Program-made: the position numbers and the translations under genes
The notes under the pieces: generated by a model
The model's input: the letters and a program-made list of their open reading frames with translations, nothing else
Told to the model about the DNA's origin: nothing
Database searches by the model: none
Source of the DNA: a virus
Reading direction: 5' to 3' (one strand)
DNA: 40,854 nucleotides
Virus record (IMG/VR): IMGVR_UViG_3300035156_000204
Location: 1 to 40,854 of that record
Shown: piece after piece, positions 1 to 40,854 of the stretch
Layout: each line of letters starts with the position of its first letter
Position numbering within the stretch: the stretch's first letter is position 1

Positions 1-114
1 GCAAAGGTACTGCATGGCTTTGGCTGCGCGTTTCGGGGTGTCGCGCAGGCCTTCGCGGGAGACGTCCTCACCGAGTTGGCCAAGGATGGCGGTGTAGTTC
101 TGTTCCAGAGTCAC
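1..114 (-). CDS. folE: GTP cyclohydrolase I, N-terminal part (host gene, runs off the left edge)
   Basis: Reading leftward from a GTG at 114, the 38 codons to the window edge give a protein containing [20 protein letters not shown] followed by [10 protein letters not shown]. These are the hallmark N-terminal motifs of bacterial FolE, the first enzyme of tetrahydrofolate and pterin synthesis (GTP to dihydroneopterin triphosphate). The att core lies inside this 5' end. In the uninterrupted host gene an ATG five codons upstream would be used; that ATG is now at 40768 beyond attR. On this side the matching codon is ACG (127-129), so translation must begin at the GTG or at a TTG further upstream. 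No good ribosome binding site is visible for the GTG. The integrase stop lies 22 nt upstream on the same strand, so int transcripts should run into folE. Confidence 0.85.
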
Positions 115-127
115 AGGGGTGTGTTCC
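89..127. repeat. attL core, left copy of the 39-bp direct repeat
   Basis: Bases 89-127 are identical to 40728-40766, with mismatches immediately on both sides (g88 against a40727, g128 against a40767). The repeat begins GCGGTGTAGTTC and ends GTGTGTTCC. It lies just beyond the integrase gene and inside folE, which is the expected arrangement for an integration core. The target is a protein-coding 5' end and not a tRNA gene. Confidence 0.93.
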
Positions 128-136
128 GTAAGGGTT

Positions 137-1345
137 TCAGAGTGGTGGCGGTTCAGGCCGTACCAATTTTGTACCAATCAGCTTCGTTTCCAGTTTATCC
201 AACTCGCCCCAGTCGGTGCTTGAGTTGATCCACTTGGCGTACGTCGACAGCAGCATCTGCACGCTGTGTCCCAGCTGATTGGCGATGAATGCGGGGTTCA
301 TGCCCGCCATGAGGCACATGGTAGCGTAGGTGTGTCGGCAGTTGTACTGCCGTCTGCCCCGCAGGCCCAGGTCTTCCACGGCCACCTTGAAGAATTTATC
401 GGTCAGGCTGGCCTGCTGCAGGTACTCACTGATTCTGGTCGGGGGGAATATGTAGGGCGAGTCCCTCTGCATCCTCTTTTTCTGGGACCTGCGCAGCGTT
501 GCGACTTCTTCAGCAACACGGAGCGCGTTCAACGCTCTGCTGTTGAGCATCACCGTGCGGGCAGCTTTTGTCTTGGTTCGCTCCTCGATGACCTTGTCCA
601 CCACGATCCGGCAGACGTGGGCCAGGCGTCGATCTATATCCACCTCATCCCAGCGCAGGGCGGCTATCTCGCCAGGGCGCATGCCGGTGTAGAAGGCGAA
701 CTCGAAGTACGCCGCGTATATGGCGGTGGAATGCCTGAGCGTGTCGTACAGACGGGCAATTATCTGGTCTGCTTGCTCCACGGTGAAAGGGTCGGGAGCT
801 TTCTTCGGGCGCGCCGGCAGCTCGATCGCATCAACGGGATTGCGTGCTATTACACCGTCCACGACTGCGCAGTTGAACATCGTGCCCAGCCTCTGGATAG
901 CCGCGCGCTTCACTTCTTGGCTCAACCAGTTCGTCTCGGTGACGACTCGGCGCAGATCCAGAGACGACACATATTCGATCGGCATCGTCGCGAAATGCGG
1001 CATCCAGTACTTGTTCAGGGAAATCCGATAGTTTTTGCGGGTGCCGTTCACGACCTCGCGGCCGTTCAGCCATGCTTGGGCATATGCTCCGAAGAGCATT
1101 TTTGCGCCGTGGTGTGAGTGCTTTGAGTTGGGGAAGAGATCGGCGTACCTGTCTGCATCCAGTACGCCGTGCTTGGCGAGGCTGATTACTTGAGCACGTA
1201 GATCGGCGGCAGCCTTGATCCCTTTTGGCGTTTGGGGATAGGGGAGGGTTTCGCAGCGTCTCTCACCAGCCCAGGTGAACCGAATGCGAATGGAGTTGCC
1301 CGCGAATTCAACTCCGGTGGGCAGTCCCATTGGCTTTCGATCCAT
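137..1345 (-). CDS. int: tyrosine-family phage integrase
   Basis: A 402-residue site-specific recombinase that would carry out integration and, with the excisionase, excision at the folE att site. The first 70 or so residues look like the Arm-binding type domain of prophage integrases, followed by a core-binding domain (about 85-180). The catalytic domain shows R223 in [13 protein letters not shown], a Lys near 258-260, R337 in [10 protein letters not shown]360 in QLGHS and the nucleophile Y369 in STYAKW. The first His of the usual HxxR box is a Tyr (334), as seen in several P2-like and DUF3596-type integrases. The start overlaps the excisionase gene by 160 nt. The stop is followed 22 nt later by the rewired folE start. 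It is the last gene of the leftward operon from PL. Confidence 0.96.
152..176. repeat. possible integrase arm-type site, left end
   Basis: The hexamer GTACCA occurs twice, at 160-165 and 171-176, preceded by TTCAGGCC. A close copy (TTCAGCC then GTACCA twice, 12 bp apart) lies at 40598-40622 at the other end of the prophage. Paired copies just inside both att cores suggest arm-type binding sites for the integrase N-terminal domain. The left copy also lies within the last codons of int. Confidence 0.4.
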
Positions 1346-1530
1346 GCCTCATATCTCCTGATGCAGTAATAAATGCGGCCATCAATCTCGTTCCATACCC
1401 CTTTGGGTATGATCCCCCGGGCGCGCTTGCCCTGCAGCGCCCGTCGCGTTGTGCCGACGAGCTCTGCCATCTTTGCCTCAGGCACCTTGCCCGCGACGTA
1501 CGTCTCGTCGACCTTTTCAGCTGCAGCCAT
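1186..1530 (-). CDS. xis: putative excisionase
   Basis: A 114-residue protein with a small winged-helix-like N-terminal half: a recognition-type segment around VGTTRRALQGKRARGIIPKG, then a hairpin segment ([21 protein letters not shown]). This resembles the putative excisionase family DUF1233. It would bend DNA at att and steer the integrase toward excision. A strong Shine-Dalgarno sequence (AGGAGG) sits 6 nt before the ATG. The last 53 codons or so overlap the start of int in another frame, so the Ala/Pro-rich C-terminus may be constrained by int rather than by function. The family assignment rests on motif resemblance and gene position. Confidence 0.72.
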   Translation of the reverse strand: MAAAEKVDETYVAGKVPEAKMAELVGTTRRALQGKRARGIIPKGVWNEIDGRIYYCIRRYEAWIESQWDCPPELNSRATPFAFGSPGLVRDAAKPSPIPKRQKGSRLPPIYVLK

Positions 1531-1532
1531 GG

Positions 1533-1910
1533 CTATTCCTCCTGACTCGTCAGGTTTTCTTCGTGCAAGGAAACTGACGCATCACGGCTATGCGCCACGC
1601 GCGCCGGGAAAGCTTCGCCTTCCCATTTCCCAGGAGTGCCGCGAATCCGCTCACGGTCTTGATACTGGTGCGGGCGCTTGCTGCTGAACGCCTGGACGCA
1701 GGCCTCGAATCGCGCACCCTCGCTCTCGATCGCGATCAGCGCCTGGCCGGCCATTGAACCGATCTGCACCCAGCCAGCTTTGTCGCGCCCGAAGTTCTCG
1801 GTCTTGAACAGGCGGTACCGGTTGCGATGCCCCGTGGTCGGCGATGACGACTCGGTGTTCATGAAGAACTGAACGCCGTCTTGCTTGACGTGAAAGGCAG
1901 TCTTAGCCAT
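1533..1910 (-). CDS. phage protein of unknown function (125 aa)
   Basis: The protein starts MAKTAFHVKQDGVQFFMNTE and has a basic, Ser-rich C-terminal half; I do not recognise a family. The N-terminal half (KQDGVQFFMNTESS, RYRLFKTENF) reads like a small folded domain. Its last two Glu codons and stop are built from the AGGAGGAATAG that serves as the ribosome binding site of xis, so the two genes are translationally coupled. It overlaps the preceding 66-aa gene by 8 nt. Compact packing between genes on the same strand supports a real gene in the leftward early operon. Confidence 0.7.
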   Translation of the reverse strand: MAKTAFHVKQDGVQFFMNTESSSPTTGHRNRYRLFKTENFGRDKAGWVQIGSMAGQALIAIESEGARFEACVQAFSSKRPHQYQDRERIRGTPGKWEGEAFPARVAHSRDASVSLHEENLTSQEE

Positions 1911-2103
1911 CAGACGTGACCCCAGACTCGGCCACGGTGCGCAGCTTCAGCGCGATGCCGCAGGAGTTGGCAAGCTGGGTCAGTTGGCCCACGGTGGTTT
2001 CCGGGCTCTGCAAAGCCTGCCCGAAGCGAATCAGGCGCTCGCCGAGGCTTTGAAACTCGGTGCGGATCTGGAGCTGTGCACCAGTAGGTTGAATGGTCGT
2101 CAT
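1903..2103 (-). CDS. small phage protein of unknown function (66 aa)
   Basis: This begins MTTIQPTGAQLQIRTEFQSL and is predicted to be mostly helical; no family recognised. The ATG overlaps the stop of the upstream 233-aa gene as ATGA, with GGTGAG as ribosome binding site, and the end overlaps the next gene by 8 nt. An alternative 67-codon frame over the same bases starts 10 nt earlier. It has the unlikely composition of a shadow frame (many His, Arg and Cys) and was rejected. Confidence 0.6.
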   Translation of the reverse strand: MTTIQPTGAQLQIRTEFQSLGERLIRFGQALQSPETTVGQLTQLANSCGIALKLRTVAESGVTSDG

Positions 2104-2801
2104 ACTGGCTCACCGTGCTTTTCCACTAGGTGAGTCAGACGCATTGCGTCATCTACCACGCGGTCGAGGGCAGGACCGTAGTAAATCTGATCGCCGCGCG
2201 CTGCCAGCAGATCGGTATCAGCATCCTCAACACGGCTACGGTCGCGCAACCACTCGTAGCGCTTAGCGTTCGTGACGGTCCTGATCCATTCGCCGATGTC
2301 TGTAACGCGCACCTGGGCGTATGGCGTTTCGGCGACTAAGGGATTCTCCGTAATTAGATTGGCTTGGGCTGGCGGCGTCAGCGGATCCGGATCCAGCAGT
2401 TTTTCCATGCGCTGTTTGAACATCACCAGGACGCGAATGGCTTGGCCAGCAGCTTCCTCTGCTGTGGACTCATCCGCGCCATCATCGAGCGCCGCCTGCT
2501 TGATGGCGTCGGCCACCTCGCGGTACAGCTCCGGAACTTGGTCTATCACCCGCCGCAGCGCCGGCAGACATTCCTTGTCGGTCAACAGGACGCCTCGCCG
2601 CATTGCCGCCTCTGCAAGAATCACTTGGTTCTCCAGCTGCTCTGCGCGCTCCATCACATCCCCTTCAGCGGCGCCGGCGATGACACCAAGCGCCCGGCCC
2701 ACTCCAACAGGCATCCCGAGCTTGGCGTATTGCTGCAGGTCTTCCAGAGTGGCGCCCTCATTCGGGCGCAGCACCAGGGTGATTCGGTTCGTGGCCGACA
2801 T
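2100..2801 (-). CDS. phage protein of unknown function (233 aa)
   Basis: An acidic, helical protein. The middle (about 60-140) is rich in Glu and Ala. The C-terminus has the pattern RYEWLRDR...DQIYYGPALDRVVDDAM, seen at the end of many phage early proteins of unknown role. Nothing catalytic stands out. It lies in the leftward operon downstream of the LuxR-type gene, after a 132-nt gap with no recognisable feature. It is coupled by ATGA to the next gene. Confidence 0.75.
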   Translation of the reverse strand: MSATNRITLVLRPNEGATLEDLQQYAKLGMPVGVGRALGVIAGAAEGDVMERAEQLENQVILAEAAMRRGVLLTDKECLPALRRVIDQVPELYREVADAIKQAALDDGADESTAEEAAGQAIRVLVMFKQRMEKLLDPDPLTPPAQANLITENPLVAETPYAQVRVTDIGEWIRTVTNAKRYEWLRDRSRVEDADTDLLAARGDQIYYGPALDRVVDDAMRLTHLVEKHGEPV

Positions 2802-2933
2802 ATGCTTTCTCCAGGCAAGCCGATAGCCCGCCGCGTTTTTGGCTTTCGCGAAATTCAGTTTGGTTAACGGGTCAGATCAGCCTGAGCACCGGACTGCGTC
2901 CCTATCTGGAGGCGCACGCCGCTGCGAAAGCGG

Positions 2934-3245
2934 TCATGCGAGAAAGACGCCGTCGTCAGATTCGTTGCGCTGGTGCTCAGGCGTAGGGCTGCTAACACCG
3001 GCGAAGCTGATCAGGCCAAGAGCAAAGGCACGCGCCACCAGCTGCGTGCGTTTTAGGACCCCAAGCTTGGTTGTCAGGGAGAGCAGGCGCTTGCTGACGC
3101 TGTCAGGTGCTAGGCCCAAGTCCTTCGCGATCTGCTTGGTGGTTTGCCCGGCCGCGACAGCCAAAAGACATTCCAGCTCGCGAGGCGCTGCGCCTCGTCC
3201 AAGGACGCCGATCAGGCCGTGAGCAGAAATGGTTGCGGTATTCAT
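2934..3245 (-). CDS. orphan LuxR-type helix-turn-helix regulator
   Basis: Of 103 residues, about 20-80 form a GerE/LuxR-type four-helix DNA-binding domain: RELECLLAVAAGQTTKQIAK, then a recognition helix region in LAPDSVSKRLLSLTTKLGV. The conserved Glu of the first helix and the invariant Gly and Ile positions are present. There is no receiver or autoinducer-binding domain, so it is a stand-alone HTH protein. It is the first gene of the leftward operon, 28 nt or so after the expected PL start, and sits directly under two CI operators. It should therefore be expressed early in induction and be silent in the lysogen. The target is unknown. Confidence 0.82.
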   Translation of the reverse strand: MNTATISAHGLIGVLGRGAAPRELECLLAVAAGQTTKQIAKDLGLAPDSVSKRLLSLTTKLGVLKRTQLVARAFALGLISFAGVSSPTPEHQRNESDDGVFLA

Positions 3246-3279
3246 GGGATTTAAGATCCGTGCTGGTTTCGATGTGCCA

Positions 3280-3319
3280 ACATTACCTTTGGCAATATAT
3301 TAAGTAAATACCTTTGGCA
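3280..3319 (-). promoter_or_regulatory. leftward early promoter PL with two repressor operators (OL)
   Basis: Two identical operator cores, TACCTTTGGCA, occupy 3284-3294 and 3309-3319, 25 bp apart centre to centre. Read leftward there is a -35 box TTTACT (3303-3308), a 17-bp spacer and a -10 box TAATGT (3280-3285). The -10 begins on the TA of the operator end, which is exactly the arrangement at PR. CI or Cro binding would block the promoter of the leftward operon. Confidence 0.75.
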
Positions 3320-3338
3320 ATATTATTTTCGTGGGGCG

Positions 3339-3362
3339 AAAAAAAGCCGCCATCAGGCGGCT
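3339..3362 (-). terminator. rho-independent terminator of cI
   Basis: On the minus strand the 7-bp stem AGCCGCC/GGCGGCT with a 4-nt loop (stem 3345-3351 with 3356-3362) is followed by a run of T residues. It lies just past the cI stop codon and ahead of PL, so it separates the repressor transcript from the leftward operon. Confidence 0.85.
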
Positions 3363-3374
3363 CGGGATTTGGTA

Positions 3375-4145
3375 TTAGGTTGGGCTTCCGCCTCGCCAGA
3401 GGACCCTGCCGAGTATTGGAAGCGCAGCAATATCAGCTTCGGCGACTATTTCGTCAGGGAAAAGATTCTTGTCAGGATTCTCACTCCTGATCACCCAAGC
3501 TCCTGACAGCTGCTGGATCATTCGCTTGACGGTGATTCCGCCGTCTCTCCGTTTTATCACAAAGATCTGCCGGTCCACAGGCGACTTCTGCGCCGAGTCG
3601 AAAAGAATCACATCCATTGCGCATATGTGCGGGGCCATGTCATTTCCATCAGCATAGACCACGAACAAGCGATGGGGTGACACGCCCATTCGCCGCAGCC
3701 ACCCTCGCCTGAACACAAGCCCCTCGGTTAACCCAACATGCTCGTCATTGACACCCTTGATGAATCGCTCCTCGAACATGTACTGAGGTATCAATACGTA
3801 TTCTTCGTGCGGCACAACTCCTTTGACTTGGTGGGCCGCTACTCGGTTAGCGATGAATGCTCGGTTTGCCTCCACGGATGCGGCGGTAAGCAGTTCAATT
3901 TCCTGTGCTAGGCGGGGGCTAAAATCAGAGATCTGAACCTCAAGGATCTTTGCGAACTCCGCTGCAACGGTGGCATTAAGGGGATTCACGGCGTTGAGGT
4001 AATGACTAACCGAGCTCTGGTTTATGCCCAGGTGCTCAGCAAGCTTTTCTTGAGTAAGTCCGAGGTCGCGCTTCTTCGCATTGAAGATGTTCTTCAACCG
4101 TAGGCATTCGGCTTTTCTGTCGTCTGGTAGATGTCGTTTGCTCAT
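3375..4145 (-). CDS. cI: CI-type lysogeny repressor (XRE HTH plus S24-like domain)
   Basis: A 256-residue repressor. The N-terminal HTH (about 27-55) includes LTQEKLAEHLGINQSSVSHY, and the C-terminal S24/LexA-like fold spans about 115-250. I chose the ATG at 4145. A longer open frame continues to 4259 but would cover the operators and PR, and its extra residues are not repressor-like. The S24 catalytic site is altered. The usual G-D/E-S-M-x-P reads GNDMAP, so Asp169 replaces the nucleophilic Ser, although the general-base Lys (K207 in ITVKRM) is kept. No Ala-Gly or Cys-Gly cleavage pair is seen in the linker. It is probably a dimerising repressor that cannot cut itself. It binds the five operators flanking its gene. 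Confidence 0.93.
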   Translation of the reverse strand: MSKRHLPDDRKAECLRLKNIFNAKKRDLGLTQEKLAEHLGINQSSVSHYLNAVNPLNATVAAEFAKILEVQISDFSPRLAQEIELLTAASVEANRAFIANRVAAHQVKGVVPHEEYVLIPQYMFEERFIKGVNDEHVGLTEGLVFRRGWLRRMGVSPHRLFVVYADGNDMAPHICAMDVILFDSAQKSPVDRQIFVIKRRDGGITVKRMIQQLSGAWVIRSENPDKNLFPDEIVAEADIAALPILGRVLWRGGSPT

Positions 4146-4151
4146 TAGAGA

Positions 4152-4222
4152 AGAATATTCCCTTTGGTAATATCTTGACAAATGCCAAAAGTATTTACAT
4201 TGAATAATGCCATAGGTACTAT
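4152..4222. promoter_or_regulatory. OR region: three operators with PR and PRM
   Basis: Three operator cores related to TACCTTTGGCA lie at 4159-4169 (TCCCTTTGGTA), 4183-4193 (TGCCAAAAGTA, opposite orientation) and 4208-4218 (TGCCATAGGTA, opposite orientation), at 24- and 25-bp spacing. PR reads rightward with -35 TTTACA (4194-4199), a 17-bp spacer and -10 TACTAT (4217-4222). A second possible -35, TTGACA, is at 4175-4180. PRM reads leftward toward cI with -35 TTGTCA (4176-4181) and -10 TATTCT (4152-4157), 18 bp apart. The cI-proximal operator lies in the PRM spacer and the cro-proximal one overlaps the PR -10, as in lambda. Confidence 0.8.
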
Positions 4223-4251
4223 CCCTAGGACGCAAACCTTGGAGAGACGCT

Positions 4252-4554
4252 GTGAGCAACCTTCACTTGAGAGATTTTGCCAAAGATCGCGGCCAGCCTG
4301 AGGCAGCTTCACTGCTGGGCCTAACCCAAGGCGCGCTCAGTAAGGCCATCCGCGTAGGGCGCAACATCATCGTGACCCACCAAGCCGACGGGACTTTCAC
4401 CGCTGAGGAGCGACGTCCTTTCCCGGCACGCTCAGATTCCAAGAGCAGGCCGCTAGATGCCCCAACCTTGAATGCAAATCTACGCACAAACCCATCCGCT
4501 GATCAGTCCGCTGAAAGTGCTGTGCAAGCATCCAGTATCGGGGCAGCGACATGA
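4252..4554 (+). CDS. cro: Cro-like repressor
   Basis: A 100-residue protein starting at GTG behind GGAGAG. The first 65 residues match the Cro family: LRDFAKDRGQPEAASLLGLT is helix 1 to helix 2, then QGALSKAIRVGRNI is the recognition helix, followed by a beta hairpin (TFTAEERRPFPA). It is the first gene under PR, about 25 nt after the expected start point. By analogy it would compete with CI for the operators and shut off PRM during lytic growth. The tail after residue 65 is polar and probably disordered. Confidence 0.88.
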   Translation: MSNLHLRDFAKDRGQPEAASLLGLTQGALSKAIRVGRNIIVTHQADGTFTAEERRPFPARSDSKSRPLDAPTLNANLRTNPSADQSAESAVQASSIGAAT

Positions 4555-4744
4555 CCAAAGAGCACGTCGTTTGTCATCGTCATGCATCATGGGCCTTGGC
4601 GCTACCACACCCCTAATTTTTATGGAAGGCCCTGTCGAGTACCTGCTCAGCGACTTCCACCTTATGGCGTTTGCCGATTTGATGAGTACCTGAAATGAAC
4701 AAGCGCCAAGCCCAGTATTTGTTGACCGGCTAAATCGCAGGCAA

Positions 4745-4770
4745 CAAAAAGGCCCGCATTCGCGAGCCTT
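4745..4770 (-). terminator. inverted repeat with A/T run, possible terminator
   Basis: Bases AAGGC-C-CGC (49-57) pair with GCG-A-GCCTT (62-70) around an ATTC loop, with one mismatch. An A run precedes the stem, so the T run belongs to the minus strand. It may stop antisense transcription into the cro region, or act as an attenuator. The stretch 4617-4824 otherwise holds no gene I can support. Confidence 0.4.
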
Positions 4771-4824
4771 CTTAACCAGTCCACGCCAATGGACTTTCTT
4801 GAATCTTCGTTCTCGGAGAACGAT

Positions 4825-5157
4825 ATGTCACGCCCAGAAAATAGCAAAACCCCAGATGTAACGCAACAGTCCCTCACCGTAGAAGCTGATTTCAGCAATA
4901 CGCCAATCGACAACCGCGGCCTGATGCTGTTTAGCGTGACCGCCGGGGTCAACGCTGATGACGCACTTCAGACAGCCAGGACCCTATCGTCTGGACTTGG
5001 ACAGATCTGCGATCACATGCATGACTCGCTCAACATGGGCGAGATGGCTTATTGCGATGGCGTGAAGACCTTGGCGTTCATCGCCGAGGCTATCTCCGCG
5101 CTGGTCTGGTCGGTTCAGCGCGGTCTTCCGCAAGTTAAAGAAGGGGCCGGCCAATGA
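4825..5157 (+). CDS. DUF3077-like early protein
   Basis: A 110-residue protein resembling DUF3077, a family of small proteins common in Pseudomonas prophages. The core is LFSVTAGVNADDALQTARTL followed by a helical C-terminal half ending VWSVQRGLP. I chose the ATG at 4825, which has GGAG 8 nt upstream, over an in-frame ATG at 4789 without a ribosome binding site. Function is not known for the family. The stop overlaps the next start as ATGA, so it opens a run of translationally coupled early genes. Confidence 0.75.
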   Translation: MSRPENSKTPDVTQQSLTVEADFSNTPIDNRGLMLFSVTAGVNADDALQTARTLSSGLGQICDHMHDSLNMGEMAYCDGVKTLAFIAEAISALVWSVQRGLPQVKEGAGQ

Positions 5158-5399
5158 GGAAGCCTCGAGATTGCGGACACACCTTCGCGCAGATCGCTGA
5201 AGCGCTAGACGTCATCGCAACCCTTGCTGACGTGCTGGCTGAAAACACCATAACCAGAGAAAGCACTGACGAACTTAATCCCGACCCGCAGCTTAACTGC
5301 CGTTGTGAGGCAGGCATTCAAGCGGCTGTTCGGCTGATTGCGCGCTCCGCATTCCGTGAGCTTTCCCAACTTGCAACTGATCTGGGAGTGCCGGAATGA
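5154..5399 (+). CDS. small early protein of unknown function (81 aa)
   Basis: A helical protein (IAEALDVIATLADVLAEN; AAVRLIARSAFRELSQLATD), probably a small helical bundle. Two Cys lie close together in NCRCEAG. Coupled by ATGA overlaps on both sides. No family recognised. It shares composition and helical pattern with the next gene, so the two may be distant relatives. Confidence 0.65.
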   Translation: MRKPRDCGHTFAQIAEALDVIATLADVLAENTITRESTDELNPDPQLNCRCEAGIQAAVRLIARSAFRELSQLATDLGVPE

Positions 5400-5683
5400 A
5401 CAAGCCAGTTCCCACGATGCAAGAAGTGGCAGCCGATGCTGAGTTCCAGCTCATTGCTGCAGCCGATCAGCTCAATTGGCTGGCAGCGCTGGCAGGTGCC
5501 ATTCAACTTGATCATATCCACGCCGGCGGCCGGTGCGCCGCACACCTGGCCCAGATCGCACGCCATCTTAGCGACACTGGTTTTTGCGGCGTGCTCAGCG
5601 CGATCGACGAGCTCCAGAAGCTCAGCGAATCCGCGCCACAAAACCCCGAGATGCCAAATCGTGGCGCGGGAGGTGCGGCATGA
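5396..5683 (+). CDS. small early protein of unknown function (95 aa)
   Basis: A helical, Ala-rich protein with the segment AADQLNWLAALAGAIQLDHI and a polar C-terminus that also encodes the GGGAGG ribosome binding site of the antirepressor gene. Coupled by ATGA at both ends. Family not recognised. Confidence 0.65.
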   Translation: MNKPVPTMQEVAADAEFQLIAAADQLNWLAALAGAIQLDHIHAGGRCAAHLAQIARHLSDTGFCGVLSAIDELQKLSESAPQNPEMPNRGAGGAA

Positions 5684-6447
5684 GCCTGATCCCTTTCAAT
5701 TTTAACGGCGCTGCCATTCGCGTAATCACGGATGACGACAGCGCAGTATGGTTTGTTGCCAAGGACATTGCCGAGGACCTCGGCTACGTGTGGGCCGGCA
5801 CGTTGACGATTGCTCATGTCCCCGAGCAGTGGAGGGGGGTCAGATCTGTTCTGACCCCCTCAGGCACTCAGCAAATGGCGGTGCTGACCGAGCAAGGCCT
5901 GTATTTCTTCCTCGGCCGGTCCGACAAGGCTGGCGCCTTGCCGATGCAGATGTGGGTGGCTGGCGACGTGTTGCCGACAATCCGCGCTACCGGTAGCTAC
6001 CAACGCCCAATGACCCAGGCAGAGATCACTGCCGCGAACGCGAACCAGCTGGTGGCTGTGGAGCGTCAGCAGCGTGAGCACCAGGTGGCTCTGGAGCGAA
6101 TCGAGCAGAAGGTCGAAGGCATGGAGCGCTTCCATGTCTGGGATCACCGCCCATCCAACTGTTTGTCGCTGACCGGCGTTAAGGCCGAGATGAACAAGCG
6201 CTATGGCCTGTCCGGGGCGGTGGTCGATTACGTTCTGAAAGACTGGCCGCATCTCCCGAATCCCGCAGGCATGGTTCGCAACGGCCATGAGGAAGCGCTG
6301 GGCAGCCAGTACATGGTGTGGGCGAAGACGCTCGTCACCACTGCGTTCAAGCGCTTCGTCAGCGAATGCCAGATGGAAACTGCCACTCAGGCCACCCACC
6401 CATATTTCGAGGGCCGGTTCCGTCTGGTCCAGCAGGCCCAGTCATGA
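5680..6447 (+). CDS. ant: phage antirepressor with BRO-N domain
   Basis: A 255-residue protein whose N-terminal 110 residues are a typical BRO-N domain: FNFNGAAIRVITDDDSAVWF, then VAKDIAEDLGY, then LTEQGLYFFLGRSDK and PMQMWVAGDVLPTIRATGSY. A short helical linker (about 112-150, many Gln and Glu) leads to a C-terminal domain with LSLTGVKAEMNKRYGLSGAV. Antirepressors of this type inactivate phage repressors by direct binding. With an apparently non-cleavable CI here, this is a good candidate for the induction trigger. The ATG at 5680 has GGGAGG upstream and overlaps the previous stop. A perfect 10-bp hairpin lies inside the gene (5835-5859). Confidence 0.88.
   Translation: MSLIPFNFNGAAIRVITDDDSAVWFVAKDIAEDLGYVWAGTLTIAHVPEQWRGVRSVLTPSGTQQMAVLTEQGLYFFLGRSDKAGALPMQMWVAGDVLPTIRATGSYQRPMTQAEITAANANQLVAVERQQREHQVALERIEQKVEGMERFHVWDHRPSNCLSLTGVKAEMNKRYGLSGAVVDYVLKDWPHLPNPAGMVRNGHEEALGSQYMVWAKTLVTTAFKRFVSECQMETATQATHPYFEGRFRLVQQAQS
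5835..5859. repeat. perfect palindrome inside the antirepressor gene
   Basis: GGGGGTCAGA (5835-5844) and TCTGACCCCC (5850-5859) form a perfect 10-bp stem with loop TCTGT. It encodes RGVRSVLTPS at the conserved WRGV..TP position of the BRO-N domain. It could fold in the mRNA. The GGGGTCAGA / TCTGACCCC pair resembles palindromes found dispersed in Pseudomonas and Xanthomonas genomes. Confidence 0.7.
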
Positions 6448-7028
6448 GCAACTCCAAACCAATCATCACGATGGACGGCGTTGTCCTCGACGTCGACCAC
6501 TACAAGAAATATGCCGACGGCCCGCTGCTGCTCAAGTGCTTTGAGGTCATCGACGAAGCCATCGATGCGGTGGAAGAGGGCGCAAAGATCGAGCTTCACG
6601 ATGACACATACATCGGTTTAATCGCGGCGTACTGGGCGCTGACGGCGTTATTCGAGCGCCATACAGGAGCTGTGGCCAAAGAGGTGTCCGACAAGCGCAC
6701 TGAAAACCTGCGCGCGCGACTGTTCGGCGGTGACCCGGGGCCCACGCAGCTTCCCGCCAGCAAGCCGTTGGAACAGCCTGTGATTCTCAGTGAGGCACGT
6801 CTTGAGCAGGTCGACGACTACACGCTGGCCAGCCTTGCGTTGACCGATTGCGATAATAGCCAAGTGAACTTGCTCGGCGCTGACCACAGCCTGTCGCCTG
6901 AAGACTTCCGCAACACGATCGTACCGATGGCGAACGCCCAAACTGCTCTGCGCTTGCTGTGCCGCCGGTTGCTTGACGACGGCAGCGGTTCTTCTTCGCA
7001 CCTGCCTGCCGGGGAGACTTTGCAATGA
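6444..7028 (+). CDS. early protein of unknown function (194 aa)
   Basis: This starts MSNSKPIITMDGVVLDVDHY, with a helical acidic middle (EVIDEAIDAVEEGAKIEL) and a segment AAYWALTALFERHTGAVAKE. The C-terminal third is predicted helical (PMANAQTALRLLCRRLL). No family recognised. The ATG overlaps the antirepressor stop as ATGA. It lies between the antirepressor and the replication genes. Confidence 0.7.
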   Translation: MSNSKPIITMDGVVLDVDHYKKYADGPLLLKCFEVIDEAIDAVEEGAKIELHDDTYIGLIAAYWALTALFERHTGAVAKEVSDKRTENLRARLFGGDPGPTQLPASKPLEQPVILSEARLEQVDDYTLASLALTDCDNSQVNLLGADHSLSPEDFRNTIVPMANAQTALRLLCRRLLDDGSGSSSHLPAGETLQ

Positions 7029-7252
7029 TCCTGACCAACTTGAACAACCCTGCAGGTCTGCGGCCTCCAGGTAGCGTCGTCGCGGGCCCGTGGCCTAACT
7101 ACACGAACTGTCGTCATCTGCCCGAACGCGAACGCTGGGAGATCTACGGGCTCGCTAAAGCTGGCCGGATGGCGCTGGAAGATCGCGGCATTGTCATGGA
7201 TGAGTCCTACGACGACTTCGTGCGGCGCGTGACGCGGGAGCTCAACATATGA
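7025..7252 (+). CDS. small early protein of unknown function (75 aa)
   Basis: A soluble 75-residue protein with WEIYGLAKAGRMALEDRGIV and a C-terminal helix DDFVRRVTRELN. ATGA overlaps on both sides place it in the early operon directly ahead of the replication gene. Family not recognised. Confidence 0.65.
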   Translation: MILTNLNNPAGLRPPGSVVAGPWPNYTNCRHLPERERWEIYGLAKAGRMALEDRGIVMDESYDDFVRRVTRELNI

Positions 7253-8008
7253 GCATCATCCGAGCCCCTCGCCCCGAGGGTAATTTCTACTTGCTGAACA
7301 AGAGCATCAGCGAAGACCGGCGCCTTAGCTGGGCTGCGCGCGGCGTTCTGGTCTTTCTGCTGGGTAAGCCTGATCACTGGGAGGTCTCTACTCACCATCT
7401 GATCAACCAGACCAAAGATTGTATCGGTAAAGCGGCTGGCCGAGACGCTATACGCGGGTTGATTCGAGAGTTGGAGCAGGCTGGATACCCAAATCACCCT
7501 TGAGCGAGCCGAGGGTGGCGAGTTCGGCGGACGCTCCTACACCGTGTCGGAATCACCGGCGACGGATTATCCGGGCCCGGTCGAACCGTCCCCGGCAAAT
7601 CCCCCCCTAGTAAGGACTGATGTTCAGCAAGGACTGAATGAAGCAGTAAGGACTGAAAAACCTTTGGTCACGAAGGACCCGCTCGAGGGATTTGACCGGT
7701 TCTACAAACTGTATCCCCGCAAGCAGAAACGCCAGGCCGCAGAGCAAGCGTGGAAGAAGCTGGCACCCGACGCAGATGCGCAGCAGAAGATCATCACAGC
7801 GCTGGCCAAGCAGTCCACCAGCATTGACTGGCTCAAAAGTGGGGGGCAGTTCATCCCACATCCGGCCAGTTGGCTGAACGGGAAACGGTGGGAAGACGAA
7901 TTGCTGGCGGCGGCCACCCAATCCAATCACACCGACCTCGACAAAATTGACCATACCGAAGGCCTTATTTTGCAGCCTGACGGTTCGTACCGAGTAGCCA
8001 AGCCATGA
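7249..8008 (+). pseudogene. phage replication protein (O-like), split by a +1 frameshift
   Basis: Two open frames together make one replication protein. The first (7249-7503) encodes the winged-helix start MSIIRAPRPEGNFYLLNKSI ... LSWAARGVLVFLLGKPDHWE and breaks off after LEQAGY. The second frame carries on as TLERAEGGEFGGRSYTVSES, then a Pro-rich linker and a C-terminal domain (FDRFYKLYPRKQKRQAAEQAW ... HPASWLNGKRWEDEL). At the break (about 7486-7496) the sequence GGATACCCAAATCACC has one C too many; with CC the frame would read GYQITLER and give a 252-aa protein. The second half alone could start at 7544. The family initiates replication and feeds the DnaC/DnaB pair encoded next. This may be a real mutation, a recoding site or a sequencing error in a C run. 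Confidence 0.85.
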
Positions 8009-8784
8009 CCGCACCGACCATCTTTAAAACTGAATCTGCCCAGTGCAGCGAGCATGGGCAATACCTTAACCATCTGACGGAGTCGTTTGTCGGTGATCAC
8101 TTCTGGCAAGGCTGCCCTCGGTGCCAGTTCGATGCCGTGCACTCCCCGGATGATGCAACCCACAAGCCAGCCGCCGCAGTACGTGATGCTCGCAAGCTGA
8201 ACGCGGCTCTCATCGCTTCGGATATCCCGCTGCGCTTCCGCAAAGCGACACTGGACAGTTACGAGACCACTGCCAGCCCTGCGCAGCAATCCGTCGCCCT
8301 GCGGCAGTGTCGTGAATACGCGCAAGGCTTCGAAGCCAACTGGAATGTGGGTCGGTCAATGATGCTGCTTGGAGGCCTTGGTACCGGGAAGACTCATTTG
8401 GCCTGCGCCATTGCGCAGCACGTCATTCGCGAATTCCGCGCCGTGGCTCGCTACACCTCAGCGCTGTCGATCATTCGGGACGTGAAGAGCACGTTCGCCA
8501 AGGATGCCGAGCTGACCGAAACCCAGATCTACGAGGGGCTGACGAAGCCCGATCTGCTGATCTTGGACGAGGTCGGGGTGCAAAACGGCAGCGACTTCGA
8601 GCGCCAGGTCTTGTTCGAGACGATCAATGGCCGGTACGAGAGCCTTCAGCCCACCATTGTGATTTCCAATCTGAACATTTTGGCGATTCGTAAATATCTT
8701 GGAGACCGTGTGGTGGACCGACTCAGCGACAACGGTGGTCCTGCAGTGTTGTTCAATTGGGCCTCGGCACGAGGTGACGCATGA
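8005..8784 (+). CDS. dnaC: DnaC-like helicase loader ATPase
   Basis: A 259-residue AAA+ ATPase with Walker A GGLGTGKTH (123-131) and Walker B LLILDEVG (184-191). An N-terminal CxxH...CxxC pattern (C14, H17, C38, C41) suggests a small zinc-binding module, as in many DnaC/IstB-type loaders. The C-terminal part has VISNLN and a DRVVDRL arginine-finger-like segment. It would load the neighbouring DnaB helicase at the phage origin. It overlaps the preceding replication gene and the following dnaB by 4 nt each. Confidence 0.92.
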   Translation: MTAPTIFKTESAQCSEHGQYLNHLTESFVGDHFWQGCPRCQFDAVHSPDDATHKPAAAVRDARKLNAALIASDIPLRFRKATLDSYETTASPAQQSVALRQCREYAQGFEANWNVGRSMMLLGGLGTGKTHLACAIAQHVIREFRAVARYTSALSIIRDVKSTFAKDAELTETQIYEGLTKPDLLILDEVGVQNGSDFERQVLFETINGRYESLQPTIVISNLNILAIRKYLGDRVVDRLSDNGGPAVLFNWASARGDA

Positions 8785-10157
8785 GCCGCGAGCTTTTCAA
8801 CGTAGATGCCGAGCACGGGCTGCTCGGTGCGATCTTTGTCGACCCAACGCTCATTGACGAGGTCCGTTCAAAGGTCGAGATCGCCGACTTCCATGAGATC
8901 GAGAACGCGGCGCTGTACCGGGCCATTTTGGATTGCCACGAGGCGGGCGACCCGGTCGACGTGATCATGGTGGGCGAGCATCACCAGTATCTGCCCGACG
9001 GCACCAGCATGTTGGCCTACGCCGCGACAATCCAGTCGAACGCGCAGGGCACCTCGAGCTGGAAAACTTACGCCCGGGTGATTCGTGAGCGCGCCGTGCT
9101 GCGCAAGGTGGTGGAGACGGCCCACACCATTAGCCAGTCCGCGAATGATGACCTACCCGTAGCCGAGATCATCGCGCGCGGACAGCAGGCTATGGCCGAT
9201 CTGCGTGACCTTGACGATGGCGAGCCGGACTACCACAGGGTCAGCGACATCCTGCCGAGGGTGATCGACACCATCGACTCGAAATTCTCCGGTACGGCGC
9301 CGAAAGGACTTTCGACCGGCATACCAGATCTGGACAAGCTGATCCGAGGCCTGCGCCCCGGCAACATGGTCGTCGTGGCGGGCCTTCCAGCGTCCGGCAA
9401 GACCATCCTCGGCGTCCAGATTGCCCAGTACGCGACTACCCAGCTCGGCGGCGCCGGATTGGTCTTCAGTCTGGAGATGACCAAGGAAGAGCTGGTGACT
9501 CGCAATATCGCCTCGCTGGGCGCGGTGGACCTCACCCGGCTGGATGAAGGCGACTCGCTGAAGGATGAGGACTGGCCGCGCATCACCAGCGCAGTGAGCG
9601 TCCTGCACAAGGCGCGGCTGTACGTTTGCGATCAGGCTGGCATGACCGTCGCGCGCATTCGCTCGATCGCACGCCAGTGCCAGCGGCACGAAGGGCTGGA
9701 CGTGATCGTCGTCGACTACATCACCCTGGTCGCGGGCGAAGGCGGGCAGAACCGCCCGCTGGAGGTCGGGAAGATCTCCACCGCACTGAAGAACCTTGCC
9801 AAGGAGCTGAAGGTGCCGGTGATCGTACTGGCGCAGCTCAACCGCGGCCCCACCAACCGCCCGGATAAGCGACCGCGCCCGAGCGATATTCGCGACAGCG
9901 GCCAGATCGAGCAGGACGCCGACGTCGTCATCCTGGTTCATCGCGATATCGATACCGACGAGGGTGCAAACGGCGTCACGGAGCTGATCGTCGGCAAGTG
10001 CCGACACGGCAAGCCGGGAACTTGCCTGGTGCAGGCGCAGGGGCAGTTCGTGCGGTTCGTGCCGTTCGGTGGGAAGCCGCCAAGCGACGAGGAGGTAGAG
10101 ATGGGGCGAGTATTGAAGTTCACCGGCCGCGCCAACGGGAGGAAAGATCATGAGTAA
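8781..10157 (+). CDS. dnaB: replicative DNA helicase, DnaB family
   Basis: A 458-residue hexameric helicase. The N-terminal domain (1-105) begins NVDAEHGLLGAIFVDP, followed by a linker and the RecA-like ATPase. That domain has GLSTGIPDLDKLIRGLRPG, Walker A GLPASGKT (201-208), SLEMTKEEL with the catalytic Glu (232), Walker B VIVVDYI (308-314) and the DIRDSGQIEQDADVV segment. Length and motif order match bacterial DnaB, so the phage brings its own fork helicase together with the loader. ATGA overlap with dnaC; the next gene starts 8 nt before its end. Confidence 0.95.
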   Translation: MSRELFNVDAEHGLLGAIFVDPTLIDEVRSKVEIADFHEIENAALYRAILDCHEAGDPVDVIMVGEHHQYLPDGTSMLAYAATIQSNAQGTSSWKTYARVIRERAVLRKVVETAHTISQSANDDLPVAEIIARGQQAMADLRDLDDGEPDYHRVSDILPRVIDTIDSKFSGTAPKGLSTGIPDLDKLIRGLRPGNMVVVAGLPASGKTILGVQIAQYATTQLGGAGLVFSLEMTKEELVTRNIASLGAVDLTRLDEGDSLKDEDWPRITSAVSVLHKARLYVCDQAGMTVARIRSIARQCQRHEGLDVIVVDYITLVAGEGGQNRPLEVGKISTALKNLAKELKVPVIVLAQLNRGPTNRPDKRPRPSDIRDSGQIEQDADVVILVHRDIDTDEGANGVTELIVGKCRHGKPGTCLVQAQGQFVRFVPFGGKPPSDEEVEMGRVLKFTGRANGRKDHE

Positions 10158-10437
10158 CGTAACTGCGGCACTGCCGCGCAAGAGCCTTACCTCGGTGGAG
10201 CGCAAGTTCCTGAAGGTGGGGAACCGCATGCTCCTTGAGCAAACCAACGGCCGGATCGCATCTGCAGCCCTGATGGACATCGTGGCGGACTGGCACGGTA
10301 CGCCCGGTCAGATCGGCTTCGAGGCTTATGCAAAAGCCTGGGTGATCGAAGGTAACGCGAAAAACAAACACGCCGACAAGATGCTTCGGGATCTGCTTGG
10401 CCTTGAAACCACTCCCGGCCCGAGGAAAGCGGCATGA
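10150..10437 (+). CDS. small early protein of unknown function (95 aa)
   Basis: A basic, mostly helical protein with SLTSVERKFLKVGNRMLLEQ and ALMDIVADWHGTPGQIGF. It might bind nucleic acid, but no family is recognised. It overlaps dnaB by 8 nt and the Q gene by 4 nt and has GGGAGGAAAG upstream of its ATG, so it is almost certainly translated. Confidence 0.7.
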   Translation: MSNVTAALPRKSLTSVERKFLKVGNRMLLEQTNGRIASAALMDIVADWHGTPGQIGFEAYAKAWVIEGNAKNKHADKMLRDLLGLETTPGPRKAA

Positions 10438-10820
10438 AGAAGCGAACGTACACAGACAAGCCGCTGGGCGATACCGAGTACCTGCTGGAAAACTGGGGCT
10501 CCTGGCGGATGTCCGGCATGGGAGTTCCGCGCTACGTTTCCCCGCTGGCGGCTCTGATGAATCAGTGCTGCCCAGAGCCGAGTGAAACGACTTATGTAAT
10601 TACCGATGAAACGGCAATGCTGGTGGATTCCACTATCGCCAGGCTGATCGCGCGTAACCAGCAGATGGGTGATTTCATCTGGTGGTACTTTGGGTCCAAA
10701 TGGACGATGGTCCGGATTGCTGAGCATCACAAGATGTCGGAGCGATCCGCGCGCGAGGTGATCCGTCAGGGAGTGGCGTGGATTGACGGTGCTTTGGGAG
10801 ATATTTGGGCAGAAGCGTAA
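10434..10820 (+). CDS. Q: antitermination protein Q-like
   Basis: A 128-residue protein starting MKKRTYTDKPLGDTEYLLEN, with the order expected for phage antiterminator Q (Phage_antitermQ type): LLENWGSWRMSGMGVPRYVSP, then TDETAMLVDSTIARL, then a C-terminal HTH (WTMVRIAEHHKMSERSAREV). It is the last early gene, followed by a leader with hairpins and terminators, which is where Q proteins act to let RNA polymerase reach the lysis and head genes. ATGA coupling with the upstream gene. Confidence 0.82.
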   Translation: MKKRTYTDKPLGDTEYLLENWGSWRMSGMGVPRYVSPLAALMNQCCPEPSETTYVITDETAMLVDSTIARLIARNQQMGDFIWWYFGSKWTMVRIAEHHKMSERSAREVIRQGVAWIDGALGDIWAEA

Positions 10821-10839
10821 AAAGTTCTTTCAGGCCCGA

Positions 10840-10869
10840 TAAACACCTGTTTTCATGGCACGGTGTTTA
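10840..10869. repeat. perfect inverted repeat downstream of Q
   Basis: TAAACACC (10840-10847) and GGTGTTTA (10862-10869) are perfect arms separated by 14 bp. A smaller palindrome, GCTGATTCAGC, follows directly at 10870. It has no T run, so it is not a plain terminator. The position between Q and the terminator at 10894 makes it a candidate Q-utilisation or operator site. Confidence 0.5.
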
Positions 10870-10893
10870 GCTGATTCAGCGCGACACGCACTC

Positions 10894-10922
10894 AAAGCCC
10901 GGCCACCGCGTCGGGCTTTCTT
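10894..10922 (+). terminator. rho-independent terminator after Q (late leader terminator)
   Basis: AAAGCCCG (10894-10901) pairs with CGGGCTTT (10912-10919) around a 10-nt loop, followed by CTT. It ends early transcription and is the expected target of Q antitermination. Confidence 0.78.
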
Positions 10923-11001
10923 GCATCTGCGGACCTCTCTATATTTTCATTCTCTTGGTAATCTGAGTTGCGCATTTAGCGCTTACGAGGAGAAACAGTT
11001 T

Positions 11002-11268
11002 GTGAAAAGGCGTTTGAATATCATCCAGGGCTTGCTTCAAGTGGTAGAAAGCGAAGCTGCCAACACCGGCATCAAAAACAAGTCTTTGCTCGCCGCGTTT
11101 CTGGGCACTCAGGCTGGGCAATATGCCCAGGTTGAGGACGTTGATTATGCGCTTTCCCTCTGTTTGGATGAGGGGTATTTGAAACCTGTGAAGTTGACGC
11201 AGAACATGGATCCCGGGGTCCAGCTTACCTGGAAGGGGCACGATTTCATCGATGCCAACAGGGGCTAA
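11002..11268 (+). CDS. DUF2513-like protein
   Basis: An 88-residue protein starting at GTG behind GAGGAGAAACAG. The pattern MKRRLNIIQGLLQVVESE ... VDYALSLCLDEGYLKP ... VQLTWKGHDFIDAN matches DUF2513, a small winged-helix-like family found in phages and bacteria with no established function. A longer open frame from 10855 runs through the terminator and lacks a ribosome binding site, so I rejected it. The gene stands alone between two terminators. Confidence 0.75.
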   Translation: MKRRLNIIQGLLQVVESEAANTGIKNKSLLAAFLGTQAGQYAQVEDVDYALSLCLDEGYLKPVKLTQNMDPGVQLTWKGHDFIDANRG

Positions 11269-11303
11269 GAAATCTAGCTTTATTCTGTTTTTTGTAAATA
11301 TAG

Positions 11304-11335
11304 GCCTCGGCATTCGCCGGGGCTTTTTCGTTTTT
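11304..11335 (+). terminator. rho-independent terminator
   Basis: GCCTCGGC (11304-11311) pairs with GCCGGGGC (11316-11323), with one T-G wobble and loop ATTC, followed by TTTTTCGTTTTT. It ends the DUF2513 transcript ahead of the lysis genes. Confidence 0.85.
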
Positions 11336-11428
11336 CAGCCCCGCCACACCCATCGCTCCAAGCTGGGAGTGCTGCGGGGCTGACTCATTCCCCGATCCCG
11401 AAAGGGCGGATGTCGGACTACGACGAAC

Positions 11429-11746
11429 ATGCCTGAAAAATCACCTGACTTCTGGGCGCAGGTCTGGCTCGTCCTGTCGAATCCGCTCTGGCAAGGAGCG
11501 ATCATGGCCGCAACCATTTCACTATTGCGCGTGCTGTACGAAGGAAAAGAAGCCAACAAGTGGCGCGTCGTGCTCGAGGCGATGATCTGCGGTGCGCTGA
11601 GCCTTTCAGCCAGCAGTGTCATTGAATGGATGGCCTGGCCGTCGAGCCTGTCAGTCGCTGCGGGCGGAACGATCGGGTTCATCGGCGTAACCGCCATACG
11701 CGAACTGATCATCCGGTTCCTCGGACGCAAGGCGGACTCACTATGA
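11429..11746 (+). CDS. holin, lambda family
   Basis: A 105-residue membrane protein with hydrophobic segments at about 20-36, 50-66 and 74-92. The N-terminus MPEKSPDFWAQVWLVLSNPL and the pattern VLEAMICGALSLSASSVIEW ... GGTIGFIGV match the lambda holin family (Phage_holin_3_1) of Pseudomonas phages. It would permeabilise the inner membrane at the time of lysis. It is followed by the spanin pair, but the endolysin is not beside it; the likely one is at 32758. The stop overlaps the Rz start as ATGA. Confidence 0.87.
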   Translation: MPEKSPDFWAQVWLVLSNPLWQGAIMAATISLLRVLYEGKEANKWRVVLEAMICGALSLSASSVIEWMAWPSSLSVAAGGTIGFIGVTAIRELIIRFLGRKADSL

Positions 11747-12174
11747 GCCTCGAACCCGTCGTCGCAGTTGCCAAGGTTGGCTCCACATTGCGAACCATTG
11801 CAGTCGCCATCGTCATTGCCATCGTGATGGGTCTGCTAATCGCCATCCAGCAGATCCGCGTGGTCACGTTGCAGGGCGCCGTCACTGTCGAGGCGAAGGC
11901 CAAGCAGGAAGCCGTCGATGCCAACAATGAAAGCCAGGCCACGATCACTACGCTGCGCGCCGAAGCGAAGCGGAACGCCGATTACACCGCCGACCTGAGC
12001 AAGCGAATCAAAGCCAGCGAAGACAAGGCCAAAAAGGCCAAGAAGGATTTCGATGACCTCAAGCGCAACAGCAAACCTGTTCGTGATTGGGCTGCTCAGC
12101 CTTTGCCTGACGGCCTGCGCGGCAAAGCCGCAAGTGGTGACAAAGACCACGGCAATAAGGCTGGAAGCCCCTGA
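11743..12174 (+). CDS. inner-membrane spanin subunit, Rz-like
   Basis: A 143-residue protein with an N-terminal membrane anchor (about 18-36, TIAVAIVIAIVMGLLIAI), then a long charged coiled-coil region (45-112) in the periplasm, and the sequence VRDWAAQPLPDGLRG typical of LysB/Rz proteins. It would join the Rz1 lipoprotein to fuse inner and outer membranes. The Rz1 gene lies partly inside it in another frame. Confidence 0.85.
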   Translation: MSLEPVVAVAKVGSTLRTIAVAIVIAIVMGLLIAIQQIRVVTLQGAVTVEAKAKQEAVDANNESQATITTLRAEAKRNADYTADLSKRIKASEDKAKKAKKDFDDLKRNSKPVRDWAAQPLPDGLRGKAASGDKDHGNKAGSP

Positions 12175-12322
12175 GCTGATCCCCTGCGAGCGGGTCAACG
12201 CAGACGAAACCGATCTGCGTGACAACGGCGACGTTTGGGAACTGAAGGACCAGGCCATCAAGCTGCTCGACACGTGCGCTGACCAAGTCGACGCGCAGAT
12301 CGTTCGCAGTCAGAGCAAGTAG
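12053..12322 (+). CDS. outer-membrane spanin lipoprotein, Rz1-like
   Basis: An 89-residue lipoprotein with signal peptide FVIGLLSLCLTAC and lipobox LTAC (Cys22). It continues AAKPQVVTKTTAIRLEAPEL, a form common for LysC-type o-spanins. It starts 122 nt before the end of Rz and continues past it, the embedded-overlapping spanin layout. It would be anchored in the outer membrane and bind Rz across the periplasm. Confidence 0.85.
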   Translation: MTSSATANLFVIGLLSLCLTACAAKPQVVTKTTAIRLEAPELIPCERVNADETDLRDNGDVWELKDQAIKLLDTCADQVDAQIVRSQSK

Positions 12323-12354
12323 ACCCCGGACTTGACCGGTACAGGAGAGCAGCA

Positions 12355-12672
12355 GTGCCGAAGCTTACAACCCTCAAGCCGCGTATTCAGACGATGGATA
12401 CCGGCAGGCTGAGCAGCAAACCTGCCGCGCACACTGGTGAAGGTTGGGGCTCGGGTCGAGGCGGCCGAGCTTGGCGCCGGAAGCGCGAGCAGATCCTGCA
12501 CCGTGACCTCTACACCTGCCAGTCCTGCGGTCGCGTAACGCCAGAGCTTGAGGTTGACCACATCATCAACAAGGCGCAGGGCGGCTCAGACGACGATGAC
12601 AACCTGCAAACCCTCTGTGTCCCCTGCCACAAGCTGAAGACTTCCGCCGAGTCGCTGGCAGGTCGCGAATAA
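12355..12672 (+). CDS. HNH endonuclease
   Basis: A 105-residue protein starting at GTG behind AGGAGAG. It has a basic N-terminus and an HNH fold: CQSCGRVTPELEVDHIINKA, then GGSDDDDNLQTLCVPCHKLKT. Two CxxC pairs bind zinc; the DH pair, the Asn of DDDNLQ and the final His give the catalytic motif. HNH proteins beside the small terminase of HK97-type phages are known to help the terminase cut cos DNA, and this one occupies that position. Confidence 0.92.
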   Translation: MPKLTTLKPRIQTMDTGRLSSKPAAHTGEGWGSGRGGRAWRRKREQILHRDLYTCQSCGRVTPELEVDHIINKAQGGSDDDDNLQTLCVPCHKLKTSAESLAGRE

Positions 12673-12833
12673 GCTGAAGCACGTCAGTGGCCCTGTGTGG
12701 CACGCCACTGCCCCGACCTTTCGTCGGCCTTGCACCGTTCTGGTGCCGGGGGGTCGATTAATAGGGTTTCCAGGCCTGCGGACACCGCCCACCCCGCATT
12801 CACAGATTTTTTTCCGCTCAGGATTTTTTGTTA
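12673..12833. other. candidate cos (packaging) region
   Basis: A 161-bp gap between HNH and the small terminase gene, the usual place for cos in HNH-containing HK97-type phages. It holds a hyphenated dyad GCACC-GTTCT-GGTGC (12732-12746) followed by a G run and GGTCGATTAATAGGG. The cut site itself cannot be assigned from sequence. Confidence 0.35.
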
Positions 12834-13328
12834 ATGGCTTTAACACCCAAAAAACGCGCGTTCATCGCTGCGGTGAGGGAAGGTGCGTCCAAAAAAAACG
12901 CAGCCATCGCAGCCGGATGCCCAGCAAAGACGGCTTCTGCGGCGGGTTGCAGGCTTGCGAAAGATCCCGATGTCATCGCCGAGCTGCACAAGCTCAACGC
13001 CCTGCATCCCATTAACACCGATGTTAAAGGTGTTAAAGCTCCACTGCCGGTCAACCCTGACGATGTCGCGACAGAAACTGTGAAGCCCAACGGCTTCGAT
13101 TTGGCTCGCGCGCTGATGCACGCGGATCCGAAAGACTTCCTTCTGGCCGTGATGAACGATTTTGATTCGGAAGCAAAGCTGCGGGTGGACGCCGCGAAGG
13201 CGCTGATGCCGTTCGTGCATGCCCGCAAGGGAGAGAGCGGCAAGAAAGAGTTGGCCAAAGACAAAGCTGCCCAGGTTGCGGCGGGCCGGTTCGGTACCCG
13301 CAAGGGCCCATTGCAGTCTGTTAAATGA
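12834..13328 (+). CDS. terS: terminase small subunit
   Basis: A 164-residue protein beginning MALTPKKRAFIAAVREGASKKNA, the N-terminal HTH (about 5-50) of the Terminase_2 small-subunit family that recognises packaging DNA. A Pro/Val-rich linker and a helical C-terminal half (FDLARALMHADPKDFLLAVM ... AAKALMPFVHARKGE) follow. I chose ATG 12834 over an in-frame TTG two codons upstream; CAGGA lies ahead of it. It overlaps the large subunit by 4 nt. Confidence 0.85.
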   Translation: MALTPKKRAFIAAVREGASKKNAAIAAGCPAKTASAAGCRLAKDPDVIAELHKLNALHPINTDVKGVKAPLPVNPDDVATETVKPNGFDLARALMHADPKDFLLAVMNDFDSEAKLRVDAAKALMPFVHARKGESGKKELAKDKAAQVAAGRFGTRKGPLQSVK

Positions 13329-15013
13329 TGGCGTGGTCAACGGCGTGTCCCGACTGGGAGCGCCGGATTGTTGCCCGCGAAAGTCTCATTCCGTTCGCGC
13401 CATTGTTTCCTGATCAAGCCGCCGAGGCGTTGGAAGTCTTCGGCGCCCTACGCATGGTGGACGCCACAGGCAGCCCGTTGATGTGCGAGACGGTGCGTTC
13501 CTGGGTGAATGACTTCGTAGCTGCGATCTTCGGCGCATACAACCCAGACACTGGGCGTCGGATGGTCAGCGAATTCATGTTGCTGATCAGCAAGAAGAAC
13601 GGCAAATCGACAATCGCCGCAGGGATCATGTTGACGGCCCTGGTGATGAACTGGCGCATGTCCGGTGAGTTCATCATCTTGGCGCCTACCAAGGAGATCG
13701 CAGATAACTCCTACCTCCCGATACGGGACATGGTCAAGGCGGACGAGGAGCTTTCGGCACTGCTCAAGGTGCAGGATCACCTGCGCACCGTGACTCATAT
13801 GGAGACTGGCGCCACGCTGAAAGTTGTGGCAGCGGACAGCGAAACGGTCTCCGGCAAAAAAGCCATCGGCGTATTCATCGACGAACTCTGGGTGTTTGGC
13901 AAACGAGCCAATGCCGAGGCCATGTTGCGCGAAGCCACCGGTGGCCTGGCTTCCAGGCCCGAGGGTTTCATCATCTGGGCTACGACCCAGTCCGATGCGC
14001 CCCCGGCGGGCGTGTTCAGGCAGAAGCTGCTGTACGCGCGCCAGGTGCGCGATGGTCTGATTGTGGACAAGTCGTTCTTGCCGGTGCTGTACGAATTTCC
14101 CAAAGCAATGCTCGACGCTGGCGGCCACCGCGAGGTCGCCAACGCTTACATCACCAACCCCAATCTGGGTCTGTCAGTTGATGAGCCGTTCATTGAGCGC
14201 GGATTTACTCAAGCTCAGATCGATGGCGAAGAATCATTTCGCGGTTTTCTAGCCAAGCACTTGAACGTCGAGATCGGCTTATCGCTGCTCTCGGATCGCT
14301 GGGCGGGCACTGACTTTTGGGAGGTGCAGGCATCAAGCGAGTGCCGGACGCTTCAGGACCTGATTGACCGCTGTGAGGTTATCGACATCGGCATCGACGG
14401 CGGAGGCCTTGACGACTTGTTGGGCTTTGCAGCGCTGGGCCGGGAGACGGGCACGCGGCGTTGGCTTCTATGGACGCACGCTTGGGCCCACCCCTCAGTG
14501 CTTGAACGCCGCAAGGGCGAAGCGCCGCGGTTCAAGGATTTCGCAAAAGACGGGCACCTGACACTGGTCACCCGAATAGGTGATGACGTCGAAGAGGTGG
14601 CCGGGCTTGCGGCCCAGGTTGAACAGGCCGGCTTGCTCGACAAGGCGGGGCTCGACCCGGCAGGTGTCGGCGCGATCCTGGATGCGCTTGAGTCGGCGGG
14701 AATCCCCAGGGAGAAAATCGAAGGTATCTCTCAGGGCTGGCGACTCGGCGGCGCGATCAAGACGGCAGAGCGAAAGCTCGCCGAGGGCGGGTTGCTTCAT
14801 GGCGGTCAGCCAATGATGGCCTGGTGCTGCGGTAACGCGCGGGTCGAGCCCAGAGGCAACGCGATCCTGATCACAAAGCAGGCAAGCGGCTCCGCAAAAA
14901 TTGACCCCCTGATGGCGATGTTCAACGCCGTGTCGCTGATGGCCCTCAATCCAGAGGCCAAGGGCGGAATGGATAACTACCTGCAGAAAGGGTTCTTTGG
15001 ACTTATAGGCTGA
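13325..15013 (+). CDS. terL: terminase large subunit, HK97 type
   Basis: A 562-residue packaging motor. The ATPase half has Walker A SKKNGKST (89-96), Walker B GVFIDE (182-187) and a coupling motif ATTQSDAP. The nuclease half begins around IDIGIDGGGLDDLLGF, with metal-binding Asp residues, and includes the later GLDPAGVGAIL. It matches the HK97-like large terminase that cuts concatemers and drives DNA into proheads. It overlaps terS by 4 nt; the portal follows 2 nt after its stop. Confidence 0.95.
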   Translation: MMAWSTACPDWERRIVARESLIPFAPLFPDQAAEALEVFGALRMVDATGSPLMCETVRSWVNDFVAAIFGAYNPDTGRRMVSEFMLLISKKNGKSTIAAGIMLTALVMNWRMSGEFIILAPTKEIADNSYLPIRDMVKADEELSALLKVQDHLRTVTHMETGATLKVVAADSETVSGKKAIGVFIDELWVFGKRANAEAMLREATGGLASRPEGFIIWATTQSDAPPAGVFRQKLLYARQVRDGLIVDKSFLPVLYEFPKAMLDAGGHREVANAYITNPNLGLSVDEPFIERGFTQAQIDGEESFRGFLAKHLNVEIGLSLLSDRWAGTDFWEVQASSECRTLQDLIDRCEVIDIGIDGGGLDDLLGFAALGRETGTRRWLLWTHAWAHPSVLERRKGEAPRFKDFAKDGHLTLVTRIGDDVEEVAGLAAQVEQAGLLDKAGLDPAGVGAILDALESAGIPREKIEGISQGWRLGGAIKTAERKLAEGGLLHGGQPMMAWCCGNARVEPRGNAILITKQASGSAKIDPLMAMFNAVSLMALNPEAKGGMDNYLQKGFFGLIG

Positions 15014-15015
15014 AT

Positions 15016-16233
15016 ATGGGATTCCGTTGGTACAACCCGCTGAGCTGGCGGATGTTCGGCTATGAAGATCCGGCCACTGGCGACTATGTCGAAGTCGATA
15101 TGGCTGTCGGTGGCAAGGCGACAAAGTCCGGGGTCAGAGTCACACCGACCAAAGCGATGACCATCAGCATCGTTTGGGCATGTGTGAAAATTCTGAGCGA
15201 GTCCGTCGCCGGGCTGCCCCTCAAGCTTTACGACGACAAAGACGGCAAGCGGCAATTGGTTCCTTACAGGGACCGAGCCAGCCGCATCATGCGCAAGCCA
15301 AATCCGTTCATGACCCGCCTCAACTTTTTGAAAGCGGTTGTCGTGAACATGGCGTTGCGCGGGAACGCTTACGCGATTATCGAGCGCTCGGACAGTGGCG
15401 AGCACATAGGCTCCACACTCGTATCGCCCGATAACGTGGTGGTCGATACGCTTGATTCCCAGCTCATCTACTACGTCACCATCGACGGCGACAGAGCACC
15501 TGTATCGCCGCAGAACATGCTGCACTTCAAGCTGTTCAGCACTGACGGCATCAACGGGATGTCGCCTATCGAGCATCAGGCTGAGACGTTGGGACTTGCG
15601 AAAGCGGCTCATGACTGGTCGGCGCGCTTCATGCGCAAAGGCGGGTTCGCCGGTGGTTACGTTATCTACGATGGGTTCCTGACCGACGCCCAGCAAGAGC
15701 AGGTCATGTCCCGCTTCCCCGATGTCCGCAAGGCCGACACGGATGACATCGGCAAGATGGCGATCTTGCAGGGCGGGCCGAAGATTGTGCCCGCTGGGCT
15801 GAGCCAGAAAGATAGCCAGTTCATCGAATCCCAACAGTTCCAGGAAGAGGCTTTAGCGGGCGTCTGGGGCGTGCCTCTGTATCTGGCCAACCGGGCCAGC
15901 AAGACCTCGATCATGGGCTCGAACCTGGAACAGCAAACCAGCGGGTTCGTGACGTTCGGCCTGAAGCCCTACCTCGACGCCATCGAAGACGAATACAACG
16001 ACAAGCTTTTTGGCGACACAGACCGATTCGTCGAGTTTGTCGTCGAGGGTTTGTTGCGCGCCGATAGCACTGCGCGGGCGGCCTACTACCGGGCTGCGCT
16101 GGGCGGATCTGGCGGCTCTGGGTGGATGAGCACAAACGAAGTCCGTGAGAAGGAAAACCAGCCGCCGCTGGCGGGAGAAGAATACGACCGGGTCACTCGG
16201 TGGGAGATGCAAGGCAATGCTGACAAAAATTGA
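15016..16233 (+). CDS. portal protein, HK97 family
   Basis: A 405-residue portal. Characteristic stretches are ISIVWACVKILSESVAGLPL, NPFMTRLNFLKAVVVNMALR, then MLHFKLFSTDGINGMSPIEH and TSIMGSNLEQQTSGFV. Twelve copies would form the DNA channel at one capsid vertex and dock the terminase. The order terS-terL-portal-protease-capsid is the HK97 head module. The protease gene begins before its end. Confidence 0.95.
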   Translation: MGFRWYNPLSWRMFGYEDPATGDYVEVDMAVGGKATKSGVRVTPTKAMTISIVWACVKILSESVAGLPLKLYDDKDGKRQLVPYRDRASRIMRKPNPFMTRLNFLKAVVVNMALRGNAYAIIERSDSGEHIGSTLVSPDNVVVDTLDSQLIYYVTIDGDRAPVSPQNMLHFKLFSTDGINGMSPIEHQAETLGLAKAAHDWSARFMRKGGFAGGYVIYDGFLTDAQQEQVMSRFPDVRKADTDDIGKMAILQGGPKIVPAGLSQKDSQFIESQQFQEEALAGVWGVPLYLANRASKTSIMGSNLEQQTSGFVTFGLKPYLDAIEDEYNDKLFGDTDRFVEFVVEGLLRADSTARAAYYRAALGGSGGSGWMSTNEVREKENQPPLAGEEYDRVTRWEMQGNADKN

Positions 16234-16861
16234 AGTGCCATTCGAGGTCAAGGCCGTAGACGACGCGGGCAACTTCGAAGGCTACGCCGCGGTGTTCAAC
16301 AACGTCGACCTGGGCGACGACGTGATCATGCCGGGAGCCTTTACGAAGGTGAAGACAACCCGCGCAGGCCGTCTGAAGCTAGCGCTGTTTCATGACCTGA
16401 CACGCCTGATTGGCTCAGCGGACTACAGCCAGGATGCGCACGGCCTCTACATCAAGGGCAAGGTGAATCTGGCTGTGAGCTATGCGCGCGATGCGTACGA
16501 GCTGATGAAAGAGGGCACGCTCGACAGCATGTCCATCGGCTTCAACACCCTGCTGGCGGCCTACGAGGAGCGCGAGGGGCGCAGCATCCGAATTATCAAA
16601 CAGGCCGAACTGTGGGAGGCGTCCCTTGTTCCGTTCGGCATGAACCCTGAAGCGCAGGTTACCGACGTGAAGTCGGACATCAGAGTTTTTGAAAAGGCCC
16701 TGCGCGATCGCATGGGGCTTTCGCAAAAGGAGGCGGCTGCGGTCGCTTCGCTCGGCTACTCCGCTGTACACCGTGATGGTGGTGCGGCGGCCACGGTGAT
16801 CGTGGATGAGCTGAAAGACATTTCTCAACTGTTCACCCACCATTTTGGAGCATCGCAATGA
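16217..16861 (+). CDS. prohead maturation protease (S78 family)
   Basis: A 214-residue protease. Motifs are FEGYAAVFNNVDLGDDVIMP, then the catalytic His in LALFHD (H59), the Ser in SMSIGF (104-106) and an acidic residue in AELWEASLVPFG (E134). This family cleaves the delta domain off the HK97-type major capsid protein inside the prohead. I chose ATG 16217, since the open frame upstream is only the overlap with the portal gene. It is coupled to the capsid gene by a 4-nt overlap. Confidence 0.92.
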   Translation: MLTKIEVPFEVKAVDDAGNFEGYAAVFNNVDLGDDVIMPGAFTKVKTTRAGRLKLALFHDLTRLIGSADYSQDAHGLYIKGKVNLAVSYARDAYELMKEGTLDSMSIGFNTLLAAYEEREGRSIRIIKQAELWEASLVPFGMNPEAQVTDVKSDIRVFEKALRDRMGLSQKEAAAVASLGYSAVHRDGGAAATVIVDELKDISQLFTHHFGASQ

Positions 16862-18078
16862 GCGAAGTGAAAGAGCTGCGCGATTCCCTGGACAAACAAC
16901 TGAAAGACGGCTTCCAGGGCCTGCAGCAAAAATACGACCACGTTGCTGACGAGTTGCAGAAAGGCAACACCGTGACGCTGGAAATGAAGTCCAAGATCGA
17001 AAACCAGAAAGGCGAGATCGAGCGCATCATCGAGCAAGTGCAAAAGCTCGAAGAAAAGGGCCTCCAGCTGCGCGGCCAGGCTGGCGAAAAGAAAAGCTTC
17101 ATCGACCTGGTGAAGGGCAACGACGCGTACAAAGCGCTGCAGCAGAAAAACCAGAACCAGGCCGAGATCGAAATCACCAAATCCGACATGGCCTCCATGT
17201 CCGAAACCAAGCTGACCAGTGCCGGCCTGGTCCCAACTCAATGGGACCCTGTGATTCAGGACCGCCCTCGCCAAGACCTGGTGATTCGCGATCTGATCCC
17301 GACCACTCCGGTTGACGGTCCGGCCTACGGCTACTTCCTCGAGAAGTTGCATACCCGTGGTGCTGGCATGGTGGCTGAGGGGACCCTCAAGCCTTCCAGC
17401 GATGTGACCTTCGAGCAAAAGACCGACAACGTCCGCAAGATCGCGGTGTGGATGCCTGTCACTGATGAAGCGCTCGACGACATCCCGCAGCTCTACAGCT
17501 ACATCCAGGAGCTGTTGCGCTACGACCTGAAGCTCAAGGAAGAGGGTCAGATCCTAAAGGGCGACGGCACGGGCAATAACCTCAACGGCATCATGACTCA
17601 GGCCACGGCGTTTGCCGCAGCCCTCGGCATGACCGGTGACACCGCCATCGACACCGTGCGACGTGCGATCTACCAGGTTCGCAAGCAGTCCAAACGGCCG
17701 GCCGATGCCGTGGTGATGACCGACCTGGACTGGATGAACATCGAGCTTCTCAAGGATGCGGACAATCGTTACTTGTTCGCCAACCTGCAGGGCATGATCA
17801 CTCCGGTTCTCTGGGGCCGCCCAGTGGTGGTGTCCGACAGCATGGACGAAGGCACGCCGGCCGCCGGCGGTACTGCCGCAACTGGTGGTGAGTTCCTGGT
17901 TGGCTCGTTCGCTCAGGGCGCGCGCCTGTACGACCGCATGGCCTTCACGGTGAAAGTGGGCTGGATCAACGACGACTTCGTCAAGAACCAACGAGTGCTG
18001 CTGGTCGAGGAGCGTCTGGGTCTGGCGGTTCGCCGTCCTTACGCGTTCGTCAAAGGCCGCTTCGCGGTCACTCAGTAA
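16858..18078 (+). CDS. major capsid protein, HK97 fold
   Basis: A 406-residue protein. Residues 1-75 or so form a charged coiled coil (the delta or scaffolding domain, removed by the S78 protease). The capsid domain starts around 105-115 (MASMSETKLTSAGLVPTQWD) and includes TDEALDDIPQLYSYIQELLR, GDGTGNNLNGI and FLVGSFAQGARLYDR. Length fits HK97 gp5 (385 aa). It forms the icosahedral shell. A strong terminator follows, consistent with very high expression. Confidence 0.95.
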   Translation: MSEVKELRDSLDKQLKDGFQGLQQKYDHVADELQKGNTVTLEMKSKIENQKGEIERIIEQVQKLEEKGLQLRGQAGEKKSFIDLVKGNDAYKALQQKNQNQAEIEITKSDMASMSETKLTSAGLVPTQWDPVIQDRPRQDLVIRDLIPTTPVDGPAYGYFLEKLHTRGAGMVAEGTLKPSSDVTFEQKTDNVRKIAVWMPVTDEALDDIPQLYSYIQELLRYDLKLKEEGQILKGDGTGNNLNGIMTQATAFAAALGMTGDTAIDTVRRAIYQVRKQSKRPADAVVMTDLDWMNIELLKDADNRYLFANLQGMITPVLWGRPVVVSDSMDEGTPAAGGTAATGGEFLVGSFAQGARLYDRMAFTVKVGWINDDFVKNQRVLLVEERLGLAVRRPYAFVKGRFAVTQ

Positions 18079-18092
18079 CTCCGTCCAGTCAC

Positions 18093-18116
18093 AGGGGCCC
18101 TAAGGGGCCCTTTTTT
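18093..18116 (+). terminator. rho-independent terminator after the capsid gene
   Basis: GGGCCC (18095-18100) pairs with GGGCCC (18105-18110) across loop TAAG, extended by an A-T and a wobble pair, and is followed by six T. It would reduce transcription into the connector genes relative to capsid. Confidence 0.85.
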
Positions 18117-18129
18117 GCTCAGGTGAATC

Positions 18130-18462
18130 ATGAAAATTCGAACTCTGTGGGGCTTTGAGGGCAACGCGGCCAAGCTGGGTACTGCGAGCGATCAAGTTCG
18201 CGCCGGCGTTACGCTTGAAAGCGTCGAGGATGAGTACGCGCATGTGCTGATCGGCAAAGGCCTCGCCGTGGCAGTGAATGACGGCGCGGTTCCTAAGGAA
18301 AACAAGCAGGCGAATGCGGCCGAGAAAAAAGTCGCAGCCGAGAAAGCCGCTGCTGAAAAGACAGAAGCTGATAAAGCCGCAGCCGAGCAGGCCGCCGCAG
18401 AAAAAACCGCCGCCGACGAAGCTGAAGCTGCGCGACTGAAAGCGCTGAAAGAGAAGCCGTAA
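18130..18462 (+). CDS. head-associated protein of unknown function with Ala/Lys/Glu-rich tail
   Basis: A 110-residue protein. The first 50 residues (MKIRTLWGFEGNAAKLGTAS) resemble a small domain seen between capsid and connector genes in Pseudomonas phages. Residues 55-110 are repeats of AAEK/AAAEKT, a long charged helix. It may be a capsid decoration or head-tail assembly protein; this is inferred from position only. The stop overlaps the connector start (TAATG). Confidence 0.65.
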   Translation: MKIRTLWGFEGNAAKLGTASDQVRAGVTLESVEDEYAHVLIGKGLAVAVNDGAVPKENKQANAAEKKVAAEKAAAEKTEADKAAAEQAAAEKTAADEAEAARLKALKEKP

Positions 18463-18758
18463 TGATCGATCTATCCCTGGTTAAGCTGCATCTTCGCGTC
18501 GACCACGATGAGGAAGATTTGCTTATTCAGGGTTATCTCGAAGCTGCCCTTGAGCACGTCCAGCAGCACTGCGACCGCCGCCTGGTGGAAATCAACCCCG
18601 TGCTTCCGAACGAGATGGCTCTGACTAAAGATGTCATGCATGCGGTCCTGCTCCTGGTTGCCCACTGGTACACCAATCGTGAGGCCGTATCGGGACAGTC
18701 TGTCAGCACAGTGCCGTTGGGCGTTGAGCGCTTGCTTTGGTACAGGAAGAAATTCTGA
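18462..18758 (+). CDS. head-tail connector, gp6-like
   Basis: A 98-residue helical protein: MIDLSLVKLHLRVDHDEEDL, LIQGYLEAALEHVQQHCDRR, MHAVLLLVAHWYTNREAVS. This is the gp6-like connector family of HK97, which forms a ring under the portal. It overlaps its neighbour genes by one base on each side. Confidence 0.88.
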   Translation: MIDLSLVKLHLRVDHDEEDLLIQGYLEAALEHVQQHCDRRLVEINPVLPNEMALTKDVMHAVLLLVAHWYTNREAVSGQSVSTVPLGVERLLWYRKKF

Positions 18759-19120
18759 TGGCGATGAAGGAACCGGGTGCAGGGGATTTAAACCGGCGCG
18801 TAACGTTGCGTCGCCGATCGGATATGCCTGCTATTGATGGCGGGCTTGATTCGCTGTTCACGGATGAAAGGAAGCGCTGGGCGCAAATACAGCCGGTCGG
18901 AACTGCTGTTTACAGCGGCAGCATCCAGGCGGCTGCCAAAATCACCCACCGCATAACGCTGCGGTATCTCGGTGTTCTGCCAACCGATTTCGAAGTGCTA
19001 CACGGCACTATCGTCTACCGCGTCCAGCGCGCGACCGACATGAACGGTGGTCACAAATTCACTGTGTTGGAGGTCGAGGAACTCGGCATGGAGCAGATAG
19101 GAGGTGGTTTGTATGGCTAG
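18758..19120 (+). CDS. head-tail adaptor (phage head closure)
   Basis: A 120-residue beta-rich protein: GDLNRRVTLRRRSD, RWAQIQPVGTAVYSG, ITLRYLGVLPTDFEV, VYRVQRATDMN. It matches the Phage_H_T_join family (HK97 gp7, SPP1 gp16), which closes the head after packaging. I chose ATG 18758, which overlaps the connector stop as TGATG, over an upstream TTG without a ribosome binding site. Confidence 0.88.
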   Translation: MAMKEPGAGDLNRRVTLRRRSDMPAIDGGLDSLFTDERKRWAQIQPVGTAVYSGSIQAAAKITHRITLRYLGVLPTDFEVLHGTIVYRVQRATDMNGGHKFTVLEVEELGMEQIGGGLYG

Positions 19121-19574
19121 ACCAGCGGCTTATTTGCACTTCGGCGGATTCGACAGCTACGGCAAGCTCGACTTCGACAAGAAGGAAATCCGCAAGGGCA
19201 TGCGTAAGGCCGGCGTGCTGGTGCGCGCCGAGGGCCGAAAGCTGGTCAGCAAGCGAGCAGTGTCAGGAAAAGGCCAGTACCCCGGCATGCGCAAGGGCAG
19301 GCTGCGCCGTTCGATCACATACCGGGTCAGCCGTGCCGGCTTCCTGGTGAAGATCGAACCGCAGAAGACCGCCGACATGAAGGACTTCTACCCAGCTTAT
19401 CTCTGGTACGGCGTGCGCCGCAGTGCCAAACGTGGCAAGTCCCATAAAAAGCAGGAAGCGACCGGGGCGTGGCGTATCGAGCCGCGCGAGAACTACATGG
19501 TCGACGCGCTTAACAACAGCAAGGATGCCGTGCGCTCGATCCTCAAGCAGGCCTTTGCCGCCGCTCTGCGCTGA
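19113..19574 (+). CDS. HK97 gp10-like tail completion protein
   Basis: A 153-residue basic protein beginning MARPAAYLHFGGFDSYGKLD, with KGMRKAGVLVRAEGRKLVSK and the region YPAYLWYGVRRSAKRGK. It is like the HK97 gp10 family that joins head and tail. The ribosome binding site AGGAGG precedes ATG 19113, inside the end of the adaptor gene (8-nt overlap). Confidence 0.8.
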   Translation: MARPAAYLHFGGFDSYGKLDFDKKEIRKGMRKAGVLVRAEGRKLVSKRAVSGKGQYPGMRKGRLRRSITYRVSRAGFLVKIEPQKTADMKDFYPAYLWYGVRRSAKRGKSHKKQEATGAWRIEPRENYMVDALNNSKDAVRSILKQAFAAALR

Positions 19575-19589
19575 TCAACGAGACAACCA

Positions 19590-20177
19590 ATGAAAATCAC
19601 TCCTGTGGTGCTGCACCTGCGGCAGCGCTGCCCGCTGTTCGGTGGGCGCGTGGCGGGCGGCATTGACTTCGACGCGGTGAAGGCCAGTCAGCAGGTTGAC
19701 CGGCCTGGTGCGTTCGTCATCGCGACCGGTGATGACGCCACGGACAACGACCTGCAGAACGGCATCCGGCAAAACATTACGGACGCATTTGACGTGGTGG
19801 TCATCCTGGACGCCAAGGACCAACGCGGACAACTCGCGGTGGATGTGCTGCACGACATCCGCGCGGAGCTGTGGCGTGCGTTGGTGGGCTGGAAGCCGGG
19901 CGCTGAATACGAGCCGATCACCTACGACTGTGGCGACCTGGTGCAGATAGACCGCGCGCTGGTGATCTACCGCTATTCGTTCGTCACCGCCTTCCAGTTG
20001 GGCCGCAACGCTGAAACGGAACCTGCCGAAACCTGGCATGAGCTGGAACTCGACGGCCTGCCCAGGCTGGAAGGCATGGACATCAACGTGGACTGCATCG
20101 ATCCCGCAGACCGCAACCTGAAGTACCCCGGCCCGGATGGGCGCATTGAATTTCAACTCAAAGAGGAACTGCCATGA
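19590..20177 (+). CDS. tail terminator-like protein
   Basis: A 195-residue protein with LQNGIRQNITDAFDVVVILD, VDVLHDIRAELWRALVGW and VQIDRALVIYRYSFVTAFQL. Such proteins lie ahead of DUF2635 and the sheath gene in Mu-like and SfV-like phages and are thought to cap the tail tube (Mu gp37 position). The call rests on context and weak motif resemblance. It overlaps the following small gene by 4 nt. Confidence 0.7.
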   Translation: MKITPVVLHLRQRCPLFGGRVAGGIDFDAVKASQQVDRPGAFVIATGDDATDNDLQNGIRQNITDAFDVVVILDAKDQRGQLAVDVLHDIRAELWRALVGWKPGAEYEPITYDCGDLVQIDRALVIYRYSFVTAFQLGRNAETEPAETWHELELDGLPRLEGMDINVDCIDPADRNLKYPGPDGRIEFQLKEELP

Positions 20178-20350
20178 ACCGCATCACTGTGGTGCCGGCC
20201 AAGGGGCGCGCGGTGCCCGATCCAGAGACCGGGGAACTGCTGCTGCCTGAGGGTCGCGAAGTGCCTGATGACGCTTACTGGCGCCGCCGTCTTGCTGATG
20301 GCGACGTCGTGATTCCTAACCCGCCCGCCAAAGAGGTCGCGACCAAATGA
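20174..20350 (+). CDS. DUF2635-like small tail protein
   Basis: A 58-residue gene: it begins MNRITVVPAKGRAVPDPETG and ends NPPAKEVATK. The pattern (basic N-terminal strand, 'AKGR.VPDP', Trp-Arg-Arg middle, 'GDVV') fits DUF2635, the small protein encoded just before the sheath in Mu-type tails (Mu gp38 position). ATGA overlaps on both sides make the call firm despite the short length. Confidence 0.82.
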   Translation: MNRITVVPAKGRAVPDPETGELLLPEGREVPDDAYWRRRLADGDVVIPNPPAKEVATK

Positions 20351-21846
20351 GCGTAGGATTTCAACAGATCCCCGCGGACGTCCGCGTGCCGCTGTTCTAT
20401 GCCGAGATGGATAATTCCATGGCAAACAGCGCGTCCAGCGCCTTGCGCCGGCTGATTGTCGGGCAGGTCAACGACACGTCAACCGCCGAGGAGATCGGCA
20501 AGCTGGTGCTGGTATCCAGCTTGGCACAGGCCAAGACCATCGGCGGGCAAGGCTCGATGCTGGCGGCAATGTATGACACGTGGCGCAAGAACGATCCTGT
20601 CGGCGAGATCTGGTGCCTGCCAGTCAAGCCTACAACCGGTGCCGCCGCCTCGGGCAAGGTCACACTGACCGGCACCGCGACAGAGACTGGTCTGATCAAT
20701 CTATATGTGGGCGGTGTTCGCATCCAGGCAACCGTGGCGTCTGGCGCGGCCGCTGCTGTCGCGGCTTCCGCGTTGGCGACCAAGATCAACGCCACGGCCG
20801 ACCTTCCGGTCAGCGCAGTGGCCGCCGCCGGCGTCGTAACGCTCACCGCCAAGTGGCTGGGTGATTCGGGTAATGACATCAGCCTGGTGCTGAACCGCCT
20901 GGGCAAGAGCAACGGAGAATTCACCCCCGCCGGGCTCACCGCGGTGGTTGCCGCTATGGCCGCTGGCGCGGGTGCGCCTGATGCCACTGCCGCGCTTGCG
21001 GCGTTGGGTGATTCGCCATTCGAATTCATCTGCGTCCCTTGGGCGGACACCACCACCCTCGATGCCTGGAAAGTGGCGATGGGCGATGCGAGCGGCCGCT
21101 GGTCGTGGGCCAAGCAGCTCTACGGCCATGTTTACGGTGCACTGCGCGGCACGCTGGGTTCTCTGGTCGCCGCTGGGCAGTTGCGCAACGACCAGCACGC
21201 CACCATCTTTGGCTTCGAAACCGGTGTCCCGCAGCCGTTCTGGCGGGTGGCCGCTGCTGCCGCCGCGCGTCAGGCGGTGTTCATTTCCGCCGATGCCAGC
21301 CGCCCAACGCAAACCGGCGCCTTGGTCGGGATTGACCCGGCAGCTGAAGGCACTCGCTTCACGCTGACCGAGTTCAACTCGCTGCTGCAATACGGCATTG
21401 CCACCTTGTTTTACGAAGGCGGCTACATGCGCATTCAGCGCGCGATCACCACCTACCAGAAGAACGCCTACGGTCAAGCTGACGACTCGTATCTGGACAG
21501 TGAAACGATGCATCAGAGCGCGTACATCGTGCGCCGCCTCAAAAGCATCATCACCAGCAAGTACGGGCGGCACAAGCTGGCGAACGACGGCACCCAGTTC
21601 GGCGATGGCCAGCCTATTGTTACCCCGAACGTGATCAAGGGTGAGTTGATCAGCGAGTACGGCAATCTGGAGCGCGACGGCCATGTCGAGAACGCCGCGC
21701 TGTTCGCGCAGTACTTGATTGTCGAGCGCGACCCCAACACCCCGACCCGCGTCAACGTGCTGTATCCGCCGGACTATGTGAACGGGCTGCGCATCTTCGC
21801 GCTCCTGAACCAGTTCCGGCAGCAGTACGCCGCTGACGCGGCATAA
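20347..21846 (+). CDS. contractile tail sheath protein, Mu gpL-like
   Basis: A 499-residue sheath subunit (Mu gpL is 495). It begins SVGFQQIPADVRVPLFYAEM, has a central Ala/Gly/Val-rich inserted domain (about 95-220), and ends with the conserved NVLYPPDYVNGLRIFALLNQ. It forms the contractile outer tube, so this phage is a myovirus although its head genes are HK97-type. It is followed by a terminator. Confidence 0.95.
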   Translation: MSVGFQQIPADVRVPLFYAEMDNSMANSASSALRRLIVGQVNDTSTAEEIGKLVLVSSLAQAKTIGGQGSMLAAMYDTWRKNDPVGEIWCLPVKPTTGAAASGKVTLTGTATETGLINLYVGGVRIQATVASGAAAAVAASALATKINATADLPVSAVAAAGVVTLTAKWLGDSGNDISLVLNRLGKSNGEFTPAGLTAVVAAMAAGAGAPDATAALAALGDSPFEFICVPWADTTTLDAWKVAMGDASGRWSWAKQLYGHVYGALRGTLGSLVAAGQLRNDQHATIFGFETGVPQPFWRVAAAAAARQAVFISADASRPTQTGALVGIDPAAEGTRFTLTEFNSLLQYGIATLFYEGGYMRIQRAITTYQKNAYGQADDSYLDSETMHQSAYIVRRLKSIITSKYGRHKLANDGTQFGDGQPIVTPNVIKGELISEYGNLERDGHVENAALFAQYLIVERDPNTPTRVNVLYPPDYVNGLRIFALLNQFRQQYAADAA

Positions 21847-21864
21847 CGCTGTCCCATCATCCAG

Positions 21865-21886
21865 GCCCGCCATGTGCGGGCTTTTT
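21865..21886 (+). terminator. rho-independent terminator between sheath and tube genes
   Basis: GCCCGC (21865-21870) pairs with GCGGGC (21876-21881) around CATGT, followed by five T. It probably tunes the amount of downstream tail transcript. Confidence 0.82.
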
Positions 21887-21903
21887 CATTTGGAGGCCCA
21901 CCC

Positions 21904-22251
21904 ATGGGGCAGAAAGTTGCAGGTACGTGCTACGTCAAGATCGACGGCACGCAGTTGACCCTCAAAGGCGGCGTGGAAGCTCCGCTGATGGACAAGACCC
22001 GGGAGACGATCGTGCCCGGTTACTACAAGGAAGAAGACAAGGCCCCCTGGCTCAAATTTTCTGCGGTGCACACCCCAAACTTCCCGCTCAAGGCATTGAC
22101 CGAGGGCACGAACATGACCATCACCGCCGAGCTGAAGAACGGCAAGGTCTACACGCTTTCCGGCGCCTACCTAGTCGATCAGCCCAGCTCGAACGGCGAA
22201 GAGGGCACTATTGAAATGCAGTTCGACGGCATCAAAGGGGTATGGCTGTGA
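21904..22251 (+). CDS. tail tube protein, Mu gpM-like
   Basis: A 115-residue beta-rich protein: MGQKVAGTCYVKIDGTQLTL, GYYKEEDKAPWLKFSAVHTP, FPLKALTEGTNMTITAELKN, YLVDQPSSNGEEGTIEMQFD. It matches the phage tail tube family of Mu. It forms the inner tube through which DNA passes. GGAGG precedes ATG 21904; an upstream ATG in the terminator region was rejected. Confidence 0.92.
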   Translation: MGQKVAGTCYVKIDGTQLTLKGGVEAPLMDKTRETIVPGYYKEEDKAPWLKFSAVHTPNFPLKALTEGTNMTITAELKNGKVYTLSGAYLVDQPSSNGEEGTIEMQFDGIKGVWL

Positions 22252-22544
22252 GCGAATCTTTCAAACTCAGTTTCCCCATTCAGGCGCACGGTGAAGAACT
22301 GACAGCTTTGGACATGCGCCGTCCGACGTCGCAGGAAGCCCGGGCGATCAAGGCCTTGCCGTACAAGATCGACGCGGACGAAGCGGTTTGCCTGGATCTG
22401 GACGTTGCCGCCAAGTACATCGCCGTATGCGCAGCAATCCCGCCGTCGGCAGTCAACCAACTGGACCTGGCAGACCTCAATTCGCTGGCGTGGATGGTGG
22501 CGGGTTTTTTCATGAGCCCGGCGTCGAAAGTCTCGACGACCTGA
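22242..22544 (+). CDS. tail assembly chaperone (short, unshifted product)
   Basis: A 100-residue protein in the Mu gp41-like position between tube and tape measure. It begins VSESFKLSFPIQAHGEELTA and contains the conserved LDMRRPTSQEARAIKAL segment. Such chaperones coat the tape measure protein during tail assembly. Translation could begin at ATG 22242 or at GTG 22248. The reading frame contains T TTT TTC at 22505, where part of the ribosomes should shift to make the longer form. Confidence 0.85.
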   Translation: MAVSESFKLSFPIQAHGEELTALDMRRPTSQEARAIKALPYKIDADEAVCLDLDVAAKYIAVCAAIPPSAVNQLDLADLNSLAWMVAGFFMSPASKVSTT

Positions 22545-22675
22545 TTGCCTTGGTCTACGACCTGGCCTACTTCTGGAAGGTTGATCCTGAACAAATGATG
22601 GCCAGGCCGCTGGATCTTTTTCTTGAATCGCTGGCGCAGGCCCAGCGGATCAACCGCACGCTGCAGGTGGACTGA
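22242..22675 (+). CDS. tail assembly chaperone, -1 frameshift product
   Basis: Shifting -1 on TTTTTTC (22505-22511) joins the first 90 residues to a second open frame that reads HEPGVESLDDLIALVYDLAY, then FWKVDPEQMMARPLDLFLES, and ends at 22675, giving about 144 aa. The downstream frame has no ribosome binding site or sensible start of its own but is clearly protein-like, and its stop overlaps the tape measure ATG. This is the conserved 'G/GT-type' frameshift arrangement of long-tailed phages. Confidence 0.8.
22505..22511 (+). promoter_or_regulatory. -1 ribosomal frameshift slippery heptamer
   Basis: T TTT TTC in the zero frame of the chaperone gene is a canonical X XXY YYZ heptamer; a -1 slip keeps TTT TTT pairing. 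Downstream codons continue into the open frame ending at 22675. Confidence 0.8.
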
Positions 22676-24897
22676 TGGCAGATCAATTTCAGCTCAAGGC
22701 GCTGATCACCGGCGTCGACAAGCTGTCGCCGACCTTGGCCGGGATCCGCAAAAACGTGGCAGGCTTTCGTAAAGGATTGCAAAACACCGGCCTGGGCAAT
22801 ATTAGCTTCCGAGACGTGGTCACAGGCGGTGCGCTCGCGGCGCCTTTCGTCATGGGCACCCGCGCGGCGATTCAGTTTGAGTCGGCCATGGCGGACGTGC
22901 GCAAGGTCGTCAATTTCGACACGCCTGATCAGTTCAAGGCAATGGGCGAAGACATCACCAAGATGTCGGAGCGCCTGCCAATGGCCGCCAATGACATCGC
23001 CAAGATTGTCGCCGCGGGCGGGCAGTCCGGCATCGGTCGCGGCGAGCTGCTGGGGTTCGCTCAGGATGCGGTCAAGATGGGCATTGCCTTCGATCAGACC
23101 GCCGAGGAAAGCGGCGACATGATGGCGAAGTGGCGAACCTCTTTCAAAATGACTCAAGCCGAGGTGGTGGGTCTGGCTGACAAGATTAACTATCTCGGCA
23201 ACACCGGCCCTGCCAACACCAAGCAGATCTCCGACATCGTCACTCGCGTCGGGCCTTTGGGGGAAGTTGCGGGCGTGGCTTCCGGCCAGATCGCAGCCAT
23301 GGGTGCGACGATGGCAGGCGTAGGCGTCGAACAGGAAGTCGCCGCTACCGGCATCAAGAATTTCATGTTGTCCCTTACCAAAGGCAGCGCTGCTTCAAAG
23401 AGCCAGGCCAATGCCTTCAAGTCGTTGCGGCTGGATTCCAAAGCGGTAGCGGCGGGGATGCAGAAAGATGCGCAGGGCACCATGGTCAGTGTCCTGAAAC
23501 GCATCGCAGCGGTGGATGCGGTCAAGCGGCCGGCGCTACTGACCAATCTCTTCGGGACTGAGTCCGTTGGCGCCATTGCGCCGCTACTGACCAATCTCGG
23601 GTTGCTTGAGAGCAACCTGAAGAAGACAGGTGACGCATCGAAATATGCTGGATCAATGGAGGCCGAGTACGCCTCGCGAGCCGCCACGACTGAAAACAAC
23701 CTCACGCTCATGCGCAACGCCGTGAGTCGAGCCGGCATCGCGCTCGGTAACGCCTTTTTGCCTGTGCTCAATGCGGTGGTCGAAAAGCTTCGGCCATTTA
23801 TCAGCCAGGTGGGGGACTTGATTCAGGCCAACCCGATGCTCGTCAGAGGCTTGGCTGCGGCGGGCGCAGCGTTTACGGCAATCCGAGTCGGTGCTTTGGC
23901 CGCGATGGTTGCCACGCGTCTGTTGACGCTGGCGTTCGCCGCCACACCCATCGGGATTGCTGCTGTGGCCATCGCCGCCGCCGTAGGCTTGATCGTCGCA
24001 AACTGGGACACCCTGGCTCCTTTCTTCGAGCAGTTGTGGGACAGCATCAAGGGCCCGGCCATGGCCGTTTGGGGGTGGATGAAGGAGGCGTTTAAGTGGT
24101 CGCCAGTTGGGCAGATCGTGGCTAACTGGGAACCCATCAGCGGATTTCTGAGCGCTCTCTGGGGCGTCATCAAAGCTGCCGCTGTCTCGGTCTGGGATTT
24201 CATGAAGTCCGCTTTTAACTGGGCACCCATGACTGTCGTGGCCCGCAACTGGCAACCGCTTTCCGAGTTCTTCAGTGCGCTATGGGATGTGATTCGCGCT
24301 GTGACAGCAGCGGCCTGGACTGGAATCAAAGACACGATGTCGGCGGCGTGGAGTTGGATCAAGGAGCAGATCGGATTCGACCCGGTGCAGGTCGTTACTG
24401 CCGCCTGGGATCCGCTGGTGGCGTACTTCAAAGGCTTGTTCGAGAAGATCCGGCCGTTTGTCCAGCCGTTGATGGACGCTGGAAACTGGGCTGGCGACAA
24501 AGCGGGTGCCGCTTCCGACTGGGTCAAAGGCAAGGCCGGTGAAGTGAGCAACTTTTTCTCGAAAAGTGATCCGACTTCTTTGGGCGCCGGCGTGATCAAC
24601 GACGGCACACAGGGGTTAAGACGATTCGCGGCCGGCATCAACAAACAGGCCGAGCCTGTCGCGGCGGTTGGTGCCCCAAGCCTTAGCACGCCGACACCGC
24701 TTTTGCCCGGGGCTGTTCTGCCTGCACCTGGCAATCTTCTCACCGGAGCTTCAAATAAGTCGCAACTCAACGGCGAGTTGGTCATCCGGCTGGAAGGCGA
24801 CACTCGCGGCGTACGCCCTCAACCAGCGAAGACCGATCAGCCGGGTCTGAAGGTCAGCACCAACGTCGGTTATCGATCTCTATCAGGAGCGCAGTAG
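22675..24897 (+). CDS. tail tape measure protein
   Basis: A 740-residue protein setting tail length. The N-terminal half has the TP901/PhageMin_Tail-type signature (FESAMADVRKVVNFDTPDQF ... AGGQSGIGRGELLGFAQDAV). A hydrophobic stretch lies at about 390-440. Three related Trp-rich repeats follow between about 441 and 570: VANWDTLAPFFEQLWDSIKG, VANWEPISGFLSALWGVIKA and ARNWQPLSEFFSALWDVIRA. The C-terminus is Pro/Ser-rich. The start overlaps the frameshifted chaperone stop by one base. Confidence 0.95.
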   Translation: MADQFQLKALITGVDKLSPTLAGIRKNVAGFRKGLQNTGLGNISFRDVVTGGALAAPFVMGTRAAIQFESAMADVRKVVNFDTPDQFKAMGEDITKMSERLPMAANDIAKIVAAGGQSGIGRGELLGFAQDAVKMGIAFDQTAEESGDMMAKWRTSFKMTQAEVVGLADKINYLGNTGPANTKQISDIVTRVGPLGEVAGVASGQIAAMGATMAGVGVEQEVAATGIKNFMLSLTKGSAASKSQANAFKSLRLDSKAVAAGMQKDAQGTMVSVLKRIAAVDAVKRPALLTNLFGTESVGAIAPLLTNLGLLESNLKKTGDASKYAGSMEAEYASRAATTENNLTLMRNAVSRAGIALGNAFLPVLNAVVEKLRPFISQVGDLIQANPMLVRGLAAAGAAFTAIRVGALAAMVATRLLTLAFAATPIGIAAVAIAAAVGLIVANWDTLAPFFEQLWDSIKGPAMAVWGWMKEAFKWSPVGQIVANWEPISGFLSALWGVIKAAAVSVWDFMKSAFNWAPMTVVARNWQPLSEFFSALWDVIRAVTAAAWTGIKDTMSAAWSWIKEQIGFDPVQVVTAAWDPLVAYFKGLFEKIRPFVQPLMDAGNWAGDKAGAASDWVKGKAGEVSNFFSKSDPTSLGAGVINDGTQGLRRFAAGINKQAEPVAAVGAPSLSTPTPLLPGAVLPAPGNLLTGASNKSQLNGELVIRLEGDTRGVRPQPAKTDQPGLKVSTNVGYRSLSGAQ

Positions 24898-26274
24898 ATG
24901 GCTGACACTTGGCGCGAGCAGTTACTGCCGGCCTCTTTCCGGGACGTGACCTTCCTCATCGAGGACGCTTCGACCCCGGTGGGCCGAAAGGTCCAGCTGC
25001 ACGAGTACCCCAAGCGCGACGAGGCCTACACCGAGCAGATGGGCAAGGTGGCCCGGGTTCATCGGGTCAAAGCCTATGTCATTGGGCCCGACTGCTTTGA
25101 GCAGCGCGACAAGCTGCTCAAGGCGCTGGAAACCGAAGGCGAGGGTACGTTGGTGCATCCTTGGCTCGGGCAGATGCTGGTGGTGCCTGGCGCGGCAGAA
25201 ATGGCGCACAGCCGGCGAGAAGGGGGGATGGTCACTTTCGAGTTGACGTTCTACCCCGGCAACGCGCAGGCGAATCCCTCGGTGCGGAGCAACACCGCGC
25301 GGATGACGGCGCAGACCTCGGCCAGTTATTGGAGCAGTGCGCTTGATCGATACAAGTCGGCCATGGCCAAGGTGGACACTGCGCGAATCAATCTGATCGG
25401 CCTGCAGAACGGGCTGACCGGCGTGTTCGGTGTTCTGACGGGACAGTTCTCCCCCTTGAGCGGTGCCATTGGTTCGGTGCGTTCGTTGGCCCAAATGCTG
25501 ACCAACACCCCCGGTTCGTTATCCAGCCTGTTCAGCGGGTACTTCAGCGATCTGGGATTGTCGACCCCGAAGGGTGCGAGCTCAGCTTTCAAACCTGATG
25601 GCGGCAGCGGCGGCAGTGGCGGCAGTGCTGGCAATGCGGGCAGTTCGGCGGGCTCAGCTACGGTGAGCAGCCCGACCAGCCCGACCAGCGCTGGCGCGGC
25701 CACGTTCGACAGCTACAGCAACGCAGTGGCCACTGTATCCAGCCAAGCCGAAGACGCTGCGTCGATAGACGCCGTGCCGGTGTCCAGCGGTGCCGATACT
25801 ACGGCCGCCGCTCAGGCGCTGGCGAACCTGGTGCAGGATGCGGTGCTTGTTCAAGCCACAGCCACTGTGGCGCAGATGCCTGTTAACGCCGCAGCCACGG
25901 CGCTGGAAAGCACGCCATCTGTTGATCAGCAGCTGATCGATCCTGTCGTTCGCGCCGAGGTGCCCGTTGCTCAGGATGTGATTGCGGCTCGGGACTCTCT
26001 CGATCAGGCGTTCTGGCAGGCCTCGCTCAAGGCGGACGCCGCCTATTACCCGACAATCAATGCGGCTCGCCAGCAGGTGGTGCGCCACCTCACGGCCGTG
26101 GCCGCGTCAGGGGTCCAGCTGGTCAGCGTGACCCCGCTGGAAACCGTGCCCGCGGTGGTGCTGGCTTACCGCCGATTCGGCGACGCCACTCGCGAAGGCG
26201 AAATTGTCCAGCGCAACAAAATCAACCATCCCGGTTTCGTGCCGGCCGCACCTTTGCAAGTCGCCAGGGAGTAA
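24898..26274 (+). CDS. DNA circularisation protein / Mu gp43 (gpN)-like
   Basis: A 458-residue protein whose first 100 residues are the DNA_circ_N domain: WREQLLPASFRDVTFLIEDA, KVQLHEYPKRDEAYTEQMGK, GEGTLVHPWLGQM. The domain name comes from Mu gpN; in contractile-tail phages the protein is a tail hub/baseplate component. A Gly/Ser-rich linker (about 234-264) separates it from an Ala/Val-rich C-terminal half. It starts directly after the tape measure stop. Confidence 0.9.
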   Translation: MADTWREQLLPASFRDVTFLIEDASTPVGRKVQLHEYPKRDEAYTEQMGKVARVHRVKAYVIGPDCFEQRDKLLKALETEGEGTLVHPWLGQMLVVPGAAEMAHSRREGGMVTFELTFYPGNAQANPSVRSNTARMTAQTSASYWSSALDRYKSAMAKVDTARINLIGLQNGLTGVFGVLTGQFSPLSGAIGSVRSLAQMLTNTPGSLSSLFSGYFSDLGLSTPKGASSAFKPDGGSGGSGGSAGNAGSSAGSATVSSPTSPTSAGAATFDSYSNAVATVSSQAEDAASIDAVPVSSGADTTAAAQALANLVQDAVLVQATATVAQMPVNAAATALESTPSVDQQLIDPVVRAEVPVAQDVIAARDSLDQAFWQASLKADAAYYPTINAARQQVVRHLTAVAASGVQLVSVTPLETVPAVVLAYRRFGDATREGEIVQRNKINHPGFVPAAPLQVARE

Positions 26275-26280
26275 CAGCGC

Positions 26281-27384
26281 ATGTCCGATCCGACGACGGC
26301 CGTGACCCTGACCGTCGACGGACTGGATTATTCCGGCTGGACCTCGGTTGAAATCAGTACCGGCCTTGAACGCCAGGCTCGCAGCTTCAGCATCGGCATC
26401 ACCTGGAAGTGGCCGGGCCAAAATATCCTCCGGCCAGTCAAGCAAGGTGCGCGCTGCGAGGTGCGCATCGGGGGTGACCTAGTGATCACTGCATGGGTGG
26501 ACGCCACACCCATCAGCTACGACCACGAAAAGGTCACCACCTCCATCACTGGCCGGTCGCTCACCGCTGACCTGATCGACTGTGGTGCGATCAATCAGCC
26601 CGGCCAATGGAAGGGCCAGAGCGTGCAGAAGATCGTCCAGGCGATCGCGGGCACCTACGGGCTGACCGTGAAAAGCGAAATAGCGGCCACCAGCGGCCTG
26701 ACCGACCACACCATCGAGCCGGGCGAAACCGCCTTCGAGTCCATTGACCGCTTGCTGACCCTGTTCCGGGTGTTCAGTACCGACAACGCGCAGGGGCACG
26801 TGGTGCTGGCCGAAGTGGGGAGCGCGGGCCGCTGTTCTGAGTCGCTGCGGTTGGGCGGCAACGTGCTCAAGGCTGATGCGGCTCTGGATTTCACCCAGGT
26901 CTTTTCCGAGTACCGCGTCATCGGTCAGCGCTCTGGTACCGACGAGGATTTCGCTAAAACCGCCACGGAGGTAAATGCCTCGGTGAGCGATCCGCGTATG
27001 ACGCGCAAGCGGGTCAAGGTGATCCACGAAAGCGGGCAGCTCACGGACAAGATGGCCGCTGACCGGGCGAACTGGGAGCGGGGCACCGCGCTGGGCAAGG
27101 CGCTGGAAACGACCTACGAGGTGCAGGGCTGGCGGCAGGCGAACGGCGCGCTCTGGTTACCGAACACCATCGTCAGGGTGATCGACCCGGTCATTGGCTA
27201 TGACCGCGACATGCTGATCGCGGAGGTGACATACCGCCTCGATGACCAGGGGACTATCTGCCAACTGCGTGTCGGGCCACCCGAAGGGTATCTGCAAGAA
27301 CCGGACGATCCGCACAAGCACCGCAAGGTGAAAAAGGGCGACAGCGTCGAATACCTCCTACCAGCGGATTATCAAGATAAATGA
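26281..27384 (+). CDS. baseplate hub protein, Mu gp44 (gpP)-like
   Basis: A 367-residue hub protein: VTLTVDGLDYSGWTSVEIST, ARSFSIGITWKWPG, DATPISYDHEKVTTSITGRS, LIDCGAINQPGQWKGQSVQK. It matches the Mu gpP / gp27-like hub family. It sits on the central spike and links it to the tail tube. It overlaps the spike gene by 4 nt. Confidence 0.92.
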   Translation: MSDPTTAVTLTVDGLDYSGWTSVEISTGLERQARSFSIGITWKWPGQNILRPVKQGARCEVRIGGDLVITAWVDATPISYDHEKVTTSITGRSLTADLIDCGAINQPGQWKGQSVQKIVQAIAGTYGLTVKSEIAATSGLTDHTIEPGETAFESIDRLLTLFRVFSTDNAQGHVVLAEVGSAGRCSESLRLGGNVLKADAALDFTQVFSEYRVIGQRSGTDEDFAKTATEVNASVSDPRMTRKRVKVIHESGQLTDKMAADRANWERGTALGKALETTYEVQGWRQANGALWLPNTIVRVIDPVIGYDRDMLIAEVTYRLDDQGTICQLRVGPPEGYLQEPDDPHKHRKVKKGDSVEYLLPADYQDK

Positions 27385-27896
27385 GCCGACTAATGAACAT
27401 GCTGACGCGTGGGGTGGTGGCGCTGACCAAGTCCACCGGCAAGCTGCAAACCCTGCAGATGCGCCTGACACACGGCGAAGTAAAGGACGGCATGGAGCAT
27501 CTGGAACCTTACGGTTTCACCAGTTGCCCGCACGAGGGGGCTGAGGGTCTTGCGGGATTCATGGGGGGTGACCGTTCGCACGGAGTGGTGATCGTGGTTG
27601 CTGATCGGCGCTACCGGCTGCAGGCCTTGGCCGCAGGTGAGGTCGCGATCTACACCGACGAAGGCGACAAGATCCATCTTAAGCGCGGCCGGACCATCGA
27701 TATCCAGACGGACACACTCAACATCACCGCGGCCACGGCCGTCAATTTCAATACCCCCACCATCACCCAGACAGGCGAGATCGTGAGCCAGGGTGATCAG
27801 GTCGCCGGTGGCGTCAGCCAGATCGACCACCCACATACCGGCGTCCGGCAAGGCAGCGATCAGAGCGGACCGCCGGTTCCGGCAGGTGGTGCATGA
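27381..27896 (+). CDS. baseplate central spike, Mu gp45 (gpV)-like
   Basis: A 171-residue protein. The N-terminus and an OB-like domain (about 30-95, RLTHGEVKDGMEHLEPYGFT) are followed by a beta-helical stretch (DIQTDTLNITAATAVNFNTP). The C-terminus carries DHPHTGV with H150 and H152, the HxH motif that holds an iron ion at the membrane-piercing tip of Mu and P2 spikes. It overlaps both neighbours by 4 nt. Confidence 0.92.
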   Translation: MSRLMNMLTRGVVALTKSTGKLQTLQMRLTHGEVKDGMEHLEPYGFTSCPHEGAEGLAGFMGGDRSHGVVIVVADRRYRLQALAAGEVAIYTDEGDKIHLKRGRTIDIQTDTLNITAATAVNFNTPTITQTGEIVSQGDQVAGGVSQIDHPHTGVRQGSDQSGPPVPAGGA

Positions 27897-28297
27897 GCGT
27901 GATCATCAATGATGACGTCGAGATCAGCCTGCGCCGTGCAGTCGAGATCAGCCTGTTCACCTGGCGCCGAGCCAACACCTCGGACCGCGCCGATGACGAT
28001 GAACGATTCGGCTGGTGGGGTGACAGCTATCCGCTGGTGGCGAATGACCGCATTGGCTCACGGCTCTGGCTGTTGCGCCGCCGCAAGCTCACCACCGAGA
28101 CCATCGGTGCGGCGGTGATGTATGCCCAGGAGGCGCTGAAGTGGCTGATCGACGACGGCCACGTTGCAGACGTGCAGGTGCTGACGCAGAGAGCGGGGCA
28201 CTCCAGGTTGAACCTGGGCGTAGTGCTTACCCTGCCAAGCGGCGAACGCCTCGACATTTACCCACACGAAGATTGGCAGGTGCTCTATGCCGTTTGA
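27893..28297 (+). CDS. baseplate protein, Mu gp46 (GP46 family)
   Basis: A 134-residue protein with RRAVEISLFTWRRA, RFGWWGDSYPLVANDRIGSR, LWLLRRRKLTTETIGAAVMY and a C-terminal strand region ending DWQVLYAV. The acidic GWWGD signature identifies the phage GP46 family, a wedge component equivalent to gpW/gp25. It overlaps the baseplate J gene by 11 nt. Confidence 0.92.
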   Translation: MSVIINDDVEISLRRAVEISLFTWRRANTSDRADDDERFGWWGDSYPLVANDRIGSRLWLLRRRKLTTETIGAAVMYAQEALKWLIDDGHVADVQVLTQRAGHSRLNLGVVLTLPSGERLDIYPHEDWQVLYAV

Positions 28298-29324
28298 AAC
28301 TCCTAACTTGCCGACATTGATTACCCGAACCGCGGCGGACCTCGCGAGTGATGCACTGCGCCAATCCGACGCGCAAGTACTTGCCCGTGCCATCAGCGGT
28401 ACGGCTTACGGCTTGTACGGCTACCTCGACTGGATCGCCCGGCAGATCCTGCCAGACACCGCGGACGAAGCCATGCTCGAGCGGCAGAGTCTGCTTCGGC
28501 TGGAGACGCCGCGGATCGCCGCTAAAAGCTCCAGCGGCACCGCAAGTTTTCAGGCGGCTACCGGTGCGGTGCTGGACGCCGATCGCGTGGTGCAGGCCAC
28601 GGACGGCCGGCAGTACCGCGTCGTAACCTCGGTCACCACGACGGCCGGTCTCAACGTTGCCTCGATTGAGGCGGTGGAAGGTGGGGCGCTGGGCAACGCT
28701 GCGGCGGGGCTGGTCCTGACGTTGGTGCAGCCGGTAGTGGGCGTCGATCAGACGTTTACCGTTCTGGCGCCGGGTCTCACCGGCGGCAGCGATCAGGAGT
28801 CGGTCGAATCGCTGCGCAGTCGCGTAAGTCGCAGCTATCGGGTAATACCTCATGGCGGTGACGCCGATGACTACGTCACATGGGCGCTGGAATGTGCGGG
28901 CGTGACGCGCGCCTGGACGGTTAAGAACTATCTGGGCCCCGGTTCTGTCGGCGTCTTCTTTGTGCGCGACGGTGACGCAACGATCATTCCGGACGCTAAC
29001 GAGGTGGCCGCTGTCCAGGCTTACCTCGAAAGCAAGGCTCCTGTCACGGCTGAGGTTTTCGCCTCGGCGCCGGTCCTGAAGGCCGTGAACTACACGATCA
29101 AGCTTACGCCCGACACAAGTGTTGTCCGGGCGGCGGTTGCTGCTGAACTTGCGGACCTGCACAAGCGGCGGGCTGGGTTGGGCAGCAAGCTGTTGATCAG
29201 CCACATCCGGGAGGCTGTCAGTGGTGCCGAAGGCGAAACCGACAGCGTGGTGATAAGCCCTGCAGCCGACGTCCCAGCCAACGCCAATGAGCTGCTGACG
29301 GTGGGGACTTTCACATGGCAGTAA
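28287..29324 (+). CDS. baseplate J-like protein, Mu gp47
   Basis: A 345-residue wedge protein: PFETPNLPTLITRTAADLAS, LDWIARQILPDTADEAMLER, TGAVLDADRVVQATDGRQYR, ESLRSRVSRSYRVIPHGGDA. The Baseplate_J family member closes the baseplate ring around the spike and triggers contraction. Confidence 0.94.
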   Translation: MPFETPNLPTLITRTAADLASDALRQSDAQVLARAISGTAYGLYGYLDWIARQILPDTADEAMLERQSLLRLETPRIAAKSSSGTASFQAATGAVLDADRVVQATDGRQYRVVTSVTTTAGLNVASIEAVEGGALGNAAAGLVLTLVQPVVGVDQTFTVLAPGLTGGSDQESVESLRSRVSRSYRVIPHGGDADDYVTWALECAGVTRAWTVKNYLGPGSVGVFFVRDGDATIIPDANEVAAVQAYLESKAPVTAEVFASAPVLKAVNYTIKLTPDTSVVRAAVAAELADLHKRRAGLGSKLLISHIREAVSGAEGETDSVVISPAADVPANANELLTVGTFTWQ

Positions 29325-29911
29325 GGACCGCCGAACAGTATTTGGCACAGTTGCATGCGTTGCTGCCGCAAGGGCCGGCCTGGGACATGGAGCGTGTCCC
29401 AGAGCTGGGTATCGTGCTGGCAGGTCTGGCGCAGGAGATGGCGCGAGTCGATGCGCGCGCCGTTGCACTGAATTCAGAGATGGACCCCACGTTGGTGACC
29501 GAGCTTGTCCCCGATTGGGAAGCGGTCATGGATCTGCCCGATGTATGCCTTGGGCTCACGCCTTCATTTTCCGACCGACAAAAAGCGGTGCAGCAACGCC
29601 TCATCGCGGTCGGCAGCCAGCGCGCGTCTTATTTCATCGCCATCGCCAAAACCCAGGGCTACCCCAACGCCACCATCACCCAGTACAGAGCGCCGCGCTT
29701 TGGCAGGTCGCGGTTTGGCGTCAGTCACTTCGGAACCTGGAGCGCCCAGTTCATGTGGACGCTCAACACCGGGGGCAGGCTGCAGCTGGGCCGCCGGTTT
29801 GGTGCGAGCTTCTGGGGCGAACGGTTCGGCGCCAATGCCGGCAGCTCGCTCGAGTGCCTGATCAGCCGTTACGCCCCGGCGCACACCGTGCCGCACATCA
29901 ATTACTCATGA
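29315..29911 (+). CDS. tail protein DUF2313 / Mu gp48 (YmfQ)-like
   Basis: A 198-residue protein. The start RTAEQYLAQLHALLPQGPAW is the diagnostic DUF2313 signature, and SYFIAIAKTQGYPNATIT follows. The C-terminus ECLISRYAPAHT is typical of the family. It acts at the baseplate periphery where the fibre attaches. It overlaps gp47 by 10 nt; the fibre gene follows after 12 nt. Confidence 0.9.
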   Translation: MAVRTAEQYLAQLHALLPQGPAWDMERVPELGIVLAGLAQEMARVDARAVALNSEMDPTLVTELVPDWEAVMDLPDVCLGLTPSFSDRQKAVQQRLIAVGSQRASYFIAIAKTQGYPNATITQYRAPRFGRSRFGVSHFGTWSAQFMWTLNTGGRLQLGRRFGASFWGERFGANAGSSLECLISRYAPAHTVPHINYS

Positions 29912-29923
29912 GGAAATAAACAC

Positions 29924-31066
29924 GTGGATTATCCCAAGAGCGTGCCCAACGTTGGGCTGGTTGGCGGTAAGTTTGTGGACGAGAACACCGCGACCGGAAC
30001 GCCAGGCTCGCTGATCCCCGCAATCTGGGGCAATGCCGTCACTGACGAGATCCTGGCTGTGATCAACAATGGCGGCCTGGCTGCTGCCGAGTCAGATCCG
30101 GCACAGCTGGTGCAGGCTATCCGTGGTGCTGCGTTTTCCTACGCCGGCACCACGGGCGGGGCGAATACCTACAAAGGCGCATTCGTGCCCGAAGTCGTGA
30201 ATTTGATTGACGGCATGACCCTGCGCTTCAAGGCGAACACCACCAACACCGGCACGGCGACGTTCGCGCCAAATAATCTTCCAACAAGAAACATCATCAG
30301 CCTGGGACAGAACCAGCTTCGCGGTGGTGAGATCACGGCGGGCAGTTACTGCACCGTCATGTATTCGGCCTCCTTCGATGCGTGGGTTCTTATCTCTGCC
30401 ACAGGAGGCACCTCGCTGAGCGGAAGACTCATCGGTGTGCAAGCGTTCACACAGGCTGGCGGCACCTACGTTCCCACGATCGGCACTAACTTCGTCGTGG
30501 TGGAGGTTCAAGGTGGCGGCGGTGGGGGCGGTGGTGCTCCGGCCACGGCAAGCAGCGTCGGTAGCGCTGCCGGTGGCGGCGGGGCGGGCGGTTACAGCTC
30601 CGCACGCCTCACATCAGGTTTTGCGGGTGTAGCGGTGAATCTCGGAGCGGGTGGCGCCGGCGGTAACGCGACGCCGAGCTCAGGAGGCAATGGCGGCAGT
30701 TCGTCGTTTGGCTCGCTGGTGAGCGCCAGTGGTGGGGGTGGCGGCTCGTTCATGGCTGCGACAGCCACCTATCCAATTCAGGCAGCGGGCGCGAATGGCG
30801 CGGTAGGAGGCGCTGGCAACATCGCTACCGGTCCAGGTGCGGGCGGGGGTGCAGGCGTAATCCTCACTGCTGGTAATGGCATTTCTGGGGCAGGCGGCCC
30901 GAGCCATTTCGGCGGTGGTGGGTTCAAGGCGGTTGGCTCGGCGCCAGGCGGCGCGGGCGTATACGGCGGTGGCGGCGGCGGGGCTATTTCGCAGGGCAAC
31001 ACAGGCGGTGGTTTCGCTGGCGGCCCGGGCGGTCTGGGGCTGGTTATTGTTTGGGAGTATGCATGA
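29924..31066 (+). CDS. tail fibre with glycine-rich tip
   Basis: A 380-residue fibre starting at GTG behind GAGGAAATAAAC. Residues 1-165 hold the conserved base (MDYPKSVPNVGLVGGKFVDE; TPGSLIPAIWGNAVTDEILA) that attaches to the baseplate. Residues about 195-375 are dominated by Gly with many GGGGG/GAGG runs, the glycine-rich domain seen in receptor-binding tips, and end LGLVIVWEYA. It probably recognises the cell surface receptor. The next gene is its assembly chaperone (ATGA overlap). Confidence 0.9.
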   Translation: MDYPKSVPNVGLVGGKFVDENTATGTPGSLIPAIWGNAVTDEILAVINNGGLAAAESDPAQLVQAIRGAAFSYAGTTGGANTYKGAFVPEVVNLIDGMTLRFKANTTNTGTATFAPNNLPTRNIISLGQNQLRGGEITAGSYCTVMYSASFDAWVLISATGGTSLSGRLIGVQAFTQAGGTYVPTIGTNFVVVEVQGGGGGGGGAPATASSVGSAAGGGGAGGYSSARLTSGFAGVAVNLGAGGAGGNATPSSGGNGGSSSFGSLVSASGGGGGSFMAATATYPIQAAGANGAVGGAGNIATGPGAGGGAGVILTAGNGISGAGGPSHFGGGGFKAVGSAPGGAGVYGGGGGGAISQGNTGGGFAGGPGGLGLVIVWEYA

Positions 31067-31494
31067 TGAAGGTTTATGCCCGGGTGCTTGACGGCGAGGT
31101 GTGGGAAATCATTCCGCCATTTGCAGCGGACGATGGGTCAGAGGTGCCTATTGAGGATCGCTTCCCGGCTGAGTTCGTGGCCGAACTGGTAGAAATTACA
31201 GGTCTCGATCCGCAACCAGATCAGCGCTGGACGTACAACGGCAAGAAGTTCGCCGCGCCGTTGCCCTACCGGGCGACGCCTGATGAAATCAGGGCGGCCA
31301 ACACCGCTGAGCGTGATCGGCTACTGAGCATCGCCACCCTTGCCATCGCACCGCTGCAGGACGCTGCCGACCTGGAGGAGGCCACTGCATCCGAAACAGC
31401 GATGCTGAAGAAGTGGAAGCAGTACCGGGTGGCTGTGAACCGGGTGGACTTGGTAGCAGAGGGGCCAGATTGGCCAGCCACGCCGGTTTTCTAG
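31063..31494 (+). CDS. tfa: tail fibre assembly chaperone
   Basis: A 143-residue protein: MMKVYARVLDGEVWEIIPPF, then QRWTYNGKKFAAPLP and RLLSIATLAIAPLQDAADL...MLKKWKQYRVAVNRVD. The C-terminal 'ATEEE...LKKWKQYRVAVNRVD' pattern is the Caudo_TAP / Tfa signature. It would help fold the fibre. It starts at the ATG overlapping the fibre stop. Confidence 0.92.
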   Translation: MMKVYARVLDGEVWEIIPPFAADDGSEVPIEDRFPAEFVAELVEITGLDPQPDQRWTYNGKKFAAPLPYRATPDEIRAANTAERDRLLSIATLAIAPLQDAADLEEATASETAMLKKWKQYRVAVNRVDLVAEGPDWPATPVF

Positions 31495-31607
31495 CATCAA
31501 AGCATTGTCGACTTCCTGAGATTTGATGCCCAAGCCTTAGGTGTCGCAACTGTACTCGTCTTTGCGAGTGCGAATGGACAGTAAGATTATCCGCCCAACA
31601 ACGCAGT

Positions 31608-32201
31608 TTAGTTAATCTTATCTATAAGAGACTGGTAGGCGTTCGCTGGCACTATGCCAACATCTAAACTCGTTTCTGCGTTCCCGCCGGTGAATGTACC
31701 GGCCTTGAATGGAAGCCCAGCCTCCTCGAATGACTTCTTTAGAGCCTCGAAGGCGGGGCTGGAGTTTATATCCTCCCGTAACCCTATCGTTGGCTCGGCT
31801 ACATTCCGCCCAGAGGACGTTAGGAGCTGATCGACATTCCATTTAGCGCGCTTCAGTACGGCCTCTATTTCGTAGGCATACTGCTGGCTTTCCTTCGAAT
31901 TCAAGCGGATAGATAGCAGCTTTGTGCCTGGAAATTCCTTGGAGGCTTTAAATATTATGTCCTGTTGTTGAACTGTTAGGTGCCGCTGGGGTAAATCATT
32001 AATATTAGTAGTGCGACTACTAATGTCGGCTACCTTGGCTTTGAGGCTCGCTTCTTCTTGGCCGGTTAAAAGGTCTTTGCGTTGCGATACGATGAATGAC
32101 GATGCACCGATTAGGCCGGTTAGAATGCCGAAGATAACAAGGCCCATTTGCAGGTATGAATTAAACTTTCCGAGTTCTTCTGCTGAGTTCCATAATGCCA
32201 T
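31608..32201 (-). CDS. membrane-anchored protein of unknown function
   Basis: A 197-residue protein with one hydrophobic segment near the N-terminus (about 19-38, MGLVIFGILTGLIGASSFIV) followed by a long soluble part. GAGGCAAGAA precedes the ATG. A coiled-coil-like stretch (45-65) leads to a mixed alpha/beta domain. It is transcribed against the tail genes, has lower GC, and occupies the usual moron position between the fibre chaperone and the endolysin. No family recognised; a lysogenic conversion or exclusion role is possible but unproven. Confidence 0.7.
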   Translation of the reverse strand: MALWNSAEELGKFNSYLQMGLVIFGILTGLIGASSFIVSQRKDLLTGQEEASLKAKVADISSRTTNINDLPQRHLTVQQQDIIFKASKEFPGTKLLSIRLNSKESQQYAYEIEAVLKRAKWNVDQLLTSSGRNVAEPTIGLREDINSSPAFEALKKSFEEAGLPFKAGTFTGGNAETSLDVGIVPANAYQSLIDKIN

Positions 32202-32265
32202 TTCTTGCCTCAGTGTCCTTTACTTGTTGATTGTATGCTGCCGTTCACTTCTATGTTTCAAACCT

Positions 32266-32586
32266 TTAAAAGCCCTGCCCGTATCGCAGGTAATTTGCCT
32301 TCGCAACTTTGGGGGTGGAGACCACCGAAGCAGTCGCATGCGTTCGCTTTGCTTTTAAAGCAGATATCAGACCCAAGCCTGATGCTGTGAACGGAATGCT
32401 CGACGTCCAACTGAATCGGTAACCGCCTTGGTCGAGGTATGCCACCGAGCAATTGACCAGCTGCAGGCTGGCCAGACGCCTTGCTGCCTCGAAGTCCAGA
32501 GTGCTTTGAAGCTCAGCGAACGAGAACTGACCTTCCGTGCAGTCGCTCAACAGCAGAAGGGTTTTATCCAGCCGTGCCTTCTCCAT
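32266..32586 (-). CDS. protein of unknown function (106 aa)
   Basis: This starts MEKARLDKTLLLLSDCTEGQ, with GGAG 8 nt upstream of the ATG. The pattern of helix, FSFAELQSTLDFEAARRLAS and then a short hairpin (VAYLDQGGYRFSWTSS) could be a small winged-helix domain, but I cannot assign it. It lies in the same leftward unit as the membrane protein downstream. Confidence 0.55.
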   Translation of the reverse strand: MEKARLDKTLLLLSDCTEGQFSFAELQSTLDFEAARRLASLQLVNCSVAYLDQGGYRFSWTSSIPFTASGLGLISALKAKRTHATASVVSTPKVAKANYLRYGQGF

Positions 32587-32716
32587 AGCGGGGATCTCCA
32601 GAGATTAATAAACGCTATATCGGCAGCCGTGGCTGTTTCGCCACAGCATTCATGGAAAAGCCGACACAAGGTTCGCCAAAAACCATAGCTGGGTTTTCGA
32701 GAACAGCAACATTTCA

Positions 32717-32741
32717 GCCCGCCGCCGAGCGGGATTTTTTT
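32717..32741 (+). terminator. rho-independent terminator ahead of the hydrolase gene
   Basis: CCCGC (32718-32722) pairs with GCGGG (32729-32733) and is followed by A and seven T. It ends 16 nt before the hydrolase start, so the hydrolase is either read through under antitermination or has its own weak start. Confidence 0.7.
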
Positions 32742-32757
32742 CGCCTGGAGAATAGTT

Positions 32758-33183
32758 ATGACCGTAACTGAGAGAGACCGTGACGTGCTCGCGCGCACGC
32801 TGTGGGGCGAAGCACGCGGGGAGGGGCTGGTCGGAATGGTGGCCGTGGCCTGGACGATCCGCAACCGCGTGGATGACGGAAAAGACAAGTCGTGGTGGGG
32901 CGAGGGTTACGCCGGCGTCTGCCAGAAGCCGTATCAGTTCAGCTGCTGGAACCGTAACGATCCGAACTACCCCTTCCTGATCGGCGCGCGCCAGATCCCA
33001 TTCCGCGAGTTAGCGCAATGTCGCATCGCTGCTGACCAGGTTATCGATGGCAAGGTGGCTGACCCCACCGGCGCCGCGACCCACTACTACGCGACCTCGA
33101 TGCCCAAGGCACCGGACTGGGCGGCTAAGGCAAAACGGACGCTGAAGCTCGGCAACCACATTTTCTTTCGCGACGTGCCTTGA
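32758..33183 (+). CDS. cell wall hydrolase, SleB-like (likely endolysin)
   Basis: A 141-residue protein with the Hydrolase_2 / SleB signature: TLWGEARGEGLVGMVAVAWT, IRNRVDD, QKPYQFSCWN, then TGAATHYYATSMPKAPDWAA. The family includes lytic enzymes that cleave glycan strands of peptidoglycan; the Glu in WGEARGE is the presumed catalytic residue. There is no signal peptide, so it needs the holin. No other lysozyme is encoded next to holin and spanins, so this is probably the phage endolysin. CTGGAG lies upstream of the ATG. Confidence 0.87.
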   Translation: MTVTERDRDVLARTLWGEARGEGLVGMVAVAWTIRNRVDDGKDKSWWGEGYAGVCQKPYQFSCWNRNDPNYPFLIGARQIPFRELAQCRIAADQVIDGKVADPTGAATHYYATSMPKAPDWAAKAKRTLKLGNHIFFRDVP

Positions 33184-33192
33184 GAGCTAGAC

Positions 33193-33411
33193 ATGCAGAC
33201 GACGACAAAGGAAGAAACCTACTCGCGCGCGATGCGCGTGACCCTGGGCGTAAAGGCAAACGGTGGCTCGGTCGCGATTCAGATCAAAATGGGCGACAGT
33301 TGGGTGACGTCAGACACGCTATGGAACGACGGGGCTTACCAGCTCAACATCCCGCCGGCAACGGTCCGATTCGTTCCGGCCGGTGGCGCTGCATTCGAGG
33401 TGTTCGCATGA
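33193..33411 (+). CDS. small tail-end protein of unknown function (72 aa)
   Basis: A beta-rich protein (SRAMRVTLGVKANGGSVAIQ, GDSWVTSDTLWNDGAYQLNI) ending AAFEVFA. Its ATG lies 9 nt after the hydrolase stop, and its own stop overlaps the SGNH hydrolase ATG as ATGA. It probably forms part of a structural or surface-binding complex with that enzyme. Family not recognised. Confidence 0.7.
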   Translation: MQTTTKEETYSRAMRVTLGVKANGGSVAIQIKMGDSWVTSDTLWNDGAYQLNIPPATVRFVPAGGAAFEVFA

Positions 33412-34652
33412 CCCTTCTCGCCGAGGCGCAGCCGACGCGGCGCCGTATCCGCCGTGGTTTGGGCCTGCTGGGCGACAGCTTCAGCGCGAACTGCCATACG
33501 ATTGATCCGAAAGCCTTCGGTACCGAAGCTTATGGATACGCCGGCGCGATTGCGGCAAAAACGGGTCTGTTCCCGAGTTACCTGGACAATCAGGGGAAGG
33601 TCGGTGACCACTCTGGACAGTTCATGGCACGGTTGCCGTCCTGCCTGACTTCAGCGACGGCCGATTTGTGGATGCTGCTATCGCGCACGAACGACAGCAC
33701 GACGCCGGGTATGACGCTCGTGGACAGCAAGGCCAACGTGATGAAGGCCATCACCGCGTTCCAGAGCACGCCCGGGAAGTACCTGATTGTCGGCACCGGT
33801 ACGCCGCGGTTCGGCACCAAGGCATTAACCGGCCAGGCACTGGCAGACGCGATCGTCTATAAGGATTGGGTGCTGACCTACGTCAAACAGTTCGTGCCGG
33901 TGGTGAATATCTGGGATGGCTTCACCCAAGACATGACCGTTGACGATCTGCATCCGAACCTTACTGGCGCCGACTTCATTCAGTCCCGCTGCGTGCCGGT
34001 CATCAACGCCAATTTCGAGTTCTTCGGCGTGCCGCTGGCCACGGACGCCGCCGATCTGTACTCGGCGATTCGTCCGTTCGGCTGCCTGAACGCCAATCCG
34101 CTGATGACTGGCTCGGCTGGCGTCATCAACGCGTCGGTCAATCCGGTAGCCGGATCGGTGCTGGCAGACAACTACAAGGCTTCCGGCTCCGGCCTGGCCG
34201 GTATCACGTCGCGCTGGTACAAGGAGCCTGCCGCATATGGCGAGGCGCAGTGTATTGAGTTGGCCGGCGCGATGGCTGCCGCCGGCGGCTACATCTACGT
34301 GCAGCCTGCGGCGAACGTCACGCTGTCGAATGTGCTGACCGGGGATGTAATCGAGATGGTTTCGGCGCCGGAGATCGTCGGCAACACCCGGGGAATCCTT
34401 GGCTGGGAAGCAGAGCTGATCATCACCAAACCGGTGGCGGGTACGTCCACCACTATCTACTACCGGTCGATGGACAAGTATCAGGAGCCGTTCACATTGC
34501 CGGCCAACTGGAAGGGCGCGCTGGAGACGCAGCGGTACACGACCGACGTCACGGAGACTGTGATCACCGCGCGCATGGGACTGTACCTGGCCGCAGGCAT
34601 TACGCAGGACTCCCAGGTGAAGGTTGCCCAGTTCGGATTGCGAAAGGTCTGA
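33408..34652 (+). CDS. SGNH/GDSL-type hydrolase (phage-associated esterase)
   Basis: A 414-residue protein. Block I is LLGDSFSANC with the nucleophile Ser24, block III includes SRTNDS (Asn95) and block V is VDDLHPNLTG with Asp179 and His182. The C-terminal half (about 200-414) is beta-rich and may form a carbohydrate-binding or virion-anchoring module. Such enzymes remove acetyl or other acyl groups from surface polysaccharides. Here it may be a virion depolymerase/deacetylase or a lysogenic conversion enzyme. I took ATG 33408; a longer frame upstream overlaps the small gene in an unlikely composition. Confidence 0.85.
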   Translation: MTLLAEAQPTRRRIRRGLGLLGDSFSANCHTIDPKAFGTEAYGYAGAIAAKTGLFPSYLDNQGKVGDHSGQFMARLPSCLTSATADLWMLLSRTNDSTTPGMTLVDSKANVMKAITAFQSTPGKYLIVGTGTPRFGTKALTGQALADAIVYKDWVLTYVKQFVPVVNIWDGFTQDMTVDDLHPNLTGADFIQSRCVPVINANFEFFGVPLATDAADLYSAIRPFGCLNANPLMTGSAGVINASVNPVAGSVLADNYKASGSGLAGITSRWYKEPAAYGEAQCIELAGAMAAAGGYIYVQPAANVTLSNVLTGDVIEMVSAPEIVGNTRGILGWEAELIITKPVAGTSTTIYYRSMDKYQEPFTLPANWKGALETQRYTTDVTETVITARMGLYLAAGITQDSQVKVAQFGLRKV

Positions 34653-34713
34653 GGCTATTGTCTCACCTCTACCGAGGAGCAAGGTTACAATACCGTAGGG
34701 GTCGAAATGGCGA

Positions 34714-34719
34714 TATAAT
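34714..34719 (+). promoter_or_regulatory. perfect -10 box ahead of the 34756-35390 gene pair
   Basis: TATAAT stands in an AT-rich intergenic region, 37 nt before the next ATG. No good -35 box is found at the normal spacing; TTACAA at 34685 is 23 bp away. It suggests an independent promoter for the gene pair downstream. Confidence 0.4.
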
Positions 34720-34755
34720 TAGACTGTTGTAACTCGGTCAGTAAGGTGATAGGTA

Positions 34756-35097
34756 ATGAAGATCAGAGCAGGCGGAAGGGAGGTTTTGACCTCCGGTATT
34801 GTTCATTCGAGAGGTAGAGATACTATCGAATTTGAGCTTGATAAGGACATGACCTTGCGGTTGATGGTTATAGAAGATAAGTCATCGAGCCCCGGTATTG
34901 AGTTGGTTCCTGAAGGCAAGGTGATGCTAGTAAAGTTTACCAATCCAAGCACGGTAATTAACTTTGGATTTCCGGATCAGGTCTTGATTGGTACTTATAA
35001 TCACCGCGAGCTTTATGCACAGATCCGAGTCAATGTGTTTGGTGATTTTTCATCATACGATGTTGCCTACTCCTTTTATTTGGGGGGGGTAGCGTGA
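34756..35097 (+). CDS. DUF6864-like protein
   Basis: A 113-residue beta-rich protein: MKIRAGGREVLTSGIVHSRG, TIEFELDKDMTLRLMVIEDK and a C-terminal region INFGFPDQVLIGTYNHRELY followed by YSFYLGG. It has the look of the DUF6864 family, whose role is not known. AAGGTGATAGGTA serves as ribosome binding region. Codon use is markedly AT-richer than the tail genes. The stop overlaps the next gene (GTGA), so the two are one unit. Confidence 0.65.
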   Translation: MKIRAGGREVLTSGIVHSRGRDTIEFELDKDMTLRLMVIEDKSSSPGIELVPEGKVMLVKFTNPSTVINFGFPDQVLIGTYNHRELYAQIRVNVFGDFSSYDVAYSFYLGGVA

Positions 35098-35390
35098 GCA
35101 GTTCAGAAGACAATTCGTTTATAGTCGGCTACCGATCAATAACGCCTCAAGAAATGGGACTTGAGGAAACAAAGCTGAAAAAAGAATTCAGAGAGCGACT
35201 CTTGTCTCACGTATTTTCAGCAACGTTTTTAGTATTTTTTATTATTTTGGTTATGGTTTTTGCGGGGGTGGCAATGCTTTTTGGGGATCGCGATTTCTCG
35301 CAAATCACGGAGTATTGGAAGTGGGTCATCCCTCTTGCAACCACTTTCATTGGTTATGCAATTGGACGTGGCCCTAAAGATATCGAGTGA
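35094..35390 (+). CDS. small membrane protein, two transmembrane segments
   Basis: A 98-residue protein starting at GTG. A soluble N-terminal 40 residues (FIVGYRSITPQEMGLEETKL) precede two hydrophobic segments (about 42-64, VFSATFLVFFIILVMVFAGV; 76-92, WVIPLATTFIGYAIGRG). It is translationally coupled to the DUF6864-like gene and shares its AT-rich composition. The pair looks like imported cargo with a membrane role; no family recognised. Confidence 0.68.
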   Translation: MSSSEDNSFIVGYRSITPQEMGLEETKLKKEFRERLLSHVFSATFLVFFIILVMVFAGVAMLFGDRDFSQITEYWKWVIPLATTFIGYAIGRGPKDIE

Positions 35391-35507
35391 GCCGTGCCAC
35401 ATTTTTGATAGTGCCGCATAGGCTATGCGGCCGTTTACTATGTGATGTCGTCATCTCATTTGGCGATACGGTTGGATCAGATGCCTAACATGGTTGCTTC
35501 ATCGCCC

Positions 35508-35636
35508 TCAGGTTTCCTCCCCTTTAGGCGAGCCCCGCAGCAGTCCTGCACGATCGGGATGGCGCTTCCCTGCCGCAAACTCCGCGCGCGTCTCAGCTAA
35601 ACTTATGAGCTCACCCACCCTGCACTTTGTAAGCAT
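35508..35636 (-). CDS. possible small protein (42 aa) in a 345-bp gap
   Basis: An open frame MLTKCRVGELISLAETRAEF...GSPKGEET. The frame stays open a further 27 codons upstream without a clear start. Composition is protein-like and it lies downstream of, and in the same direction as, the PrtN-like gene. There is no ribosome binding site. Nothing else is seen in 35391-35735. Confidence 0.3.
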   Translation of the reverse strand: MLTKCRVGELISLAETRAEFAAGKRHPDRAGLLRGSPKGEET

Positions 35637-35735
35637 GCGTTCACTTCGTGGCTCTTCGCAACGCGTCGGCGCTCGATCCGCTTTATCCGAGTGAGCGGAT
35701 GAATGCGATCAAGCCCACATCAGACTTATGGCTCA

Positions 35736-36038
35736 TCATCTCGCCCGTCCATTGCTGCCAGCATCATCCCGGTGTACTCGTCCCATTAACCGGTCATGCT
35801 CTTCTTTCGCAGACCTATGTCGGGCATCCAGATAATCGGCAAGGTCATTCACGTGGACGCCGCGTGCTGACTTCTGGCTTTGCTCGAGCTTGATCAGTGG
35901 CAGGTCGATCTGCCCGGCCGCAACCTTCATTTTCATCGCGTCAGGTGTCAGGTGTGTGAAGTAGTCGGAGCAGATGCGCTCCAATGGGATAATGACCTGG
36001 CCGTCGTACTGAGCCATCAGCAGGAATAGCGTTTTCAT
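35736..36038 (-). CDS. prtN: pyocin activator PrtN-like protein
   Basis: A 100-residue protein beginning MKTLFLLMAQYDGQVIIPLE, then RICSDYFTHLTPDAMKMKVA and SQKSARGVHVNDLADYLDAR. This matches PrtN, the activator that turns on pyocin and tailocin genes in Pseudomonas after DNA damage (P. aeruginosa PrtN is about 91 aa). A longer start at 36107, coupled by ATGA to the gene upstream, would add a 23-residue tail not found in the family. I prefer 36038 on homology, although no strong ribosome binding site is present there. Confidence 0.85.
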   Translation of the reverse strand: MKTLFLLMAQYDGQVIIPLERICSDYFTHLTPDAMKMKVAAGQIDLPLIKLEQSQKSARGVHVNDLADYLDARHRSAKEEHDRLMGRVHRDDAGSNGRAR

Positions 36039-36103
36039 GGGCATGAGGCTAGTGACTGGCTTATGGGCTGTCAAAGCGCAGATCCATAAAATAGAAAGCC
36101 GAG

Positions 36104-36337
36104 TCATCGTCCTTTCGTTAGTCGGCTCAAAAACCAGTGCTGAACGTGGGAGAGCCCGAAGACGGCGAAGAACGCGAATCCATATAACCCCATATCTGCA
36201 AGCTCAGCCCAGTTACCCCTGCGCGGGGACGAAAGCCATTCGTCTAGCAGGTAGACGGCAACCGCAACGCCCGCAAATACCAACAAAGCCAGAGTCCAGG
36301 CATGCTCCTCGTGGGCTTTTAGCTCTTCCTTAGTCAT
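36104..36337 (-). CDS. small membrane protein, two transmembrane segments (77 aa)
   Basis: This begins MTKEELKAHEEHAWTLALLV, with hydrophobic segments at about 14-30 and 48-62 and a charged loop (EWLSSPRRGNWAELADMG) between them. It is coupled by ATGA to the 40-aa gene upstream and lies directly ahead of prtN in the same direction. Family not recognised. Confidence 0.65.
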   Translation of the reverse strand: MTKEELKAHEEHAWTLALLVFAGVAVAVYLLDEWLSSPRRGNWAELADMGLYGFAFFAVFGLSHVQHWFLSRLTKGR

Positions 36338-36456
36338 GCATATCCCCGACTCCGAATTACCAGGCCCATGATCAGATGCTCGTTATCGTCGCTGTGATAG
36401 TAGCAGGCCGCCATCTTCCCTCTGATTCTCTTTGTGGCTGGTGATGACCCGTCCAT
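36334..36456 (-). CDS. small protein of unknown function (40 aa)
   Basis: The open frame MDGSSPATKRIRGKMAACYY, then HSDDNEHLIMGLVIRSRGYA, ends in an ATGA overlap with the 77-aa membrane protein gene. An internal ATG behind GAGGGAAG would give a 26-aa form. Coupling and protein-like composition support it; no family recognised. It fills most of the gap between the divergent units. Confidence 0.45.
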   Translation of the reverse strand: MDGSSPATKRIRGKMAACYYHSDDNEHLIMGLVIRSRGYA

Positions 36457-36543
36457 AGTTCAAATGGGATTCTGCAGTATCCATTCCTAGCTGATTCGCC
36501 CGGGACGTCCTACTCTTACCGCTCCACAGGAAGGGATACGGTC

Positions 36544-36747
36544 ATGAGCGAAGACAGGGAAAGGGTGTTGCGTATGGCGCTGAAAGCAGTGCTGGTTGCG
36601 GCGCAGGAATGCTGCGTCGACATCGATGAGCTAACGGAAATAGCGATTCAGTCGATGCTCGGCGAGCAGTTCTACAACCCAGCGGATGTAGCGGAGGCGA
36701 CTTTAGCGGTCGAGGTGGCGGCAGATGCGCTGCCGGTCATTCACTGA
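36544..36747 (+). CDS. small acidic protein of unknown function (67 aa)
   Basis: MSEDRERVLRMALKAVLVAA ... EATLAVEVAADALPVIH, mostly helical. GGAAGGGA lies 7 nt upstream of the ATG. Single gene, opposite direction to the prtN unit. Family not recognised. Confidence 0.6.
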   Translation: MSEDRERVLRMALKAVLVAAQECCVDIDELTEIAIQSMLGEQFYNPADVAEATLAVEVAADALPVIH

Positions 36748-36846
36748 CATAGCGAAATGGACCTTTGTTGTATTTCATCGGGTTGAGAGAACGCTTTATA
36801 GTTGAATCCATCGAAAAGTCAAATTCACTTTTCTATGGCAGGAATT

Positions 36847-37077
36847 ATGGTTCTCGAATCCTCCAGACAGAAGCGGCTATCAATCGTGGCTGATGAGTTG
36901 AGATCGGCAATTCGCGATGTTGGCGCCCTTCTCAAGGCTGGCCACACCAGTGGTGACGCTTGGGACGCCGCGAACGCTCGACAAAAAGAAGCGGCTGCTG
37001 CTTTCCAAGATGCTCTGGACTCCATCAGCACCTTTTCAAAATACCAGGCGGATCGGTTGGTGGTGGGCTATACGTAG
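36847..37077 (+). CDS. small helical protein of unknown function (76 aa)
   Basis: MVLESSRQKRLSIVADELRS, then RDVGALLKAGHTSGDAWDAA and a helix QKEAAAAFQDALDSISTF. I chose ATG 36847 (CAGGA 4 nt before it) over in-frame ATGs at 36802 and 36835. Helical hairpin-like pattern; family not recognised. Confidence 0.55.
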   Translation: MVLESSRQKRLSIVADELRSAIRDVGALLKAGHTSGDAWDAANARQKEAAAAFQDALDSISTFSKYQADRLVVGYT

Positions 37078-37113
37078 TGACCGGCATGGAGCCGGATCAA
37101 CGGAGTTTTAGAA

Positions 37114-37329
37114 ATGAGTGAGGAGCATAGAAAGCTGATCGGCATCCCGGAAGGTCACGGCCTTAAGCACACCAGCTCGAAGAGAGAGCAGCGTAAAGGG
37201 CGTGATACGGATATCGACTTCTACGATGAAACAGATGAAGAGGGGAGCGTAGTAGGCCAGTACGAAGTACGCGACAGTATGTCGATTTATCCACCCCAAG
37301 GAACGACCCTAAGCTTCAGAAAGCTTTAA
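37114..37329 (+). CDS. small charged protein of unknown function (71 aa)
   Basis: MSEEHRKLIGIPEGHGLKHT, then a very charged middle (KREQRKGRDTDIDFYDETDE) and a C-terminal strand region. GGAG lies upstream of the ATG. Follows the 76-aa gene by 36 nt in the same direction. No family recognised. Confidence 0.6.
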   Translation: MSEEHRKLIGIPEGHGLKHTSSKREQRKGRDTDIDFYDETDEEGSVVGQYEVRDSMSIYPPQGTTLSFRKL

Positions 37330-37380
37330 CTGGGCGATAATATCTCATCCCCTGGATCTTGCTGAATCAACATCATGCTC

Positions 37381-37605
37381 TTACGTTGAAATTCCAGCGC
37401 CACGATATTCGACACTATGATTTCGTGGCGCGGGACCAAGTAATGGCGAGGCCCTATCAGGCCCTAGCTCGAGAAGCCGGTGAATCATCACCGTCAGAGC
37501 TTCGCCTTGCTCCTCGATTTCTGCTCAGGCGATCAGCTCGGCGAGCGCTTGTTTCGTGTCCGGTTGGACGCGAAGCATCGAAACCCGGAATGCCTGTGCA
37601 GGCAT
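37381..37605 (-). pseudogene. small RHH-like gene interrupted by in-frame TGA
   Basis: From ATG 37605 the frame reads MPAQAFRVSMLRVQPDTKQA then LAELIA, meets TGA at 37525-37527, and continues in the same frame with AEIEEQGEALTVMIHRLLEL to a TAA at 37381. The joined 74-codon product has the size and strand-helix-helix feel of a ribbon-helix-helix or small DNA-binding protein. A single CGA-to-TGA change would explain the stop. The gap 37330-37633 holds nothing else. Confidence 0.4.
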
Positions 37606-37633
37606 AACGTTCGCAGCTTTCGGCGAGGAGTTT

Positions 37634-38023
37634 CTATTTCTTTGGCCGCGGCTGATTCTGTTTTTTCTTATTGCCTCTGACCATCTCAAGTACTCGCTCA
37701 AACTCCAGCTTTTCTTTGGCATGGGGGTCTACGGGTGGCCGGGCTGGTTTCTGTGAGCCGGCTGATTGCCGGTTCGATGGGCTGACCTGGCGGCCGGAGT
37801 TCCTCGGCACCTCAATCATGTTTTTGTCGACTGCGTTTGTGGCGATATAACCGTCCGCCCACTCGTCAAGATCGTGTCGATCAAATCCAACACCTTGCTT
37901 GCCGATCGGGAACTCACGAACGTGCGGACGAACCGTCTTATTGAATTCTTCACGACACATGCCCAAGTATGCCGGCGCTTGGCCAATCCGCAGGATTCGG
38001 GGTTGCATAGACGGCTTCTTCAT
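37634..38023 (-). CDS. AlpA/MerR-like helix-turn-helix protein
   Basis: A 129-residue protein. Residues 8-60 or so (RILRIGQAPAYLGMCREEFN ... FPIGKQGVGFDRHDLDEWAD) form the small winged-helix fold typical of AlpA-type regulators and excisionase-like proteins, with the DRHDLDEW element. The rest is a basic, Pro/Lys-rich disordered tail ending KKKQNQPRPKK. It may regulate the accessory genes or act as a second excision factor. The ribosome binding site is weak. Confidence 0.7.
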   Translation of the reverse strand: MKKPSMQPRILRIGQAPAYLGMCREEFNKTVRPHVREFPIGKQGVGFDRHDLDEWADGYIATNAVDKNMIEVPRNSGRQVSPSNRQSAGSQKPARPPVDPHAKEKLEFERVLEMVRGNKKKQNQPRPKK

Positions 38024-38171
38024 TATCTTATCTAAATCAGTTTTTGAAAAAGCAGGAGGTTAGCACTGCGCCGTCTCGCCCGCGATCAGGCACTAATGGC
38101 CTACGTAGGTTGGGCAATTGGAGCGGTTGCCTATGCCTGGAATGGCCGACGACGAAGGCGATTTTGTCAAG

Positions 38172-38464
38172 TCACTCCTCAGCAGTAAGCTCTTCGACGC
38201 GCAACTCGACGGACTGTTCGACCACCAAATAAAGCGCCTCGATGGCAGCAGGCTGCAGCGCTTTCAGCCGCTAGACGTCCAGAACGAATCCCATGCAGGC
38301 ATGTCAGCGCGCTCAGCCTCGTCGCTGGCGGTGGCGCTTGAATCGGCCAGAAGTAGATCGAGCTCTTGGCGTCCAGCTAAGGGGATGACAAGATCATCAG
38401 TGTTCATAGCGGTAATGTTTTCGAGAGGGGTGTCGCAGTTGGGCGCGTTGAGATCTCGTACCAC
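38172..38464 (-). pseudogene. possible frameshifted small gene
   Basis: A leftward frame from GTG 38464 reads NCDTPLENITAMNTDDLVIP, then PLAGRQELDLLLADSSATAS, to a TGA at 38264-38266. One nucleotide out of frame the sequence continues LKALQPAAIEALYLVVEQSV then ELRVEELTAEE to a stop at 38172. Both halves read like protein, which fits one gene with a single-base deletion. Opposite-strand frames are Ser/Arg-rich shadows. The flanks 38024-38171 and 38465-38725 hold no gene I can support. Confidence 0.4.
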
Positions 38465-38725
38465 TTTTACTACCAGTCATTTTTCTCAGGAGTGCTTTTA
38501 TTGTGCTCGGAGTGCGATCGCGTCCCCCTTGAGCTCATTAGGTTCACACCAGCAAACCTCAAACCTAGGGGTTAAGATGGGTGCAGCCGAGCTGTCACCT
38601 GTCTCGGGGGTGTTGGCAAAAATGATGTAAATATGAGGCAGTCTTTAGGCAGTTGTTGTCGCAGTACTGTCACGCATAAACTAGACTGCGCCGGAATCAT
38701 CCCCCACCAACTCAAAACTTGTTGT

Positions 38726-39211
38726 TTAGCCGCCTTCTGGAAGAACCAGCTCCTGCAGACGCATCGTGCTACACTGGGATATGAGATAATTTTTCCAGTA
38801 GGGGATAACATAATTGACCGCTTCATGTAATGCGAAGTCATCGAGCTCGGCTTGCTCGTAACGCTTGATTAAGCTGAATTCGGCAACAATTTCACATTCA
38901 ATCGTTATCAGCCCGATCGCATCCTCTGATTCCGGATCTTCCAAGGCAGAGTCTTCGGTTATCGTACTGTCTTTAGTTTCCGCATATGACCATTTGGCGC
39001 CAAATTTAAAGAAAACCCTAAATCTACCAGTGCCATCAGTCTTGGATATCAGCGCCTGAGACCGATCCACAGACACCAAGTTTTTCAATTCCAAGTCGGC
39101 AATATTTTCTTCGAACGTGGGATCGTAACCCTTGGCAAAATACGCCCTTGTCTCAGTGACATAAACGTCGCTGAACTGCGGCCCTTCTTTATCTGCGGGT
39201 ATGGCGGTCAT
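38726..39211 (-). CDS. SecB-like chaperone of a toxin-antitoxin-chaperone module
   Basis: A 161-residue protein (E. coli SecB is 155). The N-terminal part has the SecB-type strand FSDVYVTETRAYF; the C-terminal part has ITIECEIVAEFSLIKRYEQA, then AVNYVIPYWKNYLISQCSTM and LQELVLPE. These correspond to SecB's 'FSIAGIEG...CPNILFPYAREsI...R..FP.L.L.P'. I chose ATG 39211, with AGGAAG upstream, over ATG 39268. The gene overlaps the antitoxin end by 23 nt. In TAC modules a dedicated SecB-like chaperone folds and protects the antitoxin; loss of chaperone function frees the toxin. The final helix is shorter than in SecB. Confidence 0.82.
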   Translation of the reverse strand: MTAIPADKEGPQFSDVYVTETRAYFAKGYDPTFEENIADLELKNLVSVDRSQALISKTDGTGRFRVFFKFGAKWSYAETKDSTITEDSALEDPESEDAIGLITIECEIVAEFSLIKRYEQAELDDFALHEAVNYVIPYWKNYLISQCSTMRLQELVLPEGG

Positions 39212-39941
39212 ACTCTTCCTCGCTATATCTAGGCGATAAAAGGGACTGTATATTTTCCTCTTCGCCATACAGTCGGATTTTACGTTCTACCACCCCAGCA
39301 ACAACGTGAACGGCAGTCTGGGTAGCACCCAATTCAACGGATTGATGGTAGGGTATCAATCGCTTTTCGATCTGTGATCTAAGGCTTGAATTATATGTAG
39401 AACTTTCAAGCGAACTCATAACCCATGGTAATCGTGGAGCTGTTCTAGAACCAAAGATCATACCGATATTGATATTATAAAATTGTTGCTCTAATGTCTG
39501 CTCGGCAGCTTTATGTAACTCTTTCACTGAAGCTTTTGAAAAAAGCCATTGCTTGGCCGCAGGCACTTCACTAGCAAGCCTTACAAGGTTATCCATCGCT
39601 TCAGACTGAGTTACATCGTCCGCTTCATATTTGGCGAACGAGTTCGGGCCGCCTCCAAATATAGCAGCAGCTTGAACTTGGGTCAGTCCGAGTTCAATAC
39701 GCGTATCACGCATCTGCTGCCCGGTCAGTCGTCCATCAACTTCTTTTCTAAAGTAAGTCATCGCACGCTGGTTGTCCCGGACTTGGGTGGAGGATGCTTG
39801 AACACATCCACAAACGTCACACACTGATGACTTCGAGTGGACCTGCCCATGGCGACCTTTGTATTCAACTACCCTGTCACAGCCGACCTCATGCAAGCTA
39901 CCCTCGTCGCAGATCGGGCAAGTCTCGGTATGAATATTCAT
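39189..39941 (-). CDS. mqsA: MqsA-like antitoxin with long C-terminal extension
   Basis: A 250-residue protein. The N-terminal zinc domain has C8, C11, C41 and C44 (CPICDEG ... CDVCG). The XRE HTH (about 72-120) has LGLTQVQAAAIFGGGPNSFA-KYE, very like MqsA's LTQKEASEIFGGGVNAFSRYE. Residues 125-250 are an extension absent from E. coli MqsA (131 aa), ending in an acidic/basic tail, likely the part that needs the chaperone. I took ATG 39941: GGGAGG lies 4 nt upstream and it overlaps the toxin stop as ATGA. It should neutralise the toxin and repress the operon. Confidence 0.88.
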   Translation of the reverse strand: MNIHTETCPICDEGSLHEVGCDRVVEYKGRHGQVHSKSSVCDVCGCVQASSTQVRDNQRAMTYFRKEVDGRLTGQQMRDTRIELGLTQVQAAAIFGGGPNSFAKYEADDVTQSEAMDNLVRLASEVPAAKQWLFSKASVKELHKAAEQTLEQQFYNINIGMIFGSRTAPRLPWVMSSLESSTYNSSLRSQIEKRLIPYHQSVELGATQTAVHVVAGVVERKIRLYGEEENIQSLLSPRYSEEEYDRHTRR

Positions 39942-40375
39942 AGATCCTCCCAATGGTCTGAGTGATGACAAGAAATCAGCAACATTATTACACCTTTTTT
40001 TCCGATGCAAAATTTGACGTAGAGCGGCAGTTCAAGTTCCTGCTCGGCATGTTGCCCCTGCTCGCTCCTCGAGACTTTGTAAGCATCGCACGCTGCCCAC
40101 ACCCCTGGCTTTCCGGTTTCACACCACTGCGCGTTAAGGTACTGACCGTGCGTCACAGCCCTGGTGAGGAGACTCACCAATCCCGCGTTGTTTAGGTTGA
40201 GATTCTGTACGTCATCAATGCAGGTTCGGGTGACTGGGCGAACCTCAACCTCTTGAGATAACAGATTGAGCACCTCAGCATGGGGATAGATTGGCCCACC
40301 ATTGATCCGCCTCGATGCGCCGGGCCCGGGCGCTCCGCCTTTGGAGTAACGGCTTAGGATTAATGAGGTTACCAT
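39938..40375 (-). CDS. putative toxin, divergent MqsR-like
   Basis: A 145-residue protein, first in a three-gene operon with an MqsA-like antitoxin and a SecB-like chaperone. The order of elements suits the MqsR fold: a helix (YPHAEVLNLLSQ), VRPVTRTCIDDVQNLNLNNA, a helix LVSLLTRAV, then strands ending LPLYVKFCIGKKGVIMLLIS. The YVKF strand aligns with MqsR's YLKI. The DFYKSM loop of MqsR is replaced by a segment with GQYLNAQWCETGKPGVWAAC. MqsR is an mRNA interferase; whether this protein keeps that activity is not shown by the sequence. It is larger than MqsR (98 aa). Confidence 0.7.
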   Translation of the reverse strand: MVTSLILSRYSKGGAPGPGASRRINGGPIYPHAEVLNLLSQEVEVRPVTRTCIDDVQNLNLNNAGLVSLLTRAVTHGQYLNAQWCETGKPGVWAACDAYKVSRSEQGQHAEQELELPLYVKFCIGKKGVIMLLISCHHSDHWEDL

Positions 40376-40383
40376 TATGGTAA
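40369..40383. promoter_or_regulatory. palindrome over the toxin start codon (likely antitoxin operator)
   Basis: TTACCAT-T-ATGGTAA has 7-bp arms around one base and includes the ATG of the toxin gene. MqsA proteins bind short palindromes in their own promoter, so autoregulation is likely. It could also form a weak mRNA hairpin over the start. Confidence 0.55.
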
Positions 40384-40412
40384 GTCTACTCCGAGAAAAT
40401 CATGCGACGCCA

Positions 40413-40442
40413 ATATTATTTTGCCACTGCAATCAAGCGTAA
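40413..40442 (-). promoter_or_regulatory. possible promoter of the TAC operon
   Basis: Read leftward, TTACGC (40437-40442) and TAATAT (40413-40418) are 18 bp apart, ending about 38 bp before the toxin ATG. The -10 is good and the -35 weak. The remaining stretch to attR (40443-40696) contains the right-hand GTACCA pair and no gene I can support. Confidence 0.35.
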
Positions 40443-40597
40443 TAGCGGTTGCCAACGCTTTCCGGCAAATACAGCAGGAAGCGGGCCGGGGCCGGATTAT
40501 GGAGCTCAGCGACAAGGCGAGATAGTACGGGAGTGCAGCCTATGCTGTCATTACGCTGGCATGGGTTCATTGGTGATGGAGAAGCAGTTGGATGAGC

Positions 40598-40622
40598 TTC
40601 AGCCGTACCATTTTTTGTACCA
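40598..40622. repeat. possible integrase arm-type site, right end
   Basis: TTCAGCC followed by GTACCA at 40605-40610 and 40617-40622, the counterpart of 152-176 at the left end in the same orientation. It is about 105 bp inside the attR core, against 13 bp or more for the left copy. Confidence 0.4.
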
Positions 40623-40696
40623 CTGCACGGGTTTTTGATGGTTTTGGTGCGTACGCCAGCGTAAGAGAACCCTTATGTTTACTGGGTTTCCCTACA

Positions 40697-40768
40697 TCAG
40701 TCTCCTCTGCAAAACCCACGGATAATAGCGGTGTAGTTCTGTTCCAGAGTCACAGGGGTGTGTTCCAT
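40697..40768 (-). pseudogene. folE: displaced 5' end of folE
   Basis: From ATG 40768 the frame reads [20 protein letters not shown] then a few codons to a TGA at 40697. The first 13 codons or so are the true start of host folE, up to the end of the att core; the rest is prophage sequence. Host DNA upstream (40769-40854) should contain the folE promoter, so this promoter now makes a dead-end peptide of 23 residues. Confidence 0.8.
40728..40766. repeat. attR core, right copy of the 39-bp direct repeat
   Basis: Identical to 89-127; sequence beyond 40766 is host DNA with the folE start codon. The prophage between the two cores is about 40.6 kb. Confidence 0.93.
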
Positions 40769-40854
40769 GTGGGTTCAAAAAACGCAGGGTTGCGGGCCTG
40801 CAAAGGCGCACATAGTAGCGTAGCTGGGCGCGCAGGGGTACGGCAGGCGGCCGA

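Follow-up and report, generated by a model that had tools for sequence, protein, structure and literature searches.

A lambda-type immunity switch in a temperate Pseudomonas phage, with a repressor lacking autoprotease residues and a LuxR/GerE-type PL gene paired with a candidate site at the end of cro

How would a prophage be induced if it keeps the operator and promoter wiring of lambda and its repressor has lost the residues for self-cleavage? This question is raised by the immunity region of the phage described here. The window (the whole stretch of DNA analysed, a virus record of 40,854 bases) has genes for integrase, excisionase, DnaC/DnaB replication, a Q-like antiterminator and contractile-tail structure, and the phage is a temperate, contractile-tailed Pseudomonas phage. 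Its immunity region comprises cI (4145-3375), OL and the PL gene (3245-2934) in the leftward direction, and PR and cro (4252-4554) in the rightward direction. Elsewhere in the window, a large phrog_6102 protein (annotated lipase/moron, 7.8e-147) is encoded 3' of the tail genes at 33180-34652 on the plus strand, and an MqsA-antitoxin-like protein (39189-40010, minus strand; Pfam 1.8e-16), together with a short overlapping ORF (38726-39268), may form a toxin-antitoxin or accessory module close to the right end.

The original prediction described five operators of one consensus spaced by 24-25 bp, together with PL and PR promoters of the same geometry, each having a -35 element, a 17-bp spacer and a -10 element that starts on the last TA of an operator. 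All five operators are found at the predicted positions, with the consensus TACCTTTGGCA and with centres 25 bp apart at OL and 24 and 25 bp apart at OR, and the promoter geometry is as described. PRM, which was absent from that prediction, sits at lambda geometry. The elements of the switch are as follows (clades A and B are the two groups of CI sequences delimited below).

3284-3294: OL1 operator TACCTTTGGCA, overlapping the PL -10; a homologous site is present in all 13 clade A/B loci
3309-3319: OL2 operator TACCTTTGGCA, 25 bp from OL1; spacing exactly 25 bp in 13 of 13 loci
4159-4169: OR3 operator TCCCTTTGGTA, inside PRM; TACCnnnGGGA form conserved
4183-4193: OR2 operator TGCCAAAAGTA, next to the PRM -35 on its upstream side, with 43 bp between its centre and the cI first base
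4208-4218: OR1 operator TGCCATAGGTA, overlapping the PR -10
3308-3280, minus strand: PL, -35 TTTACT (3308-3303), 17-bp spacer, -10 TAATGT (3285-3280); geometry shared with relatives
4194-4222, plus strand: PR, -35 TTTACA (4194-4199), 17-bp spacer, -10 TACTAT (4217-4222)
4181-4152, minus strand: PRM, -35 TTGTCA (4181-4176), 18-bp spacer, -10 TATTCT (4157-4152)
3344-3363, minus strand: intrinsic terminator after cI, GC stem of 8 pairs and T run
3375-4145, minus strand: cI repressor of 256 aa, with a DNA-binding domain of the lambda CI type and an S24/LexA-like C-terminal domain with Asp169 and the scissile dipeptide lost
4252-4554, plus strand: cro, member of the lambda Cro family, 100 aa including a C-terminal tail (Pfam Cro, PF09048, 6.9e-18)

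A chance origin of this array is ruled out by simulation. With the OL sequence as query, up to two mismatches allowed and the same intergenic DNA modelled as an order-1 Markov chain, the five sites observed in the two intergenic stretches together compare with at most two in any simulated draw (mean 0.075; 20,000 draws), and the three sites of the OR stretch alone were reached in 0 of 20,000 draws. No further operator copy with at most one mismatch occurs elsewhere in the window. Scans of genome contigs with CI yielded no useful relative, whereas a sampled search of Pseudomonas genomes located relatives of CI in the genus group of G311 (Pseudomonas-type by its OprI lipoprotein). The arrangement is conserved: one OR register, with sites some 73, 48 and 24 bp ahead of cI, is common to all 17 Pseudomonas phages and prophages, 14 of them have no OR site that departs from the consensus by more than three mismatches, and the OL pair is exactly 25 bp apart in each of the 13 that have an OL array. 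Across these relatives the outer operator letters stay while spacer and centre positions change, and OR3 is always the deviant site, reading TACCnnnGGGA or near it. The predicted identity of the two OL sites is true of the window; relatives have non-identical pairs, so that identity, being specific to this genome, is ruled out as a functional signal. To judge from these alignments, the conserved feature is the departure of OR3 rather than the sameness of the OL pair, and graded affinity among the operators is plausible.

CI and Cro would be the expected ligands of the five sites, since the CI N-terminal domain and Cro are homologous to those of lambda. Residues 3-84 of CI align to lambda repressor structures (E 1.3e-15), the predicted structure of CI agrees with that of the lambda CI N-terminal domain (TM 0.96) and has a more remote match in the LexA/lambda C-terminal domain, and Cro matches lambda Cro structures at 1.8e-10 (1cop). 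As in lambda, cI and cro are divergent with three like operators between them, placed equally relative to cI (centres of OR3, OR2 and OR1 at 19, 43 and 68 bp from the first cI base, against 19, 42 and 66 bp in the annotated lambda record), and the same operators recur as an OL array at PL. OR3 lies inside PRM and OR2 adjoins it, positions that by geometry would suit repression and activation of PRM, respectively. Because the PRM -10 ends about 6 nt before the cI ATG, a distance kept in relatives, the predicted cI mRNA should start at or adjoining that ATG (4145) and be leaderless, again in the lambda manner. The lambda-like switch of the original prediction is thus supported at the level of sequence, through CI homology, Cro homology, operator geometry within 2 bp and conservation of the array in 17 genomes; calling it complete was an overstatement. 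OL has two sites (no OL3), in contrast to three in lambda, in 13 of 13 loci having the array; the ORFs tested between cro and dnaC gave no Phage_CII match in a profile search, neither cIII nor the N antiterminator was found, and the PL gene encodes a GerE-HTH protein. N, cII and cIII are accessory features and not the switch itself. The locus further differs from lambda in operator sequence and in an OL-OR distance of about 0.9 kb without rex genes, as against about 2.4 kb, and the open-licence literature holds no account of a switch with this operator.

A further departure from lambda lies in the C-terminal domain of CI. In the window and seven relatives (clade A, eight sequences), the catalytic Ser of the S24 domain is replaced by Asp (Asp169 in the window), within GNDM or TNDM, and the general-base Lys207 is kept; nine sister sequences (clade B) keep the Ser and have Arg in place of the catalytic Lys. 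The scissile C/A-G dipeptide is replaced in both groups, by RF in clade A and SF in clade B, D3-type CIs having CG. Ser and Lys, and a linker dipeptide made of a small residue and Gly, persist in nearly all the other homologues compared. When the protease-residue columns are left out of the tree, all 17 sequences group together (support 100/99), and their clade lies within D3-type domains whose dyad is intact. Purifying selection continues to act on the C-terminal domain (pN/pS 0.175), a constraint to be expected if it serves dimerisation. Outside this clade, the CI of phage PAE2 (L020) combines a Lys-to-Arg change with the lack of an A/C-G dipeptide and may have lost its protease independently.

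With the Ser/Lys dyad broken and the scissile dipeptide lost, SOS-triggered cleavage is unlikely, and the residues make RecA-triggered self-cleavage of this CI very unlikely indeed. Lambda-like induction by SOS cleavage through an altered active site (Asp169/Lys207, or Ser/Arg in clade B) could appeal to the retention of Lys207 in clade A and of Ser in clade B, and to the conservation of the C-terminal domain; however, the dyad is broken differently in two related groups, the small residue-Gly dipeptide is gone in both, and the CB repressor of coliphage N15, an S24/LexA-like protein without the same catalytic residues (GNQI, IQR), is reported as non-proteolytic (PMC10432266), all of which leaves such cleavage scarcely credible. 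N15 CB differs from the window CI in its DNA-binding domain and is no close relative. The Lys to Arg change in clade B might leave slow cleavage there. Since the autoprotease residues are lost, CI would have to be removed by some other route, for which an antirepressor supplied in trans is the likeliest, and the PR operon of the window offers one candidate.

5680-6447, plus strand: Bro-N/Ant-type candidate antirepressor, in the PR operon (Pfam Bro-N 1.7e-13, phrog_130 6.3e-31)

Titration of CI by the product of this gene, or by the antirepressor of a co-resident prophage, is compatible with the explanation preferred here and is offered tentatively. It draws on the presence of the Ant-type gene and on the Gifsy prophages of Salmonella (GfoR/GtgR), the repressors of which are inactivated by antirepressors (PMC3121763) and, as predicted for the window CI, are not cleaved on induction (PMC3121763); one such antirepressor, FsoA, is itself controlled by the repressor of the phage that encodes it and can act on other prophages (PMC3121763). 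Against the resident gene, it lies under PR and would hence be repressed by CI itself, it has no LexA box, and it is missing from several clade members, being present in only some relatives, among which the antirepressor genes differ. Gifsy repressors are, moreover, short and without the C-terminal domain, whereas the window CI keeps the whole domain with a changed active site, and Gifsy antirepressors are LexA-controlled, whereas no CTGT-N8-ACAG LexA box is seen in the window. A LexA-controlled antirepressor inside the prophage was accordingly set aside, there being no perfect box in the window and none common to the relatives. Phage LKA5 (L010) has a perfect LexA-type box, CTGTATATAAATACAG, at 4125-4140, downstream of its protease-intact cI.

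The second distinguishing feature is the gene that PL would transcribe, together with a conserved sequence on the opposite arm.

2934-3245, minus strand: first PL gene, stand-alone LuxR/GerE-type HTH protein, 103 aa (Pfam GerE, PF00196, 2.9e-11; phrog_3282, 6.4e-31)
4520-4536, plus strand: conserved CTG-N10-CAG site CTGTGCAAGCATCCAGT at the end of cro, candidate target of the PL protein

The PL gene is present in all clade A/B loci, and its product is modelled as a four-helix GerE HTH fold with Foldseek matches to GerE, RhlR and LiaR, so that the PHROGs label "sigma factor" for the family appears doubtful. Two kinds of C-terminal tail are seen: a short one in the window, L006, L007 and L008, and one with a hydrophobic stretch followed by RRGGERR-like basic residues in F10, L005, L009 and clade B. 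Two relatives, L296 and L303, have perfect LexA-type boxes (CTGTATATACGTACAG and CTGTATAAAAATACAG) about 145 bp upstream of the LuxR-HTH gene, and their PL may, on that sequence, be under SOS control.

Every protease-dead locus has the CTG-N10-CAG site at the 3' end of cro, and the protease-intact LKA5, L117 and L118 lack it at that place. The site was dropped as a mark of protease loss because it also occurs in F10 and LESphi2, whose CI is intact; these two share the PL LuxR/GerE-HTH gene with the protease-dead loci. The site, which would suit a LuxR/GerE-type protein that binds a palindrome of the CT-N12-AG type, co-occurs with that gene almost without exception: twelve annotated phages with a LuxR-HTH gene and varied CI/Cro have it at or just after cro; of the viral contigs retrieved by the site alone and extending 4 kb or more on the cI side, 38 of 38 encode a LuxR-HTH protein on the expected strand; and in a protein-first search it lies on the expected side in 74 of 78 contigs, compared with 0.5% in shuffles, three of the four misses being cut short near the expected position. 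A first table of 51 Pseudomonas CI loci gave 8 with both, 0 with the gene only, 2 with the site only and 41 with neither (p 7e-8); in both site-only exceptions the gene lay just outside the first stretch once more flank was fetched, which brings the table to 10/0/0/41, most of the 41 double negatives having been searched over only 1.5 kb on the LuxR side. Contig counts overstate independence, given many close relatives, deduplicated counts being quoted where they were used, and phage mosaicism and shared ancestry inflate co-occurrence. No stop codon interrupts the reading frame at the site in any of the 34 distinct loci checked, which means that a peptide is encoded as well. Neighbouring residues differ among the loci, yet one codon always ends in CT and the Ser codon is always AGT, AGT making up 9% of Ser codons and GCT 16% of Ala codons; this pattern points to constraint on the DNA. 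Information is concentrated in the 17 bp of the site, at 1.38 bits per column, and falls to 0.29 in the columns that follow; CAGTCC, about 16 bp upstream, is a second stretch that is conserved. With the flanks controlled for, variation in the site follows similarity between the LuxR proteins (partial Mantel r 0.37). Taken together, these patterns suggest that the LuxR/GerE-HTH protein probably binds the site directly. The link between the two is a correlation, and some residual probability attaches to the site having a coding or LexA-like role instead.

The same sequence could be read as a LexA (SOS) box, through which the lost SOS control of CI would have been rerouted to LexA, freeing an antirepressor gene downstream of cro. 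The site does occur in every protease-dead locus, the window copy is one mismatch from CTGT-N8-ACAG, relative L116 has that motif perfectly, and KilA-N- or Bro-N-like genes follow the site in several relatives. Yet it is also found in intact-protease phages that have the LuxR-HTH gene (F10, LESphi2, L125, L127, L042) and is missing where that gene is missing, its middle is often GC-rich (GCAGGC), many copies read CTGG..CCAG, and its correlation with the LuxR protein persists when flanks are controlled, so that this role is unlikely. Less probable still is an antitermination pair of the N/nut type: a gene in the N position and a single-copy site of fixed orientation in the nutR position of lambda would fit it, but the conserved letters give at most a 3-4 bp hairpin, broken in clade B, there is no second site on the left arm, and the PL protein has a DNA-binding GerE fold; with no consistent terminator 3' of the site (4 of 37 loci), this alternative was set aside as highly improbable. 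A separate observation concerns L005, L008 and L029, in which a KilA-N-like frame, recognised from its translation rather than by a profile match, starts directly 3' of CTG-N10-CAG, unlike the window.

Comparison with other Pseudomonas phages separates the parts of this locus. LKA5 (Hollowayvirus) shares with the window the CI recognition helix NQSSVSHYLNGVNPLNA and the OR register, whereas its CI keeps GNSM, Lys and A-G and it has neither the LuxR-HTH gene nor CTG-N10-CAG after cro. The CIs of D3, F10 and JBD44 have a C-terminal domain of a family near that of the window CI, and D3 likewise has three annotated OR sites, whereas their CIs have intact Ser, Lys and C-G and other DNA-binding domains and operators; F10 has the LuxR-HTH gene and the site, as the window does, and D3 and JBD44 have neither.

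The whole explanation, which we regard as likely on the evidence of sequence comparison, is a lambda-type switch whose CI has lost its autoprotease, with an antirepressor in trans as the likely route of induction and a PL LuxR/GerE protein that probably targets the site at the end of cro. By homology and geometry, CI dimers would bind OL1/OL2 and OR1/OR2 and turn PL and PR off; CI at OR2, 43 bp upstream of the PRM start, would on geometry help RNA polymerase at PRM to make the leaderless cI mRNA, OR3 inside PRM would limit CI, and Cro would act from the same sites on the lytic side. RecA-triggered self-cleavage of CI would play no part in induction, and removal of CI would most likely fall to the antirepressor. 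PL would then yield, instead of N, a LuxR/GerE-type DNA-binding protein with the CTG-N10-CAG site in the PR operon as its probable target. The switch is of the lambda kind, and the dead CI protease and the LuxR-HTH/site frame set it apart.

We lean towards a broader reading, in which at least 100 Pseudomonas temperate phages share a conserved pair made up of a regulator, the stand-alone LuxR/GerE protein from PL, and its target, the site at the end of cro. Quite different cI-cro cassettes, whether their repressors are cleavable or dead, would be exchanged between gene and site, and the pair would commonly regulate early transcription where lambda has N. The open-licence literature gives no account of the pair, and the flanking partner gene and the conserved DNA site seem not to have been described together before. 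The locus provides a readable, testable lambda-type switch in Pseudomonas and a natural case in which the wiring of lambda is kept and its SOS trigger removed, two related lineages having broken the protease differently while retaining the operators, so that the induction of a non-cleavable lambda-type repressor becomes directly testable. The LuxR-HTH/site pair, for its part, gives a named candidate function and target to a protein family labelled "sigma factor" in phage databases.
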